Assembly (NCBI GenBank): GCA_028284765.1
Contig: JANQRA010000002.1
Location: 1-64,000 of the forward strand
From: Acidimicrobiia bacterium
GTDB lineage: Bacteria; Actinomycetota; Acidimicrobiia; Spongiisociales; ZC4RG35
Reading direction: 5' to 3'
DNA length: 64,000 nt
Shown here in pieces: positions 1 through 64,000 of the stretch. Made by a program: the position numbers and the translations under genes. The notes below the pieces were generated by a model. It ran no database searches and was not told the origin of the DNA. It saw only the letters and a list, made by a program, of their open reading frames with translations. How positions within the stretch are numbered: position 1 is the first letter of the stretch; every line of letters begins with the position of its first letter.

Positions 1-1855
1 ACGAGGCGACATTCGTGCAGTCGTCACGGTGGACTGAAACACCCCTGCCAACGGTGATGTAGCCCACGATCTGGTCGCCGGGCACTGGCGAACAACAGCG
101 AGCCAGATGGACAAGCATGTCTTCCTGGCCTTCCACCACAACATCAGCCGAGTCGGGTAGACGCCGACGACGTGGGGGCTGGAAGAGTTCATCACCAGTA
201 TCGGGTGCCAACCTCCGAGCGAGACGCACCTGAATCGAGTCGACAGACACGTTGCCTTCGCCAACGGCAATCTGAAGCGACTCGGCTCCGCGCAGTCCGA
301 GCTCCTCGGCGATTGCCTCTAGATGCTCAGTCTGCTGGGCCGCGCTGAGCTCCGGCGCTTCCTTGCGCAGCATCGTTGTGATCTGCTCTCGACCCTCGAT
401 GACGGCGTGCTCGCGGCGCTCTTTCTGGAACCACTGCTTGATCTTGCCCTTGGCCTTGCCGGTCCGTACGAACTTCTGCCAATCGCGCGAAGGCGCAGCA
501 TCCGGCGAGTTCGAAGTGATCACTTCGACGATGTCTCCCGAGTCAAGAGCAGTCGACAGCGGGACGAGGCGACCATTCACCTTGGCACCAACACACTTGT
601 GGCCGACCTCCGTGTGTACTGCGTACGCGAAGTCGACTGGGGTTGCACCTGCAGGCAGCTCCTTCACATCTCCCCCGGGTGTCAACACAAACACCTCTTC
701 CCGACTCAGGTCGAGTTTCAGGTTGGCCAGAAACTCTTCGGGGTCTTCATCCAAACCCTCGAGGTCCATGACCGGAGGTTGTTCGATCTCACCCTCCTTG
801 TACCGCCAATGCGCGGCAATACCCGACTCTGCCCGCCGATGCATCTCCTCGGTCCTGATCTGAACCTCGAGTGGCTTGCCATCTGGCCCAATCACGGTCG
901 TGTGAAGAGACTGGTAGAGGTTGATCTTGGGCATCGCCACGTAGTCTTTGAAACGTCCAGTGACCGGAACCCAGTGACTGTGGACGAGGCCCAGAGCGGC
1001 GTAGCAGTCCCTCGTTGACGATGTGATGATCCGAATCCCTATCAGGTCATGTATGTCCTCGAAAGGCCGACCTTGCTCCATCATCTTTCGGTAGATGGAA
1101 AACTGGTGCTTGGGCCGTCCGGTGACGGTGGCATCGATCGAAGCGTCTTCAAGCATCCCTGAGATCTCGGTTGTCATCTTCTCGATGAACGCCTCCCGCT
1201 CGGGCGCCGCCTCGGCGAGCTTGGCCTGAATCTCGGCGTTTGGGCCCGGATAGAGGATGGCGAAACAACGATCTTCGAATTCGTGCTTTATCTCCTGAAC
1301 CCCGAGTCGGTGTGCCAAGGGTGCGTAGACGTCGAGAGTCTCTCGAGCCACACGAATCTGCTTCTCCTCACGTAACGCAGAGACAGTGCGCATGTTGTGC
1401 AGCCTGTCGAAGAGCTTGATGATCAGGACACGAACGTCCCTGGCCATTGCAACGACCATCTTGCGGATCGAGGCGGCTTGAGCCTGCTCGCGATTCGAGT
1501 AGCGAACCCGATCCAACTTCGTCACGCCATCGATGAGACGTGCGATTTCGGCGCCAAACTCCTTCTCGACTTCTTCAATTGTGAGCGGGGTGTCTTCAAC
1601 CGTGTCATGGAGAAAGGCCGCTGCGATCGTGTGTGAATCAAGCCCGTATTGAGCGAGCATGTAGGCAACCGTGACAGGATGGGTGATGTAAGGATCCCCC
1701 GTCTTCCTCACTTGCCCTTCATGGGCCTCTGCAGCCACGTCGTGGGCCCGGCGCAGGAGTGAAACATCGCCCTCGGGGTAGTGGGCCCGATAGGCATCGA
1801 GCACATCGACCAAAGCGGCCGAAGTCGTTTGGTCAGTCGTAGCGGATGAGGGCAT
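1..1855 (-). CDS. rel: Bifunctional (p)ppGpp synthetase/hydrolase Rel, C-terminus cut by window edge
   Basis: Makes and degrades the alarmone (p)ppGpp in the stringent response. Translating the minus strand from the ATG at 1855-1853 gives at least 618 residues. The HD hydrolase domain shows HDTVED at about residues 83-88, with KLFDRLHNMRT further on. The synthetase domain includes GRPKHQFSIYRKM, followed by a TGS domain (VFVLTPGGDVKELPAGAT). The C-terminal regulatory part continues outside the window. The start overlaps the end of apt by 23 bases, so the two are probably translationally coupled. The apt-rel order is the usual actinobacterial one. Family assignment is firm; only the 3' end is unseen. 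Confidence 0.95.
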   Translation of the reverse strand, partial: MPSSATTDQTTSAALVDVLDAYRAHYPEGDVSLLRRAHDVAAEAHEGQVRKTGDPYITHPVTVAYMLAQYGLDSHTIAAAFLHDTVEDTPLTIEEVEKEFGAEIARLIDGVTKLDRVRYSNREQAQAASIRKMVVAMARDVRVLIIKLFDRLHNMRTVSALREEKQIRVARETLDVYAPLAHRLGVQEIKHEFEDRCFAILYPGPNAEIQAKLAEAAPEREAFIEKMTTEISGMLEDASIDATVTGRPKHQFSIYRKMMEQGRPFEDIHDLIGIRIITSSTRDCYAALGLVHSHWVPVTGRFKDYVAMPKINLYQSLHTTVIGPDGKPLEVQIRTEEMHRRAESGIAAHWRYKEGEIEQPPVMDLEGLDEDPEEFLANLKLDLSREEVFVLTPGGDVKELPAGATPVDFAYAVHTEVGHKCVGAKVNGRLVPLSTALDSGDIVEVITSNSPDAAPSRDWQKFVRTGKAKGKIKQWFQKERREHAVIEGREQITTMLRKEAPELSAAQQTEHLEAIAEELGLRGAESLQIAVGEGNVSVDSIQVRLARRLAPDTGDELFQPPRRRRLPDSADVVVEGQEDMLVHLARCCSPVPGDQIVGYITVGRGVSVHRDDCTNVAS

Positions 1856-2351
1856 TGATTGGCACTCCATCGAGTTTGGACGCCCCGCCCAAGAAGAGGA
1901 GCTCGATGAAGACAGAAAACCCCACTACATCTGCGCCTATTCCAGTCAGAAGCTGGACCGCAGCTGCCGCCGTGCCACCGGTCGCGATCACGTCATCGAC
2001 GATTAGCACCTTCTCGCCATTCGCTGCTGCGTCTGTGTGAATCTCGAGGGAGTCGACACCGTATTCCAACTCGTACTGTTCGTTGACGGTCTCGTAAGGC
2101 AACTTGCCTGGCTTGCGCAGGGGAATGAAGCCTGCACCAAGCTCCAATGCTATGGGAGTAGCCAGGGTGAAGCCTCGAGCTTCAATCCCGGCCACCTTCG
2201 AGACTCCGGCGTCGGCATACGGTGCCGCCATTTGCTCGATGAGGGTTCGGAAGGCTTTCGGATCGGCGAGAACAGGTGTGATGTCTTTGAACACCACGCC
2301 CGGCTCGGGAAAGTCGGGAATATCGCGGATCAATGAGGTGAGTTCGTTCAC
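1833..2351 (-). CDS. apt: Adenine phosphoribosyltransferase
   Basis: Converts adenine plus PRPP to AMP in cytosolic purine salvage. The 172-residue product has the family's usual length. The PRPP-binding loop EKVLIVDDVIATGGT lies at residues 113-127, and the N-terminus (IRDIPDFPEPGVVFKDITP) is typical of Apt. The start is GTG. It lies 21 bases downstream of secF and upstream of rel, inside the Sec-apt-rel minus-strand run. No promoter is evident between secF and apt, so it is probably co-transcribed. Confidence 0.96.
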   Translation of the reverse strand: MNELTSLIRDIPDFPEPGVVFKDITPVLADPKAFRTLIEQMAAPYADAGVSKVAGIEARGFTLATPIALELGAGFIPLRKPGKLPYETVNEQYELEYGVDSLEIHTDAAANGEKVLIVDDVIATGGTAAAAVQLLTGIGADVVGFSVFIELLFLGGASKLDGVPINALIRYD

Positions 2352-2372
2352 TGCAGGGATTCTACGTTCGGA

Positions 2373-3341
2373 TCAGCCTCGGCCCGACTTTGATCTCCGG
2401 CGAATGCGCTCAGCCCTCTCGATCCAATAGACCTCATCTTCTTTCATGAGGGCCAGGAGAGGAGAAGCCACGAAGATCGAAGAGTATGTACCAGCGGCGA
2501 TCCCGACGAACAGCGCTAGCGCAAAATCTCTGAGCGTTGGAGCTCCAAGAAGGAAGGAACCCACGAAGAGAATGCTTCCCACGGGCAACAGCGAAGTGAG
2601 TGACGTTGCAAGCGAACGTGCCAACACCGAGTTCATGGCCTCGTTCACGATTTGGCTGTACGTCTTGGACTTCTCCTCCTCGTCGCGCAACACAAGCTCC
2701 TCGACCTTGTCGAATACGACTACAGAGTCGTAGAGCGAGTATCCGAGGACAACGAGAATCGCCACGACGGTTGCCGGGGTGACGGGGAAGCCGGTCAGTG
2801 CATAGACCCCGACCGTGATGATCAGGTCGTGAAAAAGGGCGGCCAACCCGGAGACAGCCATCTTGAATTCCAGGCGCCAACTGATGAAGAGAATCACGGC
2901 ACCCATGAAGACTCCGAGGGCAATCAAGGCCCTTCTCAACACAAGCGCGCCGAAAGTTGGTCCAACGGCCTGGATCGATATCTCCGTTCTATCCGAACCA
3001 GTCACTTCCGCAATGGCATCGACCGCTGCGTTTTCTACCTCTGGGTCCAATTCCCGGGTGCTGATCCGAACCGAATCGCCGTCATCCAGCACCTGGATCG
3101 TGGCATCGGTGATCCCAACGTCCTCGAGGGCGTCCCTCATCTCAGCGACATCTGCACCAGCGGGGTTGGGAGCCTGCATCGCAAGACCACCGACAAACTC
3201 GATACCCAGATTCAGTTGGCGAACTCCAAGGCCAGCAAGGGAGATGACAATCAGCACCGCGGAGATGATGAAGTAACGCCGACGATTGCCGACGAAGTCG
3301 ATCTGAGTCTCGCCTCTGTTCAGTTTGGATAGAACGCTCAT
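2373..3341 (-). CDS. secF: Protein-export membrane protein SecF
   Basis: Inner-membrane partner of SecD that uses the proton gradient to help preproteins leave the Sec channel. At 322 residues it shows an N-terminal membrane segment (about 27-45), a periplasmic P1-type region, then five hydrophobic segments. The conserved YSLYDSVVVFDKVEE motif is present. Its ATG overlaps the secD stop (ATGA at 3341-3338), so the pair is translationally coupled. It ends in an Arg-rich tail (RIRRRSKSGRG). Confidence 0.95.
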   Translation of the reverse strand: MSVLSKLNRGETQIDFVGNRRRYFIISAVLIVISLAGLGVRQLNLGIEFVGGLAMQAPNPAGADVAEMRDALEDVGITDATIQVLDDGDSVRISTRELDPEVENAAVDAIAEVTGSDRTEISIQAVGPTFGALVLRRALIALGVFMGAVILFISWRLEFKMAVSGLAALFHDLIITVGVYALTGFPVTPATVVAILVVLGYSLYDSVVVFDKVEELVLRDEEEKSKTYSQIVNEAMNSVLARSLATSLTSLLPVGSILFVGSFLLGAPTLRDFALALFVGIAAGTYSSIFVASPLLALMKEDEVYWIERAERIRRRSKSGRG

Positions 3342-4714
3342 CGAGCAGCCCCTTCAATGCTGAATTTGCCCCCCTCACCCAATCCGGTGCGGGCTAGCGC
3401 TTGGACCGCTCGTCGGGTGTAGCTGCGAGCGATGAAGATATCCAACACGGTGGCGAGTCCCAATGCGATTGCAAACCCTTTCACTGCGCCGACGGCCAGG
3501 AACCAAAGCAGCACCGCAGCGAGCAACGACACAGTGTCTGCGGTCAAGATGGTCCGGAACGCAGCGGTGAAACCCACGTCGGTGGCTTCTTCGACGGTCA
3601 TGCCATTACGAATGTTCTCTTTCACACGTTCGAAATACACGATGTAGCTGTCGGTGGTCACACCCACCGACACGATGATTCCGGTCACGCCGGCCAGTGT
3701 CAGGGTTAGGCCCTGAACCTCCCCGAGAACTCCGAACAGGGTTATCAAGAGAGCGGCGAAGACCGTCAAACCGACGATGGCCACGAGACCCATTGCGCGG
3801 TACATCACGAGAAGAACGATTGTCACCAGGAACAGACCTAGCGCACCCGCAATGATTCCTGCCTGAAGTGAGTCGGCGCCCAGGGTGGCTGAGACCTTCT
3901 GGACCGCTGAGACCTCGAATGCGACCGGAAGCGACCCGTAACGGAGAGTCAGAGCAAGGTCCTGAGCCTCCTGCTGCGCGTCATCGCCCGAGCCAACAGT
4001 GATGAGGGCTGATCCCCCACTGATGCCGATCTCAGGGCTGACATCGGGGTTGACTGCTGGAGCCGATATCACAGCGCCGTCAAGGACGATTGCGATCTGA
4101 CGTCGTGGATCGCCGATCGGATAGGAGGCCGCTTCCGCTGTCATCTCGGCGAACTGCTCGCCTCCTTCGGACGTCAGGTCGAGGCTGACCGCCCAAGCAC
4201 CTGAGGTCGTGTCGAAAATGGGAAGCGCTTCATCAACATCGTCACCTTCAAGCTCAGCCGGACCTACGCTCAACACCTCCGGCCCGAACGATCCATCTTC
4301 ATACAAAAGGTTGGCGTCCATCGTGATGTCATCTGGATCGGTGAGTGGGGGCGCACTGGCCACCGGGAACGACTCAAAGACCGGCCTGAACGACAGAAGC
4401 CCGGTCTGGCCAACCGCTTCGATCGCACGCTGTTCGTCTTCCACACCGGGCAATTGGACATAGACGGTGTCGTCGCCGGCGATCGAAATGTCAGGCTCCT
4501 GAACGGAACCAAAGTCCTCGATACGTCGGACCATGATGTCGACAGCTACCTCGAGCAGTTCAGGGTCAGTCCCATCTGGCGCAGTCAAAACCACCGCTGT
4601 GCCTCCCTGAAGATCGAGACCGAGACGCGGGGTCAGGCCCGCGGCAATCGCAAGCGCGAGACCTCCCCAGGAGATGGCCAGGACAACTGCCAGGCCAACG
4701 AGCCGGCGGGTCAC
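3338..4714 (-). CDS. secD: Protein-export membrane protein SecD
   Basis: Large subunit of the SecDF export motor. The 458-residue protein starts with GTG directly after the yajC stop (TAG then GTG). It shows an N-terminal transmembrane segment, the PRLGLDLQGGTAVVL motif at about 29-43, a large external region, and a C-terminal bundle of membrane helices with TDSYIVYFERVKENIRNG. The external region is shorter than in Gram-negative SecD. It forms a yajC-secD-secF unit, the expected arrangement. Confidence 0.95.
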   Translation of the reverse strand: MTRRLVGLAVVLAISWGGLALAIAAGLTPRLGLDLQGGTAVVLTAPDGTDPELLEVAVDIMVRRIEDFGSVQEPDISIAGDDTVYVQLPGVEDEQRAIEAVGQTGLLSFRPVFESFPVASAPPLTDPDDITMDANLLYEDGSFGPEVLSVGPAELEGDDVDEALPIFDTTSGAWAVSLDLTSEGGEQFAEMTAEAASYPIGDPRRQIAIVLDGAVISAPAVNPDVSPEIGISGGSALITVGSGDDAQQEAQDLALTLRYGSLPVAFEVSAVQKVSATLGADSLQAGIIAGALGLFLVTIVLLVMYRAMGLVAIVGLTVFAALLITLFGVLGEVQGLTLTLAGVTGIIVSVGVTTDSYIVYFERVKENIRNGMTVEEATDVGFTAAFRTILTADTVSLLAAVLLWFLAVGAVKGFAIALGLATVLDIFIARSYTRRAVQALARTGLGEGGKFSIEGAAR

Positions 4715-5011
4715 CTACTCCTCGTCTCCGACCCGGGCGCCGATCGCCCTCTTCGAGATCCGCAGCTGACCGTCCTCGACTTTGATGACAACCGATTCGT
4801 CATCCATCGAAACCACTGTGCCGTGGATCCCGCCGATGGTCCGGATCTCGTGCCCAACGTCCAATGAACCGGCCAGCTCCTTCTGAGCCGCGGCACGCTT
4901 TCTCTGAGGACGGATGATCAGGAGATAGAAGACGCCGATCATCAGCGCCAGGAATATCAATGAGGTAAAGCCGCCTCCGCTTGCCTCCTGGGCGAACAAA
5001 ACAGGGATCAA
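4715..5011 (-). CDS. yajC: Preprotein translocase subunit YajC
   Basis: Small single-span membrane protein associated with SecDF. I choose the TTG at 5011 because a strong ribosome site (GGAGG) lies four bases upstream. This gives 98 residues beginning near IPVLFAQEASGG. A GTG ten codons upstream (5041) is the alternative but lacks a clear ribosome site. One hydrophobic helix (LIFLALMIGVFYLLIIRPQ) precedes a basic cytosolic segment (RKRAAAQKE), as in all YajC. The gene abuts secD. Confidence 0.88.
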   Translation of the reverse strand: MIPVLFAQEASGGGFTSLIFLALMIGVFYLLIIRPQRKRAAAQKELAGSLDVGHEIRTIGGIHGTVVSMDDESVVIKVEDGQLRISKRAIGARVGDEE

Positions 5012-5065
5012 AGTTCCTCCGGAACTGGGGGTGAATGACACGAGAGGTTAGGCGTTGACCAGGTT

Positions 5066-6181
<1,116 letters not shown>

Positions 6182-6213
6182 TCAGCGTAGATCTGGGCGG
6201 TATCGTCAGCGAC

Positions 6214-7482
6214 ATGGACGTCAAGACGGGATTCCACCAGCGAGACATTGAGACAATGGACCGAGATCGGCTCGAGTCGCTACAGCTCGAGCGGCTGCAG
6301 AACACGATCACCCGCATCAGGGAAAACGTGGAGCCGCTGAGGCAACGGTTGGACGGGATACCGGACCCAGAGAATCTCGACGACCTGACCAATTTCCCCT
6401 TCCTCCACAAGTCCGACCTACGAGATAACTATCCCTTCGGCCTGTTCACTGTGGAGAAACAGGATCTCACCCGGATCCACGCCAGCTCCGGGACCACCGG
6501 CAAACCGACAGTCGTCGGTTACACGCAAAACGATCTCGACGTCTGGGCAACGGTCATAGCCAGATGTCTGCGAGGTGCGGGAATCGAAGAGGGATGGTTG
6601 CTGCACAACGCCTACGGGTACGGCTTGTTCACAGGAGGGCTGGGACTTCACGCCGGAGCTGAGAAGGCTGGAATCAACGTTGTTCCGGTGTCGGGGGGAA
6701 ACACAGCGAGGCAAATCACTCTCATTTCTGACTTCGAGCCCGACGCAATCGCTTGCACACCGTCCTATGCGCTCACCCTGGCGGAGAAGATCGGACCCAA
6801 CACCTCACTCAAAGTCGGCATTCTCGGAGCTGAGCCCTGGACCGATGAGACTCGTGAAGCCATCGAAGAAGGTCTCGGAATCGTCGCTGTGAACATCTAC
6901 GGGTTGTCAGAAGTGATCGGTCCGGGCGTTTCCTGTGAGACAGTGGCGCGCGACGGTGCAGTGATCATGGAAGATCACTTCCTTCCTGAAGTGGTCGATC
7001 CGGAGAGCGGAGAACCGCTGCCGGACGGCGAAGTTGGGGTATTGGTGCTCACCAGCCTGACCAAAGAGGCCTTCCCGGTCCTTCGATATTGGACAGGCGA
7101 TCTGTGTTCCATCACCAGGGAGCCAGATAGAGACGGTCGAACCCATGCCCGCATGTCACGAATCGTCGGCAGGTCCGACGACATGCTCGTGATCAGAGGT
7201 GTCAACGTCTATCCCAGCCAGGTTGAGCACACCCTCCTCACGACCGAAGGTGTCTCGCCCCACTTCCTCCTCATCGTCGACCGGGAGGGGACGCTCGATA
7301 CCCTCCATATCCGCTGTGAGTCAGACGTCTCAGCAGACTCCTACTCCGATCTCAAGAAAAGGGTTCGGGCCAACATGGCTGATTCGCTCGGGCTCACCGT
7401 TTCGGTCTCGGTCGAATCACCCGGCTCGTTGCCGAGGTCGGAAGGCGGCAAGTTGAGCAGGACCGTCGACAACCGCAGCTGA
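6214..7482 (+). CDS. Phenylacetate-CoA ligase family (adenylate-forming) enzyme
   Basis: Adenylate-forming acyl-CoA ligase resembling PaaK. The phosphate-binding loop is HASSGTTGKPTVVGYT (about 92-107), and the start region (ERLQNTITRIREN, LHKSDLRDNYPFGLF) follows PaaK closely. A later RYWTGDLCSI motif and the C-terminal VIRGVNVYPSQVE segment complete the fold. At 422 residues it is close to the usual PaaK length. No other phenylacetate genes are nearby, so the physiological acid is unknown. It is the only plus-strand gene between tgt and queA, and it converges on queA end to end (7482/7483). Confidence 0.85.
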   Translation: MDVKTGFHQRDIETMDRDRLESLQLERLQNTITRIRENVEPLRQRLDGIPDPENLDDLTNFPFLHKSDLRDNYPFGLFTVEKQDLTRIHASSGTTGKPTVVGYTQNDLDVWATVIARCLRGAGIEEGWLLHNAYGYGLFTGGLGLHAGAEKAGINVVPVSGGNTARQITLISDFEPDAIACTPSYALTLAEKIGPNTSLKVGILGAEPWTDETREAIEEGLGIVAVNIYGLSEVIGPGVSCETVARDGAVIMEDHFLPEVVDPESGEPLPDGEVGVLVLTSLTKEAFPVLRYWTGDLCSITREPDRDGRTHARMSRIVGRSDDMLVIRGVNVYPSQVEHTLLTTEGVSPHFLLIVDREGTLDTLHIRCESDVSADSYSDLKKRVRANMADSLGLTVSVSVESPGSLPRSEGGKLSRTVDNRS

Positions 7483-8493
7483 TCAGCCGGCTCGCCGGGC
7501 GAGCATGGCGTCACCAAACGACAGGAACCGATACCCACGCTCGATGGCTGTCTGATAGGCCAGCCGCCAGCTATCTCCCATAAACGCCTCCATCAACACC
7601 AGGAGAGTGGAGCCCGGAAGATGGAAATTGGTCACCATGAGATCCACGACGTCGATACTCGAGCCGGGGCGCAAGAAGAGGTCGGTTCTGTGCTCTCCTG
7701 GCTCCACCAGACCATCACCCGTCGAGCGAGATTCCAGGGTGCGGACAGTCGTCGTGCCCACCGCAACCACTCGCGACCCTCTTTCCCTTGCGTGCTGTAT
7801 CGCGGCCGCGGTCGATGCGGGGACAGCACACGCCTCGCTATGCATGACGTGGTCCTCTATCTCGTCGGTGACCATTGGCCGGAACGTGTCGAGAGAGACA
7901 TGGAGGTCGACGGTCGCGAGTTCAATCCCTCGCTGTGACAAACCGTTGACAACATCTTGCGTGAAATGGAGACCCGCTGTCGGAGCTGCCGCCGACCCCG
8001 GCACGTCGGCAAACATCGTTTGGTATCTGTCGTCATCTGCGAGCTGGCCGGTGAAGTAGGGCGGGAGCGGCATCTCGCCCAATCCCGGAAGAATGGCATC
8101 GAGATTCGGACTGTCGAAGACCACCTCGACTCTTCCTTCTTCGGGGTGGCTATCCACCACACACGTCACGTCTTCGAACCCAATACGCACGCCGGGACGA
8201 AGTCGTCGGGACGGCCTGGCGAGAGCCTCCCACCGTGTCGGGTCCAGTCGTTCCAGCAAGAGAAGCTCGATCTTTCCTCCGGAGTCTGACCTCTGGCCGT
8301 GAAGGCGCGCAGCCCGAACTCTGGTGTCATTGACTACAAGCAGATCACCGGATTCCAGCCTGGCCGGGAGGTCCAGGAATATGTGGTCACTCAGATCACG
8401 AGTGTCCAGCAGGCGTGCGTTGTGCCTCGGTTCGATGGCCGATTGCGCGATCGAGCCTTCTGGAAGCTCGTAATGAAAGTCGGATACCTTCAG
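7483..8493 (-). CDS. queA: S-adenosylmethionine:tRNA ribosyltransferase-isomerase, probable CTG start
   Basis: Transfers and isomerises the ribosyl moiety of SAM to make epoxyqueuosine in tRNA. The reading frame extends past the TTG at 8259 and encodes the full conserved N-terminus: [10 protein letters not shown], then [15 protein letters not shown] and [15 protein letters not shown]. Upstream, the frame is stopped by a TGA 11 codons before the proposed start and contains no ATG, GTG or TTG. The only sensible initiator is CTG at 8493-8491, which overlaps the ruvB stop as CTGA and is preceded by AGGGGA at a good distance. This gives 336 residues, the normal QueA length. Confidence 0.9.
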
Positions 8494-9506
8494 AGAAGGG
8501 TCCCCTGGGTGTCGGTGGGCCGGTCAAGACCGAGGTGCTCGTATGCGTTCGGAGTTGCCATGCGACCCCTGGGAGTGCGCTTGATCAAGCCGGACTGCAG
8601 AAGAAACGGTTCGTAGGCGTCTTCAACCGTCTCCGGCTCCTCCCCGACGGCGATGGCAAGTGTCGAGAGCCCAACGGGGCCACCTCCGAACTTGTTAACG
8701 ATGGCGTCGAGAATCGATCGGTCGACCTTGTCCAGACCCAAATCATCGACCTCGTAGACCTTCAGCGCTTCGACCGCAACGGCAGTCGTGATCTTCCCGT
8801 CCGCCCGGGCGACGGCGTAGTCGCGAAGTCTGGCAAGTAGCCGGTTAGCGATACGCGGTGTGCTGCGGCTCCTTGTTGAAACGAGTGCAGCCGCCTCCTG
8901 GTCGATCTCGATCTCCATGATCTCCGCAGAACGTCGAATGATCTTCGCCAGGTCGTCGGGGCTGTAGTAGTCGAGCTTCTCCTCGATCCCGAACCGATCT
9001 CGCAGTGGAGCTGTGACTTTGCCCTTCCTGGTCGTGGCGCCGACCAACGTGAATCGCGGAAGATCGATGCGGATCGACTGCGCTGTCGGCCCCTTGCCGA
9101 GAACGACGTCGAGTTGGAAGTCCTCCATCGCCGGATAGAGCACCTCCTCGACCGCCCTTGGAAGTCGGTGAATCTCGTCGATGAAGAAGACGTCGTGGGG
9201 TTGCAGATTGGAGAGGATCGCAGCCAGATCACCCGGTCGTTCCAGGGCAGGCCCAGAAGTGACTCTGAGACTGACGGACTTCTCCGAGGCGATGATCCCG
9301 GCAAGTGTTGTCTTGCCAAGCCCTGGGGGACCAGAGAAGAGGACATGATCGAGGGCTCTGTCTTCTGCTTTGGAAGCATCAAGTGAGATCTGCAGACGTT
9401 CTTTGACCTGGGCCTGCCCGACGAATTCGTCGAGAGATTTCGGCCGAAGGGACACCTCCTCTTCGGTCTCGATCGTGGGGCTGAGCAGGCTCTCTTCGCG
9501 ACTCAT
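8490..9506 (-). CDS. ruvB: Holliday junction branch migration helicase RuvB
   Basis: Hexameric AAA+ motor that drives branch migration with RuvA. At 338 residues it is full length. It has Walker [12 protein letters not shown] (59-69), Walker [10 protein letters not shown], the sensor region GATTRKG, and a C-terminal winged-helix region. Its ATG overlaps the ruvA stop (ATGA), and its own stop overlaps the queA start. It belongs to the ruvCAB-queA operon, which begins with an SOS box at ruvC. Confidence 0.97.
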
Positions 9507-10072
9507 CGCTGACCAATGATCTGCAACGCGGCCTTGACCTGTGCCTCGATCGGATCAGATGGGTTCAGGTCTTTGATCACTTCGTTGATCTCAGCTGTCG
9601 AGTACCCGAGCCCTTCCAGGGCCTGTCTCACACCACCCAGGGCTGCTCCCCCGACGATGTCTGCTTCGCGCCCGGCGAGCTTCGGACCCAATTCGATCAC
9701 GATCTTCTGAGCACCACGTTTTCCGACGCCGGGGGCGATCGTCAAAGCGTCCGGGTCCTCGCCGGTGATGGCTCGGATGATCTCCTCTGAGCTGAGTGAC
9801 GCCAGGAGCGCCAAGGCAACCTTCGGGCCAACGCCCGGCGCAGTGAGGAGAACCCGATAGAGCTCACGATCGGGCTCTGTGCCGAATCCGTAGAGGCTGA
9901 TCGCGTCCTCCCGGACGTGGGTGTGGGTATGGACGACGATCTCCTCACCGATGCCCGGCAAGTCGGCGAGATCCCTCGTGGTCATAGCGACCTCGTATCC
10001 GACTCCACCGACTTCGATCGTTATGCCGGATTCCCTGACGGCGACAAGGATCCCGCGGAGTCTCCCGATCAT
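9503..10072 (-). CDS. ruvA: Holliday junction DNA-binding protein RuvA
   Basis: Tetrameric junction-binding subunit of RuvAB. The 189-residue product begins [16 protein letters not shown], as RuvA does. It carries two helix-hairpin-helix stretches ([16 protein letters not shown] and [18 protein letters not shown]) and a C-terminal domain that contacts RuvB. Its ATG overlaps the ruvC stop (ATGA). Confidence 0.96.
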
Positions 10073-10551
10073 CGATTCACCTGCAGAGGCGCGGCACGCA
10101 CGTGACAGATGGCGATCGCCAGGGCATCAGCGGCGTCGGCTGGCTTTGGGGCTTCATTCAGTCCCAGCAATCGGGCGACCATCTGTTGCACCTGCTTCTT
10201 GTTAGCGGAACCGTCACCGGTGACAGCCGATTTGATGGCTGTCGGCACATATTCGTGGACGGGGAGATCACTCTCCGATGCCACCAGCAGTGCAATCCCG
10301 GAGGCTCTTCCGACTGAGATGGCGGTTTGCAGATTCCGGTTGGTGAAGACCGTCTCAATTGCCATCACGTCTGGTTGATGATCGGCGACCACCTGGGAAA
10401 GACCGCGGTACAGCTCGGCGAGACGATTCTCGGCGGTCTCATCTTTGTCAGTGCGGATCACTCCAGCGCCGACAGGTCGTGGCGGATAGGAGCCTTCGAC
10501 GAGGCCGTAGCCGGTAACAGATAGTCCGGGGTCAATCCCGAGAACGAACAT
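10069..10551 (-). CDS. ruvC: Holliday junction resolvase RuvC
   Basis: Endonuclease that cuts Holliday junctions. The 160-residue product shows the RNase H-like active site: the first Asp is in GIDPGLSVTGYG (D7), the Glu is in MAIETVFTNRN, and the final acidic pair is in PADAADALAIAICH. The start ATG lies within a palindromic SOS box (10545-10558), so LexA binding would cover the translation start. The upstream sigma-factor gene ends six bases before the ATG, hence ruvC may be read both from that operon and from its own SOS-controlled promoter. Confidence 0.95.
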   Translation of the reverse strand: MFVLGIDPGLSVTGYGLVEGSYPPRPVGAGVIRTDKDETAENRLAELYRGLSQVVADHQPDVMAIETVFTNRNLQTAISVGRASGIALLVASESDLPVHEYVPTAIKSAVTGDGSANKKQVQQMVARLLGLNEAPKPADAADALAIAICHVRAAPLQVNR

Positions 10552-10558
10552 ATGTTCT
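10545..10558. promoter_or_regulatory. SOS (LexA) box overlapping the ruvC start codon
   Basis: The sequence CGAACATATGTTCT contains the perfect palindrome GAACATATGTTC, matching the actinobacterial LexA consensus GAAC-N4-GTTC. It overlaps both the stop codon of the sigma-factor gene and the ATG of ruvC. Confidence 0.75.
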
Positions 10559-11756
10559 AGACGGTAGTACCACTCAGCTGAGATTCGAGGAACTTGCGGT
10601 CTTGTTCGGTAGGCGCCAAACCCACGGCGGTTGTGAAAGCGACTTCAGCCTCAGCGTCTCGGTCGAGTCGACGGAGCAAAGTGCCTCGGGTGGCGTGAAA
10701 TAGGTGGTATTGCTCGAGCCCGTGGATGCCGTCCAGTTGCTGAAGAGCTACAGCGGCGCCTTCTGTCTCGCTGATCGCGATGGCTCGGTTCAATGCGACC
10801 ACCGGAGTGGGCGTTAGCGCAAACAGTTGGTCGTAGAGGATTCGAATCTTGTTCCAATTGGTGTCCTCGATCGAAGCACCGTCGACGTGTACAGCCTGGA
10901 TCGCAGCCTGGATTTGGAACGGTCCCGGCGAGTTCCTACGGATGCAGTCCCGGACGATCTGCTGGCCCTCCTCAATCAGATCTCGATCCCAAAGACCTCG
11001 ATCCTGGTCGCGCAGGAGCGTCGGCTCTTCCTTCGAACGGGCAGGTACGCGTGCCTCGTTGAGAAGCAGCAATGCCAGCAGACCGTGAACCTCGGCCTCG
11101 TCGGGCATGAGGCGGGCTAGCTGGCGGGCGAGAATGATGGCTTCGGCACGAAGCTGTGTTTTGGCGAGGTCGTCTGATCCGGCGTTGTAGATCAGTGACA
11201 GAACGCTCACCACCGAGCGCAATCGCTCTGGCAGATCGGCTTCTCTTGGAATTCGATATGGGATCTTCGCTGCCTTGATCTTGTGTTTCGCCCTGACCAG
11301 GCGTTTGGCCATCGCGGGCTCGCTGGTGAGGAGCCCGCGGGCCACCTCGTCGACGGTCAGCCCGCCGAGCAGCCTGAGAGTGAGCGCCATTTGATCCTGA
11401 GGGCTCAAAGCAGGGTGGCAACAGGTGAATATGAGTCGGAGCCGGTCGTCGTCCACCGGGCCGACGTCTCTCGGGAGTGCGGCGAATTGACTCATGTGAG
11501 TAGCGGCTTCTTCGAGTTCGCTCCCGCGTCCGGTACGGCGCATCGAGTCGATCGCCCGGTTTCTGGCCGTTGTCACTATCCAGCCTGCCGGGTTGGGTGG
11601 GATCCCTTCGATAGGCCAGAGCTCGAGTGCGACCGCAAATGCATCCTGAACCGAGTCTTCCGCCAAGGAGATGTCCCCATACAGACGGGAGAGAGTGGCC
11701 ACAGCCTGACCACTCGCCTCCCGAAAGGTGCGTTCGATTTCTGAGGTGTCGATCAG
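10557..11756 (-). CDS. ECF-type RNA polymerase sigma factor with C-terminal extension, probable CTG start
   Basis: Resembles the ECF group with a long C-terminal TPR-like domain that travels with a YCII/DGPF protein (ECF42-like). Sigma region 2 is seen as LYGDISLAEDSVQDAFAVAL and WIVTTARNRAIDSMRR; region 4 as LTLRLLGGLTVDEVARGLL. The family normally begins with a segment like IERTFREASGQAVATLSRL, and the frame encodes it upstream of the GTG at 11702. No ATG, GTG or TTG precedes that segment. The CTG at 11756-11754, overlapping the YCII stop as CTGA, fits best and gives 399 residues. No anti-sigma gene is seen; in this family the C-terminal extension is thought to regulate. Confidence 0.82.
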   Translation of the reverse strand: MIDTSEIERTFREASGQAVATLSRLYGDISLAEDSVQDAFAVALELWPIEGIPPNPAGWIVTTARNRAIDSMRRTGRGSELEEAATHMSQFAALPRDVGPVDDDRLRLIFTCCHPALSPQDQMALTLRLLGGLTVDEVARGLLTSEPAMAKRLVRAKHKIKAAKIPYRIPREADLPERLRSVVSVLSLIYNAGSDDLAKTQLRAEAIILARQLARLMPDEAEVHGLLALLLLNEARVPARSKEEPTLLRDQDRGLWDRDLIEEGQQIVRDCIRRNSPGPFQIQAAIQAVHVDGASIEDTNWNKIRILYDQLFALTPTPVVALNRAIAISETEGAAVALQQLDGIHGLEQYHLFHATRGTLLRRLDRDAEAEVAFTTAVGLAPTEQDRKFLESQLSGTTV

Positions 11757-12124
11757 GCTCTCACTCGGCCCGTCGCCCGAAACGGACGAACCTCGATTTC
11801 CTTTTGGATCGCGGTCGAGACCTTGGTCGCCCAGTTCAGAGCTTCGTCAATGTCTTCTGCGTTGATCACATAGAACCCGGCAATGTGCTCCTTGGCTTCG
11901 ATGAACGGACCATCGGTGGTGACCGTCTCTTCGTTGTTGTATCGAACGACCGTGGCAGTGTCGGGACCAAAGAGGCCGCCGCCGAATACGAAGGCACCGT
12001 TGTCTTCCATGTCTTGCTCGACGTCGGCAACTCTCTTCATGAAAGCCGCCATCTCATCAGGCGAAGGCGGGCTCGAAGGGGCAGCACCTTCGCCCATGTA
12101 CGTGGCCAGCAGGTATTGCTTCAT
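11753..12124 (-). CDS. YCII/DGPF domain protein
   Basis: A 123-residue dimeric alpha/beta-barrel-type protein. It begins MKQYLLATYMGEG and contains the hallmark TTDGPFIEAKEHIAGFYVI. Such proteins are consistently encoded next to ECF sigma factors of the type found immediately downstream, but their biochemical role is not settled. Its stop overlaps the likely start of the sigma gene (CTGA), so the two are probably co-translated. It is the first gene of the YCII-sigma-ruvCAB-queA run; the 204 bases upstream presumably hold the promoter. Confidence 0.85.
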   Translation of the reverse strand: MKQYLLATYMGEGAAPSSPPSPDEMAAFMKRVADVEQDMEDNGAFVFGGGLFGPDTATVVRYNNEETVTTDGPFIEAKEHIAGFYVINAEDIDEALNWATKVSTAIQKEIEVRPFRATGRVRA

Positions 12125-12328
12125 TTCTCGTTCCTCGTGTTCTTGGTGCGGGCGTTCCCGCTCTCACCATATCTACGAATGGATCACGATCTTTGAGGAC
12201 ATCCCAGGCGGCTTTTTTGGGCAGGCGCGTGTGAGCAGGCCGAAATGCCTCAGCCTGCAGGTTTGGTTCTTGGTTGGTGCCCGCTTTCTCGTTCGACTGT
12301 GCTGGGAAGTGGCGGGGGCAAGTTGCCC

Positions 12329-13420
12329 CTAAGGACTTCGAACCAAGTGTCTCAGGCGTGGCGCGAGCTCTTGTCGAGGCTGGGGGAAGACTGTCCAGTC
12401 AGTCCTGCGGAACTGGAACGCGCCGTCGCGGCCTCTTGTGATGTGCCAACCGTTGGTGTGCAGAAACCTGTGGTGATAGCTACAGAGGAGGATCAGGTTG
12501 TCGAGGTCAGTTGGGCCTCCATCGACCCAATGCTGGATGTGGTGGGCCTGCAGCCATCGAGTGAGGTGACAGCCAGGGAACTGACAACTGCGGCCGTCTC
12601 GATAGTCGAGGAGCTCGCGGAGCCAGCCCGGAATCTGACGGCTTCGCCTGCCGATGCCGACATGCCCGGTCGTGCTGACGGGTCGGGCGGTGGCATCACA
12701 TGCGAGCCTCTTCAGCACGGCCGATGAAATAGGAGCTGTGTTGTCGAGCTCGGCTACACCGTCTTCAGATACAAACACCGTTATCTGCGCCTCCACCTGG
12801 CCGCCGCCGGCCAACATCAACAGAGCCTCGGCAGCCCGGACTGGATATGGATCAAACATGCCAGTTTCGGGATTCGGCGGATGTTGATCAACAATCTCGT
12901 CAATCGCTGAGTCGAGAACCCGACCGGCCTCGCCACGCATCATCCCGTTGAACTTCATCTCTGACGAGTCCAGGTTCCACTGCCGGTAGAGACGGCCAAT
13001 TTCGTCACTCGGTGAGACTTCCGAGTGGGGGCGGGTCCGCCTGGCTTTCAAATCCAGGGCCGCATTGGTGAGGCCGAGCGCTTCCTCGATCAAATCTGAT
13101 TCGGTTTCCTGCGTTGCCATCCTTGCGATGGCTTCGACCTGATCAAGACTGAGGTCACCGTCCGAGAATCGAGTCCCCAGTTCGGGAAGGTCGGCCAGGC
13201 GCAAGGCGAGAGTCGTGATGCGACGGGCTTCCGAGTGCCGAAGACGGAGGCGGGCTGAAACCCAATCGGTGAGAGTGCGGGCGCCGTCTTTCATCCACGA
13301 CTGCCTGCGGTCCACCTCGGCTATGAGACTGCACAGACGGGCTACCGCTGCCGCAGAAAGACTGGCGAATTGATCGATCAGCTGATCGATTTCGTCAGTT
13401 GAAGCTCTCTCCCACTCCAT
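12329..13420 (-). CDS. DUF222/HNH endonuclease-like protein (13E12-repeat type)
   Basis: A 363-residue protein with an N-terminal helical DUF222-like region (SARLRLRHSEARRITTLALR, then DGDLSLDQVEAIARM). Its C-terminal HNH module has CQFPGCHLTRWLQAHHIQHW followed by NLILLCSYHHRFLH, which supplies the zinc-binding cysteines and catalytic histidines. Such genes are repeated in actinobacterial genomes and often suspected of mobility; their role is uncertain. I start it at the ATG at 13420, which follows CAGGGT and leaves the neighbouring gene intact. The longer frame reaching 13678 would run into the gene ending at 13500. Confidence 0.85.
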   Translation of the reverse strand: MEWERASTDEIDQLIDQFASLSAAAVARLCSLIAEVDRRQSWMKDGARTLTDWVSARLRLRHSEARRITTLALRLADLPELGTRFSDGDLSLDQVEAIARMATQETESDLIEEALGLTNAALDLKARRTRPHSEVSPSDEIGRLYRQWNLDSSEMKFNGMMRGEAGRVLDSAIDEIVDQHPPNPETGMFDPYPVRAAEALLMLAGGGQVEAQITVFVSEDGVAELDNTAPISSAVLKRLACDATARPVSTTGHVGIGRRSRQIPGWLRELLDYRDGRSCQFPGCHLTRWLQAHHIQHWVDGGPTDLDNLILLCSYHHRFLHTNGWHITRGRDGAFQFRRTDWTVFPQPRQELAPRLRHLVRSP

Positions 13421-13499
13421 ACCCTGAAGGTACGGAGGGGGTGTGACAGATTTTGGTCCAGAGTGGAACGATTCCAGAAGAAATCTTGAGATTTCGGAC

Positions 13500-14684
13500 C
13501 TACGGGGTGAATCGCCAGGCTTCGATTTCAAAGGGCCGGTCACCGGTCCCGAAGCAGCAGGGGTTACCCCAGACAAAGACCTCCTCGCCGGTCCAGACCG
13601 CATAGCGGGTATCAGTGAGTCCTGGAGCGTCCAACTCTGCGAACTCCAGGGTCGCGGTGAGGATCCAATCAACTCCACAAATGGGCGTGTACCAACTCAG
13701 GCCAGCTGCAACTGGTGGAGCAACGAACTCGCAGCCGTTGATCGGGAGAGTTCCGACGTCCTTCCATTGATCGTCGCCAGGTACCAGTGTCTTGGCAACC
13801 CCGACTTCGCCGCTATCGGTATATGCAAGAAGTCGATCACCAAACCAGACGACCAGACTCGGGGACGCGCCAATGTTGTATTCGGGAGTACTCATGTCCG
13901 CCTCAGGCAGAACGGTCCATCCGCGAGCCTCGAGCCGAGCTCCTCGTAGGGGCACAGGAAGGGGGTAGTCGAGTATCGGGGCGGTGAAAGCGAACACAGA
14001 ACCCCCACCAACAAACAGCCTTCCGAAATCGCCGTCGATGTCAGGTGCCTCGAAGTCCGACCACTCGTCTGACACGGGGTCGTAGGAGGCCATCAAACCA
14101 GCGGACGGCTCCCAGACCAGCAACTCTCCACCCATCCAGACATGCGCCGGATACGGGACCCTCGGACTACCCACCGGGAAGGGCGCGTTTGCGACCTCAC
14201 GCCAGGTGTCAGTCTCTGGGTCGTAAGCCGCACCGTCGGTAACACCAGCCCCGACCACCAACATCTCCTCCCCGGTCCAGACCGCGAGGTGATACCAACG
14301 GGGCGACAAAGGCGAATCCGCAATCATCCGCCAGGTGTTCGTATCCGGGTTGAAGGCTGCCCCATTGTTGAAACGCCCCGTGACCCCCATCTCGTCCGCG
14401 AGGCCACCCCACACGATCATCTCGGTTCCAGTCCAGATCACGCTGTGGCCAGCTCTCGGTTCCAACGGCCCAAGGTCGATTTGGGACGCATCGGACCACG
14501 GCCATGTCGTCGTCGTGGTTGCGGGCGGAATAGTTGTGGTTGTTGGAGCCACCGTCGTAGTTGTTGGCTGAGTGGTGGAGGTCGTGGTTGAAGAAGTCGA
14601 AGTAGTGGTCGTTGTCGGCGCAGCGTCCCCGTTGCAGGCCGCGACGACGAGTGCCAGCGAGAGCAGGATCGATCGTCGTCTCAC
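13500..14684 (-). CDS. Secreted Kelch-like beta-propeller lipoprotein
   Basis: Starting at the GTG at 14684, the protein begins RRRSILLSLALVVAAC, a lipoprotein signal with lipobox VAAC. A long Thr-rich tether (about residues 22-58) follows. The body carries at least five Kelch-like blades: WTGTEMIVWGG, WTGEEMLVVGAG, WMGGELLVWEPS, WFGDRLLAYT and WTGEEVFVWGNP. It is probably anchored outside the membrane with the propeller held away by the linker. Length is 394 residues. Function and ligand are unknown. It is flanked on the same strand by the SRPBCC gene and the HNH gene. Confidence 0.75.
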   Translation of the reverse strand: MRRRSILLSLALVVAACNGDAAPTTTTTSTSSTTTSTTQPTTTTVAPTTTTIPPATTTTTWPWSDASQIDLGPLEPRAGHSVIWTGTEMIVWGGLADEMGVTGRFNNGAAFNPDTNTWRMIADSPLSPRWYHLAVWTGEEMLVVGAGVTDGAAYDPETDTWREVANAPFPVGSPRVPYPAHVWMGGELLVWEPSAGLMASYDPVSDEWSDFEAPDIDGDFGRLFVGGGSVFAFTAPILDYPLPVPLRGARLEARGWTVLPEADMSTPEYNIGASPSLVVWFGDRLLAYTDSGEVGVAKTLVPGDDQWKDVGTLPINGCEFVAPPVAAGLSWYTPICGVDWILTATLEFAELDAPGLTDTRYAVWTGEEVFVWGNPCCFGTGDRPFEIEAWRFTP

Positions 14685-14719
14685 GTTTCGACAACGCACT
14701 TCGCGGGCAGCCGGTTCCT

Positions 14720-15172
14720 TCAGTCCCGGAATACGTCCTTTAGCGCATCGAACTGGGAGCGAAAGGTTCGCTTCGCGAGCATCGGGTAGAGCAGGCCCGT
14801 CCACCCCGGATCGCGTTTGAAAGTCGCCTCAGTGGTTTGCGTGATCTTCGAACCGTCTGGGTGGGGTTCCACGGACACGGTGATCCGTCTGGTCTGGTAC
14901 TTATCGTCCACATCCCAAGCGATCCTTCGATCACCAAGGTCAGCCACCGTCGTCGTCACATTCGAAACGAGAGTTCTCTTTCCCGTAGAAATCGTCTGGG
15001 TGAACTCGAACTGCGAGCCAACCTCCACACCTTCGCCAGCGGTCTGTGCGACTTCAGATACGTTTGCGTTCCAGACCGGGTCGTTGCGGGTGTCGGCGAC
15101 ATAGGCGAACACCTCGTCTGGATCACCTGAAATCGTGGCTGTGACCGTGACCGGTCGAACAGATCGGGCCAT
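14720..15172 (-). CDS. SRPBCC (polyketide cyclase/START-like) family protein
   Basis: A 150-residue protein with the START-like pattern: SGDPDEVFAYVADTRNDPVWN near the N-terminus, strands such as GSQFEFTQTIS, and a long C-terminal helix (LAKRTFRSQFDALKDVF). The fold binds hydrophobic small molecules; no ligand can be read from the sequence. It sits 10 bases downstream of yebC on the same strand and may be co-transcribed with it. Confidence 0.8.
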   Translation of the reverse strand: MARSVRPVTVTATISGDPDEVFAYVADTRNDPVWNANVSEVAQTAGEGVEVGSQFEFTQTISTGKRTLVSNVTTTVADLGDRRIAWDVDDKYQTRRITVSVEPHPDGSKITQTTEATFKRDPGWTGLLYPMLAKRTFRSQFDALKDVFRD

Positions 15173-15182
15173 GCGGATGACC

Positions 15183-15932
15183 CTAGGCGTCGGCGAGCAC
15201 CGCCTCCATCACCGAATCGTCGATGTCGTAGTTGGCAAAGACCTCTTGAACATCGTCCAGGTCATCGAGCGCGTCGATGAGTCGAAGCAGCTTCTTGGCG
15301 TCGGACTCCTCAACTGGCACTGAGTTCGTGGGGAGTTGGGTCACATCAGCTGACTCAACAGTTAGACCCGCTGACTTCAGAGCTTCGCGGACGTCGCGCA
15401 TGTCTGATGCAGCCGTTACCACTTCGAAGGACTCAGACCCGCCGTCCCTCACATCCTCGGCGCCGGCTTCAAGCGCAGCGAGCATGACTTCGTCTTCGTC
15501 GCCGTTGGCGACTATGAGCCCCTTCTGCTCGAAGAGATATCCGACCGAACCTGGCTCACCGAGGTTGCCGTTGTGACGGGTGAAGGCCGCTCGCACGTCG
15601 GAGGCAGCACGATTCCGGTTGTCCGTCAGAACATGCACATACAGGGCGACACCTGCCGGCCCATATCCCTCGTAGAAGAAGTCCTCGTAGACAGCTCCTT
15701 CGACTTCACCGGTGCCACGCTTGATCGCTCGTTCGATGTTGTCGTTGGGCATCGACGCAGACTTCGCTTTGTCCACTGCGGTGGCGAGGGTTGGGTTGAA
15801 GTCGACGTTCCCGCCGCCCTCACGGGCAGCCACCTCGATCGCCTTGGCGAGTTTGCCGAAGAGCTTGCCGCGCTTGGCATCCTGACGGCCTTTGCGATGT
15901 TTGATGTTTGCCCATTTGGAATGGCCAGCCAT
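15183..15932 (-). CDS. yebC: YebC/PmpR family regulatory protein
   Basis: Begins MAGHSKWANIKHRKGRQDAKRGKLFGKL, the signature of the YebC family, and runs to 249 residues as expected. The family has been described both as DNA-binding regulators and, more recently, as ribosome-associated factors that help translate difficult sequences. It follows pdxT by 9 bases. In actinobacteria pdxS-pdxT-yebC next to ruvC is common; here sigma-factor and accessory genes separate yebC from ruvC. Confidence 0.93.
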   Translation of the reverse strand: MAGHSKWANIKHRKGRQDAKRGKLFGKLAKAIEVAAREGGGNVDFNPTLATAVDKAKSASMPNDNIERAIKRGTGEVEGAVYEDFFYEGYGPAGVALYVHVLTDNRNRAASDVRAAFTRHNGNLGEPGSVGYLFEQKGLIVANGDEDEVMLAALEAGAEDVRDGGSESFEVVTAASDMRDVREALKSAGLTVESADVTQLPTNSVPVEESDAKKLLRLIDALDDLDDVQEVFANYDIDDSVMEAVLADA

Positions 15933-15941
15933 TGATGAACC

Positions 15942-16505
15942 TCAGATCGAATCGATCAGCATCTGGTGGATTCGCCCGTCGCCTGTGAGCTCCGGATGAA
16001 ACGATGTTGCCATCAGATGTCCTTGACGCACGAAAACCGGATGATCGTCGATCGAAGACAGAACCTCCACTTCGCCCCCGACCTTTTCGATCCATGGTGC
16101 TCTGATGAACACAGCGTGGAAGGGCGTTTCGAATCCGGAGATTTCGAGCGGAGCCTCAAACGACTCGTTTTGCCTCCCGAACGCATTGCGTCTGACGACA
16201 ACGTCAAGAGCACCGATGAGAGGTTGGTCGCCGTCGGTCACGGCACCCGCCAAGAAGATCATTCCGGCGCAGGTTCCGTAGGTGGGAAGGCCGTCGCGGA
16301 TGGCGGACCGAAGCGGATCGAGCAGACCAAACCGGACCGACATCTTCCCAATCGTCGTTGATTCACCACCTGGAATGACAAGTGCATCGATCTGGTCGAG
16401 TGCGCCTGGCTTCTTCACAGCCAACGCATCGACACCGAGCTGCTCGAGGAGTCGCATGTGCTCGCGCACGTCGCCCTGCAGGGCAAGGACACCGACGCGA
16501 GACAT
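15942..16505 (-). CDS. pdxT: Pyridoxal 5'-phosphate synthase glutaminase subunit PdxT
   Basis: Releases ammonia from glutamine for PdxS. The 187-residue class I amidotransferase has PGGESTTIGK, the nucleophile Cys in YGTCAGMIFLAG, and the catalytic His and Glu in SFHPELT. It begins MSRVGVLALQGDVREH, typical for PdxT. It starts two bases after the pdxS stop, so the two subunits are coupled. Confidence 0.95.
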   Translation of the reverse strand: MSRVGVLALQGDVREHMRLLEQLGVDALAVKKPGALDQIDALVIPGGESTTIGKMSVRFGLLDPLRSAIRDGLPTYGTCAGMIFLAGAVTDGDQPLIGALDVVVRRNAFGRQNESFEAPLEISGFETPFHAVFIRAPWIEKVGGEVEVLSSIDDHPVFVRQGHLMATSFHPELTGDGRIHQMLIDSI

Positions 16506-16507
16506 CG

Positions 16508-17389
16508 CTACCAGCCTCGTCGGGCCAGCTGCTCCGACTCGGACAGGGTCTCGATCTCGAGTCCGGGCATCGCGGCTCCAAGTCCGCGCGAGACTTTCGC
16601 AACCACCTCGGGCTCGTTCCAGAACGTCGTTGCTTCGACGATTGCACGTGCGAAGCCCTCGGGGTCCGAGCTCTTGAAGACTCCCGATCCGACAAACACT
16701 CCATCAACTCCAAGACCCATCATGAGTGCGGCGTCCGACGGGGTGGCGATCCCGCCTGCTGCGAAGTTGACCACGGGGAGTTTGCCGGTCTCTGCGACTT
16801 CCTTGACCAGGTCGTATGGGGCGCCCATGTCACGGGCCGCCGACATCAACTGTTCCTCGCCCATGGTCGTCAGCGACCGCATTTCATTCGTGACCGTGCG
16901 CATGTGCCTGACGGCTTCGACCACGTTCCCGGTGCCGGCTTCACCCTTGGTACGGATCATCGCCGCACCCTCGCCAATCCGGCGCAGAGCCTCTCCAAGA
17001 TTGCGAGCTCCGCAGACGAAGGGCGTGGTGAACGCCCACTTGTCGACATGGTGCTCGTCGTCGGCGGGAGTCAGCACCTCGGATTCATCGATGTAGTCGA
17101 TGCCAAGGGACTGAAGGACTGCTGCTTCGGCGAAATGCCCGATCCGGCATTTGGCCATCACTGGAATGGAAACTGCGGCCTGGATCCCTTCGATCATGGT
17201 GGGATCTGACATGCGGGCGACACCGCCATCCTTGCGGATGTCAGCTGGAACCCGCTCCAAGGCCATTACGGCTACGGCACCGGCCTCTTCGGCGATCTTG
17301 GCTTCGTCGGGGGTGACCACATCCATGATGACGCCGCCCTTGAGCATCTCGGCCAGACCCCGCTTGACGCGGTCGGTTCCTTTTTCCAC
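16508..17389 (-). CDS. pdxS: Pyridoxal 5'-phosphate synthase lyase subunit PdxS
   Basis: Builds PLP from ribose-5-phosphate, glyceraldehyde-3-phosphate and ammonia. The 293-residue (beta/alpha)8 barrel shows [35 protein letters not shown] and [20 protein letters not shown]. The start is GTG with AAGGAG nine bases upstream. A plausible minus-strand -10 element (TACAAT) lies about 30 bases further upstream, in the short gap after pimA. It heads the pdxS-pdxT-yebC unit. Confidence 0.96.
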
Positions 17390-17441
17390 TTCGCGTAGCT
17401 CCTTCTAAAACGCGAATTGTACTGCTCGGAGGTGTTCTCTC

Positions 17442-18452
17442 CTAAGAGAGAACGGATTCGTACAGCTCCTGGTATCTGGCAGCGACGACGTCCCAGCTGA
17501 ACTGCTTGGAATGCTCCTGGCCTGCACGACCCAGTCGGGCAGTCAGTTCAGCATCGTTCATGAGCTCAATCACCGATCGGGCCAGGTCGACGCTCGACCC
17601 GGTTTCGAAATATTGGACAACGTCGGAACCCACGTCCTTGAACGCCGGAAGGTCGGAGCAGACCACAGCGGCCCCGGCCGCCATGCCCTCGACCAGAACA
17701 ATCCCAAAAGACTCGCCTCCGGTGTTCGGGGCGACATAGATGTCCGATGAGTTCAAGACGCCGGCCTTCGTTTCATCGTCGACCCGGCCCAAGAACTCGA
17801 CGCCATCTAGATCACGCCTGCCGCCCATGACCCTCAGCGATGCGTCTGGATGGGCAGCAAGAACGGTCGGCCATGCCTCAATGAGAATGTCCAAGCCCTT
17901 GCGGGGTTCATCTCGACCCAGGAACGACACACTCTTCGGTACCCGATCCAGCCCTCGCTCGTAGGTGCCAACGTCCAGCCCGTTGGGCACCAGTTGATAG
18001 TCGACTCCCTCGAGGACGCGGCCAGCCGTGCGTGAGACAGCTGACACTGCTTTCACGTTTGGACCGAGGAGGCGCCGGAGATAGCCAGAGATGAAGCGGT
18101 ACCCGGCGGCGACGGCTCCCGAGGGATCGGCATGGAAGGTTGCTACCACGGGCTTTCCGGCGCGAAGCGCCGACCAGGACACCGTCGGCATCAACGGTTC
18201 GTGAACATGGAGAACATCAACCGGTGCATCAGCAATCTGTCTTTTCAGGCGAAGGCTCAGCGAGATAGGAGCCATCGATCCGTTACCGGGGACCGACACC
18301 GAGTCCCCGAGATCCAGACCAGCCACGTCCGCCGGCAGGCCGGGCCCAATGACATAAGCGTCGGTGCCGATGGTATCCGCCAAACCGAGCACCTGTGCCT
18401 GAACCCCGCCCGGTTTGGAGAGGTCGTAGGGCGAGACCAGCCCGACTCTCAT
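17442..18452 (-). CDS. pimA: GT4 glycosyltransferase, PimA-like mannosyltransferase
   Basis: Predicted to add mannose from GDP-mannose to phosphatidylinositol at the membrane's inner face. The N-terminal GT-B half begins MRVGLVSPYDLSKPGGVQ. The C-terminal half has FLGRDEPRKGLDILIEAW and PNTGGESFGIVLVEGMAAG, with the retaining-GT4 Glu motif. At 336 residues it is somewhat shorter than mycobacterial PimA. The functional call rests on the operon: CDP-alcohol phosphotransferase, acyltransferase and this gene follow the order of mycobacterial pgsA-acyltransferase-pimA. Its last codons lie in an inverted repeat (17434-17453). Confidence 0.85.
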   Translation of the reverse strand: MRVGLVSPYDLSKPGGVQAQVLGLADTIGTDAYVIGPGLPADVAGLDLGDSVSVPGNGSMAPISLSLRLKRQIADAPVDVLHVHEPLMPTVSWSALRAGKPVVATFHADPSGAVAAGYRFISGYLRRLLGPNVKAVSAVSRTAGRVLEGVDYQLVPNGLDVGTYERGLDRVPKSVSFLGRDEPRKGLDILIEAWPTVLAAHPDASLRVMGGRRDLDGVEFLGRVDDETKAGVLNSSDIYVAPNTGGESFGIVLVEGMAAGAAVVCSDLPAFKDVGSDVVQYFETGSSVDLARSVIELMNDAELTARLGRAGQEHSKQFSWDVVAARYQELYESVLS

Positions 18453-18453
18453 C

Positions 18454-19326
18454 TCAATCCTTGTCCGACGGCCAGTTGGGAACGACCAAATGCCACTGGG
18501 TTGGTTCCTCCCTGATCCGTTCTTCGAAATACCTGGCCATCTGCTGAGTCATGGCCTGGACCTTCTCGGTCTTCGTGCCCTCGGCGGGGACCGGTATCGG
18601 GTCGCCAACGACGATGCGATATCCGGAGTCGGTGAAGTAGGTGCCGACGGGGAGCAGCGGCGCCCCGGTCCGCAACGCCAGAGTTGCCGGTCCTGGCGGC
18701 ATGGTCGTGATCTCGCCGAAGAACTCAACCTTCACTCCCCTGCCTTTCAGATCCCGATCCGACATCAAGGCAACGGCTTTGTTCTGCTTGATCGCCTCTT
18801 CGAGACGTCGCATGACCTCTAGGCGACCGGTGGCAAGCACGATTTCGATTCCGTACGAAGCGCGCATATCGGTGAACCAGTTAGTGATGCGCATGTTGCC
18901 CAGGACCTCGGCAACGGCCACAACCGGGAGCCCAAGCTGCCCGGATACGGGTGCGGCCGCTTCCCAGTTACCCATGTGAGGCAGGGCGTAGATGGCGCCC
19001 ATCCCATCGTCCCTTGCTTTCTCCAACTGATGGAGACCGTCGACTTCCGTCGCTTCGAGCATGGCCGCGATTCGAGAAGGGCGAGCCCAGAGCGCTTCCG
19101 CGTAGTAGCGCCCGTATTGGCCCATGATCTCCCGCGAGGCCGCATCAACGCCATCCGAGGACCCAGTCACCCGTGTGTAGTGCCTCCCCGCCATCTCACG
19201 GCGGCGGCTGTCAGTTGCTGCCCAAGCGCGGCCGAATCGGTAGCCGAGCCAACGCATGGCCGTCTCAGGTAGTAGACCGACGAGACCCACTCCGACTCTC
19301 AGGCCGAGGTAGGCGAGGTAGCCCAT
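18454..19326 (-). CDS. Lysophospholipid acyltransferase (LpxL/HtrB-like), PIM-type acyltransferase
   Basis: A 290-residue membrane-associated acyltransferase of the LpxL/HtrB fold. The segment GAIYALPHMGNWEAAAP fits the HX4D/E acyltransferase motif (H then E). PPGPATLALRTGAPLLPVGTYF is the conserved substrate-side region. Sitting between the CDP-alcohol phosphotransferase and the PimA-like gene, it is the likely counterpart of the enzyme that acylates mannose in phosphatidylinositol mannosides. I start at the ATG at 19326, which overlaps the upstream stop as TGATG; a longer frame to 19377 lacks support. Confidence 0.87.
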   Translation of the reverse strand: MGYLAYLGLRVGVGLVGLLPETAMRWLGYRFGRAWAATDSRRREMAGRHYTRVTGSSDGVDAASREIMGQYGRYYAEALWARPSRIAAMLEATEVDGLHQLEKARDDGMGAIYALPHMGNWEAAAPVSGQLGLPVVAVAEVLGNMRITNWFTDMRASYGIEIVLATGRLEVMRRLEEAIKQNKAVALMSDRDLKGRGVKVEFFGEITTMPPGPATLALRTGAPLLPVGTYFTDSGYRIVVGDPIPVPAEGTKTEKVQAMTQQMARYFEERIREEPTQWHLVVPNWPSDKD

Positions 19327-19895
19327 CACTCGATCGAGCGATAGGACTGGTAGAAGCGGGCAAACGCTGTGATCCAAACGGTGATGACGTAGATCCAGAT
19401 CATCACGTCGATGAAGCCAAGGATGACCCCGGCGCAGAAGAGGACGATTCTCTCGGAGCGTCCCATGAAGCCTCCCTGTCCGGGAAGGCCGACTGCCTCA
19501 GCTTTGGCCCGCATGTAGGGCACCAGCATTGCGCCTCCGGTGGCGACGACGATCAGCAGGAGGTTGGTTGCCTGACCCTCCAGGGCAAATGCGAGCGCCG
19601 CCCAAGCGGCAACCTCGCCGACGCGATCGAAAGCCGCATCGAGGAAAGCTCCTTTGGCGGAGACCTTGTTTGAAGCCCTGGCTACCGCTCCGTCGAGACC
19701 GTCCAGCATCGAGCCGGCGGCGACGGTCCAGCCCCCGACCACGAACTCTTGACGGGCGATGAGAACCGCGCCGAACAGGACGAGAGCCAATCCCAGCGTG
19801 GTCATCGCTGTCGGCGTCATGCCGACCTTGACCAGGCCACGGCCCATCGCATCGAGGTACTTCACGACGTGGGGGCGTACCCGTGTGTCGATCAC
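19326..19895 (-). CDS. pgsA: CDP-alcohol phosphatidyltransferase, probable phosphatidylinositol (phosphate) synthase
   Basis: Membrane enzyme that exchanges CMP for an alcohol head group. The family motif is complete as DGLDGAVARASNKVSAKG followed by FLDAAFDRVGE, giving all three metal-binding Asp positions. Six hydrophobic helices can be picked out. From the GTG at 19895 the product is 189 residues; a GTG 22 codons further out would push into the leader of the divergent EF-G-like gene. The operon context favours phosphatidylinositol phosphate synthesis over phosphatidylglycerol phosphate. Confidence 0.87.
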   Translation of the reverse strand: MIDTRVRPHVVKYLDAMGRGLVKVGMTPTAMTTLGLALVLFGAVLIARQEFVVGGWTVAAGSMLDGLDGAVARASNKVSAKGAFLDAAFDRVGEVAAWAALAFALEGQATNLLLIVVATGGAMLVPYMRAKAEAVGLPGQGGFMGRSERIVLFCAGVILGFIDVMIWIYVITVWITAFARFYQSYRSIE

Positions 19896-19972
19896 GAGCG
19901 GCAAAGTAGCACCCGCCTGGAAACCTGACCGACTCTGAGGGTTAGGATCCGAGTTTTCCACAAGGAGGTCAC

Positions 19973-22021
19973 GTGGTTCCCGAACAAGTCAGAAACGTCG
20001 CCCTGGTCGGACATGGCGGCAGCGGAAAGACCACCCTCGCCGAAGCAATGCTCTTTGTCGGCGGGGCCATCAACCGCAAGGGTTCGGTCGACCAGGGAAC
20101 AACAACCTTCGACTACGAACCCGAAGAACACACCCGGGAAATCTCTCTCGGCCTGGCAGTGGCGACAGCAGACTGGAGCGGAACCCGGGTCAACATCATC
20201 GATTCGCCGGGAGCATCCGAATTCAGCGGTGACGCTCGAACAGCCCTCCGTGCAGCTGACCTGGCGCTATTCGCGGTCTCGGCGGTGGATGGCGTCGAAG
20301 TTCAGACCGAGGCGTTGTGGCGGGTGGCCGAGGAAGAGGGCATCCCTCGTGCCATCGTCATCACGAAACTCGACCGAGAACGCGCTTCGTACGAGAGGGT
20401 CCTCGATCAGCTGCGAGAGAGCTTCGGCAAGTCCGTGGCGCCAGTTCAAGTGCCGATCGGCGAAGAAGTTGACTTGAAGGGTCTCGTGCGCGTGGCTTCC
20501 GAGCGTGCCTACGAGTACAGCGGTGGTTCTCACAAAGGCCAACAGGTCGACCTCCCCGATGATGTCGCAGAGCGCGTCCATGCGGCACACACCGCATTGA
20601 TCGAGACTGTCGTCGAGACCGACGACGCCATGATGGAGGCCTACTTCGAGGGAACCGAACCCTCCCGGGACCAGATCGTCCAGACCATTCACCACGGAAT
20701 CGTCAACGGAGAGATCCACCCTGTCCTCGTCACATCAGCTGAACGAATGGTCGGCATTGACACGCTCTTCGAGTTCATCGTCGACTACGGGCCAAACCCG
20801 CTGGAGAGAACCCCACCGCCATTGTCGGATGGGGACGAGCTTCAACCCTCGGCAGACGGACCGACGCTCGCCTACGTCTTCAAGACCATCTCAGACCCGT
20901 TCGTAGGTCGCATCTCACTGTTCCGGATTTTCTCCGGGACGGCCAAAGCCGACCAGGAGCTGGAACTCGCCCGGGGCGGAAAAGTCCGACTTCACAACCT
21001 CTTCAAGCTTCAAGGGAAAGACCACCACGACGTGTCGGAGCTTCCGGTTGGAGGAATCGGAGCGGTTGCCAAGGTCGATGACCTTCACCCTGGCGACACG
21101 ATTCGAGCCACAGGCCTCAACGCTGTCATTGAGCCGGTTGAGTACCCGAAGCCGGTCGCAGAGCTGGCAATTGCGCCTCACTCACATCACGACGACGAGA
21201 AGATGTCCACCGCACTCCATCGCATCGAAGAGTCAGATCCGACCATCCGAATTGAACGGCGAAGCGAAACCGGGGAGACGATTCTGGCGGGTCTGGGAGA
21301 CACCCATCTCGACGTGACGTTGGCCCGGATCAAGCGGATGTTCGGCGTAGAGATCGATTCATCGACACCCAAGATTGCGTACAGAGAGTCGATTCAGGCT
21401 TCTGCCGACGCCGAAGGCAAACACAAGAAGCAGTCTGGAGGCCGAGGTCAGTTCGGAGTGGCGATGGTGAGGTTCTCGCCACGTCCCAGAGGGTCGGGCT
21501 ACGAGTTCATCGACTCGGTGAAGGGCGGCTCCGTTCCACGTGGTCTGATCCCTGCGGTCGACAAGGGGATCCAAGAAGCGCTGGCACGTGGAATCCTCGC
21601 CGGATACCCCGTCGTGGACGTCGCCGCTGAGCTTCACGACGGCAAATATCACGCTGTCGACTCAGACGAGATGTCCTTCCGAATGGCGGGTATCCAGGCG
21701 GTGCGCACCGCAGCCGACAAGCTGCGTCCGGTGCTCCTCGAACCGATCATGAAAGTGACTGTCACCGTCCCCGAAGACCACCTCGGAGACGTGATGGGCG
21801 ACATCAACTCCAAGCGCGGCAAGGTGCTCGGTATGGGTGGAGAAGGCATTCTCAGAACGGTGGACGCGGAGGTCCCGATGTCCGAGATGCAGCACTACGC
21901 GGCCGAACTGCGATCATTGACCTCGGGGCGCGGTACGTTCGAGTTGGAATTCGACCACTACGAAGAGGTTCCCCACAACGAGGCGCAGGCAGTGATCGCG
22001 GCCCGCTCCGACGACGAATGA
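19973..22021 (+). CDS. EF-G-like translational GTPase, non-canonical
   Basis: A 682-residue relative of elongation factor G. The P-loop is GHGGSGKTTLAEAM (13-26), followed by the G3 motif DSPGASEF and the G4 motif TKLDRER, then EF-G domains II-V. In classical EF-G the G3 motif is DTPGHVDF; here the catalytic His position is Ala and the G4 Asn is Thr. This places it in the EF-G-like/FusA2 group whose role is unclear, rather than as the housekeeping factor, and no rpsL/rpsG/tuf genes flank it. The GTG start has a strong AAGGAGG upstream. It is divergent from pgsA and is followed directly by citrate synthase. Confidence 0.88.
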   Translation: MVPEQVRNVALVGHGGSGKTTLAEAMLFVGGAINRKGSVDQGTTTFDYEPEEHTREISLGLAVATADWSGTRVNIIDSPGASEFSGDARTALRAADLALFAVSAVDGVEVQTEALWRVAEEEGIPRAIVITKLDRERASYERVLDQLRESFGKSVAPVQVPIGEEVDLKGLVRVASERAYEYSGGSHKGQQVDLPDDVAERVHAAHTALIETVVETDDAMMEAYFEGTEPSRDQIVQTIHHGIVNGEIHPVLVTSAERMVGIDTLFEFIVDYGPNPLERTPPPLSDGDELQPSADGPTLAYVFKTISDPFVGRISLFRIFSGTAKADQELELARGGKVRLHNLFKLQGKDHHDVSELPVGGIGAVAKVDDLHPGDTIRATGLNAVIEPVEYPKPVAELAIAPHSHHDDEKMSTALHRIEESDPTIRIERRSETGETILAGLGDTHLDVTLARIKRMFGVEIDSSTPKIAYRESIQASADAEGKHKKQSGGRGQFGVAMVRFSPRPRGSGYEFIDSVKGGSVPRGLIPAVDKGIQEALARGILAGYPVVDVAAELHDGKYHAVDSDEMSFRMAGIQAVRTAADKLRPVLLEPIMKVTVTVPEDHLGDVMGDINSKRGKVLGMGGEGILRTVDAEVPMSEMQHYAAELRSLTSGRGTFELEFDHYEEVPHNEAQAVIAARSDDE

Positions 22022-22039
22022 TTGCCTGAGAGGACAGCA

Positions 22040-23323
22040 ATGACAGACGCAGTATTGAAATACGGAGATCAGGAGCTTCCGCTCGAGGTCCTTGACGTGA
22101 CCGACGGTGACAGGGGCTTGGATATATCTCCACTGCGTTCGTCGCTGGGTCTCGTCACTATGGACAGGGGCTTCGGCAATACGGCTGAGAGCCGGTCGGA
22201 CGTCTCATACATAGATGGGGAGCAAGGAATTCTCCGCTACCGGGGTTATCCGATTGAGCAGCTCGCCGAACAGGCCTCGTTCTTGGAAGTCGCTTACCTC
22301 CTGCAGTACGGAGAGCTCCCGACGGCGTCGGAGCTCGACGCCTACGCGCAGCGCATCACGTATCACACGATGCTGCGCGAGGACATGAAGAACATGTTCG
22401 AGGCGTTCCCGCATCGCGCTCATCCGATGTCGATTCTGGCTTCGGCCACGTCGGCGTTGGCCACCTACTACCCCGATGCCCTGGATCCCCTGGACCCTGA
22501 GTCGGTCGACATTTCGGCTCGTCGGCTTATCGCGAAGACGCCGACGATGATCGCCTGGTCCTACAAGTACGCGGTCCACCAGCCGTATGTCTATCCCGAC
22601 AACGACCTTGACTACTCGGCCAATTTCCTGAAGATGATGTTCTCGGTGCCAGCCGAGGTGTACGAGCCCGACCCGGTGGTGGTGAAGGCGTTGAACATGC
22701 TGCTGATTCTCCACGCCGACCATGGACAAAACTGCTCGGCGTCAGCGGTCCGTCTCGTGGGCTCCGGTCACGCCAACATCTTCAGCTCGATTGCTGCGGG
22801 CATAGCTGCTTTGTCGGGCCCACTGCACGGTGGTGCCAATCAGGCCGTCCTCGAGATGCTCTCTGCCATCTACGAGTCGGGCGATGACATCGACACGGTC
22901 ATCAAACGAGCCAAGGACAAAGAGGACCCATTCCGTCTCATGGGATTCGGGCATCGGGTCTATAAGAACTTCGACCCCAGGGCAAGAATCATCAAGACGG
23001 CCGCCGAGGAGGTCCTGGAAGCCCTCGGCGTCGACGATCCACTGCTCGACCTCGCCATGCAGTTGGAGGAAATCGCGCTCGAAGACGAGTACTTCGTCGA
23101 CCGCAAGCTCTACCCGAACGTCGACTTCTACTCCGGGATCATCTACCGGGCGATGGGATTCCCGACCGACATGTTCACGGTGCTGTTTGCACTCGGTCGT
23201 CTTCCCGGGTGGATAGCCCAGTGGAGGGAGCTTGCAGCGGATCCGGGTGCGCGCATCTTCCGCCCCCGACAGCTGTACACAGGGCCAGCAGTCAGGGACA
23301 TGACCCCAATCGACAACCGCTAG
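22040..23323 (+). CDS. gltA: Citrate synthase
   Basis: Condenses oxaloacetate and acetyl-CoA at the entry to the TCA cycle. The 427-residue product is the usual type II length. Catalytic residues are visible: the His in SGPLHGGANQAVLEML, the substrate His in LLILHADHGQNCSASAVR, and the Asp-bearing MGFGHRVYKNFDPRA region. The ATG at 22040 follows GAGAGGAC and lies 18 bases after the EF-G-like stop, so the two may share a transcript. Confidence 0.96.
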   Translation: MTDAVLKYGDQELPLEVLDVTDGDRGLDISPLRSSLGLVTMDRGFGNTAESRSDVSYIDGEQGILRYRGYPIEQLAEQASFLEVAYLLQYGELPTASELDAYAQRITYHTMLREDMKNMFEAFPHRAHPMSILASATSALATYYPDALDPLDPESVDISARRLIAKTPTMIAWSYKYAVHQPYVYPDNDLDYSANFLKMMFSVPAEVYEPDPVVVKALNMLLILHADHGQNCSASAVRLVGSGHANIFSSIAAGIAALSGPLHGGANQAVLEMLSAIYESGDDIDTVIKRAKDKEDPFRLMGFGHRVYKNFDPRARIIKTAAEEVLEALGVDDPLLDLAMQLEEIALEDEYFVDRKLYPNVDFYSGIIYRAMGFPTDMFTVLFALGRLPGWIAQWRELAADPGARIFRPRQLYTGPAVRDMTPIDNR

Positions 23324-23345
23324 CCAGGCTCGTCCCTCAATCGCG

Positions 23346-23461
23346 TTCCTCAGGTTCACAGTCTCAAATATGACACTGTGTGCAGGGCGTTTGGAAGACC
23401 GCCCCATGGCATACATTCTTTCGGCCCAGAGTCCCATATATGGGACCTACAACCTGAGGAA
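23346..23461. repeat. 116-bp element with about 35-bp imperfect terminal inverted repeats
   Basis: Outer arms TTCCTCAGGTT (23346-23356) and AACCTGAGGAA (23451-23461) are exact inverse complements. Moving inwards, the arms stay alignable, with GTCTCAAATATGACAC on the left matching the inverse of GTCCCATATATGGGAC on the right. The element lies between convergent gltA and the gene ending at 23469. It could be a miniature inverted-repeat element or a long bidirectional terminator hairpin. No clear target-site duplication is seen. Confidence 0.6.
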
Positions 23462-23468
23462 TGAAGCG

Positions 23469-23972
23469 CTAGACGGGGAGTATTGGCTCCGTGTAAGGGG
23501 CCTCGGCGATCTCGCCGGTGACGGCGTCGACGACGACCAGCGCCCGCTCGTCGGGCGGCTCCGTGGCGGAGTACATGACGACAGACCATCGAGGTCGGGA
23601 GCGCCAGCCGATGAACCTCACGGATGCCGACGAATGGCCGATCGGGAAATCAACGGCCCTTGCAGCGGTGGTCATTGCATCAGACTCGTCGATGTTGAGA
23701 GGCCAAGCTGAGGCAAAGTGCCAGGCAGCCAAGAGGAGAAATCCGATGGCGGCAATCCATCCACCATCGATGGCGAAGGTGATCAGCACCGCTGCGATCA
23801 CATAGATCCACCCCGCTATCCGGCGTCTCTCAGGTGAGGGAAATCGGTACTCACCTGCGATGTTGGCATCGAGTTCTTCCTCGATTGCGACCTGATCAGC
23901 CAGGTCGCGCTCGATGTGAATGCCCTCGCGGTCGATTTTGGGCTTTTCGTCCTTCGGCTGATCGTCACTCAT
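23469..23972 (-). CDS. Hypothetical membrane protein
   Basis: A 167-residue protein with a charged N-terminus (MSDDQPKDEKPKIDREG) and two adjacent membrane helices (WIYVIAAVLITFAI and GWIAAIGFLLLAAWHF). A C-terminal soluble domain of about 75 residues ends in VVVDAVTGEIAEAPYTEPIL. Its start overlaps the thrS stop by four bases (ATGA), so it is co-translated with threonyl-tRNA synthetase. I do not recognise the family. Confidence 0.75.
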   Translation of the reverse strand: MSDDQPKDEKPKIDREGIHIERDLADQVAIEEELDANIAGEYRFPSPERRRIAGWIYVIAAVLITFAIDGGWIAAIGFLLLAAWHFASAWPLNIDESDAMTTAARAVDFPIGHSSASVRFIGWRSRPRWSVVMYSATEPPDERALVVVDAVTGEIAEAPYTEPILPV

Positions 23973-25894
23973 GCCGGGCGTCTCGCCATTTCCATCAAAC
24001 GGTTGGTTGCCTCGATGAGATCCACGCCACGAGTGTCCTTCTCTTCTCCGTAGAGCCTCAATCCCACGGTTCCGTTCTCCACATCGTCGTCACCAACAAC
24101 GATCACGGCCGGGTGCTTCTGGGTGATGGCCTTGCGGATCTTGTCTCCAACGGTCTCGCTCGACAGGTCGATCTGCGCCCGAAGACCGCTGTCCTTCAGA
24201 CGACCCTTCACCTGGTCGGCGTAGTCGTCGTGGCGGTCGGCGACAGGAACGATCGTGACCTGCACCGGGGCCAGCCACATCGGGAACGCACCGGCGTAGT
24301 GCTCGGTCACGATTCCGGTGAACCTTTCGAGGGAGCCCGCCTTTGCACAGTGAATCATGTACGGCCGTTCGCTGGTGTTGCCTGGGGCGACGTACTCAAG
24401 TTCGAAACGATCCGGCAGAGCGAAGTCGAGCTGGATGGTGGAGCACTGCCAGTAGCGCCCGATGGCGTCTTTGACGTGATAGTCGATCTTGGGGCCGTAG
24501 AAGGCACCCTCACCGTCGGCAACCACGTAATCGACGCCTTTCGCCTTCAAGGCATTGGCCAGAGCTTCCTCAGCCACGTCCCAGCGTCTCGGGTCTCCCA
24601 CTGATTTCTCGGGTTTGGTGCTCAACTCGACTTTGAATTCGTCGAACCCGAAGTTGCGGAGCCATGTGTCGACAAAGTCGATGTGCAGTTCCAACTCGGA
24701 CTGGATCTGTTCCTCGGTACAGAAGGTGTGGGAGTCGTCCTGGGTGAAACCGCGGGCTCGGAGGAGGCCATGGACCACACCTGACTTCTCGTATCTGTAG
24801 ACGCCTCCCAGTTCACCAAGCCGGATAGGCAATTCGCGGTACGAACGCTGTTGGCTCTTGAAGACCAGCACGTGGAATGGGCAGTTCATCGGCTTGACCC
24901 GATACTCGGGGTCGTCGTCATGCTGCATGCCGGCGTACATGTTCTCGGCGTAGTACTCCAGGTGGCCTGAGGTCCACCACAGGTCGGACTTGCCAATGTG
25001 AGGAGTGAAGACGTATTCGAACCCGAACCGTTCGTGAAGGTCGCGGCTGTGATCCTCCATGATCTTGCGGAGCTGACCACCTTTGGGATGCCAGACGGCC
25101 AGCCCTGAGCCCAGCTCCTCAGGCCAGCTGAAGAGATCGAGTTCGGGACCCAGCTTGCGGTGATCGCGCTTCTCCGCTTCTTCAAGCCGGACGAGGTAGG
25201 CCTCAAGGTCCTTCTTCGACGCCCACGCTGTTCCGTAGATTCGCTGGAGCTGTTCGCGCTCTTGGTCACCGCGCCAGTAAGCACCTGAACTGCGGAGCAC
25301 CTTCACGGATGGAATACGGCCTGTCGAGGGAACGTGCGGGCCGCGACAAAGGTCGATGAACCCGAGGTTCTTGTATGCCGTGACCTCGTCGTCACCCGCC
25401 ACCTCCGTCGGATCGACGTTCTCAATGATCTCGACCTTGAACTTGTGATCCTTGAAGACCTCGAGCGCTTCGGCGGCAGACATGGCAACGCGCTCGAACG
25501 GTTGATCTTCTTTGATGATCTCGGCCATCCGCTGCTCGACGCGGTCCAGATCGTCCGGGGTGAATGGTTCTTCGACTTCGAAGTCGTAATAGAAGCCGTC
25601 TTCGATGGGTGGACCGATGGCGAACGTCGAACCTGGGAAGAGGTCGAGAACGGCCTGGGCCATTACATGCGCTGAGGAGTGTCGGAGAATGTGAAGACCG
25701 TCGTCGGAGGCAAATGTTATGACTTCAAAGTCACCACCTTCGGTGATCGGTGTGGTCAGGTCGAGATCTGTACCGTTGACCCTCACGGCTACCGCCGCGC
25801 GGGCCAGCCCGGGACCAATGGCTTCGGCCACTTCTAGGCCGGTGACGCCCGGGTCATGAGTGAGAACCTTGTTGTCAGGCAGACGAAGATCCAA
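23969..25894 (-). CDS. thrS: Threonyl-tRNA synthetase
   Basis: Charges tRNA-Thr. The 641-residue product has the full domain set: N-terminal TGS domain, the editing SAD domain with HSSAHVMAQAV, the class II core with motif 2 (YRYEKSGVVHGLLRARGFTQ) and zinc-site residues (MNCPFH), and a C-terminal anticodon-binding domain. The start appears to be TTG at 25894. A hypothetical membrane protein follows with a 4-base overlap. thrS close to the pgsA-pimA block repeats the mycobacterial arrangement. Confidence 0.96.
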   Translation of the reverse strand: MDLRLPDNKVLTHDPGVTGLEVAEAIGPGLARAAVAVRVNGTDLDLTTPITEGGDFEVITFASDDGLHILRHSSAHVMAQAVLDLFPGSTFAIGPPIEDGFYYDFEVEEPFTPDDLDRVEQRMAEIIKEDQPFERVAMSAAEALEVFKDHKFKVEIIENVDPTEVAGDDEVTAYKNLGFIDLCRGPHVPSTGRIPSVKVLRSSGAYWRGDQEREQLQRIYGTAWASKKDLEAYLVRLEEAEKRDHRKLGPELDLFSWPEELGSGLAVWHPKGGQLRKIMEDHSRDLHERFGFEYVFTPHIGKSDLWWTSGHLEYYAENMYAGMQHDDDPEYRVKPMNCPFHVLVFKSQQRSYRELPIRLGELGGVYRYEKSGVVHGLLRARGFTQDDSHTFCTEEQIQSELELHIDFVDTWLRNFGFDEFKVELSTKPEKSVGDPRRWDVAEEALANALKAKGVDYVVADGEGAFYGPKIDYHVKDAIGRYWQCSTIQLDFALPDRFELEYVAPGNTSERPYMIHCAKAGSLERFTGIVTEHYAGAFPMWLAPVQVTIVPVADRHDDYADQVKGRLKDSGLRAQIDLSSETVGDKIRKAITQKHPAVIVVGDDDVENGTVGLRLYGEEKDTRGVDLIEATNRLMEMARRPA

Positions 25895-25981
25895 CGCTCT
25901 GCTTTCTACTCGCTAGCCTGCGGGAGGGTAATTGCGGGGCGGTTGCTAGGCGCCGTCATTAGAACAGGGGAAAATAAGGGT

Positions 25982-26812
25982 ATGACATCCAGGGGTCTTG
26001 TTGAAGGTCTGTATCCGAATGGGCGCATAAGGGAGCTCGGCTCCGGCGCCAACCAAGTCTTTCGTATCCACGAAACGGACACCGACACCTCCGTGATCAA
26101 GGTGTATCCCGTTGCGTCTCGGGAGAAGCGAGAACGTCATGCACTGGAAGCTCTCGCCGGTCTCGACTGCATTCCGACGGTCCTCAACAACGGAATCCAG
26201 GGCGACCTGGCATGGCTAAAGATGAACGATGCCGGCAATTGGAACCTCAGGACGTTGCCCAAGAATCTCGCCATCGTCGAGGAGGCCGGTAAGACCCTCA
26301 AGAAGGTTCACAGCACCAAGGCCGAGATCACCAACCTCGTCGTCGGAATCGACAGCGACTATGTGAAGAGTCACTACCGCTCAACCATCGAGAGGCTGGG
26401 CCGCTATCGCCGCAGGTTTGGCATGGCCCAGGAAGTGTTGACAAAGGCACTGGACATCGATCCTCCTCTGGCCACAGACCCTGTCCCACTCCACACCCGC
26501 CCGATTCCAAGCAAGTTCGTGGTGAACGAGGACAACCAGGTCACCCTGGTCGATTGGGAATGGGCAACGCTTGGTGCCCCAGAGTGGGACCTGACGCTGG
26601 CCGTTTGGCAGTTTGCGGTGGTCCACGGTGAAGACGCCGCTGCGGCGTTCCGACAGGGATACGGAGCCGAATTGCCGGAGAGTCGCTATCGCTCATGGGT
26701 TGCGTACCACTCGGCGATGATGATGCTGGACGCCGCTGAAGTGCGTGACGGCAAACTCGGAGACCTGAGCTATCTGGTGGATGTGCTCACCGAAGCTGTG
26801 ATGGGCACGTAG
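25982..26812 (+). CDS. APH/choline-kinase-fold protein with altered catalytic loop
   Basis: A 276-residue aminoglycoside-phosphotransferase-like protein. The N-lobe Lys is in TSVIKVYPVASRE, the Brenner-type loop is PLHTRPIPSKFVV, and the metal-binding Asp is in VTLVDWEWATLG. In active members the loop reads HGDxxxxN; here the catalytic Asp is Arg and the Asn is Lys, so phosphotransfer is doubtful. The ATG at 25982 is chosen because homology begins there; the frame remains open 42 codons upstream into the thrS leader. It is divergent from thrS, and substrate or partner is unknown. Confidence 0.7.
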   Translation: MTSRGLVEGLYPNGRIRELGSGANQVFRIHETDTDTSVIKVYPVASREKRERHALEALAGLDCIPTVLNNGIQGDLAWLKMNDAGNWNLRTLPKNLAIVEEAGKTLKKVHSTKAEITNLVVGIDSDYVKSHYRSTIERLGRYRRRFGMAQEVLTKALDIDPPLATDPVPLHTRPIPSKFVVNEDNQVTLVDWEWATLGAPEWDLTLAVWQFAVVHGEDAAAAFRQGYGAELPESRYRSWVAYHSAMMMLDAAEVRDGKLGDLSYLVDVLTEAVMGT

Positions 26813-26891
26813 GCCTCAACCGCAAGCGAAATCCACAGTTTTCCACAGGGGCTGTCATAGCCTGACTGTTCTCTAGCAAGGAGAACGGACA

Positions 26892-27098
26892 TTGCTTGAA
26901 GCTCTGGTGGTGGCCACTGCAACAACCGGTCTGTTCGCACTCGCCAAAGGGTCCCGGGGAGGCGAGAGGTTCAAGATCGACCCTCGTCTGGTGGTCAAGG
27001 ACGATCAGCGAGGCGACGACTTTCCATGCCCATGGTGCTACGCCCCGACTGCTGAGACAGACCGCCATTGCGGCGGTTGCGGTCGTCAATTCGGCTGA
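26892..27098 (+). CDS. Small zinc-ribbon protein
   Basis: A 68-residue product from a TTG preceded by a good ribosome site (AAGGAG, eight bases away). A hydrophobic N-terminus (LEALVVATATTGLFALAKG) is followed by CPWC and HCGGCG, two CxxC knuckles that would bind one zinc. It sits between the APH-fold gene and the patatin gene, all on the plus strand. The family is unknown. Confidence 0.6.
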   Translation: MLEALVVATATTGLFALAKGSRGGERFKIDPRLVVKDDQRGDDFPCPWCYAPTAETDRHCGGCGRQFG

Positions 27099-27156
27099 GA
27101 CAAGCCCCGCTTCAGACACTCCCCTAGCCCAATCCGGGCTTCTAGAGTGACCGGCT

Positions 27157-28128
27157 GTGAGCAGGGTAGGACTGGTCCTCGGCGGCGGTGGCGTTACAGG
27201 TGCTGCCTATGAGATGGCCGGCCTCATGGCCATCCGGATGGCGACAGGCTGGGACCCCAATCAGGCAGAGGTCGTAGTCGGCACCTCGTGTGGTTCTTAC
27301 GTGACAGCCCTCGTGCGCAACGACGCCCTGACACTCGACTCGCTAGTTCAGGCCGAAGACGAACGGGTTGATGTAGCCGAGCGAATCAGATCTCACGTCT
27401 ATGCAAAAGGTCCACGCAAACCGATCGGCACCTGGGCTCGCTATGGACTCGGCCCCGGCATGCGTCGCCCGGGATTGTCGATGCTGCTTGGCTCCCCCGC
27501 CCCATACGACGCTTCCGGCCTAGGCGAGTGGGTCCGCTCTCAGATCGGCGACGAATCTGCAGCCGGCTGGCCTGACAAACCGACAGCGATAGTCGCCTAC
27601 GACATGAAGGAACAGAAACGAGCAGTGTTCGGCACGGACCAAGCACCACCGGTCCCAATGGCAGACGCGGTCGCCGCATCCTCAGCAGTCCCCCTTGTTT
27701 TCAAGCCCTACGAGATCGACGGGCGTCTCTACGTCGACGGTGGTGTCTCATCCGGAACCCATGCCGACGTTGTTCTGGGCCACGAAGAGCCCTTGGACCT
27801 CGTTCTCGTAATGGCTCCGATGGCGGCGGAGGTTCAGCGCAAACGCGCTCGCTTCCATGAGAAAGTGTTCGACCGAGTCGGGAGCCGCTCCCTCAACGAG
27901 GAAGTGACCATGATCGAGGAGGCGTGGCCGGAATGCGATGTCGTCGTGTTGACGCCTGCGCCCTCTGTGCAGAACGCGATGCGCCCAAATCCACTCGATC
28001 CGACACGAGCAGTGGCCACATTCATGCGCACCCTGATTTCGATGAAACGAACCCTGGCAAGGCCCGAGGTGTGGGACAGGCTCGACGATCACCTGATAGG
28101 CGTCGGAGATTCAGCCACGGCGCGCTGA
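27157..28128 (+). CDS. Patatin-like phospholipase
   Basis: Predicted lipid acyl hydrolase with a Ser-Asp dyad. The oxyanion loop is LVLGGGGVTGAAYE (7-20), the nucleophile Ser lies in the GTSCG elbow, and the catalytic Asp is in YVDGGVSSGTH. The product has 323 residues and a GTG start. No signal peptide is seen, so it is probably cytosolic. Its 3' end overlaps the convergent DUF368 gene by 18 bases. Confidence 0.88.
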   Translation: MSRVGLVLGGGGVTGAAYEMAGLMAIRMATGWDPNQAEVVVGTSCGSYVTALVRNDALTLDSLVQAEDERVDVAERIRSHVYAKGPRKPIGTWARYGLGPGMRRPGLSMLLGSPAPYDASGLGEWVRSQIGDESAAGWPDKPTAIVAYDMKEQKRAVFGTDQAPPVPMADAVAASSAVPLVFKPYEIDGRLYVDGGVSSGTHADVVLGHEEPLDLVLVMAPMAAEVQRKRARFHEKVFDRVGSRSLNEEVTMIEEAWPECDVVVLTPAPSVQNAMRPNPLDPTRAVATFMRTLISMKRTLARPEVWDRLDDHLIGVGDSATAR

Positions 28129-28983
28129 CCCAACGCGGGTGATGACGTAGACCAACCCGACCCCCACTAGGCCCGCGACAGACACCGCCACCCAGTCATC
28201 ACCAGGAGCTCCGAGTGCCGGGCTGTCCACGCCACCAGGCCACGGCCAGAGCACCCGAAGCGACCCGAGCATCAGCCCAACAAGGGCGGCGACAACCGGA
28301 TCGTGGTGAGTGTCGAGTGCCCACTTGAGAACCTGCGAAAACAGGGCCAGGCCGAGGATCGCCCCGGCACCCACTACGAGGATTGTCGTGAAATCTCTCT
28401 CATTCACGGCGTCGAGCACCGGCTGATACATCCCGAGTATCAACAAGATCAGTGACCCCGAGATGCCCGGAAGGATCATGGCGCAGATCGCCACGGATCC
28501 GGCGACAAAGAATGCGAATAGGCCCGGGTCAGATACTGATCCGTCATCTCCGAATCCCAGGAGAACGAAGAGGACGATTCCGACACCGAGAGTTATGAAG
28601 GCGTGCCACTCCTTCGGCTGTTGGAGGATTCTCCAGGCGACGACTATCGATCCGATCACCAGGCCGAAGAAGACTCCGGCCATAATCGTTGGGTTCTCCT
28701 CGAGCTGAGTGTCTATCAGCGACGCCAGGAGAATCACGGCCGACCCAATGCCGATGCCGAGCGGTATCAGTAGAGACCATTCGACCTTTTTCAGGTGTTC
28801 CATCGCATCTCGGAACCTGAAACGGACCATGTCGCCGAGCGCCGAGCTTCCTTCTTTGATCGAGGCCACCAGGCGCTCGTAGATGCCAAGCACTAAGGCG
28901 ATGGTTCCCCCGGACACGCCGGGGACGAGATCGGCTGTGCCCATGAAGAAGCCGCCAACAAGCGTTCGGACTAAGTCGATCAT
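28111..28983 (-). CDS. DUF368 membrane protein, PopT-type undecaprenyl-phosphate transporter
   Basis: A 290-residue polytopic membrane protein with about eight hydrophobic segments. The family signature near the start is GFFMGTADLVPGVSGGTIAL, and MILPGISGSLILLILGMY is its inverted-repeat counterpart. DUF368 proteins have been reported to recycle undecaprenyl phosphate across the membrane; that role is taken from the family, not shown here. It lies immediately downstream of, and on the same strand as, the threonine-dehydratase-like gene. Confidence 0.88.
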   Translation of the reverse strand: MIDLVRTLVGGFFMGTADLVPGVSGGTIALVLGIYERLVASIKEGSSALGDMVRFRFRDAMEHLKKVEWSLLIPLGIGIGSAVILLASLIDTQLEENPTIMAGVFFGLVIGSIVVAWRILQQPKEWHAFITLGVGIVLFVLLGFGDDGSVSDPGLFAFFVAGSVAICAMILPGISGSLILLILGMYQPVLDAVNERDFTTILVVGAGAILGLALFSQVLKWALDTHHDPVVAALVGLMLGSLRVLWPWPGGVDSPALGAPGDDWVAVSVAGLVGVGLVYVITRVGSARRG

Positions 28984-29025
28984 TGCGATCGTCTTATCGA
29001 CATCGACGTCATAGGCATTGAAGGA

Positions 29026-29952
29026 TCAGACCACCGAACCTGGATCGACGTTTCCGCCCGAGAGAACGGCGACGACCCGGGAGCCCTTTTGAGGTCGGAC
29101 AGCGCCCGTCTGCAGCCCGGCGATCGTGGTGGCCGCGGCGGGCTCGACAACCAAGCGGTAATGGGCCCATAGCCACTTCTGAGCGGTGACGATGGCGTCG
29201 TCATCGACAAGGGCGGAGCTGTTGATCCAGTTGCGGGCCGCCCAGGGATGATCCCCCACAGTCCGAGCACCCAGTGAAGAAGAGGCAACACCGCTGACCT
29301 GGACTTCCACCTGTTTACCTGCGTTGATCGAAGCATTGAGGCTATTGCACGACGCAGGCTCGACCGCGTGAACGGCGAAGTCATTCATGCACCAGGCTGC
29401 AATTCCGCCGATCAGTCCCCCGCCACCTACAGCGACGATGAACTCGTCGGCTTTGGCCTGTTGGAGACTCTCCATGGCCAAGGTTGCCTGTCCGGCCATG
29501 ACTTCGAATTGGTCGTACGCGTGTGCAACAAAGGCACCCGATTCTCGGGCGAATTCGGCGGACGCCGCCAGCGCCTCGTCGTAGTACCCATCGATCACCC
29601 GAACGTCGGCACCGTAAGTTGCGATCCGATCGATCTTCTCCGAAGGCGACGTCGCTGGCACGAAGACAGTCGCTCGATGACCCAAGGCGTTTGCCGCATA
29701 GCCAGCGGCGATCCCGAAGTTCCCGCCAGAGGCGGCCACGATTCCTGCATCCGGGACTTCTGCAGAGGTCAGCAGGGAGAACGCACCCCTCGGCTTGAAC
29801 GAACCCGTCACCTGGGTGTGCTCGAGTTTCAACGACACCTCGTATTCAGACGAGATGTCGTTGCCGATGTCGAGCATTGGAGTCACACGCACGTGTCCGG
29901 AGATCCGGGCAGCGGATGCCTCGATGTCTGGGCGCGTTGGCGTTGAGACCAC
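29026..29952 (-). CDS. Threonine/serine dehydratase-like PLP enzyme
   Basis: Fold-type II PLP enzyme of 308 residues. The Schiff-base Lys is in TGSFKPRGAFSLL, the ASGGNFGIAAGYAA loop binds the substrate carboxylate, and GGGGLIGGIA cradles the phosphate. There is no C-terminal ACT domain, so it is a catabolic or serine-racemase-like form rather than biosynthetic IlvA. The start appears to be GTG. Substrate (Thr, Ser or a hydroxylated amino acid) cannot be fixed from sequence. Confidence 0.86.
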   Translation of the reverse strand: MVSTPTRPDIEASAARISGHVRVTPMLDIGNDISSEYEVSLKLEHTQVTGSFKPRGAFSLLTSAEVPDAGIVAASGGNFGIAAGYAANALGHRATVFVPATSPSEKIDRIATYGADVRVIDGYYDEALAASAEFARESGAFVAHAYDQFEVMAGQATLAMESLQQAKADEFIVAVGGGGLIGGIAAWCMNDFAVHAVEPASCNSLNASINAGKQVEVQVSGVASSSLGARTVGDHPWAARNWINSSALVDDDAIVTAQKWLWAHYRLVVEPAAATTIAGLQTGAVRPQKGSRVVAVLSGGNVDPGSVV

Positions 29953-29981
29953 GCGACTTGGTTGAGAAGTCGGTCTACTCG

Positions 29982-30233
29982 CTAGTTGCGAGGGCGTGCG
30001 ACGTTGACAGTCAGTTCACGACCGCCCATGTCGGCGCCATTGAGGGCCGAGATCGCTGCCTGTGCCGCATCGTCGGACTCCATCTCCACGAAGCCGAAGC
30101 CACGCGAACGACCGGTATCGCGGTCGGTGATCACGTGTGCCGAGGAGACGGCTCCGTGCTCGCTGAATAGGTTCTCGAGTTCGTTCGAGTCTGTGCTGAA
30201 GGGAAGGTTCCCTACGTAGATGTTTGTTGCCAC
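29982..30233 (-). CDS. RRM-type RNA-binding protein
   Basis: An 83-residue single RNA recognition motif. RNP2 is IYVGNLPF, RNP1 is RGFGFVEM, and the C-terminus is GGRELTVNVARPRN. It resembles the small glycine-rich-type RRM proteins of cyanobacteria and some other bacteria. The GTG at 30233 is chosen because AGGAG stands six bases upstream; longer frames to 30398 have no support. It is monocistronic, between the dehydratase and rhodanese genes. Confidence 0.88.
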   Translation of the reverse strand: MATNIYVGNLPFSTDSNELENLFSEHGAVSSAHVITDRDTGRSRGFGFVEMESDDAAQAAISALNGADMGGRELTVNVARPRN

Positions 30234-30351
30234 CAGTTGCTCCTGTTTTGGGCGTTTGATTGAGACGCCCGACAAACCGATCAACGGAACCACCAAGGCG
30301 TAGCGCATAAGCGCCGGCGAGGACTTTAGCGATATGGAACCGTGAGCACGG

Positions 30352-30753
30352 CTACTTAGTTGCCGGAGCGATTGGTTTCCCGGCTCCAGTCCACCCAAAG
30401 AACCCTCCTTCGAGATTGGCTACGTTGCGATAACCCAGCTCCTGAAGGGTCACGCAGGTCAGCGCACCGTTCCCTCCCCCGTCGCAGTACGTGACTATCC
30501 GGGCGTCGTAATCCCCGAAAACGCCTTCTGGCCGGAAGTAGGGACTCTCCGGGTCGGCCCACCATTCGATGACTTGCCTGGGGACATGGTTTGCGCCCTC
30601 GATGCCTCCCCGGCGCTCGATCTCGATCGGAAGGCGGGTATCGAGAAGCACCACATCACCAGCTTCCAACTCACCGGCGAGCTCGTCGGGCGAGATGGTC
30701 TCGATCTTCTCGTTGGCCTCTTCCCACATCTGCATGACTGATTTCCGGGTCAT
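30352..30753 (-). CDS. Rhodanese-like sulfurtransferase
   Basis: A single rhodanese domain of 133 residues. LLDTRLPIEIERRGGIEGANH is the typical first half, and the active-site loop begins at the Cys of VTYCDGGGNGA. FGWTGAGKPIAP closes the domain. It carries persulfide sulfur or acts in thiol chemistry; no partner is evident. The start is the ATG at 30753, with a second possible ATG six codons in. It is divergent from the RidA gene. Confidence 0.85.
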   Translation of the reverse strand: MTRKSVMQMWEEANEKIETISPDELAGELEAGDVVLLDTRLPIEIERRGGIEGANHVPRQVIEWWADPESPYFRPEGVFGDYDARIVTYCDGGGNGALTCVTLQELGYRNVANLEGGFFGWTGAGKPIAPATK

Positions 30754-30821
30754 GAGACGAACGGTACAGGTCGGATACCGGGCCAGATGCTCGCCAAAGG
30801 CTCCGCACATACAATCCTCCG

Positions 30822-31241
30822 ATGCCGGTACAGCACCTCAACCCACCGAGTCTTCATCCGCCAGCAGGGCAATACAGCCATGTTGCCGTCGCTTCGGGGA
30901 ATCGCTTTGCGTTTATTGCTGGCCAGGTGGCCCTAGACCAATCCGGACAGCTCGTTGGATCCGGCGACGTCGCTGCCCAGACGCGTCAGGCGCTTGCAAA
31001 TCTCGCCAACCTTTGTGAGGAACTAGGCGCTACACCTTCGGACATCGTGGAGCTCCGCACCTTCGTCGTGGGGTCGGAGAGTCTCGATGGCTTTCGCTCG
31101 GCTCGCACGGAAGCGTTCTCTGAGCTCTTTCCGAACGGTGCTTATCCACCAAACACTCTCCTGGTCGTCTCCGGACTTGCCAGTGACGAGTTCAAGATCG
31201 AAATCTCAGCTGTGGTCGCCCTCGGGTCGGAAGAAAGCTGA
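30822..31241 (+). CDS. RidA/YjgF family enamine-imine deaminase-like protein
   Basis: A 139-residue member of the RidA superfamily (FAFIAGQVALDQSGQLVG, ALANLANLCEELGATPSDIV, YPPNTLLVVSGLAS). Canonical RidA ends in a catalytic Arg within an R-x-E-like motif. Here the corresponding region is EFKIEISAVVAL, so it belongs to a sub-family where deaminase activity is less certain. The FAD oxidoreductase that follows 20 bases later would yield imine products, a sensible functional pairing. Confidence 0.85.
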   Translation: MPVQHLNPPSLHPPAGQYSHVAVASGNRFAFIAGQVALDQSGQLVGSGDVAAQTRQALANLANLCEELGATPSDIVELRTFVVGSESLDGFRSARTEAFSELFPNGAYPPNTLLVVSGLASDEFKIEISAVVALGSEES

Positions 31242-31261
31242 CGAGGGATGACGGGATACGT

Positions 31262-32431
31262 GTGAGAGACACGATCATCGTCGGTGGTGCAGCCATGGGA
31301 TGGGCGACCGCCCATCACCTGCTGATGCGCGAGCCGGACCTGGATGTTGTGGTTGTCGAGAAGGACCCCTCGCTCCGACATGCTTCAACGACGCTCTGCG
31401 ATGGGAATGTGAGGGTCCAGTTCAATCTCGAAGAGAACATCGCCATGTCGATGTACGCGATGCAAGTCGTCGACAACATGGAAGACGAGTTGGGCTTTGA
31501 TTCCTACAGGCCAGATCCGATGGCGCGACATCAGGGCAACCTCTTCCTCGTGAATCGGGACAGCCAGCCAGCCGCAAAGGCGGGACTCGAGTTGCAACAA
31601 CGCCTCGGTGCCGGAACCGAATGGATTGATGCCGATGACATCGCGCAACGTTTCCCAGCCCTCACTTCGACGGAGATCGTCGGCGGAACGTTCGGTCCGC
31701 GTGATGGTTCGGTTGATCCCAACGTCGTTGTAGACGCCTATCGCAGGAATGCCCAACGAAACGGTGCTGAGCTGGTGGTGGGCGAAGTGGAGTCCCTCCT
31801 CGTGGACCAAGATCTTTCCCAGGGTGTTCTGATGAAGTCGGGCGAGTCCATCCACGGGTCCAACGTTGTGGTGTGTGCTGGTGCGTGGAGCGCTCAGCTC
31901 CTGGCTACGACCGGGCTAGAGATACCCGTCGAGCCCGTGACGAGGACCGTGTACGTCGTCAGCGGGGAGGTCGAGGGAAGCGAAGGTATGCCTTCCACAT
32001 TTCTTCCTTCAGGCGTATACGTACTACCGGAGTCCGACGGCACTTTCCTGATCGCATGGTCGACCGAGGCTGATCCGATCGGGTTCGACTTCGCCCCTGC
32101 CCCGAGGTCACGCTTCTACGACGTGATCTGGCCGGCTCTTGTCGATGTCTTGCCGTCGTTTGATCGACTCGAGGTGGTGAGCTCCTGGGCTGGCCTCTAC
32201 GCACAGAACCACCTCGACGCCAACGGGATCATTGGTGCTTGGCCAGAGATAGAAGGCTTGTACTTGGCCACAGGATTCAGCGGCCACGGTTTCCAGCAAG
32301 CGCCGGCTGTCGGAAGGTATCTCGCGGAACGGATACTGGGGGTGGAGCATTCGCTGGACTTGGCGCGGTTGGGTCCCGAACGCATCCTCACCGGGGTTCC
32401 AGTTGCGGAGTTCGCCGGTCGCATCATCTAG
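31262..32431 (+). CDS. FAD-dependent amino-acid/sarcosine oxidase-like oxidoreductase
   Basis: DAO-family flavoenzyme of 389 residues with GTG start. The Rossmann dinucleotide motif is IIVGGAAMGWATAHHL with the ribose-binding acid in VVVVEKD. The C-terminal FAD contact is LYLATGFSGHGFQQAPAVG. It probably oxidises a secondary or D-amino acid to an imine. It forms a two-gene operon with the RidA-like gene. Downstream lie 118 bases and then the convergent end of the transporter ATPase gene. Confidence 0.87.
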   Translation: MRDTIIVGGAAMGWATAHHLLMREPDLDVVVVEKDPSLRHASTTLCDGNVRVQFNLEENIAMSMYAMQVVDNMEDELGFDSYRPDPMARHQGNLFLVNRDSQPAAKAGLELQQRLGAGTEWIDADDIAQRFPALTSTEIVGGTFGPRDGSVDPNVVVDAYRRNAQRNGAELVVGEVESLLVDQDLSQGVLMKSGESIHGSNVVVCAGAWSAQLLATTGLEIPVEPVTRTVYVVSGEVEGSEGMPSTFLPSGVYVLPESDGTFLIAWSTEADPIGFDFAPAPRSRFYDVIWPALVDVLPSFDRLEVVSSWAGLYAQNHLDANGIIGAWPEIEGLYLATGFSGHGFQQAPAVGRYLAERILGVEHSLDLARLGPERILTGVPVAEFAGRII

Positions 32432-32550
32432 ACACCAGTAGTCTGGTAGGACAGCTTTCGAACCTCGAAGTCCCTGGTCAGCGGACTGATAGGTACCCGA
32501 TCGGTTCAACCCGAAGACGCCGCTATGCCGGCTTCACAATTGCAGAACGC

Positions 32551-33333
32551 TCAGCGCCCCTCGGAACCCACCTGTGTCAGCGGGACGACGAATCGCTTGC
32601 CGTTCACGTCGTGGATACTGGTCTCGACTCCATAGACCAACCGAAGATTGTCACGAGTGATTGTCTCTTCTGCCGCACCGGAAGAGTGAATTTGGCCGTC
32701 CGACAGCATGATGATCTTGTCCGCAAATCGGGAGGCGAGGTTCAGATCGTGTACGACCATCAGAACGGCCATCTGCTGCGCGTGCATAAGCCCGTGGAGG
32801 ATTTCCATGACCTCGAGCTGATGAGCGATATCCAGGGCCGATGTAGGTTCGTCGAGCAGGAGCACTCGAGGAGTCTGGGCGATTGCCCGGGCGATCAGCA
32901 CTCGTTGTTGCTGACCTCCAGAAAGCTGATTGAACTCTCGCAGTGCTATCGAACCGAGATCGAGCCGGAACAGGATGTCCATCACGATCTCGATGTCTCG
33001 CTCGCGCGTGCTGACCGACGCGTGAGGTCTGCGGCCCATCATCACCGTGTCGAACACCGTCGCGGAATAGAGCATGTTCGAGGTCTGCGCTACATACCCG
33101 ATGTTCCTTGCGATCTCCATCGTGCTCAACGATGAAATGCGGGTGCCGTCGATGAATACTGACCCGCGTTTGGGCCGAAGCAGGGAGTTGATGCACTTCA
33201 CGAGCGTGCTCTTTCCGCTTCCGTTCGGCCCAACGACACAGGCAATCTCGGCCCCATCGAGATGCAGGTCGATACCTTTAAGAATCGGATTGCTTCCGTA
33301 GGAGAAGTGAAGATCAGATACTTCGAGGATCAT
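32551..33333 (-). CDS. ABC importer ATPase, FecE/BtuD-type
   Basis: A 260-residue ATPase with Walker A GPNGSGKSTLVK, Q-loop region YVAQTSNML, signature LSGGQQQRV, Walker B VLLLDEPTSALD and the switch His in VVHDLNLA. It belongs to the iron-siderophore/cobalamin subclass. The start is the ATG at 33333, which overlaps the permease stop (ATGA); a much longer open frame upstream only reads antisense to its codon logic inside the permease gene. It is the last gene of the importer operon. Confidence 0.92.
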   Translation of the reverse strand: MILEVSDLHFSYGSNPILKGIDLHLDGAEIACVVGPNGSGKSTLVKCINSLLRPKRGSVFIDGTRISSLSTMEIARNIGYVAQTSNMLYSATVFDTVMMGRRPHASVSTRERDIEIVMDILFRLDLGSIALREFNQLSGGQQQRVLIARAIAQTPRVLLLDEPTSALDIAHQLEVMEILHGLMHAQQMAVLMVVHDLNLASRFADKIIMLSDGQIHSSGAAEETITRDNLRLVYGVETSIHDVNGKRFVVPLTQVGSEGR

Positions 33334-34460
33334 GTCAGGCTGCTTCCGCGACGCATGATGAGGTAGAGAAAGAGCGGCACACCCATGAATGCCGTCACCG
33401 CCCCGACCGGGAGAATGACAGGAGAGATGATCGTGCGGGCGACGGTATCGGCGAGAATGAGGAGCAGCGCACCGACAAGGCCCGAGGCGGGAATGAGGAT
33501 GCGGTTGTCCGAACCAACGATCATCCTCACGATGTGCGGAGAGACGAGACCAATGAAGCCAATGGTCCCGGTGAAACTGACCACCGTCGCAACCATGAGG
33601 GTCGAGATCGCAATAGCGAAGATCCGCACCGATTGTACGTTGACGCCCATACTCTTCGCGGACGCATCCCCGGCATTCATGATGTTCAGATCCCACGCCT
33701 TCCACATCAAGAGCAAGGTCCCTGGGATAACGAGCAGCGCAGCCACCCCGTTCTTGGCCCAATCGGCCTTCCCGAGATCCCCAACCGCCCAGAAGACGGC
33801 GGCTCTCACGGCATCCGAATCGCCAAAATACTGAATCATCGTGGTCATAGCCTGAAAGAAGAAAAGCAGTGCGAGCCCGGTCAGCACCATGGTCAGTGGA
33901 GTTGCCCCACTTCGAACGGAGAACGCAAGGATGAGCCCGGAGGCAAGGAGGGCAAAGAAGAACGCATTGCCGACAATGAGGAGGTCGCCGCCCAGTATTC
34001 CGACGCCGAGGATGATCGCCAACGACGCGCCAAACGACGCAGCCGAGGCGATTCCAAGCATGTACGGATCCGCGAGTGGGTTTCTGAGCACCACCTGCAT
34101 GACTGCTCCGGAGGATCCGAGGGCGATACCTGCGAGCAATCCCATGACAATCCGCGGCAGTCTGAGCTTCCAGATGATGATGTCGGTGCTGTTCTCACCG
34201 AATCCGTCGGCACCGAGTACCCCTCTGAATATCGTCTCATAGACGTCCCCGAGCGCAATGTCAGCAGATCCGAGGGCTACCGCCACGCCAATGAGCAGGA
34301 ACACAGCGGGGACCAAGACGATGATGAGGATGCGTTTCCTGAGACGATGCTTGAGATAAGACGCCTTCAGCGATTCACGCTGCTCAGTCGACGCCCCGAT
34401 CCCCGGTGAGCCATCACCAGAAAACCCGAGATTGGTCGACTCTTTCTCCAGGTTCGTCAA
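33330..34460 (-). CDS. FecCD-family ABC transporter permease
   Basis: A 376-residue permease for iron-siderophore, heme or cobalamin-type substrates. After a charged N-terminal extension of about 45 residues come some nine to ten hydrophobic helices. Family landmarks are LRLPRIVMGLLAGIALGSSG and GFIGLVSPHIVRMIVGSDNR. It is coupled to the ATPase gene and separated from the binding-protein gene by 247 bases containing a long palindrome. Confidence 0.93.
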   Translation of the reverse strand: MTNLEKESTNLGFSGDGSPGIGASTEQRESLKASYLKHRLRKRILIIVLVPAVFLLIGVAVALGSADIALGDVYETIFRGVLGADGFGENSTDIIIWKLRLPRIVMGLLAGIALGSSGAVMQVVLRNPLADPYMLGIASAASFGASLAIILGVGILGGDLLIVGNAFFFALLASGLILAFSVRSGATPLTMVLTGLALLFFFQAMTTMIQYFGDSDAVRAAVFWAVGDLGKADWAKNGVAALLVIPGTLLLMWKAWDLNIMNAGDASAKSMGVNVQSVRIFAIAISTLMVATVVSFTGTIGFIGLVSPHIVRMIVGSDNRILIPASGLVGALLLILADTVARTIISPVILPVGAVTAFMGVPLFLYLIMRRGSSLT

Positions 34461-34707
34461 GACAAGCCCCTGCCTCTTCCAGCGAACCGCATCGCGGCCG
34501 GCATCCCTGAGGCCTTACAACTCGGGCCTATCCCAGCGACCGTAGGGCTACCCATGCACTGCTCACGGTATGCCGACAAGTTGGGCTCACTCACCCGCTC
34601 GCTCAGAGTGCAGGCTACGCAAACAAGCCACGTGTTGAGCTGTCAAGCGACGCTTGACATGGGGCCTACGCGTAGTCGGGACCTTGCCATCTGCTTCGCT
34701 CTTGGCC
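34461..34707. other. Intergenic gap within importer operon
   Basis: A 247-base gap between the binding-protein stop and the permease start. It contains no gene I can support. It holds the 19-bp palindrome described separately, and its GC-rich remainder shows several short complementary stretches but no recognisable cobalamin riboswitch core. An internal promoter or processing site is likely. Confidence 0.4.
34641..34659. promoter_or_regulatory. 19-bp perfect palindrome, likely operator
   Basis: The sequence TGTCAAGCG-A-CGCTTGACA is a perfect inverted repeat with 9-bp arms around one base. It lies about 180 bases upstream of the permease start and 49 bases beyond the binding-protein stop. No T-tract follows on either strand, so a protein-binding site is more likely than a terminator. 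Confidence 0.5.
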
Positions 34708-35931
34708 CTATTCCTCTGGATAGACGAATACCCCTGTCTCTGTCAGGTCCACATCGACACCAAGGATGCGGGTGTAATACTCCTGGTGCAATGCCTGGGG
34801 ATCCAGGTCTTCGAACAAGTCGGGGTGCAACCACTTGGCATAGTACGCAAAACCGATAACGGACCGGGGGCTTCCGAGAAAGTGATCCGACTGATAGAAC
34901 ACCCGATCATTCTGCACCGCCGAGGTCTCAGCGAACACCGGATTGCCAGCGATCCTCTCTCTCTCGGCCGCCACAAACGAGTTGTCGTCTACCTCGATTC
35001 CGTAGTTGGGCCCCATCCCATCACCGATGATGAGCACGTCGAAATCCTGCGACGCAAGCCACTCTTGATCGATCGTGAATATCGCTCCCGCGCCCTGATC
35101 AGCAATATCGCCGGCGACGTTGATAGATCCTGTGATTCTGTTTCGGTCGGGGATGTAGTCGAAAGCGTCCGTAAGGGTTCCGATGCCATCACCACCCCAC
35201 GCATTGTGATAGAAGTAGCGGGTCTTCTCCGATTCCTCCAGGTTCGCAGTCCTCTCGGCTATCGAGTTCTCAATGTCCTGATACCACGCTATGTAGTTGG
35301 AGGCTTCCTCCTCTTTGTCGAGAAGCTGACCGAGGGTCTCAAAACCGTCGACCAACGTGGCCGGGTTGAAGGTTCTGAGCACCACCACGGGAATGACTCC
35401 GTCCAGGGCCTCGATGAGTTCTGGCAATCCCGGGCCGGGGATCGATTCGAGGATTAGCAAGTCAGGATCGATGTCTATGAGAGCCTCCAAGTTCACCTCA
35501 TAGATACCCCCTAGGTCCGGCACGTCATCGAAGTTCGGATGGATGCTGGTATCGAGGTTGTAGGGACCTCGGGCTACTGCCAGATCCCAGGAGTCGAGGA
35601 TCCTGAGGACCTCCGGGGTCGAATAGTGGGTAAAGGCGACCGATTCGACCGGCAGGGATACGGTGACCTCGCGCCCGAGGAAGTCTGTCACCGTAACGGT
35701 CTTTTCGTCTTCGTGGTCGTGACCCTCGTCTTCGTGGTCGTGACCCTCGTCATCATGGTCGTCATCGCCGGTTGTGGTCGTGGTGGCCGCCACAGTGGTC
35801 GTGGTCGCCTCCGTCGACTCCGTTGTATCTGCCGACGAGCCGTCCCCACAGCCTGCCGCAACGAGGGCAACCACCAGGAGGAGTGCAAGAACGAGGTTTG
35901 CTCGCGTTGGTGTTTTGGTTGGATGGTTCAT
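34708..35931 (-). CDS. Metal/siderophore ABC transporter substrate-binding lipoprotein with His-Asp-rich tract
   Basis: A 407-residue lipoprotein. The signal sequence LVLALLLVVALVAAGC ends in a lipobox Cys. A Thr-rich linker follows, then an acidic His-rich tract (GDDDHDDEGHDHEDEGHDHE, about 54-73), and then a class III binding-protein fold (VESVAFTHYSTPEVLRIL, DPDLLILESIPG). His-rich tracts of this kind are typical of zinc or nickel binding proteins, whereas the permease family usually handles iron complexes, so the metal is open. It is encoded upstream of permease and ATPase. A 15-base operator-like motif lies 12 bases before the start. Confidence 0.88.
   Translation of the reverse strand: MNHPTKTPTRANLVLALLLVVALVAAGCGDGSSADTTESTEATTTTVAATTTTTGDDDHDDEGHDHEDEGHDHEDEKTVTVTDFLGREVTVSLPVESVAFTHYSTPEVLRILDSWDLAVARGPYNLDTSIHPNFDDVPDLGGIYEVNLEALIDIDPDLLILESIPGPGLPELIEALDGVIPVVVLRTFNPATLVDGFETLGQLLDKEEEASNYIAWYQDIENSIAERTANLEESEKTRYFYHNAWGGDGIGTLTDAFDYIPDRNRITGSINVAGDIADQGAGAIFTIDQEWLASQDFDVLIIGDGMGPNYGIEVDDNSFVAAERERIAGNPVFAETSAVQNDRVFYQSDHFLGSPRSVIGFAYYAKWLHPDLFEDLDPQALHQEYYTRILGVDVDLTETGVFVYPEE
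35706..35760 (-). repeat. 21-bp tandem repeat encoding the His-Asp-rich tract
   Basis: Two perfect 21-bp units (35706-35726 and 35727-35747) and a partial third copy encode the repeated EGHDHED heptapeptide of the binding protein. Slippage at this repeat would change the number of metal-binding residues in steps of seven. Confidence 0.75.
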
Positions 35932-35943
35932 CCCCGCAACATA

Positions 35944-35958
35944 TGAGAACGAGAATCA
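35944..35958. promoter_or_regulatory. Putative metal-regulator box 1
   Basis: TGAGAACGAGAATCA, 12 bases before the binding-protein ATG. It matches a second copy at 36183-36197 in 13 of 15 bases. The TGA...TCA ends and 15-base length resemble Fur/Zur-type 7-1-7 operators, although the dyad is imperfect. The regulator is not encoded in the window. Confidence 0.5.
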
Positions 35959-36088
35959 ACCTCATAGGGCCATTGGTCCTATGGATCCCTTCCTCATCGG
36001 GGCCCTCCTTCGGATTGGCCTGTTCCCACGCTGCGAAGACCTTGCGTTCCGAGAATCAGGCTCGCTCCGATCTCGCCTACTGCTGCCC

Positions 36089-36165
36089 ATGGAGACTCGC
36101 TACGACGCAACAGCCGAGTACCACGAGTTCCACGTGCACGACGCATGGGACCGACTAAACGAATG
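36089..36165 (+). pseudogene. Truncated copy of the neighbouring methyltransferase N-terminus
   Basis: Beginning ATG GAG ACT, this stretch encodes METRYDATAEYHEFHVHDAW and then DRL. It aligns without gaps to MDASYDITAEFHEVFMPPAW and DRL of the intact gene at 36226. Similarity stops after about 25 codons, directly before box 2. It appears to be the 5' end of a second gene copy whose remainder was deleted, or a partial tandem duplication that also copied the operator. Confidence 0.65.
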
Positions 36166-36182
36166 CGTCGCACCCGGCGTTG

Positions 36183-36197
36183 TGAGAATGAGACTCA
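36183..36197. promoter_or_regulatory. Putative metal-regulator box 2
   Basis: TGAGAATGAGACTCA, 28 bases before the methyltransferase start, the partner of the box at 35944-35958. The outer TGAG/CTCA bases are dyad-symmetric. Placement upstream of both the importer and the methyltransferase suggests shared control. Confidence 0.5.
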
Positions 36198-36225
36198 CTC
36201 CGGCTCACGAGGTTATCGTTCGCTC

Positions 36226-36948
36226 ATGGACGCTTCCTACGACATAACGGCCGAGTTCCACGAGGTCTTCATGCCTCCCGCCTGGGACCGACTGCGCGAT
36301 CCGCTGAGCGCCATCTTCGGTGACATCGGGCCGGATGGGGTGATCGTCGACATCGGCGCCGGCAGCGGGCTGGGCTCGGTTCTGCTGGCCGAGGTCAGCG
36401 AGGCCGAGATTGTCGCCCTCGAGCCGAACACCACCATGCGGTCGATGATGGTGGCACGTCTGGACACTGCCGGTGTGCTCGAAAGGGTGACCGTGCTACC
36501 CGGGGCCGTCCCGGATGGACTCGAGGGGCTGCCCGACCGAGTGGACGGCGTGATCGCGACGCACATGCTCGGGCATCTCGCCGGCGCGGCAAGAATGAGC
36601 CTGCTCGAATGGATCGCGAACAGCTTGGCGCCGGGTCGAACCGCGCTGCTCACCGTGACTCCCGAGGCCGCAGCAGAAGCTCCCGCAGGAGGTACCGAAC
36701 CGGTTGTCCAGGAGCGGGCCGTCGGTCGGTTCGTCTATCGGGTCACCTCCCGCATGGCGGGCCCGGGCCTGATGGAGGGTGTCTTCGAGGTCATCGACCA
36801 GCAGCAAGAAGTGATCCGCTCGGTGCCCGACACTACCTCTTGGGAAGCCGTGACGGCCGACGACGTCAGCGCCTCTCTGGCCAGTCATCCGGTCGAGGTC
36901 ACCGAACCGCTGGACGGCGTTGCCCTGATCTCGAAACTGAGCGAGTAG
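36226..36948 (+). CDS. SAM-dependent class I methyltransferase
   Basis: A 240-residue methyltransferase. Motif I is VIVDIGAGSGLGSVLLAE, the acidic ribose contact is in IVALEPN, and motif IV is around GVIATHMLGHL. The start is the ATG at 36226; a longer frame to 36145 would run through the operator-like box. Substrate is unknown. It is divergent from a metal importer and shares its putative operator, so a metal-responsive role (for example metallophore synthesis or metal sparing) is a reasonable inference but unproven. Confidence 0.8.
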   Translation: MDASYDITAEFHEVFMPPAWDRLRDPLSAIFGDIGPDGVIVDIGAGSGLGSVLLAEVSEAEIVALEPNTTMRSMMVARLDTAGVLERVTVLPGAVPDGLEGLPDRVDGVIATHMLGHLAGAARMSLLEWIANSLAPGRTALLTVTPEAAAEAPAGGTEPVVQERAVGRFVYRVTSRMAGPGLMEGVFEVIDQQQEVIRSVPDTTSWEAVTADDVSASLASHPVEVTEPLDGVALISKLSE

Positions 36949-37030
36949 CAGCCGGAAGCGACACTTCCCTACGAAACAGGACAGGCCTCAAGCCACCTCC
37001 CCAGTGGTGATCCGGGTTGAGAGCGACCAG

Positions 37031-37105
37031 TGGGCCGTGCGGGACTTGAACCTGCGACCTCTCGCGTGTGAGGCGAGCGCTCTAGCCAGACTGAGCTAAC
37101 GGCCC
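37031..37105 (-). tRNA. tRNA-Val(CAC)
   Basis: Read on the minus strand, the acceptor arms GGGCCGT and ACGGCCC pair, and the D arm (TAGCTCAG) and T arm (GGTTCAAGTCC) are standard. The anticodon stem CTCGC/GCGAG encloses the loop CTCACAC, giving anticodon CAC. CCA is not encoded. Confidence 0.93.
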
Positions 37106-37144
37106 TGGAACGGATCAGGTTAGTTCTGCGAAGATCAAAGACGA

Positions 37145-37483
37145 ATGCGGCGCCATGACTTCGAAGGCCACATCGACACCGTGCTGGAGGAGCTCCCACA
37201 GTGGGTGGTCGACGAGTTGGACAATCTGATCGTCGTTGTCGAAGACCAACCTCCGGACAACGAACCCGGTCTGCTCGGCCTCTACGAGGGAGTCTCCAAA
37301 TTGGAGAGGGATTTCTACTCAGGTGCCATGCCGGACAAGATCACCATCTTCAGACAATCCCACTTAGAACTACGTCTCGACGAGGTGGGCCTTAGAGCAG
37401 AAATCCGAAAGACTGTCCTTCACGAGATCGCACATCACCTGGGGATAGACGATGACCGTCTGCACGAATTGGGCTGGGATTAG
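37145..37483 (+). CDS. MMP-family zincin-like metallopeptidase
   Basis: A 112-residue minimal zincin. The zinc motif is LHEIAHHLGIDDDRLHELGW (HExxH with a downstream third ligand), and the N-terminus has LPQWVVDELDNLIVVVED. These small proteins are widespread in actinobacteria and their substrates are unknown. Its 3' end overlaps the convergent gene at 37480 by four bases. Confidence 0.85.
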   Translation: MRRHDFEGHIDTVLEELPQWVVDELDNLIVVVEDQPPDNEPGLLGLYEGVSKLERDFYSGAMPDKITIFRQSHLELRLDEVGLRAEIRKTVLHEIAHHLGIDDDRLHELGWD

Positions 37484-37869
37484 CGGCGGCGCGTTTCGGC
37501 AATTCCAGCGGACCTGAGTACAGCAGCAGGCACACCGATCTCTCTCCACGCCGTATAGGAAATTCCCTTCCGATCTGAGTAGGCCTTGGCATGGTCGACG
37601 AAGCCCTTTTCCAGACCGGCGAAGTCCTCGGAGTCTCCAAGATCCTCAATCGCCTTCTCGATATCGAGTTTGGACTGAATGAGGTCCACCCGCTTGAGCG
37701 GGTCGTCGCTGGCCGCAATCTTCTCGGCGACGCCAGCCAAACGCGCTTCGAGGGTCTCTTTTGTGACCGGTCGCCCGGGTTTACGCCCTTCAATTGCTTT
37801 CAAATAGCCTTTGATGGCACGTGCCTGTTGTCTGCCAAGTGCCAGAGCATCTTTGTGGTCTTGTGACAT
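37480..37869 (-). CDS. Hypothetical protein with AT-hook-like motif
   Basis: A 129-residue, largely helical and charged protein. KAIEGRKPGRPVTKETLEARL contains a GRP core like an AT-hook, and the Lys/Arg-rich N-terminus suggests nucleic-acid binding. The ATG at 37869 has GAGGG about nine bases upstream; another ATG two codons earlier is possible. It is divergent from the ABC ATPase gene (57 bases apart). The family is not recognised. Confidence 0.65.
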   Translation of the reverse strand: MSQDHKDALALGRQQARAIKGYLKAIEGRKPGRPVTKETLEARLAGVAEKIAASDDPLKRVDLIQSKLDIEKAIEDLGDSEDFAGLEKGFVDHAKAYSDRKGISYTAWREIGVPAAVLRSAGIAETRRR

Positions 37870-37926
37870 CTGCATAACCCTCTTGATTATGTCACGGACG
37901 GCCAGAGTCTGTACTGTCCCCTCGCT

Positions 37927-38811
37927 ATGAGTGTCGCCATCGAAGTCCAGGGCCTGCACAAGTCATACGGCGACGTCGAAGCCGTCAAGGGAATCGACCT
38001 TTCGATCGATGCCGGGGAGGTGTTCGCACTTCTCGGCCCCAACGGCGCCGGGAAGACGACAACCGTGGAGATTCTCGAGGGTCACAGAAAGGCCACTCAG
38101 GGCTCAGTGAGTGTTCTCGGGCACGATCCTGCCCTGGCTGAGCGTGACTTCAAGGACCGCGTCGGCATTGTCTTGCAAGAGTCCTCCGTCGAGAAGGAGT
38201 TAACTGTTCGGGAAGCTCTGTCGATTTACGGCGGCTCGTATTCGAAACGTCTCGAAGTCGACAATCTCATCGACATCGTCGGTTTGCATGAGAAAGCAGA
38301 CGCACGAATCGGGACACTCAGTGGTGGCCAGAAACGCCGGTTGGAACTCGCACTTGGAATTGTTGGCGACCCGGACCTGATCTTCCTTGATGAGCCGACA
38401 ACAGGCTTCGACCCTTCTGCCCGACGGGATGCATGGAAAGTCATCGACAATCTGCGGTCACTGGGCAAGACGATCTTGCTCACCACCCACTACATGGATG
38501 AGGCTCAGAACCTCTCGGACCGCGTGGCGGTCATCGCAGATGGTGTGATCGTCGCTGAAGGGACACCGGATACGCTCGGTGGCCGAGAGCTTGCTGCCAC
38601 GCGGATCTCATTCCGCGTTCCCGACGGGGCCACTCTGCCAAGCGATTTTCAGATCTCGAACGGTGTCGCCAGCGTCCAATCGGGAGAACCCACCAAGGCT
38701 CTGCACAAGATCACAGGCTGGGCGATCGACAACGGTCACGAATTGGAGGACCTAAGCGTCACCCGTCCTTCTCTTGAAGAGATCTACCTCGCACTGACGG
38801 AGGCCGAGTAG
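37927..38811 (+). CDS. ABC exporter ATPase (DrrA-like)
   Basis: A 294-residue ATPase with Walker A GPNGAGKTTTVE, signature LSGGQKRRLEL, Walker B LIFLDEPTTGFD and switch His in LLTTHYMDEAQ. The C-terminal extension is typical of drug/antibiotic or polysaccharide exporter ATPases. It ends two bases before the permease start, and the pair should form a homodimeric-permease exporter. Confidence 0.93.
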   Translation: MSVAIEVQGLHKSYGDVEAVKGIDLSIDAGEVFALLGPNGAGKTTTVEILEGHRKATQGSVSVLGHDPALAERDFKDRVGIVLQESSVEKELTVREALSIYGGSYSKRLEVDNLIDIVGLHEKADARIGTLSGGQKRRLELALGIVGDPDLIFLDEPTTGFDPSARRDAWKVIDNLRSLGKTILLTTHYMDEAQNLSDRVAVIADGVIVAEGTPDTLGGRELAATRISFRVPDGATLPSDFQISNGVASVQSGEPTKALHKITGWAIDNGHELEDLSVTRPSLEEIYLALTEAE

Positions 38812-38813
38812 CC

Positions 38814-39629
38814 ATGGCCCGACTTTCGACTGCAGGTCTCATCAGGCAACAGGTCGGATATGAGCTCAAGATGTTCATCCGCACGCCAATCGCTGCCTTT
38901 TTCACGCTGATATTCCCACTGCTGCTGTTGTTCATCTTTGGAGCCCTGTTCGGTAACGAAGAGATACCCGAACTGGGAATCACCGTGGCCCAATACTTCG
39001 CACCCGCATTGGCGGTCTTCTCTGCGGCTTCGGCCACATACACGAATATCGGGGTGTTCACATCGTTCCAGCGGGACGAGGGCATTCTCAAGAGAGTGCG
39101 CGGAACGCCATTGCCGCCTTGGATCTTCTTCGTCGGCAAGATGTTGTCGTCGTTCCTCATCGCCGCGGCGGCTGTCAGCGCCATGATGCTGGTTGGCGTT
39201 CTGGTCTACGACATCCAGATCATGGCCAGCACCCTTCCCGCAGCGATCATCTCGTTCTTCGCAGGCGTCATCTGTTTCGCTGCCCTGGGTCTGCTGGTTG
39301 CCGCTGTCGCACCATCGGGAAACGCGGCGACTGCGATCGCCAACTCGACGCTTCTCCCCCTCGCCTTCTTCTCGGGTCTGTTCATCCCGCTGACTGATGA
39401 TTCGCCCACATGGTTGGTGACTCTCGGTGACATCTTCCCCCTCAAGCACTTCAACGATGCGTTCCAAGCTGCGTTCCTGCCCACCACGACCGGGGCCGGA
39501 TTCGACTGGCCGGCCATTGGCTACATGCTGCTCTGGGCGGCTGTTGCGATGCTCCTGGCTCTTCGTCTCTTCAAGTGGGAGTCTCGTAGCGGCGGATCTG
39601 AGAAGAACCGCGCAAAGGCGATGTCATAG
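38814..39629 (+). CDS. ABC-2 type transporter permease
   Basis: A 271-residue ABC-2 permease with six hydrophobic segments, starting after a short cytosolic region (GLIRQQVGYELKMFIRTP). The amphipathic SFQRDEGILKRVRGTPLPPW segment is the coupling-helix signature of this family. It works with the ATPase just upstream. The exported compound cannot be inferred. Confidence 0.92.
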   Translation: MARLSTAGLIRQQVGYELKMFIRTPIAAFFTLIFPLLLLFIFGALFGNEEIPELGITVAQYFAPALAVFSAASATYTNIGVFTSFQRDEGILKRVRGTPLPPWIFFVGKMLSSFLIAAAAVSAMMLVGVLVYDIQIMASTLPAAIISFFAGVICFAALGLLVAAVAPSGNAATAIANSTLLPLAFFSGLFIPLTDDSPTWLVTLGDIFPLKHFNDAFQAAFLPTTTGAGFDWPAIGYMLLWAAVAMLLALRLFKWESRSGGSEKNRAKAMS

Positions 39630-39652
39630 CCCCCAAGCGGGAACACCAAGCC

Positions 39653-40933
39653 TTGGAAGATCTGGGCCCGTTCCCATCCCGGCCTGGATACAACGAGGCG
39701 ACCGCCCTCGACCAGTCGGACCCGCTCGGTTCCTTCCGGGAGCTGTTTGTCAATACCGATCCCGAGCTGATCTACCTGGACGGCAACTCCTTGGGACGAA
39801 TGCCAATTGCCGCAAAGGAGGTCATTCGGCTGGTCGTCGAGGAACAGTGGTCGGACCGATTGATCAGATCCTGGAACGAAGGCTGGTGGGAACTCCAACT
39901 GCGCCTTGGAGACAAGCTCGCACCTTTGGTAGGGGCAAAGAACGGCGAGGTGGTCATCTCGGACTCAACCTCGATCAATCTCTACAAGCTTGCCTACGCG
40001 GCGGTCAGGAGTTCCAAAGAAGGCAGGCGAAAGATCGTCACGGATGATCTCAACTTCCCCACCGATGTCTACATCTTGGACGGCATCGCTCGGGAGCTAG
40101 ACCTCGAGTTGGTGATTGTGGAGTCGGACGGAATCAACGGCCCGATTGATCCTCTATCGAAAGCGATCGACCGAACCACCGCCCTCGTCTCTTTGTCGCA
40201 CACTGTCTTCAAGTCCGGATACACCTATGACATGGCAGCACTGACATCGATGTGCCACGCAGCGGGCGCGCTGGTGCTTTGGGATCTCAGTCACAGCGTT
40301 GGGGCTATGCCGATCGACCTCAATGGGTCGGGAGCCGACCTGGCCGTTGGGTGTACCTACAAGTATCTGAATGGGGGCCCCGGCTCCCCCGCCTTCCTTT
40401 ACGTGAGACGTGAGCATCAGCAGAGGCTGGCCGACCCTATCTCGGGATGGTGGGGCCACGAAGACCCGTTTGGATTCGGGCTCGAGTGGACTCCCACCGA
40501 AGGTATTCGGAAGTTCCACGCCGGAACGATGCCGATCCTCTCGCTTGCAGCCATCGAACCCGGGCTCGACCATGCTCTGGAAGCGACCCCACAAGCAATC
40601 CGGCACAAGTCGGAGGCGCTCAGCAACTACCTGATCGACTTGAGCAGAACGGCGCTCGAACCACGGGGATTCTCCTTGGCCAGCCCAACGGACCAAGCCC
40701 TCCGTGGTTCACACGTGTCGTTTGCCCACGAGAACGCCTGGCCAATCACGAAAGCGATGATCGAGGTCGGCAAGATGATTCCTGACTTCCGGAACCCAGA
40801 CAACGTGAGGATTGGACTGTCTCCTCTCTACACGACGTTCCTCGAGGTTCACACCGCCGTTTGTCGCATGGCGGATCTGATCGACTCAGAGGCATATCAA
40901 GAATTCGAAGGCGCCAGCGCAACGGTCACATGA
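39653..40933 (+). CDS. kynU: Kynureninase
   Basis: PLP-dependent hydrolase that cleaves kynurenine to anthranilate and alanine. The 426-residue product shows YLDGNSLGRMP near the start, the PLP Lys in GCTYKYLNGGPGSPAF, and WWGHEDPFGF in the active-site region. The start is TTG, 24 bases after the permease stop. No other kynurenine-pathway gene is in the window, so it may be a stand-alone salvage enzyme. Confidence 0.93.
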   Translation: MEDLGPFPSRPGYNEATALDQSDPLGSFRELFVNTDPELIYLDGNSLGRMPIAAKEVIRLVVEEQWSDRLIRSWNEGWWELQLRLGDKLAPLVGAKNGEVVISDSTSINLYKLAYAAVRSSKEGRRKIVTDDLNFPTDVYILDGIARELDLELVIVESDGINGPIDPLSKAIDRTTALVSLSHTVFKSGYTYDMAALTSMCHAAGALVLWDLSHSVGAMPIDLNGSGADLAVGCTYKYLNGGPGSPAFLYVRREHQQRLADPISGWWGHEDPFGFGLEWTPTEGIRKFHAGTMPILSLAAIEPGLDHALEATPQAIRHKSEALSNYLIDLSRTALEPRGFSLASPTDQALRGSHVSFAHENAWPITKAMIEVGKMIPDFRNPDNVRIGLSPLYTTFLEVHTAVCRMADLIDSEAYQEFEGASATVT

Positions 40934-40966
40934 CCGTCGGAAGTCCGCGTCGGTATGGTCACTCCC

Positions 40967-41194
40967 ATGAAGATCGATGACATGGAGCGTGGCGAGAAGT
41001 ACACCATCCGCTACCGGACTGGCGACGAGGTCAAGGACTTCGACGGTTGTCGCTTCGAAGGGCTCGGGTTCCTCGAGTTCCCGGGTGGCGAGGAGAACAT
41101 TGCCCAGAAGGTGGTTGCCGCACGCCGTGACCACTCAGCTCCTCTCCCGATCCTCTTCAACGAGGAAGACATCGTCGAGATCGTCCCCGAGTAG
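40967..41194 (+). CDS. Small hypothetical protein
   Basis: A 75-residue acidic protein (MKIDDMERGEKYTIRYRTGD) with predicted beta-strand character and a C-terminal acidic tail (EEDIVEIVPE). It looks like a small barrel such as an Sm- or SH3-like fold, but this is only an impression. An alternative ATG lies four codons upstream at 40955. It is downstream of kynU on the same strand. Confidence 0.55.
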   Translation: MKIDDMERGEKYTIRYRTGDEVKDFDGCRFEGLGFLEFPGGEENIAQKVVAARRDHSAPLPILFNEEDIVEIVPE

Positions 41195-41211
41195 ACCAAG
41201 GGCAGATCAGA

Positions 41212-41778
41212 TCAATCGAGTCCGAGACGTTCTATCGCGGCGCGCACGACAGCGAGCGTGTCGTCGATGATGGAAGTGTCCCGCATCGTCCGTGCCAGGG
41301 TCGACGATCCCTCATAGGCAGCCACCACGAACCTCGCGGTCGTAAGCGCATCTGCAGGTGCCGCACCTCGCGCTTCGAAGGCTCCTGCAATGGTGCTGAT
41401 CCAAGACTCGAAAGCTCTGGCGCCGGCTTCTCGCACAGGTTCTGTCATGGCAGCCTCTGTGGAAGGGACACCCACTGGACATCCAAGCCGAAAGTCCGAA
41501 GCGGCCATATCGGCAGCAAGAGCGCCAAAGAACACTTCGGCGCCCCCGGTCGACAGTTCAGAGCCTTCCATCACGGCCTTCAGCTGTTCTGCGCCATCTG
41601 CTCCGGCATGCCTGATCGCAGCGACGGCCAGTTCTTCTTTGCCGCCCGGGAAGTAGTGATACATCGAGCCGGCCGTCACGTCAGAGCTGTTCAGGACACC
41701 TTCCATGGTGGTGTCGCCGATCCCGCGCTCCCGGATGCTGGTTGTCATGTGCTCGATCAGTTGATCACGTCGGGTCAC
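41212..41778 (-). CDS. TetR/AcrR family transcriptional repressor
   Basis: A 188-residue regulator. The N-terminal helix-turn-helix reads GIGDTTMEGVLNSSDVTAGS followed by MYHYFPGGKEEL, and the ligand-binding half resembles the LmrA/YxaF-like group. It starts with GTG and is divergent from the SnoaL-like gene. A perfect 20-bp palindrome (41833-41852) between them is the likely operator. Confidence 0.9.
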   Translation of the reverse strand: MTRRDQLIEHMTTSIRERGIGDTTMEGVLNSSDVTAGSMYHYFPGGKEELAVAAIRHAGADGAEQLKAVMEGSELSTGGAEVFFGALAADMAASDFRLGCPVGVPSTEAAMTEPVREAGARAFESWISTIAGAFEARGAAPADALTTARFVVAAYEGSSTLARTMRDTSIIDDTLAVVRAAIERLGLD

Positions 41779-41832
41779 GTCGGTCCCTTTCCTCTCTGTG
41801 TTTGTGATGACTTGTGGTGCCGCTCAGATTGT

Positions 41833-41852
41833 ACTAGAATATTCATTCTAGT
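41833..41852. promoter_or_regulatory. Palindromic TetR operator candidate
   Basis: ACTAGAATATTCATTCTAGT has perfect 8-base arms around ATTC. It lies between the divergent TetR and SnoaL-like genes, 20 bases before the latter's ATG, where bound repressor would block both promoters. Confidence 0.7.
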
Positions 41853-41871
41853 CGACCCAACGGAGGAAACA

Positions 41872-42351
41872 ATGACCGCAGCAACTATCGATTTAGCAGC
41901 CTTAGACAACCCGACATGGGACGAGACCGAGCGATCCAACGTCCGCACAATGGCCGACTTCGTACAACTGTTGATGAATGACCACGACTTCGACGCAGTT
42001 CGTGAGAGGTTCTCAACCGGCACGTACGTTCAGCACAACAGGTCTATCCCCGATGGCATCGACGGACTCATTGGTTACGTCAGCCAGCTGGTCAAGAGGT
42101 TCCCCGACTACTCATACGACGTCCGCCAGATTGTCGCCAGTGGCGATCGAGTGATCTTCCATAGCCACGCCACCCTCAAGTCAGAACACAGAGGCGATGA
42201 GTCCAGGGGCTTCAACATCTTCGATATGTGGCGACTCGAGGACGGCAAGATCGCCAATCACTGGGATTCACTGCAGGCTCTGGACTTCTCGAGCCGGTTG
42301 ATAGCCCTCGCAGGCGGAGGCAGGATCAAGAACGACAACGGGGTTTTCTAG
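41872..42351 (+). CDS. SnoaL-like (NTF2-fold) protein
   Basis: A 159-residue NTF2-like protein with ERFSTGTYVQHNRSIPDGID, VASGDRVIFHSHATL and FNIFDMWRLEDGKIANHWD, the SnoaL-like pattern common in small cyclases, isomerases and unknown proteins. The ATG has a strong ribosome site (CGGAGG). It is probably repressed by the divergent TetR protein. Ligand unknown. Confidence 0.83.
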   Translation: MTAATIDLAALDNPTWDETERSNVRTMADFVQLLMNDHDFDAVRERFSTGTYVQHNRSIPDGIDGLIGYVSQLVKRFPDYSYDVRQIVASGDRVIFHSHATLKSEHRGDESRGFNIFDMWRLEDGKIANHWDSLQALDFSSRLIALAGGGRIKNDNGVF

Positions 42352-42408
42352 GCCTGACCTGGAGTCCTGCCATACCGGCTGGACGATTGGTGTAGGTTCG
42401 GTTTCGTT

Positions 42409-42582
42409 GTGGCAGCTGCATTCGTAATTGCGTCCGGACTGGCCTCGTTCTTGATCGGAATGACTAACGGGCGATTCAAGAACATCGAACTGGGTCGACC
42501 GCTGAGTTCCGACGAGAAGTTGGGGTTGATTGCCGTAGGCGTCGTCCTTATGGCGATCGGATTCGGCATGGTTCTGTTCTAG
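42409..42582 (+). CDS. Small two-helix membrane protein
   Basis: A 57-residue product from GTG at 42409. Two hydrophobic segments (VAAAFVIASGLASFLIG and LGLIAVGVVLMAIGFGMVLF) flank a short polar loop with NGRFKNIELGRPLSSDEKL. It ends just before a strong terminator. The family is unknown; the clean membrane pattern and the terminator support it as a real gene. Confidence 0.55.
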   Translation: MAAAFVIASGLASFLIGMTNGRFKNIELGRPLSSDEKLGLIAVGVVLMAIGFGMVLF

Positions 42583-42601
42583 GCGACCCAAACCCTCGCG
42601 A

Positions 42602-42641
42602 CAAAGAGAAAACCCCCTGCTTCCAGGGGGTTTTCTCTTTG
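42602..42641. terminator. Strong intrinsic terminator hairpin (copy 1)
   Basis: A perfect 16-bp stem (CAAAGAGAAAACCCCC with its complement) encloses the loop TGCTTCCA. A- and T-rich arms allow it to act in both directions: for the small membrane protein on the plus strand and for the tRNA remnant on the minus strand. A near copy occurs at 43252-43279. Confidence 0.85.
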
Positions 42642-42683
42642 TGGGCCTGCAGGACTTGAACCTACGACCTCTTGCGTGTCGAG
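42642..42683 (-). pseudogene. 3' remnant of tRNA-Val(GAC)
   Basis: A 38-base stretch (42646-42683) is identical to bases 43290-43327 of the intact tRNA-Val(GAC): the T arm, variable loop and part of the anticodon arm. The 5' half is missing and replaced by unrelated sequence. With the duplicated terminator it marks the left boundary of a small inserted or duplicated unit. Confidence 0.8.
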
Positions 42684-42735
42684 GAAAAGGAAGGGGGTGC
42701 AACGTCGATAGCTCGTACTGCCACCTCCTCAACCA

Positions 42736-43197
42736 TCAACTATTCGCAGGGTGCAGCTCGAAACACGACCTCCAGGAGCAAATGCCGTATCCGCCGTTCG
42801 TGACCTTGGTCGGCAACGACACCACACCACCAAGGTTGACTGATAGCTCGCAGAACTCCTTTGGCGAATCATCCCAAGTATCGCCCGGATAGTCGTCATG
42901 CCCAACCGCAAACCACAGCGGACCGACGATGCGATAGAGGCCAAGGCAGGACCCGACGTCCACACGAGCAGAGGGCGGGTCAGCTGCGTCCATGTCGACG
43001 ACGACAGGAGCACCTACAACAACTCTGATAGCTGAGTTGAATCGGTTGCCGTTGTACGCCGCAGCGCTTGCGATCAGCACGAATCCAAGCGATGCGAGGA
43101 GGACTGGCCCAACCAAACCTCTCCGCCGAGTGCCAGCAACGAGAGCTGCGACCAGGGCCAAGCCTCCCAATAGCCACCCCATATACGTCCCAAACAA
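42736..43197 (-). CDS. Hypothetical membrane protein inside the tRNA-Val unit
   Basis: A 153-residue protein starting MFGTYMGWLLGGLALVAAL, with two hydrophobic helices (about 5-21 and 30-48). An extracytoplasmic domain of about 100 residues contains four Cys (VGSCLGLYRIVG, FCELSV, GICSWRSCFEL). It is the only gene between the tRNA-Val remnant and the intact tRNA-Val. I do not recognise the family. Confidence 0.6.
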   Translation of the reverse strand: MFGTYMGWLLGGLALVAALVAGTRRRGLVGPVLLASLGFVLIASAAAYNGNRFNSAIRVVVGAPVVVDMDAADPPSARVDVGSCLGLYRIVGPLWFAVGHDDYPGDTWDDSPKEFCELSVNLGGVVSLPTKVTNGGYGICSWRSCFELHPANS

Positions 43198-43251
43198 CTG
43201 CCAACTCAGTTTGCGAACGCCTTTCCTCGGGGGATTCTCAACCGTTCCTAC

Positions 43252-43279
43252 GAGAAAACCCCCTGCTTCCAGGGGGTTT
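43252..43279. terminator. Terminator hairpin downstream of tRNA-Val(GAC) (copy 2)
   Basis: GAGAAAACCCCC-TGCTTCCA-GGGGGTTT, identical to the core of the hairpin at 42606-42633. It lies just downstream of the intact tRNA-Val on the minus strand and probably ends its transcript. Confidence 0.8.
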
Positions 43280-43281
43280 CT

Positions 43282-43358
43282 TGGTGGGCCCTGCAGGACT
43301 TGAACCTACGACCTCTTGCGTGTCGAGCAAGCGCTCTACCAGGCTGAGCTAAGAGCCC
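43282..43358 (-). tRNA. tRNA-Val(GAC)
   Basis: On the minus strand the acceptor GGGCTCT pairs with AGGGCCC, and the anticodon stem CTTGC/GCAAG encloses loop TCGACAC, giving anticodon GAC. Discriminator A and an encoded CCA end (43282-43284) are present. Its 3' half is duplicated at 42646-42683. Confidence 0.93.
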
Positions 43359-43409
43359 TCGTGCTGCTGATGGTAGCTACCCCTCCATTCTTCAGCCAAC
43401 GGGTAAAGG

Positions 43410-43426
43410 GGCGACGACCGGAATCG
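43410..43426 (-). repeat. Short tRNA-Cys 3'-end-like remnant
   Basis: GGCGACGACCGGAATCG is identical to 17 bases of the tRNA-Cys 3' arm found in both attachment repeats. It may be the trace of an older insertion at the same tRNA, about 0.5 kb outside the present island, or chance. Confidence 0.4.
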
Positions 43427-43454
43427 GTCGGCATATCCCAGGTGTATCCCAGGT

Positions 43455-43841
43455 TCAACCCTGCTTCGTTTGGAATGCCGGGTCGGCGATCAGAGGATCG
43501 AGACCGTCCTGCCACTCCTCAGCGGCCATGATGGGCGTACCGTGGATGTTCTTGATGACGGCCATCTGAAAAGCCAGGCTGGGAGAGACGAGAAACATCC
43601 TGTCAGGTGAGAGGGACAGCGACTCGGTCATGTAGAGGGTGGCTAGTTCCCGTCGTCCGTATCCCCCGGATCTCGCTCCGTAGACATACTCAGGATCCGT
43701 CACTTTGAAGTAGAACCGATCCGGTTCCTGGTCGTGCAGAACCTCAACCACCTCCCAACCGCGGGAGGTGCGCCAAAGGCCGAAGCCCAGGAATTCAGCC
43801 GTTTCAGGAGCCTGCTTGGGTCGGCGCTTCAACCATCCCAT
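43455..43841 (-). CDS. Hypothetical protein between the two tRNA insertion sites
   Basis: A 128-residue protein (GWLKRRPKQAPETAEFLGFG at the N-terminus) with predicted alternating strands (VLHDQEPDRFYFKVTDPEYV) and no membrane segment. It lies between tRNA-Val(GAC) and the left tRNA-Cys repeat. It is unrecognised and could itself be cargo of an older insertion. Confidence 0.55.
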   Translation of the reverse strand: MGWLKRRPKQAPETAEFLGFGLWRTSRGWEVVEVLHDQEPDRFYFKVTDPEYVYGARSGGYGRRELATLYMTESLSLSPDRMFLVSPSLAFQMAVIKNIHGTPIMAAEEWQDGLDPLIADPAFQTKQG

Positions 43842-43900
43842 GCCGGAAGGCTACTCGTAGAGGCAAGGATCTGGACACAGCAGAGCGCCTACCAATTGCT

Positions 43901-43953
43901 TTTGTTTGGAGGCGACGACCGGAATCGAACCGGTGTAACGGGTTTTGCAGACC
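43901..43953 (-). repeat. Left attachment-site repeat (53 bp), tRNA-Cys 3' remnant
   Basis: Perfect 53-base direct copy of 48675-48727. It comprises the encoded CCA end, T arm and anticodon-arm half of tRNA-Cys, but the 5' half does not follow. It is the distal boundary of the 4.8 kb island, as expected when an integrase recombines within a tRNA anticodon loop. Confidence 0.88.
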
Positions 43954-44108
43954 GAACCGCGCCGCGGTCCGAAGTCGACCGGCGTAACGAAACGCAACGA
44001 CATGATCAACTGCCATCGTGCAGAATCACTCGAATCACAGTTGCGGTCAGATTCGGAGCATTACGTCACATTTCGTCCTCATGCGGACCAGATGCAGACC
44101 AGCTGCAA
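43954..44108. other. Non-coding left end of the island
   Basis: About 155 bases between the left tRNA repeat and the stop of the receiver-kinase gene. No gene is supported. It carries ATGCGGACCAGATGCAGACC, similar to the sequence at the 3' end of the integrase remnant on the other side of the island. Confidence 0.4.
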
Positions 44109-45521
44109 TCAGGCGTTCAGAATCGAAGCTGCGGCCCCAGCGATCGCCAGGGCGAGCGCCTTGTCAGTGTCTGGATACTTCAACTGACGGACAGCGTGCG
44201 CGTAGACCATCGCTGCTATCTCAGTTTCAGAACACCACTCGGTGGCCCAGGCGCGGCACTCCCTCACGAACCTTGGAACGGGGCATCCATGGGTATATGC
44301 GTCCAGATCGAACCACTGGCGTCCTTCTTCAACCGATGGCCACTCTTCCAAGTCGGGATGCTCCTCGTGCAGAAGGAGACTCAACTCAAGCGTTATCGGA
44401 TCGAGGACCACTGGTGCCAGCCCAACATCCCCATAGTCGATCACCACGGGACTCCCGTCTTCCGCTATGAGGACATTCTTGCCGTGAAGGTCGCAGTGTT
44501 GAACGGCTTGTGGCATCTCGATAGAAAGCGCCTCGACCTCGCGCCACTTGATCTCATCTAGCTCCGAGGTGAACGGATCAAGCTTCGATTCATCAACACG
44601 CGACGATCTCAACTCGCCAACTGTGATTGGCACTCTCGTCGCGGCACGCTGCCAGACGGCGAAAGCGTCTCTGAGATGCTCCACGACGAGCGCAGCTTCT
44701 TCATCAGATTCCTTGATGACATCGAAGAGGTCCGAACCGCTCGATGCAAGTCGATAAAACACGGCTCCGAAGCGGCCCGCACCCGCAAGAACCTGACCCG
44801 TTCGATGGGCCAGAGCACCGATGTCAAGCACCGGCGCAACATGGAGGTCATAACGAGACATCTCATCCTCGACGTCGGCAACCAAGGCCACTTTCGCCAC
44901 CACCAAACCCACAACGTTCGAGGAAGGATCGAGCACCTCGACCTGGACTACTTTCGCCCCCGACAACCCTCCGAGACGGGATAGTCGGAGCCGGGATCCG
45001 CCGAGCTGCCTCCCGTAGATACGAAGTGGCCTTGCCTCGTACTCCCCCATGGACAGGTCCTCGACGCCTTCGAGCTCGACATCGTTCAGGCCGTTTATTC
45101 CGTCGGCCAGCGAGATGGCGCGGTTGATGAAATCCGGTTGGTCCTTCTTGTCGAAGTGGTCCACTAAGACCCATTGTTCACCGGTGCCAAAGAGGTCGGC
45201 AGAGAGGCCTGTACTAAGGCGATTCCCGATGTTTTGAAGATTGGCGTACCCGCTGAAGAAGATCGAAGGCACCCCTGGCCATAGTGATCTGGCCTGGTCG
45301 TGAACGCGAATCCCATGATTCTCGTCGACTTCCAAGCTGCCACGACGAGTAGGGATTCTGAGGTCACACACGATCAAATCGAAATCCTCACGATCACTGA
45401 TGATGTCGAGCGCTTCTTCAAGTCCATGGGCCACAACGACGTCGGCTCCACAGCCGCGTGCCAACAGCCCCGTTAACTCCTCAACGGTCCTCTCCTCGTC
45501 TTCAATCAGGAGGATTCGCAT
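44109..45521 (-). CDS. Response-regulator receiver fused to an APH-fold kinase
   Basis: A 470-residue two-domain protein. Residues 1-130 form a receiver: acidic pair E7-D8-E9 (LLIEDEE), phospho-acceptor D53 (LIVCDLRIP), switch Ser S90 (IFFSGYAN) and conserved Lys at 124-125 (HFDKKD). Residues 165-470 form a kinase of the APH/protein-kinase-like fold: G-loop RLGGLSGAKVVQV, Lys in GLVVAKVAL (K209), catalytic loop VQHCDLHGKNVLI with D343 and N348, and metal Asp D361 in VVIDYGD. All catalytic residues are present. It should be controlled by phosphorylation from the histidine kinase, with which it overlaps by 20 bases. The substrate is unknown; the kinase half may relate to domains described in NTP-dependent conflict systems, which I cannot confirm here. 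Confidence 0.82.
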   Translation of the reverse strand: MRILLIEDEERTVEELTGLLARGCGADVVVAHGLEEALDIISDREDFDLIVCDLRIPTRRGSLEVDENHGIRVHDQARSLWPGVPSIFFSGYANLQNIGNRLSTGLSADLFGTGEQWVLVDHFDKKDQPDFINRAISLADGINGLNDVELEGVEDLSMGEYEARPLRIYGRQLGGSRLRLSRLGGLSGAKVVQVEVLDPSSNVVGLVVAKVALVADVEDEMSRYDLHVAPVLDIGALAHRTGQVLAGAGRFGAVFYRLASSGSDLFDVIKESDEEAALVVEHLRDAFAVWQRAATRVPITVGELRSSRVDESKLDPFTSELDEIKWREVEALSIEMPQAVQHCDLHGKNVLIAEDGSPVVIDYGDVGLAPVVLDPITLELSLLLHEEHPDLEEWPSVEEGRQWFDLDAYTHGCPVPRFVRECRAWATEWCSETEIAAMVYAHAVRQLKYPDTDKALALAIAGAAASILNA

Positions 45522-46437
45522 CAGACACGATTCCTGCCCAGCGCATCTCGCTAACTACCCCACCGCCGGCTCGTGGAGTGTGGCTAATGCGACCATTCAT
45601 GCTTTGGAGTGCAAGCTTGGCAACTGTGAGTCCGACGCCAAGGTGGGTACTTTTGTCCTTAGTTGTCAGTCCGGCTTCGCCCATTCTCGAGCTTCCAGAT
45701 GGCAGTCCTACACCGCGGTCGAATATTGCGACCCAGCTATCAACATCCGTCACACCCCAATTCACGACTACCGGTTCCCCAGATCCCCCGACATCAGGAT
45801 CGCTCGCTTCGAGAGCGTTTCGCAAGATGTTCAGCAAAGCCATTCGAATGAGGTTCGGGTCACCGGATGACAGGACGGGATCATCCCGTGCCGTAACGAC
45901 CTTTATCGCAGCCGCGTCTCGCTGCTCACGTTCGACCTGCACGACCTTGCGAACTTCGAATACAACATCACTCAGATTGAAGTCGGTCACGTTCGGAGCA
46001 GTCGATGCTTGATACAGGCTGCGGACTCCCTCGAGTAGACCTTGCAAATCACCAATTGCTTGCATCGTTAATGGCATAGAATCGACACGGAGTTCGTCTT
46101 GGGCGGCTTGGAGGAGCGACCCCACAATTGGAGACAGCTCATGGCTGAATACAGCGGTCAACTCCTGAGTGGTTTGTACCTTCACGTCTTGGGCGAGTTG
46201 AGCTGGATCCTCAACCACCGGCACTTCAGTGTTCACCTCAAGGGAGATTTCTGACATGTCTCGAGAGGCAATCTGCGAGAGCGCCTGCCGAACCCAACCG
46301 TCGGATTCTTTATCCAGGACGGCCTGTATCTGAGCGAAGTCCTGATCACTCGCCGTCTTCTGCAAGACGCGCGCCGCCCTCAAGCGGTCTATAGCATTCG
46401 TCGACTTCAGCAGCTCCAACGCCTCTGGCTTATCCAC
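45502..46437 (-). CDS. Soluble histidine kinase with HEAT-like N-terminus
   Basis: A 311-residue cytosolic kinase with no membrane segment. Residues 1-60 resemble one to two HEAT-type helical repeats (AIDRLRAARVLQ, GWVRQALSQIAS). The dimerisation helix carries the phospho-acceptor H99 in AVFSHELSPIVGSLL. The ATPase domain has N-box LLNILRNALEAS (N203/N207), G1 FDRGVGLP (D240) and G2 THLGVGLTVAKL. The adjacent receiver-kinase is the obvious partner. It starts 3 bases after the ATPase stop, and all three genes must be co-expressed. What it senses is unknown; the HEAT-like part could contact the ATPase. Confidence 0.82.
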   Translation of the reverse strand: MDKPEALELLKSTNAIDRLRAARVLQKTASDQDFAQIQAVLDKESDGWVRQALSQIASRDMSEISLEVNTEVPVVEDPAQLAQDVKVQTTQELTAVFSHELSPIVGSLLQAAQDELRVDSMPLTMQAIGDLQGLLEGVRSLYQASTAPNVTDFNLSDVVFEVRKVVQVEREQRDAAAIKVVTARDDPVLSSGDPNLIRMALLNILRNALEASDPDVGGSGEPVVVNWGVTDVDSWVAIFDRGVGLPSGSSRMGEAGLTTKDKSTHLGVGLTVAKLALQSMNGRISHTPRAGGGVVSEMRWAGIVSDANPPD

Positions 46438-46440
46438 TCA

Positions 46441-48285
46441 CTAGCCAGACTCTCGTGATCGATAGAACTCCGCTCGCCGCTCGAATGCCTCTTTCCCGCC
46501 TTCCATAACAGTGGTGATTGCAGTCACGACTTCCGGGTCGTCCAATCCACCCCGATGATCGACCCACCCTCTCTTTCCATTGGACGCCAGAGCTACGACT
46601 GCGTCTGCTTCGCCCAGTACAGGGATATTCGCGTTGTGAGATGCCAGGATCAACTGGTCACCTTCTTCGCGCTGAGTGAGCGCACGGACCAGGGTGCCTG
46701 CGATGAACGAATTGTCTATCTGATCCTCCGGCTGATCCACCAGGAGGATGTCTCCGTGCCTGGCCAGAAGGAGTGGCAGCACAATGGTGCATCGTTGCCC
46801 AATCGAAGCTTCTTGGCTCTCCTTGTATTCAGCTCCATCCAAGAGCTTCAGGGTGATTCCGTCTTCTATGGGGGACGCGATGATGCTCGACAAGTCAGAG
46901 TCGGCCAAGGCTTGGATAATCGACTCGGCCACCCTGTCGCTAAGATTGCAGGCATCTACAAGGGCCTGGGCGTCTCGTGATTCGACGGCCTTGACCAATT
47001 CGAGCGGGGACATATTCATGGCCAAAGTCGGAGCATGTCGGCTGTAGTGCAGTCCGCTTCCTCGCAGTCCTGAGATGATGGTTTCAGCGTAAGACCGCGT
47101 TTCCATAGACCGTGAAGCCTCAACAACGATATTCGGAGACAACTCCTGCGTTAGTGCATCCGCAACCTGATTGCGAGATTCGAATCGGAGTTGTCGGAAG
47201 GAGTCCAACTCTCTGTACAAGGCATCACGTTGCTCGATTCGCGAATCCGCTCTTTCCTCAACCTCTTGCAGCCGTTGACGAAGAGCCTCGACTTGGCCGG
47301 CCCGCTCAGTAAGGGCCTCAACTCGCCGCGTTACTTCCCCGACCCCCCGCTCCACTTGATCGAGCCTTTGCCTTAGCTGACGCCATATCTCATCGACCTC
47401 CACCGATCGAGATACGTCGTTTTCCAACAGAACGTTGATCTCACCGACAGCGCCCTGAACAACATTTCGAATGCGGGCGATCGAATCGATTGACTCCTGC
47501 ACGGCTGCACGGATTGACTGCAACGTGTCGACATCGCCAGCCGCCTCTGGCCATGAATCGGCGAGGACGGATCTGTTGGCGATGCTCACCAACTCCGTGT
47601 CGAGACCTTCTAGCTCGGCGATGCTTCGCTCGAGCACACTTCTTCGGACCTTTAGCTGGGCTGATTCCCGCTGAAGTTGGTCCAATTGAGATCGATCTTC
47701 GGAACTCGCCTCAACCGAGGCGAGCGCTGCTTCCTCCTCCTCCCTGGCAGCCACTAACTCCTCGGAGACACCCTGCGACTCAGCAATCTGACTCTCCATC
47801 TGATCTAGGTCTTTAAGGAGGTCTCGAATCTCTGATGTCATCGACCGGATCTGTCTCGCAACTCGCTCAGACTCAGCCCGCTCTCGTGTCAATGTGGGAG
47901 TGAGCCTGTCGACTAGGTGCAGTCTGCCGCTGGGCTGTGCGCCCACCGCTTCAATCTCTCCTTGGCCGAGAATGGTGACCCTCGGCACCTCAGCGGTGGA
48001 TCGTGGATCTTCGTCCGAAGCCGAACGAACGACCACCACAGTCTGTTCGCCGTCGGACAACGTAACCGTCACCTGGCCACCCCGAAGGACAGAAAGAGCC
48101 TGCTGATGGCCGCGCTCGCGGGCCTCGTCAGTAAAGGCAGGGGCGGCTAGACAGAATCGTATCAATTCGATGAGAGATGTCTTACCCGACCCACGGGCAC
48201 CGATGATGACGTTCAATCCGGGATCGAATCGAAGATCCAGGCCATCGAGAAAGCCCTCATCGACTTGAACTCGCTCAATGTGCAA
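46441..48285 (-). CDS. SMC/RecF-like coiled-coil ATPase related to TrlF-type ATPases
   Basis: A 614-residue ATPase. Walker A is IIGARGSGKTSLIE (K35), and a Q-loop-like ILGQGEIEAVG is near 105-115. A coiled coil of roughly residues 135-370 follows. The C-terminal half holds signature EASIGQRCTIVLPLLL (494-498 core), Walker B GDILLVDQPEDQIDN and H-loop SHNANIPVLG (H550). The QPEDQIDN/HNANIPV combination is that of ATPases such as the TrlF C-terminal part, here without a PHP nuclease domain. It starts at TTG with GGAGGAGAG upstream and leads the operon. It may recognise DNA ends or structures and signal to the kinase pair. Confidence 0.85.
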   Translation of the reverse strand: MHIERVQVDEGFLDGLDLRFDPGLNVIIGARGSGKTSLIELIRFCLAAPAFTDEARERGHQQALSVLRGGQVTVTLSDGEQTVVVVRSASDEDPRSTAEVPRVTILGQGEIEAVGAQPSGRLHLVDRLTPTLTRERAESERVARQIRSMTSEIRDLLKDLDQMESQIAESQGVSEELVAAREEEEAALASVEASSEDRSQLDQLQRESAQLKVRRSVLERSIAELEGLDTELVSIANRSVLADSWPEAAGDVDTLQSIRAAVQESIDSIARIRNVVQGAVGEINVLLENDVSRSVEVDEIWRQLRQRLDQVERGVGEVTRRVEALTERAGQVEALRQRLQEVEERADSRIEQRDALYRELDSFRQLRFESRNQVADALTQELSPNIVVEASRSMETRSYAETIISGLRGSGLHYSRHAPTLAMNMSPLELVKAVESRDAQALVDACNLSDRVAESIIQALADSDLSSIIASPIEDGITLKLLDGAEYKESQEASIGQRCTIVLPLLLARHGDILLVDQPEDQIDNSFIAGTLVRALTQREEGDQLILASHNANIPVLGEADAVVALASNGKRGWVDHRGGLDDPEVVTAITTVMEGGKEAFERRAEFYRSRESG

Positions 48286-48399
48286 CGGTCTCTCCTCCTG
48301 ACATTTGTCTCAGTATGCCTTCTTCGAATGATCGCGCAGGAATCGCTGGCCAACGAACGCGATCGAGCAGCCGACCGCTCACACAGAACAAATGGCGGC

Positions 48400-48645
48400 A
48401 AAAACTCGGGGAGGCATCCAGCGGGCTGCTGGGTCTCGCATCTCGATTGGGCGCGCACCGATTGCGAGCTCGTGAAACGTCAGCTCGGACACTCGTCGAT
48501 CCAAGTCACCTACGACCTGTACGGACACCTGTTCCCAGACGAATCGGACCGGCTCGCCGACGCCCTCGACGCGGTGTGGACCGGTTCTGATGCGGACCAA
48601 ATGCGGACCAAGCCGCCCGCGGGCATCGTCGCTCTCGGATCTTGA
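48400..48645 (+). pseudogene. C-terminal remnant of a tyrosine recombinase (integrase)
   Basis: This part of the open frame encodes RHPAGCW (catalytic Arg-His box), LVKRQLGHSSIQVTYDLYGH (LGH box and nucleophile Tyr), and LFPDESDRLADALDAV, typical of phage-type integrases. The spacing between the RH box and LGH box is about three residues longer than normal, and the N-terminal DNA-binding half is missing. The upstream part of the frame runs antisense to the ATPase start. It ends 30 bases before the right attachment repeat, where the integrase of such an island is expected. Confidence 0.8.
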
Positions 48646-48674
48646 GGCGGCGCAAACCCCCATTGACTTGGGAG

Positions 48675-48727
48675 TTTGTTTGGAGGCGACGACCGGAATC
48701 GAACCGGTGTAACGGGTTTTGCAGACC
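48675..48727 (-). repeat. Right attachment-site repeat (53 bp) within tRNA-Cys
   Basis: Perfect copy of 43901-43953. Its left end lies just beyond the CCA end of the tRNA, and its right end falls in the anticodon stem. It is part of the intact tRNA-Cys gene. Confidence 0.88.
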
Positions 48728-48754
48728 CGCGCCTAACCACTCGGCCACGTCGCC
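48681..48754 (-). tRNA. tRNA-Cys(GCA)
   Basis: On the minus strand GGCGACG pairs with CGTCGCC, the discriminator is T, and CCA is encoded (48681-48683). The anticodon stem CGGGT/ACCCG encloses CTGCAAA, giving anticodon GCA. It is the integration target of the island. Confidence 0.94.
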
Positions 48755-48786
48755 ATTGAGATTCGATTTGCGGGACCTAATCGAAG

Positions 48787-48863
48787 TGGAGCGGAAGACG
48801 GGATTCGAACCCGCGACCTCAACCTTGGCAAGGTTGCGCTCTAGCCAACTGAGCTACTTCCGC
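48787..48863 (-). tRNA. tRNA-Gly(GCC)
   Basis: On the minus strand GCGGAAG pairs with CTTCCGC, with discriminator T and an encoded CCA. The anticodon stem CAACC/GGTTG encloses TTGCCAA, giving anticodon GCC. It lies 32 bases upstream (by transcription) of tRNA-Cys, so the two are probably co-transcribed. Confidence 0.94.
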
Positions 48864-48905
48864 GCGAGACGGCATTGTAATCCTCGGCTCATGTGAACCA
48901 AAAGG

Positions 48906-49415
48906 TCACTCGAGCCGCTCTCCGGGCTCGGTCTTACGAAGCAGACGGGCGTAGTTGTCGACTGATCGTTGGTACATCGAGAGATGTGGAGCGAGAGCTT
49001 CCAGTGAATCCGCGAGCGCTTCACGTGTCTGACCGACATCGGACATGACAAGCGCCCGGAAGGCAATCACTGCATCGTCCAGACCATCAGCGGCGTCGGT
49101 GGGCTCTCCGCGCAAGAGCTCAAGGGCCTCATCGAAGCGTCCTACGTTGCGCATCGAAGATGCCAGCTGGATGACGGCTTGACGGCGCTTGGTTTCCGGC
49201 AAGCCGACGTCGAGAGCGTTTTGGTAGATAGGAATCGCCTTGTCGGCGCGGCCGGTCGAGTCCCAACTGCCCGCTAACTCAAACAGACCACCCCCGTCCT
49301 GGGACGGATACTCCTCGGCAAGCGCCTTCACCTCGCCTCTCAGCTCTTCGTCAGACAACGAGTCGGCCCTATCCCAGACGTCTTCGATGGCACGCTCCCA
49401 ATCCGCAAGGTCCAC
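48906..49415 (-). CDS. TPR repeat protein
   Basis: A 169-residue all-helical protein with tetratricopeptide-like units (GRADKAIPIYQNALDVGLP, RRQAVIQLASSMRNVGRFDE followed by ALELL, and VGQTREALADSLEALAPHL). It resembles small TPR proteins that act as scaffolds; no partner is evident. It follows dut by two bases, so the genes are co-transcribed. Confidence 0.8.
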   Translation of the reverse strand: MDLADWERAIEDVWDRADSLSDEELRGEVKALAEEYPSQDGGGLFELAGSWDSTGRADKAIPIYQNALDVGLPETKRRQAVIQLASSMRNVGRFDEALELLRGEPTDAADGLDDAVIAFRALVMSDVGQTREALADSLEALAPHLSMYQRSVDNYARLLRKTEPGERLE

Positions 49416-49417
49416 GA

Positions 49418-49846
49418 TCAGGTCCCAGTAGATCCGAAACCACCTGTACCGCGGTCCGTCTCGTCGAGGGCATCGACCTCAATCCACTCCACGTCCGGGA
49501 CAGGAACGATTGCTAGCTGCGCAATCCGATCCCCCCGGCTGAACTCGACTTCTGCATCACCGTGGTTGATCAGCAGCACACTGATCTCACCTCGATAGCC
49601 GGAGTCGATGAGTCCGGGTGAGTTGACTTTGCCAATTCCAAGTCGACGGGCGTGGCCGGACCGTGGCAACACCAGACCGGCGTAACCAGTGGGAATCGCA
49701 ACTGCCAGACCGGTGGGAACTGCGCATCGCTCTCCCTGGCTCAGAGCAACATCGATTCTCGAGTGAAGATCCACCGCCGCATCGCCGATATGAGCACGAG
49801 ACGGAGCCGGTAGTTCCGAATCAAGTCGTGTGAAAGTAATCTTCAT
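49418..49846 (-). CDS. dut: dUTP diphosphatase
   Basis: Hydrolyses dUTP to keep uracil out of DNA. The 142-residue trimeric enzyme shows motif 2 [12 protein letters not shown], motif 3 ([18 protein letters not shown]), motif 4 ([14 protein letters not shown]) and the C-terminal motif 5 [10 protein letters not shown]. The ATG at 49846 begins the domain ([19 protein letters not shown]). A longer frame to 49990 overlaps the divergent membrane-protein gene and is unlikely. Confidence 0.95.
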
Positions 49847-49898
49847 TGGGTCTAGGGGCATCGGGCGGGGTGACCAGAGACTGTAAGCGAGGCAGTTG

Positions 49899-50843
49899 AT
49901 GACTGCGACAACCGAACGCCCGAGCACCACCACCAACGACGACGCTGTGCGAATCTCCTGGATGGAGACGCTGGGCTTCTCCGAGTCCACCTCGGTTTGG
50001 TCAGATCGACCCGAACCTCAAGCCCGTCTAACACCTGGTTCGAACGGCAGGCATGTCCGTACGGTCGCCGACTGGCAGCCGACCGAGGTCGGAGCAGCTC
50101 TCAACCACCGGAGAGTCCGTTGGGGCCTATTGCTCACCGTCCTCAGTCTCATCGGGCTCATCGCGTGGGCGACCGTTTGGTATCTAGGCCAGCCCGCAGA
50201 ACGCGCCGAGAACGCCTCCGCCAACGTGGCATCGGAAGCCACTTCTCTCGCTGCGACTCTTCCTGCTCTTCAAACTGCCAATGCCTCACTGGTCGAGGGT
50301 GCCGTGGACTCGGCGGCCCTGGTAGCGGCCGATCAAGCGGCTCGAGCCCTCTTTGACGCCTCCTCGAACCTCGAGGATCAGCCGGACGCCAGATCTGCCG
50401 CCAGTGAAGCCGCTAGCAAGTCCCTTGACGCCGTGCGGTTGATCAACGACGCGAACGCCTATCGACTGGCTGTAGCCCCGATGCTCTCGGCCCCTGATTT
50501 GGTGGTCGATCCTGAGTTGATCGAACTCGAAGACGCGGCAAGGGCATTTGGGGACTGGCAGCTCGACTTCGATGCAGCGAGAACCTCGTTACCCGACGGA
50601 GTCCTGTCTGACGTCACTCAGTCTCTGGACATCCTCTCTGCGAACCTGAGCAACACCCTCAGGACCTACCTGGATGCCTTGAGAAACGATGACGTGTCGG
50701 GCGCCCGTCAGGCTGTTGCTGACCTAAGTGATGATCTCGAGTCGATTTCGGTCGAGATGGAACTTGCGCTCGGAAGCGTGCAAGAACGGGCAGCGGCTCG
50801 GATCACTGACGCCAAAGCCGCACTCGATCTACTGGTCGGCTGA
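49899..50843 (+). CDS. Hypothetical single-span membrane protein
   Basis: A 314-residue protein: about 70 cytosolic residues, one transmembrane helix ([22 protein letters not shown] written here up to 20: [20 protein letters not shown]), then an Ala/Ser/Asp-rich helical external region of about 215 residues. The latter may form a coiled bundle ([39 protein letters not shown]). Topology resembles a sensor or anchor, but no enzymatic motif is seen. It is divergent from dut and overlaps the 3' end of nrdR by 15 bases. Confidence 0.7.
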
Positions 50844-51281
50844 CTCCAACTCGGCCATCTCTCTTTCGAAGTCCTCCGCGCCCTCGAACTCTTTGTAGAC
50901 AGAGGCAAATCGAAGGTAAGCAACCGCGTCCAAGTCCTTCAGACTGCCGAGCACGATCTGCCCGATGTCTTCTGAACTCACCTGCGGACCACGTGACTCG
51001 ATCGAAGACTGCAGATCTGCAAGCAGACTCTCTATGTCAGACCCAGATATCGGGCGATCGGCCAAAGCAGACGAGAGTCCAACGGCAAGCTTCGCAGGCG
51101 AAAACGGCTCCACGGAGCCATCCCGCTTGACGACCTTTAGCTGGGGCTCCAAGCGTTCATACGTGGTAAACCGCCCCCCACATGATTCGCATTCACGGCG
51201 CCGACGTATCGACGCGCCGTTCTCGGCGGGTCGACTGTCAATGACTCTGGTGTCCGACTCTCCGCAGGCGGGGCAGATCAT
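50829..51281 (-). CDS. nrdR: Transcriptional repressor NrdR
   Basis: Nucleotide-sensing repressor of ribonucleotide reductase genes. The 150-residue product has the zinc ribbon MICPACGESDTRVIDSRP with ECESCGGRFTTYE, followed by the ATP-cone domain (VVKRDGSVEPFSPAKLAVGL). The ATG at 51281 matches the family start. It lies 28 bases downstream of the SOS-controlled LysM gene, so it is likely to be read from the same promoter, as in mycobacteria. Confidence 0.95.
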   Translation of the reverse strand: MICPACGESDTRVIDSRPAENGASIRRRRECESCGGRFTTYERLEPQLKVVKRDGSVEPFSPAKLAVGLSSALADRPISGSDIESLLADLQSSIESRGPQVSSEDIGQIVLGSLKDLDAVAYLRFASVYKEFEGAEDFEREMAELESADQ

Positions 51282-51309
51282 TGCCCCAGCGTAAACGGGT
51301 TTCAAGGCC

Positions 51310-51591
51310 TCAGCCGGTGGGGATCAGCAATACCTGCCCGACCTGAAGCGTGCTGGAAGCGATCCCAGACCTCTCCTTGATGGACCTGATGACAACCCTG
51401 ACGTCCTCGCCCGCTTCGGTATGCCCGCTGGCGATTTCCCAGAGCGTCTCTCCTGCGGACACGGTGTGCTCCGTAGCGGGGCCGGGTGGCTCTTCCGCTT
51501 CTGCAGCCCCTCCGATCAGGAGAAAGACGATGAAGACGGTTGCAAGGATCACGGACAGCTGAACGGAAAGCTGTTTTCGTGTGGTCTGCAT
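51310..51591 (-). CDS. SOS-regulated LysM-domain membrane protein
   Basis: A 93-residue protein with one N-terminal membrane helix (LSVILATVFIVFLLIGGAA) and a C-terminal LysM domain (EHTVSAGETLWEIASGHTEA to LQVGQVLLIPTG) facing the cell wall. Two SOS boxes lie 57 and 80 bases upstream. By position and control it corresponds to the LysM proteins next to lexA in actinobacteria (mycobacterial Rv2719c type) and in function possibly to YneA-like division inhibitors. The ribosome site GGAGGGAG precedes the ATG. Confidence 0.85.
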   Translation of the reverse strand: MQTTRKQLSVQLSVILATVFIVFLLIGGAAEAEEPPGPATEHTVSAGETLWEIASGHTEAGEDVRVVIRSIKERSGIASSTLQVGQVLLIPTG

Positions 51592-51647
51592 ATCTCCCTC
51601 CTGATCGGGCCCGCTTGGCTGTTTTGCTGAATGACATCCGGAGTAAC

Positions 51648-51661
51648 CGAACGTGCGTTCG
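51648..51661. promoter_or_regulatory. SOS box 1 of the LysM/GMC divergent region
   Basis: CGAACGTGCGTTCG, a perfect GAAC-N4-GTTC LexA site flanked by C and G. Confidence 0.85.
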
Positions 51662-51670
51662 ATACTGTAC

Positions 51671-51684
51671 CGAACAGTTGTTCG
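51671..51684. promoter_or_regulatory. SOS box 2 of the LysM/GMC divergent region
   Basis: CGAACAGTTGTTCG, a second perfect LexA site. It is centred 23 bases from the first, about two helical turns, which favours co-operative binding. Confidence 0.85.
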
Positions 51685-51771
51685 ATGTCAAGATGATTTC
51701 CTATCCTCCTGCCGGTGATTGACGATTCTGCGAATAGGACGGTTAGCTAGCGTTTGTCCAAAGGAGGCAGC

Positions 51772-53727
51772 GTGAGCATCAATTCCAAGGATCGGTCCAC
51801 GTTCGACACCCTCGTCGACACCCTCTTGCCGGCGGTCGAGGGCGATGGACCGGCCTGGACGACTCCGGGGTCGGACCTCCAGCTCTCGAATCGGCTGGAC
51901 ACCATCTACGAGCGGCTCCCCAACGACCAAAGCAGGAAGGACGTCAAGCTCTTCCTCAGGCTCCTCCGAACTAGCGCTGGCGGCGTTCTCCTATTCGGCA
52001 AGCCCAAGGCATTCACATCACTCCCTCCCGAGGATCGTGCGGCCGCGGTATTGGCCATGGAAAGCCATCGGCTGACACTCATCCGCAACGGCATTGGTGC
52101 CCTCAAGACGCTCGCAGCGTTCCTGTGGGTGTCGACTGAGGACGTCCAGACTCAGCCTCAAGCATGGGCGGCCATGGGCTATCCAGGGCCCGACGGTCCG
52201 CCCCCCAACGTCCCCAAGACCATCCAGACCCTGACGATCACCTCCGATACCGACCTGAGTTGTGATGTCGTCGTCGTGGGAAGTGGGGCGGGCGGCGGTA
52301 CAGCTGCCGGCGTGCTCGCGGCGGCGGGCCATGACGTGATCGTGCTCGAGGCCGGTGGATACGCCAACGAGTCCGACTTCAACCACCTGGAGGCGTCGGC
52401 CTACAGGGACATGTATCTGGACGGCGCCTTGAACGCGACTGCCGATGGCGGCATCGCCGTCCTGTCAGGAGCCACGCTCGGTGGCGGGACGGTGATCAAC
52501 TACACCACCTCGTTCGAGACCCCACCAGCAGTGCGCGAGGAGTGGGACAAGGTTTCGGGATTCCACGGTGTGTTCTCGGGACCGCAGTACGCATCGTCTG
52601 TAGCTGCCGTCAAAGAGCGGCTCGGCGTGAACCAAGACCACGGTTGGCCGTCGACAAGGGCCCAACTCATGGAGAAGGGCCTCAATGAACTCGGCTGGCA
52701 CGTCGACGAGATGCCGCGCAATGCCAAAGGCTGCACAGAACAGGACTGCGGATACTGCACTCTCGGATGCCGGATAGGCGCAAAACAGTCGACTCTCCTC
52801 ACCTACCTCCAAGACGCCGCGGACGCCGGGGCGAGAATCGTCACCGGGGCCACGGTCGACCAGGTGGTAGCCGACAGCGGCAAGGCCTGTTGCGTTGTTG
52901 GTTACGTCGGAGAGCATCAGCTGCGGGTGAACGCTCGCGCCGTGGTTCTGGCCGCCGGCTCTCTCAACACCCCGGCCATTCTGCTGCGCTCAGGCCTAGG
53001 CGGTCCGGCTACCGGCGACTACCTGAGACTCCATCCGGTGACAGCCGTTTGGGCACGGTTCGAAGAACGTGTCGATCCCTGGACTGGGATCCTGCAAACC
53101 CGCTACTCGAACGAGTTCGCTGACCTCGACGGCAAGGGCTACGGATTCAAATTCGAAACTGCTCCGGTTCACCCACTGTTCCCGGCCGGGTTTCTCGGCT
53201 GGGAAGACGGGGCCTCGTTCAAGAAGGACGTTCTCGGTCTCGGCCATCTCGACGTCGGCGGGATTCTTCTCAGGGACAGGGACCATGGGAAGGTCACCGT
53301 CCGCAAGGACGGCTCACCGGTCTGGAAGTACTCGGTTTCCAAGTACGACCAGAAGCACATCCGGGAGGGCGTGCGTCGAGCCGCCGAGATGTATCTCGCC
53401 GCCGGTGCCACCGAGATCATCTCGTCGACGATTCGGCCGGTCCGCATCGGCCGAGGCGACTCCCTCGATGAGTTCATGGCTGGTGTCGACTCAATCGGGT
53501 ATGGATCGAATCAGACTTCGTACTTCACCTTCCATCAGATGGGGTCCGCACGGATGGGCAGCGACCCATCCAAGTCGGTCGTTGATGCCACCAATCAGGT
53601 CCACGGTGTGGACAATCTCTACGTAATGGACGGTTCCTGCTTCCCGACGGCCTCCGGAGTGAACCCGATGTTGAGCATTGCGAGCATTGCCCATCGGGGC
53701 GCCACTCTTCTTGCGGCAGCCCTTTAG
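51772..53727 (+). CDS. GMC-family FAD-dependent (long-chain alcohol) oxidoreductase
   Basis: A 651-residue flavoprotein. The FAD-binding motif is VVVVGSGAGGGTAAGVLAAA at about residues 165-184, LSGATLGGGTVINYTTSF is the GMC signature, and FTFHQMGSARMG carries the active-site His. The Cys-rich GCTEQDCGYCTLGCRIGAKQ is like that of fatty-alcohol oxidase-type members. An N-terminal helical region precedes the FAD domain. The GTG at 51772 is preceded by AAAGGAGG. Twin SOS boxes lie 87 bases upstream and could also affect it. The usual actinobacterial arrangement puts lexA directly beside the LysM gene; here this gene intervenes. Confidence 0.87.
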   Translation: MSINSKDRSTFDTLVDTLLPAVEGDGPAWTTPGSDLQLSNRLDTIYERLPNDQSRKDVKLFLRLLRTSAGGVLLFGKPKAFTSLPPEDRAAAVLAMESHRLTLIRNGIGALKTLAAFLWVSTEDVQTQPQAWAAMGYPGPDGPPPNVPKTIQTLTITSDTDLSCDVVVVGSGAGGGTAAGVLAAAGHDVIVLEAGGYANESDFNHLEASAYRDMYLDGALNATADGGIAVLSGATLGGGTVINYTTSFETPPAVREEWDKVSGFHGVFSGPQYASSVAAVKERLGVNQDHGWPSTRAQLMEKGLNELGWHVDEMPRNAKGCTEQDCGYCTLGCRIGAKQSTLLTYLQDAADAGARIVTGATVDQVVADSGKACCVVGYVGEHQLRVNARAVVLAAGSLNTPAILLRSGLGGPATGDYLRLHPVTAVWARFEERVDPWTGILQTRYSNEFADLDGKGYGFKFETAPVHPLFPAGFLGWEDGASFKKDVLGLGHLDVGGILLRDRDHGKVTVRKDGSPVWKYSVSKYDQKHIREGVRRAAEMYLAAGATEIISSTIRPVRIGRGDSLDEFMAGVDSIGYGSNQTSYFTFHQMGSARMGSDPSKSVVDATNQVHGVDNLYVMDGSCFPTASGVNPMLSIASIAHRGATLLAAAL

Positions 53728-53733
53728 AAAGAT

Positions 53734-53747
53734 CGAACAAATGTTTG
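53734..53747. promoter_or_regulatory. lexA SOS box 1 (imperfect)
   Basis: CGAACAAATGTTTG matches GAAC-N4-GTTC with one change (final C to T). It lies 57 bases before the lexA start. Confidence 0.7.
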
Positions 53748-53775
53748 GTTGCCCTGCTTGCCATCACTAGCCTGA

Positions 53776-53789
53776 CGAACATCCGTTCG
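53776..53789. promoter_or_regulatory. lexA SOS box 2
   Basis: CGAACATCCGTTCG, a perfect LexA site 14 bases before the lexA ATG, overlapping the leader. It implies autoregulation. Confidence 0.85.
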
Positions 53790-53803
53790 AGAAGGAGTCA
53801 GGA

Positions 53804-54424
53804 ATGCTGACGGATAGACAGCAACAGGTTCTCGACTACATCAAAGAGACCGTGGAAACCCGGGGCTACCCGCCCTCAGTACGTGAGATAGGCGATGCGG
53901 TCGGGTTGAGCTCGCCGTCTTCCGTGCATGCTCAGCTCAACTCTCTAGTCGAGGCGGGGATGATCAAGAAAGACCCCTCCAAGCCGCGCGCCATCATGAT
54001 CACCGATACCCAACCTGAGGCGCCTCCTACATCCGATCGCAGAACGCGCGACGTCCCTGTGTTGGGACGCATCGCTGCAGGAACACCGATACTCGCTGCC
54101 GAAGACGTCGACGAGGTCATGCCGCTTCCGACGGAGTTGGTCGGCGACGGTCCCGTTTTCCTACTCGAAGTCAAGGGTGACTCGATGATCGACGCTGGCA
54201 TCCATGAAGGTGACCTCGTTGCCGTTCACAAGCAGCCCGATGCACGAGACGGTGAAATCGTTGCTGCTTTGATCGATGGTGAGGAAGCAACGGTGAAGCG
54301 ACTCCAAAGGAAAGACGGACAAGTACTCCTTCACTCGGAGAACCCCGCCTACGAACCCATGGTGTTCACCGATGGCGTCGAGCTGATCGGGAAAGTGGTC
54401 AGCGTTCTCCGACGCTACCCCTGA
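53804..54424 (+). CDS. lexA: SOS repressor LexA
   Basis: Repressor of the SOS regulon, self-cleaved when RecA is activated. At 206 residues, the N-terminal winged helix (LTDRQQQVLDYIKETVETRG, VGLSSPSSVHAQLNSL) precedes the Ala-Gly cleavage site in GRIAAGTPILA. The catalytic Ser is in LEVKGDSMIDAGI and the Lys in EEATVKRLQ. A ribosome site (GAAGGAG) precedes the ATG. Two SOS boxes lie upstream. Its 3' end overlaps convergent dapF by 26 bases. Confidence 0.97.
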   Translation: MLTDRQQQVLDYIKETVETRGYPPSVREIGDAVGLSSPSSVHAQLNSLVEAGMIKKDPSKPRAIMITDTQPEAPPTSDRRTRDVPVLGRIAAGTPILAAEDVDEVMPLPTELVGDGPVFLLEVKGDSMIDAGIHEGDLVAVHKQPDARDGEIVAALIDGEEATVKRLQRKDGQVLLHSENPAYEPMVFTDGVELIGKVVSVLRRYP

Positions 54425-55151
54425 ACGAGTACTCGGCAGGACCTCGTAGCCAGGCGACTCCGTCGCGAAATTCGACCGAGGCTTCACCCCCTCGGGTGAC
54501 GACGTGGACCGGCCCGTCGTGACCGCGAGCGTCCCGAACAACTGACGCCACGGCGGCGATTCCTGTGCCGCACGCGAGTGTCTCGCCGATGCCGCGTTCC
54601 CAAACCCGCATTCGAACGCTGTCCTCAGACACCGTGATGAACTCGACGTTTGCTCCCTCAGGAAAGTTGGCCTGCAAATTGGGGCCAACCCCTTCGACGT
54701 CCACTGACTCCGGATCGTCGACGAAGGTGACCACATGCGGATTGCCCATGCTGACCTGCTCGTAGACAACACCGTCGATCGTGATGGGCTCGCCTCGCTG
54801 GGGCCGCCCCAGATCCACCTCAATGTCACCGGATTCGAGGACGCGAACACCTTTGACACCGACTGGTGTTTGAACCGTGAAGTTCCGTCCATTCGACCAG
54901 CCTTTGTCGAACGCATATCGAGCCACACATCTGAGACCGTTGCCGCACATCTCGGCCTCCGATCCGTCAGCGTTCCAATACTCCATCCGGATCGGGTCGC
55001 TTTTGGTGACTATCAGAACGCCATCGGCTCCGACGCCGAACCTCCTGTCGCAGACCGTGCGGATCTCTTCTGCCGACAATTGGGACGGCCCTTCGATGAG
55101 CACGAAGTCGTTGCCCAAACCCTGCATCTTGACGAACTGGAACGACCTCAC
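54399..55151 (-). CDS. dapF: Diaminopimelate epimerase
   Basis: Interconverts LL- and meso-diaminopimelate for lysine and peptidoglycan. The two catalytic Cys are in EMCGNGLRCVARYA and LACGTGIAAVAS, and FVKMQGLGNDFVLIEG is the N-terminal signature. At 250 residues it is slightly short. GTG start overlaps the miaA stop (GTGA), in a miaB-miaA-dapF operon. Confidence 0.95.
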   Translation of the reverse strand: MRSFQFVKMQGLGNDFVLIEGPSQLSAEEIRTVCDRRFGVGADGVLIVTKSDPIRMEYWNADGSEAEMCGNGLRCVARYAFDKGWSNGRNFTVQTPVGVKGVRVLESGDIEVDLGRPQRGEPITIDGVVYEQVSMGNPHVVTFVDDPESVDVEGVGPNLQANFPEGANVEFITVSEDSVRMRVWERGIGETLACGTGIAAVASVVRDARGHDGPVHVVTRGGEASVEFRDGVAWLRGPAEYSFRGSVGER

Positions 55152-56029
55152 TTCAAGATCTCCATCGCTCTCTCGACCTGATCTTCACTGTTCGTCCAGG
55201 GTATCCATCTGATTCTCGGATCCCGCTGAAACCAGGTCCGCTGCTTCTTTGCCAGGCGCAGCGTGTTCCTTTCGATCTCGACGAACGCTTCCTCTAGCTC
55301 GAGCTGGCCGTCGAGGTGCGCAAGCAACTCCCGGTACCCCACAGCAAGAGAAGCCGTCTTTCCAAGCCTTCCCTTTAAAGCCGAAACCTCTTCAAGCAGA
55401 CCGCCGGATCTCATCGAAGCCAGTCGACCGCTGATTCTTTGGTCGAGATCAGCCCCTGGGTCAATACCAACCGCAGTGAATTCCAGTTCCGGGACGTAGC
55501 GGGCAAGGTCGTCCGCCTCAGCCGAGGCCGCTCGCTCAGTAGGCAACTCGCCCGTGAGACGTGCGATCTCCACGGCTCGCACCACACGACGCTTGTTCTG
55601 GAGATCCACAACCGCCCCCGCGTCGGGATCCCGCTCTTCGAGCCATGCAACGAGCGATTCGAGATCGTCGGCCTCCAGCTCACGCCTCAGCTCGGGCTCC
55701 GTCGGAGCAAAACTCATCGGGTCGACGATCGCCCTGAAGTGAAGACCGGAACCGCCAGCGATGATCACGGGACCTTCTGAAGCTTTGATCGTATCTCTGG
55801 CGAGGTCTCTGAATTCGGCCACGCTGTATTCCTGATCGGGGTCAACGACGTCGATCATGTGATGGACCACGCCCCTCCGCTCGACGATGTCGGATTTCGC
55901 AGTACCGATATCCATTCCTCGATAGACCTGCATCGAGTCGACGCTGATGATCTCGGCATCGAGGCGACGGGCCAGTTCCACCGCCAGTTTGGTCTTGCCA
56001 GAGGCGGTCGGCCCAAGAACCGCCATCAC
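55148..56029 (-). CDS. miaA: tRNA dimethylallyltransferase MiaA
   Basis: Adds a dimethylallyl group to A37 of UNN-reading tRNAs. The 293-residue product has P-loop GPTASGKTKLAVELA, the substrate motif ISVDSMQVYRGMDIGTAK and VIIAGGSGLHFRAIV. It lies five bases downstream of miaB, whose product methylthiolates the same base, so the pathway order is preserved in the operon. Confidence 0.96.
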   Translation of the reverse strand: MMAVLGPTASGKTKLAVELARRLDAEIISVDSMQVYRGMDIGTAKSDIVERRGVVHHMIDVVDPDQEYSVAEFRDLARDTIKASEGPVIIAGGSGLHFRAIVDPMSFAPTEPELRRELEADDLESLVAWLEERDPDAGAVVDLQNKRRVVRAVEIARLTGELPTERAASAEADDLARYVPELEFTAVGIDPGADLDQRISGRLASMRSGGLLEEVSALKGRLGKTASLAVGYRELLAHLDGQLELEEAFVEIERNTLRLAKKQRTWFQRDPRIRWIPWTNSEDQVERAMEILK

Positions 56030-56034
56030 ATCGC

Positions 56035-57420
56035 TCAGAGGGGGACTCCGGTCAGATAGTGCATTGCAGCGTCGACAATGTCGACCTCCATCAGTTTCCC
56101 TGGCGCGTATTGACCATCAACGTGGACCACCTTCCCGGTGCGACTGCGGGTGGTGGCTACTTCTGGGTTCTTGCGGGACGGTCCCTCGACCAGGACCTCG
56201 AGCCGTGACCCGATTGAGGTTTGATTCAACTCACCCGAAATCCGGTTCTGAACCTCCACCAGCCGATCGAATCGCCGCTGGATCACTTCGTCCGGAACGA
56301 ACTGGTCGACCATCTCGGCTGCACGAGTCTCCGGGCGTGGACTGAAAATGAACATGAAGGCCTGGTCGAAACGGGCTTCCTCCACGACCTCCATTGTCAG
56401 TTCGAAGTCTTCGTCACTCTCCCCGGGAAATCCCACGATGATGTCGGTAGACACCGCAAGGCCCGGGATCGTCTCTCGTGCCATGGCGAGACGATCCATG
56501 TACTTCTTTCGGTTGTATCCACGGTGCATGGCGGCGAGGATTCGGTCCGAGCCCGATTGGAGGGGGAAGTGAAGCTGCTCACAGACGGCTTCGGTCTCGG
56601 CCATCGCCATTGCGACATCCTCACGGAAGTCATTGGGGTGAGGACTGGTGAATCGGACCCTGGAGATGCCATCGATTTCGCCCACCCGCCGGAGCAGATC
56701 CCCGAAGATCGGGCGTCGTTTTCCGTCAATGGCGAGATCACGACCGTAGGTGTCGACGTTCTGACCGAGAAGCGTCACCTCGACCACACCATCGGCAGCC
56801 AGTCGCTCTACTTCCCGAACGATGTTTCCGGGACGGCGAGAGACTTCCACGCCTCGAACCGATGGGACGATGCAGAACGTGCAAGTGTTGTTGCAGCCGA
56901 CCTGAATCGTCACCCAGGCTGAATGCTCCAGCTCCCTGCGTACTGGAAGTGACGAGGGCATCGCTTGCAGCTCGTCTACGACCTCCGTGATTGGGCCCCA
57001 CTCCTCGGCGTGATCGATGAGGTCCAACACCCGGTCGAGATTGTGCGTCCCCATGACCACGTCCACCCAGGGGGCTCGCTCCCTGATCATCTCGCGATCC
57101 TTTTGAGCAGCACAGCCGCCAACCACGAGCAGCATGTCGGGGTTCTCGTCTTTGTAGGCCTTGAGCTGGCCGAGATTTCCGTACATGCGGTTGTCGGCGT
57201 TTTCCCGGATGGTGCAGGTGTTCACGTAGACGACATCAGCGGAGGCAAACCCGTCGGTGCGGCTCATCCCATCGAGTTCGAACAAGCCAGCTATCCGTTC
57301 TGAGTCGTGTTCATTCATCTGACAACCGAAGGTCCGGATGAAGTAGGACTTCCCACGGCGTGTGGCAGGACGCGTTGGCTTTTCGCGGGGTCTGGGATCT
57401 GGGAGCAGTACTTGAGTCAT
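56035..57420 (-). CDS. miaB: tRNA-2-methylthio-N6-dimethylallyladenosine synthase MiaB
   Basis: Radical-SAM methylthiotransferase acting on i6A37. The N-terminal UPF0004 domain has Cys in RTFGCQMNEHDS and VVGGCAAQKD. The radical-SAM cluster is CNNTCTFCIVP, and a C-terminal TRAM domain follows. At 461 residues, with an N-terminal basic extension of about 25 residues, it is otherwise normal. It heads the miaB-miaA-dapF operon. Confidence 0.96.
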   Translation of the reverse strand: MTQVLLPDPRPREKPTRPATRRGKSYFIRTFGCQMNEHDSERIAGLFELDGMSRTDGFASADVVYVNTCTIRENADNRMYGNLGQLKAYKDENPDMLLVVGGCAAQKDREMIRERAPWVDVVMGTHNLDRVLDLIDHAEEWGPITEVVDELQAMPSSLPVRRELEHSAWVTIQVGCNNTCTFCIVPSVRGVEVSRRPGNIVREVERLAADGVVEVTLLGQNVDTYGRDLAIDGKRRPIFGDLLRRVGEIDGISRVRFTSPHPNDFREDVAMAMAETEAVCEQLHFPLQSGSDRILAAMHRGYNRKKYMDRLAMARETIPGLAVSTDIIVGFPGESDEDFELTMEVVEEARFDQAFMFIFSPRPETRAAEMVDQFVPDEVIQRRFDRLVEVQNRISGELNQTSIGSRLEVLVEGPSRKNPEVATTRSRTGKVVHVDGQYAPGKLMEVDIVDAAMHYLTGVPL

Positions 57421-57469
57421 TGTTGATCCGATTTCAGCCGTATCCGGCGATATGAACCCCGGGTTCCAG

Positions 57470-59011
57470 CTAGCGGGCGAAGTCGGTGGCCCTGAACTCG
57501 CGGATCACCGTGACCTGAATTTGGCCGGGATACTGCAAGTCCTCTTCGAGTTTACGGGCGATCTGACGCGAAAGCTCGCGTGCGGCCAGGTCGGTCACGT
57601 TGCCCGGGTCAACAACAACCCTCACTTCGCGACCCGCCTGCAGCGCAAACACTTCTTCCACCCCGTCAAACTCAAGGGCAATGCTCTCTAGCCGCTCGAG
57701 CCGCTTGACATAACCTTCCAGTGTCTCGCGCCGTGCCCCGGGACGAGCCGCGGATACCGCATCGGCTGCCTGAACGATCACCGCCAACACAGTCCGTGGT
57801 TCCACTTCGTTGTGGTGGGCCTCGATGCCGTGGACCACCGCCGGATCCTCCTCGAAGCGTCGGGCAATCTCCGCACCAATCAGGGCATGGGAGCCTTCGA
57901 CTTCATGGGTGACGGCCTTACCGATGTCATGGAGGAGCGCGGCTCGCTTGATTGGGACCGGATCGACACCCAACTCGGAAGCGAGCATGCTTGCGATGTT
58001 CGCTGTCTCGACCAGGTGGTTGAGGACGTTCTGTCCGTATGATGTTCGATACTTGAGCCGACCCATCAGGGTGATCAGCTCCGGGTGCATTCTCGATACG
58101 CCCACCTCGACGAGCGCCCACTCCCCGGCATCTCGGATCGATAGCTCGACCTCGTCCTTGGCCTTCTCGTAGGACTCCTCGATCGAAGCCGGGTGAATTC
58201 GTCCGTCTGCAACAAGCCGCTCAACGGTGAGTCGGGCCACTTCGCGTCGTACGGGATCGAATGAGCTAACCGAGACAGCTTCGGGAGTGTCGTCGACGAT
58301 CAAGGACGTTCCCGTTACCGACTCCAGGTGACGAATGTTGCGACCTTCCCGGCCGATAATTCGTCCTTTCATCTCATCAGACGGAAGCTCAATCACCGAC
58401 ACAGTCGTCTCGGTTACCACCTCACCTGCGAGACGCTGGATCGTCGTTGCCAGGATTCTGCGAGCCCGTCTATCTGCTTCCTCCCGAGCCTTGACCTCCA
58501 TATCCCGGACGAGAATCATGGCGTCCCGCCGGGCTTCATCTTCAACCTGTTCCAGAAGCTCTGACTTGGCGGCCGCAACGTCGATACCCGCCAATTTCTC
58601 GAGCTGGTTTCGGGCCTCCTCCTTGAGGCGCTCCAGATCACCACGAGTTGTGGTCACCTCGTCCTCCCGGTCGATCAGAAGCTTCTCTCGCTGCGCCAGG
58701 TTGGACGCACGCTGCTCCAGCGTTTCCTCGCGCTGGGTCAGGCGAGATTCCATGTTGGCGGCCTCCACCTTGCGGTGGTCCAGGGCTGCTTCTTCCTTCT
58801 CGCGGTAGGTCTCAGCCTTGGCTCGACCTTCGTCCTCGGCTTTGGCAAGGATCTTCTGTGCCTCGATTCTTGCAAGCGCCACGGTGTCTTCGGCGGAGAC
58901 GGCTTCACGTTCTCGCTTGCGAGCAAGAGCCAACTTGGCCAGGAGGTAGCCAAACCCCAACCCGATGGCGGCCCCCAGCACTGCGAGTGCTATCGCCACG
59001 GTGTCCGTCAT
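57470..59011 (-). CDS. rny: Ribonuclease Y
   Basis: Membrane-anchored endoribonuclease initiating mRNA decay. The 513-residue protein has an N-terminal helix (VAIALAVLGAAIGLGFGYLL), a long coiled coil (about 35-200), a KH domain (GRIIGREGRNIRHLE) and an HD domain with LLHDIGKAVTHE. The ATG at 59011 gives the normal N-terminus. A strong hairpin (59047-59074) lies in the leader. Its presence beside recA/miaB fits actinobacteria that use RNase Y. Confidence 0.95.
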   Translation of the reverse strand: MTDTVAIALAVLGAAIGLGFGYLLAKLALARKREREAVSAEDTVALARIEAQKILAKAEDEGRAKAETYREKEEAALDHRKVEAANMESRLTQREETLEQRASNLAQREKLLIDREDEVTTTRGDLERLKEEARNQLEKLAGIDVAAAKSELLEQVEDEARRDAMILVRDMEVKAREEADRRARRILATTIQRLAGEVVTETTVSVIELPSDEMKGRIIGREGRNIRHLESVTGTSLIVDDTPEAVSVSSFDPVRREVARLTVERLVADGRIHPASIEESYEKAKDEVELSIRDAGEWALVEVGVSRMHPELITLMGRLKYRTSYGQNVLNHLVETANIASMLASELGVDPVPIKRAALLHDIGKAVTHEVEGSHALIGAEIARRFEEDPAVVHGIEAHHNEVEPRTVLAVIVQAADAVSAARPGARRETLEGYVKRLERLESIALEFDGVEEVFALQAGREVRVVVDPGNVTDLAARELSRQIARKLEEDLQYPGQIQVTVIREFRATDFAR

Positions 59012-59278
59012 TGTGGTCCCTTCTCCACAGACCTTTGAGACGACAAGTGCCGGCGCCCCAAGGGGGCCCGGCACACGAAATAGACGTATTCAGATACGAA
59101 GGATCTCTAGCCCTTGGTTTCTGTTGTCACTCCTGTCTCGACTCGAAGGTTTGCGATTGATTTCAAAGTTGTTTCGTGTGTCAGAGCCTGATGCTACAGC
59201 AAAGCGCAAGTCGCGAAACTGGAACGCGCCGTGATGGACGGATAACACACCTTCAGAACACAAATAGCCTGGTTGTCG
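59012..59278. other. Divergent promoter region of rny and the gene at 59279
   Basis: Between divergent genes. It contains the GC-rich inverted repeat at 59047-59074 on the rny side. The remainder is less GC-rich and presumably holds both promoters, but I cannot place -35/-10 elements with confidence. Confidence 0.4.
59047..59074 (-). promoter_or_regulatory. Hairpin in the rny leader
   Basis: GTGCCGG and CCGGCAC form 7-bp arms, extended inwards by GCCCC/GGGGC around an AA turn. It lies about 36 bases upstream of the rny ATG. It has no T-tract; it could protect or expose the rny mRNA for self-cleavage. Confidence 0.45.
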
Positions 59279-59971
59279 ATGAACCTGGCACGAGCGTTGA
59301 GATCCTATGGATGGGTGGTTGGAGCTATAGCCATTGTCATCGCCGGCCTCTACTGGGTTGGCTCCGTCCCGGGCTTCCAGCGGGTCGACTTAGCCGAGAA
59401 TCCCGTCTTCGAAGGAGCAGAGGTCAAAACCGCCGTCGAATGGATCGAGGCGTTCAACTCGAGCGACTTTGAAAGGCTTGCCTCGCTCATGGTCCTGCCG
59501 GATTCGCCAGATCGAGGGCTCGAACGGGCGTGGTTGTTTGAAGGCGAACTTCGGTTTGTCGAAGAACTCAGACTCAACGCCAACGAGCAGATGATCGCCG
59601 TAGATCAATGCCGGCTGGCGAATCGCGACCCATCGATTGTGGAGTGCCCGGTCACTGTGTCCGACGACTTCTGGAGTGTTGCCGGTCTCAACGGACGCGA
59701 GACGACTCTGACGCTCTTCTACGACGACCTTCTGCGGGTCGTCAGTTACCAGAGCGGATTCCCAGACCTGTCCGGCGCCGACCACGTCGCTTTCCACCTG
59801 GCATTCAACGCATGGCTGACTGACACCCACCCCGTGGCAGCCGAATCGATAACGCCTGCAGCGGCCAATTGGGCACCCGGTGTTGGGGGCGATCCCGCGG
59901 CGATGTCACGTGCACTCGACTACGTGGACGAGTTCCTCGCCCAATCCGACGTGTACCCGCTCGATGGCTGA
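59279..59971 (+). CDS. Hypothetical membrane-anchored protein
   Basis: A 230-residue protein with one N-terminal membrane helix (WVVGAIAIVIAGLYWVG). An external domain begins WIEAFNSSDFERLASLMVLP, reminiscent of NTF2/SnoaL-like folds, and contains two Cys (DQCRLANRDPSIVECPV) that could form a disulfide. The ATG at 59279 is chosen over a TTG two codons earlier. It converges on recA across a strong hairpin. Function unknown. Confidence 0.65.
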   Translation: MNLARALRSYGWVVGAIAIVIAGLYWVGSVPGFQRVDLAENPVFEGAEVKTAVEWIEAFNSSDFERLASLMVLPDSPDRGLERAWLFEGELRFVEELRLNANEQMIAVDQCRLANRDPSIVECPVTVSDDFWSVAGLNGRETTLTLFYDDLLRVVSYQSGFPDLSGADHVAFHLAFNAWLTDTHPVAAESITPAAANWAPGVGGDPAAMSRALDYVDEFLAQSDVYPLDG

Positions 59972-60017
59972 CCGATGTGCATTGACCGGTATTGAGCAAC
60001 GGTCATTGCACTTCGGT
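59971..60017. terminator. Bidirectional hairpin between convergent gene 59279 and recA
   Basis: Arms GTGCATTGACCG (59977-59988) and CGGTCATTGCAC (60000-60011) pair with one mismatch, and flanking ACCGA/TCGGT extends the stem to about 17 pairs. It sits exactly between two convergent stops. No long T-tract follows, so efficiency is uncertain. Confidence 0.65.
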
Positions 60018-60022
60018 GAGAC

Positions 60023-61066
60023 CTATTCCTCCGAAGTTGCTTCTTCGGTGACGTCGACGACCTCTTCGGCTTCCTCGTCGACATCGACCATGCCGACAGC
60101 CTCGAATACCTTGGCCTGAAGCTGCATCGCAAGTTCGGGGTTCTCCCGCAGAAAACGTTTGGCGTTCTCCCGACCCTGACCGAGTTGGTCCTGATCGAAC
60201 GTGTACCAGGCACCACTCTTCTTGACGACACCGTTCTCGACGGCGACATCGAGCAACGAGCCCTCTCTAGAGATCCCCTGACCGAACATGATGTCAAACT
60301 CGGCAAGCCGGAAGGGCGGCGCCATCTTGTTCTTGGCGACTTTGACCCTTACCCGGTTCCCGACGTTGTCGGTGCCGTCCTTGATGGCCTCAATCCGACG
60401 GATGTCGAGACGTACCGAGGAGTAGAACTTGAGTGCGCGACCGCCCGGTGTGGTCTCCGGGGAGCCGAACATCACACCGATCTTCTCCCGAAGCTGGTTG
60501 ATGAAGATGGCTGTGGTCTTCGACTTGTTGAGCGTTCCAGCGAGCTTACGAAGAGCCTGGCTCATGAGACGCGCCTGGAGGCCCACATGGGTATCACCCA
60601 TCTCGCCTTCGATCTCGGCTCGAGGGACCAGTGCAGCAACCGAGTCGATAACAAGCACATCGAGCGCCCCGGAGCGGATCAGCATGTCGGCAATCTCTAG
60701 GGCTTGCTCTCCGGTGTCCGGCTGGGAGATGAGAAGCTCGTCGACATCGACACCAATCGCCTTGGCGTAGACCGGGTCGAGAGCATGCTCGGCATCGATG
60801 AAGGCGGCAATTCCACCGTTCCTTTGCGCCTCGGCGACGATATGCAGTGACAGCGAGGTCTTACCTGAGCTCTCGGGCCCGTAGATCTCCACGATGCGAC
60901 CACGGGGAACACCACCGATACCGAGTGCGAGGTCGAGGGCCAACGCGCCTGTGGGGATGATGTCGAACTTGCGTTGGGCTGCATCACCCATCTTCATGAT
61001 GGCGCCCTTGCCGAACTGTCGCTCGATCTGGCTGACCGCCATGTCCAATGCTTTCTCGCGTTCCAC
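60023..61066 (-). CDS. recA: Recombinase RecA
   Basis: Strand-exchange ATPase and LexA co-protease. The 347-residue product has Walker [11 protein letters not shown], Walker [11 protein letters not shown] and [19 protein letters not shown] (loop L2 region). The GTG at 61066 has AAGGA six bases upstream. No intein is present. The C-terminus is acidic ([20 protein letters not shown]). An SOS box lies about 80 bases upstream. Confidence 0.97.
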
Positions 61067-61146
61067 TTCGCGTCCTTCCTGGCTCAATCTCTTATGACTT
61101 TGACGAACGTATCTCTTGTGTGTGACAAGTTCGGTGAATCCTAGAC

Positions 61147-61160
61147 CGAACAAGTGTTCG
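61147..61160. promoter_or_regulatory. recA SOS box
   Basis: CGAACAAGTGTTCG, a perfect GAAC-N4-GTTC site in the intergenic region between thpR and recA, about 80 bases upstream of the recA start. Confidence 0.88.
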
Positions 61161-61170
61161 TATATTGGAT

Positions 61171-61713
61171 TTACCCGATCAGATCGATCGAGTCAATGGG
61201 CTCGTAGCGAGCGCCACGTCGACTGACGTGGCTCCGATAGACGACCAACTGTTCACATCTCCAAGAGAGCGACAACTCACTATCAATGATCGACTGCACG
61301 TCGGCAGGCGGACGTACTCGCGACAACGTCAAATGGGGATGGAAGGGACGTTCCTCGGGCAGGACACCTGCTGATACCGCCCCCTCCTCGGCCTGCTCGT
61401 TGAGTACTGCCAACTGCTCGGATCCCTGTCCCACCCCGGCCCAGAAAACGGTGGCCTTTCGCGGATTGGGGAAAGCCCCAAAACCGTCGAGAGCCAATCG
61501 GAAGGAAGTCTCGGCCGGCGGGTCCATCTCCGAGACGAATCGCTCGTACGTGACAACGTCGATCACATCGAGAAAGCGGATAGTCACATGCCAGTTCTCC
61601 GGTGGGACCAGCTTGCCCGGAATCTGCATGTCTGCGAGTACGGCGTTCAGAGCGTGCTTGATCTCGACCGGAACCGGGACCGCGAGGAAGACCCTGCCTA
61701 GCTGCTCCACCAT
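61171..61713 (-). CDS. thpR: RNA 2',3'-cyclic phosphodiesterase ThpR
   Basis: 2H-phosphoesterase of 180 residues with both HxT motifs, HVTIRF and HPHLTLSR, and [15 protein letters not shown] at the start. It acts on 2',3'-cyclic phosphates and 2'-5' linkages in RNA; the physiological role is unclear. Its start overlaps the cinA stop by 16 bases. The recA SOS box lies just beyond its 3' end. Confidence 0.9.
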
Positions 61714-62933
61714 TTCCCTGTTACGGCAAGCCGCGCAAGCTGGAGCGCCGTAGTGGTGCCGTACGCCCTCACCCGCTCCCGATCGCCGGGCATGGAAAGC
61801 TCTCTAGCTCGTGCACCTTCGGGCGTGGCCACCCCAACAACAACAGTTCCTGCTGGCTTCTCCAATGGCTCGGGACCGGCAGAGCCGGTCACGCTCACAG
61901 CGACATCAGCACCCAGAAGCTCCCTAGCGCCAACGGCCATCTGAATCGCGGTCTCCTCATCCACGACCGAACTGACATCCGTCACGCCGAGCAGCGTTGC
62001 CTTCAGCTCCGAGTCGTAGGCGACCAGACCCCCGCGCACGTATCTGGACGCTCCAGAGACTGACGTCAGGGCCGCCGAGACCATCCCGCCGGTCATCGAT
62101 TCGGCAGTGGCGATGGTCCACCCATGCTTCTCGAGCGCTCCAAAGATGATGTCCTGGACCGTCTTGTTGTCGTGGGCGAACAGCCACTGGCGCACCCGGC
62201 CCTCGATCTCTCGTTCCATCGGCTCGATCAGCTGGAGGGCATGCTCTCGTGTGTCGGCTTTGGCTGTGATTCGCAGCTTGATCTCCCCTGCCGATGCCAG
62301 GAACGCCAACGACGGGTTCGCAGAAGACCGGTAGAGGTCGTCGAGCATCTCGCCCATTCCCGACTCCGACTGCCCCCAAGTCTTGAGGACCCGGCTGACA
62401 ACAACCGCCGGCCCGCCTGACCTCTCCACGATGCGTGGCATGACTTCGTTGTGGAGCAGGTGCTCCATCTCACTCGGCACGCCCGGCACACAGAAGATGA
62501 GAGTGTTGTCGTGGTCGAGAGCCAGACCGGGGGCCGTGCCTTTGGGATTCACCAGGAGCTCGGCCCCTGAAGGGTGCTCAGCTTGTTGGAGGTTGGATCT
62601 GGGCATCACCCTCCCTCGTCGCTCCCACCAGTCTTCGAGGTGGGCGGCATAAGACTCGCTGAACTCCATCTCCCTACCAGTAGCTTGACATAACGCTTCG
62701 CGGGTCAAATCGTCCTGGGTCGGCCCTATCCCCCCGGTGATGATCACAGCATCAGCCCTCGCGACCGCTGTCTCAATCACCAACGAGACGCGATCCAGGT
62801 TGTCGCCAACAACCTGTTGATAGTGAGAGTCGAGACCGTGGTCGGCGAGAACCGCTCCGATCTTTGAAGCGTTGGAGTTGACGATCTGGCCGAGCAGTAG
62901 TTCGGTGCCGACCGCAATGACCTCGACGATCAT
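61698..62933 (-). CDS. cinA: CinA family nicotinamide-nucleotide amidohydrolase
   Basis: The 411-residue protein combines an N-terminal MoCF/COG1058 domain (VEVIAVGTELLLGQIVNSNA, ITGGIGPTQDDLT) and a C-terminal NMN deamidase domain (TIATAESMTGGMVSAALTSV, VSVTGSAGPEPLEKPAGTV). It recycles pyridine nucleotides, and cinA commonly precedes recA. The ATG at 62933 overlaps the upstream stop (ATGA). Confidence 0.94.
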   Translation of the reverse strand: MIVEVIAVGTELLLGQIVNSNASKIGAVLADHGLDSHYQQVVGDNLDRVSLVIETAVARADAVIITGGIGPTQDDLTREALCQATGREMEFSESYAAHLEDWWERRGRVMPRSNLQQAEHPSGAELLVNPKGTAPGLALDHDNTLIFCVPGVPSEMEHLLHNEVMPRIVERSGGPAVVVSRVLKTWGQSESGMGEMLDDLYRSSANPSLAFLASAGEIKLRITAKADTREHALQLIEPMEREIEGRVRQWLFAHDNKTVQDIIFGALEKHGWTIATAESMTGGMVSAALTSVSGASRYVRGGLVAYDSELKATLLGVTDVSSVVDEETAIQMAVGARELLGADVAVSVTGSAGPEPLEKPAGTVVVGVATPEGARARELSMPGDRERVRAYGTTTALQLARLAVTGKWWSS

Positions 62934-63184
62934 GTCCGACAGGACTCCACGACGGCGACCAACTCTGGAGAGTCGACGGCGTCGGCAAGGCCGTTCCAGG
63001 TTGCGGTGCTGACCTCGTCCTTTTCTTCGATCTCCGAGCACGCGTAGTAAACGGCGTCTGCGAGAGGAGCTACCGATTGGTCGATGTCGAAGGCCTCGGC
63101 AACCGCCATACGGGCTGAGGCGACGTCGAGCCGCCCGACCGCCCGAATGGCCTCTTCCGCAAACCCTTCTGCCTTCTTCTCCAA
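62930..63184 (-). CDS. Small helical hypothetical protein
   Basis: An 84-residue acidic, helical protein (MEKKAEGFAEEAIRAVGRLD). Its TTG start immediately follows the GAPDH stop and its stop overlaps the cinA start, so it is wedged tightly in a gap-X-cinA operon. It contains single Cys in YYACSEIEEKDE and near the C-terminus (VESCRT). The family is unknown; the tight packing argues that it is real. Confidence 0.6.
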   Translation of the reverse strand: MEKKAEGFAEEAIRAVGRLDVASARMAVAEAFDIDQSVAPLADAVYYACSEIEEKDEVSTATWNGLADAVDSPELVAVVESCRT

Positions 63185-64000
63185 CTAGATCTCAGTGAAT
63201 AGATACCGGCGGAGGATGTCGATTCGGTCGTCGAGCGAGTCTTTGTCGAGGTACCAGAGCATGGCCGCCACGGTTGAAAGGAGGGGGTTTCCGTCTTGTG
63301 GCGTGAAAGAGAACCCGACGATCTCGTTGCTGTTACGGACAGCAAGTGTGTCCAGAGAGACAACAGCCTGGCTCATGATCCGGCCGTAGTAGCCGTGGTC
63401 CCTTCCAAAGGAGAAGACCTGATTGGCCGACTTCTTCTTGGTGACTGCGACCCGGGTGTTGGCGTCAAGCCGATCAAGAACCTCGTCGACATCAATGTCG
63501 CGGTCCAGTGTCAAGGAGAAGTGCAGAGCGTGCATGTATTGGGTGTTCATCTTGATCGCTGAAGAGAAGAGGTTCAGGTCGTAGCCAAGTGTTGAGAAGA
63601 CATCGTGTGCATCCTTGGCATGGTGGGTACCGAAACGCTCATCACTGTGGCCGCCCACCGTCGGGCTGGCCACGAAGCCGCTGTCCTGGGAGATGTCATT
63701 CGCCCGTCGCAAACAGAGGAAACGACCGTCGGTTAGGTGGTTCGTCCCATCGGGATCCATTGCCAGCGACTTGATCAGTACAGAAATGTTGTGTGTGTTG
63801 CAGCTGACGACCTGCAGGTACTTGTCCTCACCGGCCGCAAGCGCCTCGTCGTTCACTCCGCGGGCGTATTTCTTTCCGAAACCATCCTCTGAGCCTTGGG
63901 CCATGAATCCAATGGGGCCCTTCGCGCGTTCGTAGAAGTCGTCCTTCATCTGATTCCCGACCGGAGTGCAGTCGATGACGACAGTGGCCTGCTCGATAGC
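63185..64000 (-). CDS. gap: Type II (archaeal-like) glyceraldehyde-3-phosphate dehydrogenase, N-terminus cut by window edge
   Basis: The frame enters from beyond the window and reads AIEQATVVIDCTPVGNQ, the end of the nucleotide-binding domain. It continues through the catalytic Cys in VVSCNTHN to the end of a type II phosphorylating GAPDH. Type II enzymes are typical of archaea and some bacteria and differ from classical GapA. At least 271 residues are present. It heads the operon with the 84-residue gene and cinA. Confidence 0.85.
   Translation of the reverse strand, partial: AIEQATVVIDCTPVGNQMKDDFYERAKGPIGFMAQGSEDGFGKKYARGVNDEALAAGEDKYLQVVSCNTHNISVLIKSLAMDPDGTNHLTDGRFLCLRRANDISQDSGFVASPTVGGHSDERFGTHHAKDAHDVFSTLGYDLNLFSSAIKMNTQYMHALHFSLTLDRDIDVDEVLDRLDANTRVAVTKKKSANQVFSFGRDHGYYGRIMSQAVVSLDTLAVRNSNEIVGFSFTPQDGNPLLSTVAAMLWYLDKDSLDDRIDILRRYLFTEI

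Follow-up and report, generated by a model that had tools for sequence, protein, structure and literature searches.

The question raised by the tRNA-Cys (gca) site of the 64-kb window (the whole stretch of DNA that was analysed) is whether the three genes inserted there, encoding an SMC-like ATPase, a soluble histidine kinase (HK) and a receiver-kinase (RRK), form one signalling system, and what such a system would serve. The site hosts a 4.8-kb island (positions 43901-48727) bounded by a perfect 53-bp direct repeat. The right attachment-site copy (48675-48727, minus strand) lies inside the intact tRNA-Cys gene that formed the integration target (48681-48754, minus strand, identified with ARAGORN), and the left copy (43901-43953, minus strand) is a 100% identical duplicate of the 3' part of this gene. 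An imperfect 21-bp repeat, TGGTCYGCATNTGGTCCGCAT, is located on the same strand near both island ends, with a left copy TGGTCTGCATCTGGTCCGCAT (44081-44101, minus strand) and a right copy TGGTCCGCATTTGGTCCGCAT (48590-48610, minus strand). These were the only two matches in the window at up to two mismatches (0.00 expected by chance), and the paired repeats would fit arm-type integrase sites. A tyrosine integrase is represented by a C-terminal remnant with a LVKRQLGHSSIQVTYDLYGHLF motif (48427-48645, plus strand), which sits in an open reading frame spanning 48265-48645 (plus strand) and gave a weak match to the XerS C-terminus (E 0.0024, residues 63-99). Because the C-terminal remnant is all that survives of the integrase, the island is probably no longer self-mobile. 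Its G+C content is 0.56-0.58, compared with about 0.60 across most of the window. The genes are read from the minus strand in the order ATPase, HK and RRK, with a 3-nt gap between the first two and a 20-nt overlap between the last two, so that coordinates and repeat match bear out the island, its tRNA-Cys repeats, the integrase remnant and the tight operon of the original prediction. A scan for promoters and terminators gave no signal above chance, and the flanking 128-aa gene used to look for an empty site had no match in 34 relatives. Another, very small remnant of a tRNA insertion was seen at 42606-43358, where a 44-bp copy (95%) of the 3' part of tRNA-Val(gac) and a perfect 28-bp repeat were found, both repeat pairs being about 645 bp apart, with one 153-aa open reading frame (42736-43197, minus strand) between the repeats.

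The first gene of the operon (46441-48285, minus strand, TTG start) encodes a 614-aa TrlF/Ppl-type SMC-like ATPase without a PHP domain, the Pfam search giving no PHP match. The protein was matched by the NCBIfam models TrlF (E 3.8e-75, model positions 296-944 only) and Ppl (E 1.3e-29), both matches lying below the curated cut-offs and covering the ATPase part only, and its alignment to two longer TrlF proteins starts at their residues 197 and 251. Its AlphaFold2 model (pLDDT 88.5) consists of an ABC head and a short coiled coil, with JetC, cohesin, Rad50, RecN and LmuB as the best Foldseek matches. The TrlF and Foldseek matches both back the earlier assignment of the protein as TrlF/SMC-like. 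The Walker A, Q-loop, signature, Walker B and H-loop motifs are conserved in practically all of 46 sequences, with K35 (correctly placed as an active-site residue in the original prediction), Q108, SxGQRC, DQPED and H550 essentially invariant; a conserved CxxC, and with it a zinc hook, is absent from these ATPases. The residue following the Walker-B Asp is Gln in 46/46 sequences, as it is in TrlF. The same Glu-to-Gln change in LmuB has been taken as a sign of slow hydrolysis (PMC10586767), and by analogy the invariant Gln suggests that the ATPase may hydrolyse ATP slowly and act like a switch.

The second gene (45502-46437, minus strand) encodes a soluble HK of 311 aa with a HATPase_c domain, the phospho-site H99 and N-terminal HEAT-like repeats. 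In a profile search its first 60 residues matched alphaRep (HEAT-like artificial repeat) proteins (e.g. E 2.3e-13), and a weak HEAT_2 match was obtained for the N-terminus, which none of the TPR models matched. No membrane segment was seen in the sequence, in keeping with the membrane-free HEAT kinase foreseen at the outset. H99, whose position had been named correctly, and the N-box Asn N207 are each retained in 48/48 sequences.

The third gene (44109-45521, minus strand) encodes the 470-aa RRK, a receiver (residues ~1-125; Pfam Response_reg) followed by an APH-fold/TCAD9 kinase (residues ~150-470; Pfam TCAD9 and APH), with the TCAD9 match above the Pfam cut-off. In the AlphaFold2 model (pLDDT 94, pTM 0.90) the receiver (VIA-align Z 16) is accompanied by a full kinase fold, which reached VIA-align Z 13-15 to the lanthipeptide kinase LxmK, PsiK, choline kinases and APH. 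The phospho-Asp D53, K125, H342 and D344 (HxD motif), N349 and D362 are conserved, and K210 is near-invariant. The proposal of a receiver fused to an intact APH-fold kinase is upheld by the Pfam matches, the model and these residues; D53 had been placed correctly, and the catalytic Asp of the kinase had to be corrected from D343 to D344 (H342-x-D344). D53 is retained in 49/51 RRKs, and the two with a replacement, L025 (Gly) and L050 (Ser, with D8 also changed to Phe), both lack HK and ATPase genes. Loss of the phosphoacceptor is therefore paired with loss of the relay partners, as a His-Asp model predicts, in an association that rests on n=2 and could have arisen by chance. The dead-receiver RRK of L050 follows genes for a C5 methylase, an SNF2 helicase, a HATPase_c_3 protein and an HNH protein (L050:3470-11182), a setting that possibly resembles a restriction-type island to which the kinase was added as an effector. 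A further RRK of 409 aa (L054:10001-11395) lacks its C-terminal end and stops about 90 bp short of a tRNA-Gly gene, perhaps cut at an island boundary. In a Bryobacterales MAG (L063:5412-10954), a 723-aa receiver-TCAD9 protein overlaps by 4 nt with a 1124-aa protein that gave no Pfam hit, which is possibly another type of sensor for the same receiver-TCAD9 effector.

The gene order ATPase-HK-RRK, whose lack elsewhere had been set beforehand as the refuting outcome, recurs with all three genes full-length in at least 44 fetched loci outside the window (a single Phytobacter prophage accounts for two of them), gathered from plasmids, a scan of one genome per species and IMG/VR; non-co-occurrence is thereby rejected. 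The loci come from Actinomycetota, Chloroflexota, Alpha-, Beta- and Gammaproteobacteria, plasmids and two IMG/VR prophage contigs, and Pantoea has the same order in addition to these 44. Among 299 Sphingomonadaceae genomes, a high-scoring ATPase was found in seven (one of the genes being interrupted by a stop), and HK and RRK follow it in 7/7, so that the module is sporadic yet obligate as three genes in this family. Full-length RRK homologues with 26-36% identity were found on plasmids of Rhizobium, Rhodococcus, Phaeobacter, Shinella, Caballeronia, Vibrio, Leclercia, Klebsiella, Pantoea and Piscirickettsia. In the plasmid neighbourhoods that were read, ATPase and HK genes lie upstream of the RRK gene in the same order, with the exception of Piscirickettsia, in which the module is degraded. 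Every full-length ATPase match with at least 30% identity on plasmids stands in a record in which HK and RRK are also present; the full-length matches ranking next, with at most 24% identity, are TrlF proteins. L016 and other Piscirickettsia salmonis plasmids (36 records) carry degraded copies with ATPase fragments and truncated HK genes. No full-length RRK was found in 98 relatives of the same family and order, and in a phylum sample of 396 genomes it was found in one other genome, G274, whose ATPase is also of the module type. DNA searches with Phytobacter and Leclercia queries gave no match in 5,426 E. coli genomes, and no match was obtained in a collection of isolated phages.

The pairwise distances of the three proteins co-vary (Mantel r 0.950-0.956, p 0.001), and their trees have 33 shared splits, with one to two supported conflicts per pair. 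Host taxonomy is scrambled in the tree, Enterobacter and Leclercia copies grouping with Caballeronia and alphaproteobacterial ones, and across 46-51 sequences the catalytic residues show almost no variation. As judged from these comparisons, the three genes form an obligate, co-evolving and horizontally spread unit with intact and conserved active sites that is carried by elements. Chance adjacency of three unrelated genes is ruled out by the recurrent order, the co-varying distances and the 7/7 co-occurrence in Sphingomonadaceae. An order-wide housekeeping system is likewise ruled out, by the lack of a full-length RRK in the 98 relatives and its presence in a single other genome of the phylum sample.

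For a comparison of genomic neighbourhoods, the seven nearest open reading frames at each of 20 loci (140 proteins) were set against 126 open reading frames from distant places on the same contigs (14 large ones being left out for size). Near the operon, six phage integrases and four resolvases were found among the 140 proteins, compared with none among the families listed for the 126 controls. At E 1e-15, 40 PADLOC families were matched near the operon and 22 in the controls, a modest excess that was counted by family and not by single protein; the near set includes type IIG restriction-modification, AriAB and DRT, and the control set consists mainly of methyltransferases. A PADLOC scan of ten large neighbours returned one weak candidate only. 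The neighbourhood is enriched in mobility more than in defence; of the expected company of defence genes, the modestly higher number of PADLOC families stands. Enrichment of tRNA genes near the relatives is not clear, with a tRNA gene in the fetched stretch at 6/33 loci, which is about chance by estimate. On a lambdoid prophage contig the operon lies between P-like and Q-like genes, and in the Phytobacter prophage near tail-fibre and UmuC-like genes. Sites between P-like and Q-like genes and near tail-fibre genes are typical cargo positions of prophages. The tRNA island, the carriage on plasmids and prophages and the adjoining integrases and resolvases all agree with the mobile setting that had been proposed.

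A second group of operons was recovered from IMG/VR. Here, relatives of the ATPase (L103-L134, e.g. L117:10682-11752) are often followed by a longer HK (~372 aa) and by a receiver protein that lacks the kinase. In 20 aligned receiver proteins of this group, Response_reg was found in 20/20, and several gave weak to moderate winged-helix or HTH matches. By domain content, the ATPase-HK front end occurs with two outputs, the kinase and a putative receiver-winged-helix protein; as far as could be found, the latter operon is undescribed. The kinase-coupled ATPases form one clade with full support, so that the kinase output probably became fixed a single time. The order among kinase-coupled, winged-helix-coupled and TrlF ATPases is not settled by the ATPase tree.

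Detocs is a defence system based on a His-Asp relay, with a TPR-repeat HK and a receiver that carries an enzymatic effector, an ATP-cleaving PNP in the best-described case, in place of a DNA-binding domain. The module shares with it the number of genes, the enzymatic effector on the receiver and, by prediction, the phosphotransfer, the His-Asp pair being encoded in one operon with intact phospho-sites (H99 48/48, D53 49/51). It differs from the three-gene Detocs system with its PNP effector (PMC11249213) in having an SMC-like ATPase as obligate first gene, HEAT-like instead of TPR repeats in the HK and an APH-fold kinase as effector. Along its entire length the ATPase shows homology to the ATPase portion of TrlF and Ppl, and it has the same DQPED Walker B; unlike these proteins, it lacks the PHP domain and is coupled to HK and RRK genes, whereas Ppl is a single-gene nuclease (PMC12904381). 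LmuB of Lamassu is a small SMC/Rad50-like ATPase that is thought to be a sensor of DNA structure (PMC10586767), and the module ATPase is like it in size (~600-650 aa), fold match and Walker-B Gln. The module has no LmuA, LmuC or zinc hook, and its output would pass through a phosphorelay; against Lamassu models, partial LmuB matches only were obtained (best 4e-14), with no LmuA or LmuC match among those listed for HK or RRK. NTP-dependent ternary conflict systems include active APH kinases and sporadic receiver domains as effectors, and no histidine kinases are reported among the vWA-associated effectors (PMC7159879). The TCAD9 domain is the sole part shared with these systems, MoxR, vWA and VMAP being absent from the Pfam hits of the three module proteins. 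With PADLOC 2.0.0, ATPase and RRK were matched only in part or weakly and HK not at all, and the NCBI annotation of homologues of all three proteins is generic. No published description of the composition was found in the literature searched, a scope that excluded the original Detocs paper and bioRxiv; together with the PADLOC models, this search sustains the earlier claim that it had not been described. The module is nearest to Detocs in its logic and to Ppl/TrlF and Lamassu in its sensor and is a member of none of them: it is akin to defensive two-component and SMC-sensor systems, and its composition appears to be new.

In our view the operon is a mobile, horizontally spread signalling module that is most likely directed against phages or other elements, its SMC-like sensor acting by prediction through a His-Asp relay on a kinase effector; we assign this reading a probability of roughly 60%. 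Sensing of foreign nucleic acid by the ATPase is suggested by analogy of fold and family (TrlF/Ppl, Rad50/SMC, Lamassu LmuB). Ppl becomes active when DNA 3' ends coincide with a depleted nucleotide pool (PMC12904381), and for Lamassu the presumed signal is DNA ends or secondary structures (PMC10586767); because of these triggers, a switch answering DNA ends or nucleotide signals is proposed. The ATPase would bind a DNA structure generated by the invader or sense a change in the nucleotide pool, and with slow hydrolysis it would work as a switch. It may then contact the HEAT-like repeats of the HK and elicit autophosphorylation at H99, from which the phosphoryl group would be passed to D53 of the RRK receiver. 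The phosphorylated receiver would release the fused APH-fold kinase, and phosphorylation of a cellular target, either a protein or a small molecule, would stop growth or phage production. A kinase effector of the HipA family is documented in phage defence (PMC13092281). For the module, an anti-phage output by growth arrest is suggested by mobility, prophage and plasmid carriage and the neighbouring genes. The originally predicted logic of ATPase, HK and receiver-kinase stands as far as the single operon, the intact active sites and the co-evolution go; the order of signalling, like the trigger, the contacts, the target and the defensive outcome, is put forward as the path these features would imply.

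The same parts could instead belong to a mobile stress-response two-component system, in which the ATPase responds to damaged DNA or to nucleotide stress, the RRK tunes metabolism or translation and defence is incidental. The ATPase-HK pairs with receiver-winged-helix outputs in IMG/VR would fit such a general sensor of DNA state regulating genes, but the module is very sporadic (7/299 Sphingomonadaceae, one other genome of 396 in the phylum sample, no match in 5,426 E. coli), and transfer across classes and phyla with carriage on plasmids and prophages is the habit of conflict systems, so that we regard this explanation as unlikely, although it is the most serious competitor. Less probable still is a module that serves the elements themselves, by aiding the persistence of plasmids, prophages or islands, excluding competitors or timing transfer: the many plasmids and prophages and the adjoining integrases and resolvases speak for it, but the carriers range from tRNA islands through IncF, repABC and MOBF plasmids to lambdoid prophages and are unrelated to one another, which makes a role for one element unlikely, and the exclusion of competitors overlaps with defence. 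A role of the APH domain in resistance, as an inducible enzyme that modifies antibiotics, appears very improbable. APH(3')-Ia is the top Foldseek match of the RRK (TM ~0.55 by target length), yet VIA-align places the kinase lobes equally close to LxmK, PsiK and choline kinases, none of the resistance families reaches its cut-off, and fusion to a receiver under a DNA-type ATPase is unlike antibiotic sensing.

The anti-phage or anti-element reading may extend to a new class of immune signalling, in which a Rad50/SMC-type sensor of nucleic acid or the nucleotide pool feeds a His-Asp phosphorelay with a swappable output, a cell-arresting metabolite or protein kinase in this module and a winged-helix regulator in the second group; this extension is tentative, and we hold its chances to be slightly short of even. 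If true, the class would unite SMC-based sensing with two-component signalling within a single immune pathway. The lack of a DNA-level match in the E. coli genomes searched may explain the absence of the module from E. coli-centred screens. In the cases known to date, SMC-type DNA surveillance acts directly on nucleases and other effectors. If the module works as proposed, such surveillance would here be wired into a two-component phosphorelay of the classical kind, with a kinase as the executing effector, and the module's three soluble proteins with defined phospho-sites would offer a clean system for studying how cytosolic HKs read internal threats, as well as a route to the kinase target that controls growth.

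Follow-up and report, generated by a model that had tools for sequence, protein, structure and literature searches.

A mobile three-gene operon that links a dedicated histidine kinase to a receiver fused with an APH-fold kinase: a candidate anti-invader module

Introduction

The usual outputs of response regulators are transcription or second messengers. In Detocs, the defensive two-component system, the receiver is fused to an effector, and effectors other than PNP exist. In TrlF and Ppl the N-terminal part is a PHP domain, and an ABC ATPase related to the one described below is joined directly to this PHP enzyme. Both families are defined in NCBIfam (NF045780, NF042955), where Ppl carries the name anti-phage. 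According to the excerpted text of PMC11249213, Detocs is a three-gene family in which two-component signalling is coupled to an enzyme effector, the best described being a PNP that degrades ATP. TCAD9 appears as a conflict-system domain in excerpts of PMC10910872, and passages of Kaur et al. (2020; PMC7159879), the main text of which does not use the term TCAD, mention that the effectors of ternary conflict systems include active APH kinases and receiver domains. A receiver domain also lies inside a predicted defence system in CnuA of CoCoNuT type I-B (PMC11090510, in part), and one figure legend of the DefensePredictor paper (PMC13092281) names HATPase and REC.

Here we describe an operon from an Acidimicrobiia bacterium (GCA_028284765.1), located in a window of 64,000 nucleotides (contig JANQRA010000002.1, positions 1 to 64,000), which encodes an SMC-like ABC ATPase, a soluble histidine kinase and a receiver fused to an APH-fold kinase. 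In outline the module resembles Detocs with another sensor and another effector: it begins with a gene for an ABC ATPase and has a kinase as its effector. The comparison with Detocs, including DtcA and DtcB, was made by description, and Pfam found no PNP domain in the receiver-kinase. The ATPase is of the same SMC-like ABC kind as that of TrlF and Ppl over its whole length (3.8e-75), but it lacks their N-terminal part, and a relay with an APH-fold kinase is present instead. The kinase half scores above the TCAD9 cut-off, and distant REC-TCAD9 fusions exist (loci L082, L083 and L086). The trio differs from ternary conflict systems in having no MoxR, vWA or VMAP partner; while the consulted passages of PMC7159879 report no histidine kinases with vWA-associated effectors, the loci described here almost always include a dedicated one. 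Unlike the trio, CoCoNuT is a McrB-type GTPase system, and the excerpted text of PMC11090510 does not mention an APH kinase. Since Pfam TCAD9 already covers the kinase half, a receiver-APH fusion is not new in itself. No description of the trio as such was found in the open papers searched.

Receiver and kinase domains of the fusion protein

The features of the locus are collected in Table 1.

Table 1. Positions of the operon, its domains and the flanking elements in the window.
Feature	Position	Strand	Remarks
Receiver-APH kinase fusion, third operon gene	44109..45521	-	ATG start, 470 aa
Receiver domain, residues 1-145	45087..45521	-	Pfam Response_reg, conserved residues, Z 16 to 3crn
D53 codon of the receiver-kinase	45363-45365	-	
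APH-fold kinase (TCAD9) domain, residues 160-470	44112..45044	-	Pfam TCAD9 and APH, invariant catalytic residues, fold matches
HCDLHGKN loop codons of the receiver-kinase	44475-44498	-	
Soluble histidine kinase, 311 aa	45502..46437	-	HATPase_c; directly upstream of the receiver-kinase, 20-bp overlap
SMC-like ABC ATPase, 614 aa	46441..48285	-	NCBIfam TrlF_fam_ATP 3.8e-75; upstream of the histidine kinase
C-terminal remnant of a tyrosine recombinase	48265..48645	+	Matches PHROG integrases (1.7e-6, 1.2e-5)
att-like direct repeat, 3' part of tRNA-Cys	48675..48727	.	Perfect, 53 bp
Second copy of the 53-bp repeat	43901..43953	.	Far end of the island
tRNA-Cys	48681..48754	-	Integration site
Third, partial copy of the tRNA-Cys repeat, 17 bp	43410-43426		Between the island and tRNA-Val
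128-aa ORF	43455-43841	-	After the 17-bp partial repeat

The sequence-only reading had proposed a complete receiver carrying D53, followed by an output half that keeps every catalytic residue of an HCDLHGKN-type kinase, and both parts of this proposal were borne out. Pfam placed Response_reg on residues 3-106 (E 9.9e-8), and the full receiver set is present with the acidic pair E7 and D8, D53 in the phosphoacceptor column, S90 in the Ser/Thr column and K125. Of the 35 alignment rows that extend over this stretch, 33 retain D53 and all retain K125. In the output half, Pfam detected TCAD9 (PF19974; E 5e-14, 52.7 bits against a curated cut-off of 40) as well as APH on residues 310-375 (E 8.3e-8), and TCAD9 was matched by 11/11 relatives at E <= 0.001. 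The residues H342, D344, H346, N349, D362, D374 and S381, which include those of the catalytic loop, are identical in all 38 aligned homologues; K210 is Lys in 37 of them and Arg in one.

Structure prediction, which had been suggested as a check, showed the C-terminal half to be kinase-like. The AlphaFold2 model, built on the alignment, has a mean pLDDT of 94.3 and a pTM of 0.90. Using VIA-align, its receiver half superposes on receivers (3crn at Z 16.0), in agreement with a CheY-like fold. The kinase half matches solved APH-type kinases, with LxmK (9dk3) as the top kinase match by Z (15.3 over 269 residues), followed by PsiK (14.4), LicA (14.4) and APH(3')-Ia (13.5), and also FN3K; Foldseek relates it to APH(3')-Ia at E 5e-8. 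Thus, the kinase half has the fold, the HxDxxxxN loop, the metal-binding Asp and the N-lobe Lys of a predicted kinase of the APH/choline-kinase type. These matches of a modelled structure show which fold is present, not which substrate is used. Assignment to the aminoglycoside O-phosphotransferases of resistance was rejected, as the kinase stays under the APH_3p and APH_9_Ib cut-offs. An assembly artefact as the source of the fusion was ruled out, because 47/47 plasmid records with a tblastn match align over at least 80% of its length.

Histidine kinase and ATPase

The histidine kinase consists of a short N-terminal helical (HEAT-like) domain, on which Pfam gives HEAT_2 at E 0.033 only, a DHp domain with H99 and an ATP-binding domain. 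Its fold matches CpxA, ZraS and HK853 in Foldseek, and H99, N207, G244, G267 and G269 are identical in 32/32 aligned sequences. It therefore has the DHp helix with its His, the GHKL ATP-binding domain and the N and G boxes of a two-component histidine kinase. Among PADLOC profiles, no family fits it, and the receiver-kinase gives weak receiver matches only.

The ATPase aligns to positions 295-944 of the 944 positions of the TrlF_fam_ATP profile, leaving the N-terminal third of the profile unmatched. Walker A K35, S494/G496/Q497, D517-E520 and H550 are invariant in 22/22 sequences. By analogy, the ATPase is probably the sensor of the module. Membership in TrlF or Ppl was rejected since the N-terminal part is missing and the scores fall short of both curated cut-offs (254 against 350 bits for TrlF, 103 against 1000 bits for Ppl). 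A vWA-MoxR-VMAP ternary system was likewise rejected, as a Pfam search of the three operon proteins yielded none of these partners.

Distribution and gene order of the operon

Homologues were collected from a phylum sample, from plasmids (47 records, 9 fetched), from a genome scan (49 loci) and from a scan of viral contigs (8 loci). The search for further receiver-APH fusions, also called for by the sequence-only reading, returned 54 loci that match the receiver-kinase strongly, a count that contains near-duplicates, in addition to the distant fusions named above. Both partners are present in 46 of the 54. The remaining loci are two orphans (L047 and L072), one with a truncated receiver (L065, whose genome holds another ATPase and a histidine kinase bearing one internal stop), one with its middle deleted (L076), one fragment match (L077) and three matches close to a contig end (L059, L069, L078). 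Left out of the 54 were L082-L086, L088 and L091-L096, which match the receiver-kinase model weakly (E 1e-8 to 1e-27), and L087, which does not match it. In all 44 loci with undivided genes, the ATPase gene comes first, followed by the genes for the histidine kinase and the receiver-kinase, and all three share a strand.

Hosts of the strong loci include four phyla (Actinomycetota, Chloroflexota, Pseudomonadota, Campylobacterota), and several of these loci lie on plasmids. The distribution is patchy: of 296 genomes in the phylum sample, 2 carry full-length receiver-kinase homologues, the genome of the window being one of them. The tree largely tracks phyla and is mixed at lower levels; for instance, an Erwinia chromosome groups with a Klebsiella plasmid, and Campylobacterota fall inside Pseudomonadota. 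The three proteins co-diverge (Mantel r 0.74, 0.77 and 0.80, p 0.0002, 22 loci), which could be explained by common host ancestry alone. A near-mode search of E. coli gave no match for three of the operons (L063, L033, L074), and no homologue was found among 50,697 phage records. Two contigs that IMG/VR classifies as viral, L089 and L090 (4279-8407), carry the whole operon, which may travel there in a prophage or belong to an island that was misclassified. When 396 genomes of the phylum were surveyed for TCAD9, all matches were under the curated cut-off and mostly reflected the generic catalytic loop, and the result was set aside.

Homologues without a dedicated histidine kinase

Two full-length homologues, L047 from Dehalococcoidia and L072 from Gammaproteobacteria, have neither histidine kinase nor ATPase next to them. 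Searches of both whole genomes found no dedicated histidine kinase and no real match to the ATPase; the histidine kinases that did turn up are generic (best E 8.2e-14 and 3.6e-23). The two orphans, which sit on separate branches of the tree, retain all kinase residues, while D53 is replaced in both, by G in L047 and by S in L072; L072 has also lost D8 and T90. D53 is thus present in 33/33 aligned homologues linked to a histidine kinase and in 0/2 full-length orphans (Fisher p 0.0017, with two orphans, each of them from a metagenome bin, and a test run after the pattern was noticed). Since D53 is kept together with the histidine kinase and lost in the orphans, the pattern indirectly supports the view that D53 normally receives its phosphate from the dedicated histidine kinase, as judged from sequence conservation. 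The earlier claim that His-Asp signalling is joined to a kinase stands as far as the single polypeptide and the dedicated histidine kinase directly upstream are concerned, and control by phosphotransfer receives indirect support.

In L072 (1932-8179), the kinase with the degenerate receiver lies in a row with genes for an SNF2 helicase, HATPase_c_3 and HNH. This setting suggests that the kinase can be wired to another sensor.

Integration and mobility

The 53-bp repeats bound an island of 4,774 bp containing the trio and the recombinase remnant, for which Pfam gave no match. The gap between tRNA-Cys and tRNA-Val measures 5.3 kb here, compared to 0-62 bp in 7 of the 11 relatives examined, from which we conclude that the region was inserted between the two tRNA genes; of the other four, three loci stop at or soon after tRNA-Cys, and L102 has no tRNA-Val in its 1.5 kb. 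The 17-bp partial repeat was probably left behind by a previous integration into the same site.

Of the 47 plasmid records with a tblastn match to the receiver-kinase, 36 are from Piscirickettsia. On the one copy examined, P. salmonis plasmid L038 (4406-9473), the ATPase gene is fragmented, the histidine kinase gene is split in two, and the receiver-kinase frame is open despite these broken upstream genes. Near neighbours of the operon were taken from 39/42 loci (112 immediate neighbours; L036, L038 and L090 dropped beforehand, genes >1100 aa excluded) and compared with a control of 75 genes from 14 genomes, all of one phylum. Tyrosine recombinases account for 10/112 neighbours and for none among the best 25 of 67 control families; the difference has p 0.006 with zero control matches and p 0.052 with one beyond the best 25 of 67.

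Neighbourhood and distant relatives

No enrichment of defence genes was seen around the operon: judged from the best 25 families of each set, the number of PADLOC matches in the 75-gene control was no lower than among the 112 neighbours, a result apparently due to one control stretch that sits in a defence island. Defence-island enrichment was therefore discarded as support for an immune role. Single PADLOC matches among the neighbours listed include SduA, AbiEii, MTase_II, DRT, SoFic and REase_I.

Some distant relatives combine TCAD9 with CHAT, Sa_NUDIX or ThiF, domains which occur in conflict systems too. In Caldilineaceae, L082 (5432-7885) encodes a receiver, a TCAD9 kinase and a CHAT protease in a single chain and adjoins a 1421-aa GAF-rich histidine kinase, forming another two-component system with a kinase end, plus a protease domain. 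In L083, a REC-TCAD9 protein is found beside Sa_NUDIX. The ThiF (E1-like) gene of L088 (4584-7531) overlaps a gene for a TCAD9 kinase with a degenerate N-terminal domain, and this pair is a possible further conflict system.

Discussion

With slightly better than even confidence, we regard the operon as a mobile three-gene signalling module that is most likely directed against invaders (phage or plasmid). We propose this role because of the resemblance to TrlF and Ppl, the nature of TCAD9 as a conflict-system domain, the mobility of the operon, and the relatives L082, L083 and L088. Evidence on the other side comes from the neighbourhood, where defence genes are no more frequent than in the control, from the phage records, which hold no homologue among 50,697, and from PADLOC, none of whose families fits the histidine kinase. 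The SMC/TrlF-like ATPase would detect abnormal DNA or an infection state and would signal to the soluble histidine kinase, perhaps via the N-terminal helical domain of the latter. The histidine kinase would autophosphorylate on H99 and pass the phosphate to D53, a step supported by the conserved residues and by the orphans. Phosphorylation of the receiver would alter the activity of the fused APH-fold kinase, presumably by activation rather than inhibition, and the kinase would phosphorylate a small molecule, a peptide or a protein, whereby growth would be stopped or the invader blocked. A two-component relay ending in a kinase would in this way replace the PHP enzyme of TrlF and Ppl. The full scheme of an immune system, in which the ATPase detects invasion and a His-Asp relay drives the kinase to phosphorylate a cellular or viral target, carried as a mobile cassette in at least four phyla, is more tentative, and we give it somewhat less than an even chance.

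The relay could alternatively turn on an APH-type kinase that acts on an antibiotic or metabolite, i.e., an inducible small-molecule modification or resistance. The nearest solved structures do include aminoglycoside, amicoumacin, choline and hydroxytryptamine kinases, and trio genes are carried on plasmids. However, an SMC/TrlF-like ATPase as near-constant first gene (46/54 loci) would be an odd drug sensor, the scores for APH_3p (14.1 against a cut-off of 205 bits) and APH_9_Ib (12.1 against 675) are far too low, and LxmK, the top structural match of the kinase half, acts on a peptide; we consider this explanation unlikely. The same holds, to the same degree, for an addiction or stabilisation module, in which a toxin kinase restrained by receiver and histidine kinase would be freed upon loss of the element. 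Such a module would fit the plasmid-borne trio and the att-flanked island of which the trio is essentially the sole cargo, but a set of three large co-conserved genes, one of which encodes an ABC ATPase, does not resemble the usual toxin-antitoxin pair. Moreover, a freely toxic kinase is disfavoured by the open receiver-kinase frame on Piscirickettsia plasmids with broken upstream genes and by the two orphans, whose kinase is intact while the other two genes are missing.

Still less probable, in our view, is a receiver that serves as a nucleotide-responsive or structural switch rather than as a phosphorelay domain. A switch of this kind has been proposed for some conflict-system receivers, and excerpts of PMC8195603 predict receivers that are independent of histidine kinases; in agreement with this, two homologues survive with neither D53 nor a histidine kinase. 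On the other hand, D53 and K125 are found in all 33 rows linked to a histidine kinase, and H99 of the partner in 32/32. The canonical fold and residues of the histidine kinase would suit a housekeeping two-component system of the ordinary sort whose output is unusual, but we judge such a system very improbable because the distribution is patchy and the operon sits in an island and on plasmids.

Function and mechanism of the proposed anti-invader module are directly testable, as the operon is small, all three genes have clear catalytic residues that can be mutated, and L047 and L072 provide natural variants which have lost the relay. If the proposal is true, two kinase worlds would meet in a single pathway, encoded by a mobile and widespread operon whose His-Asp relay has a Ser/Thr-type or small-molecule kinase as its last step.
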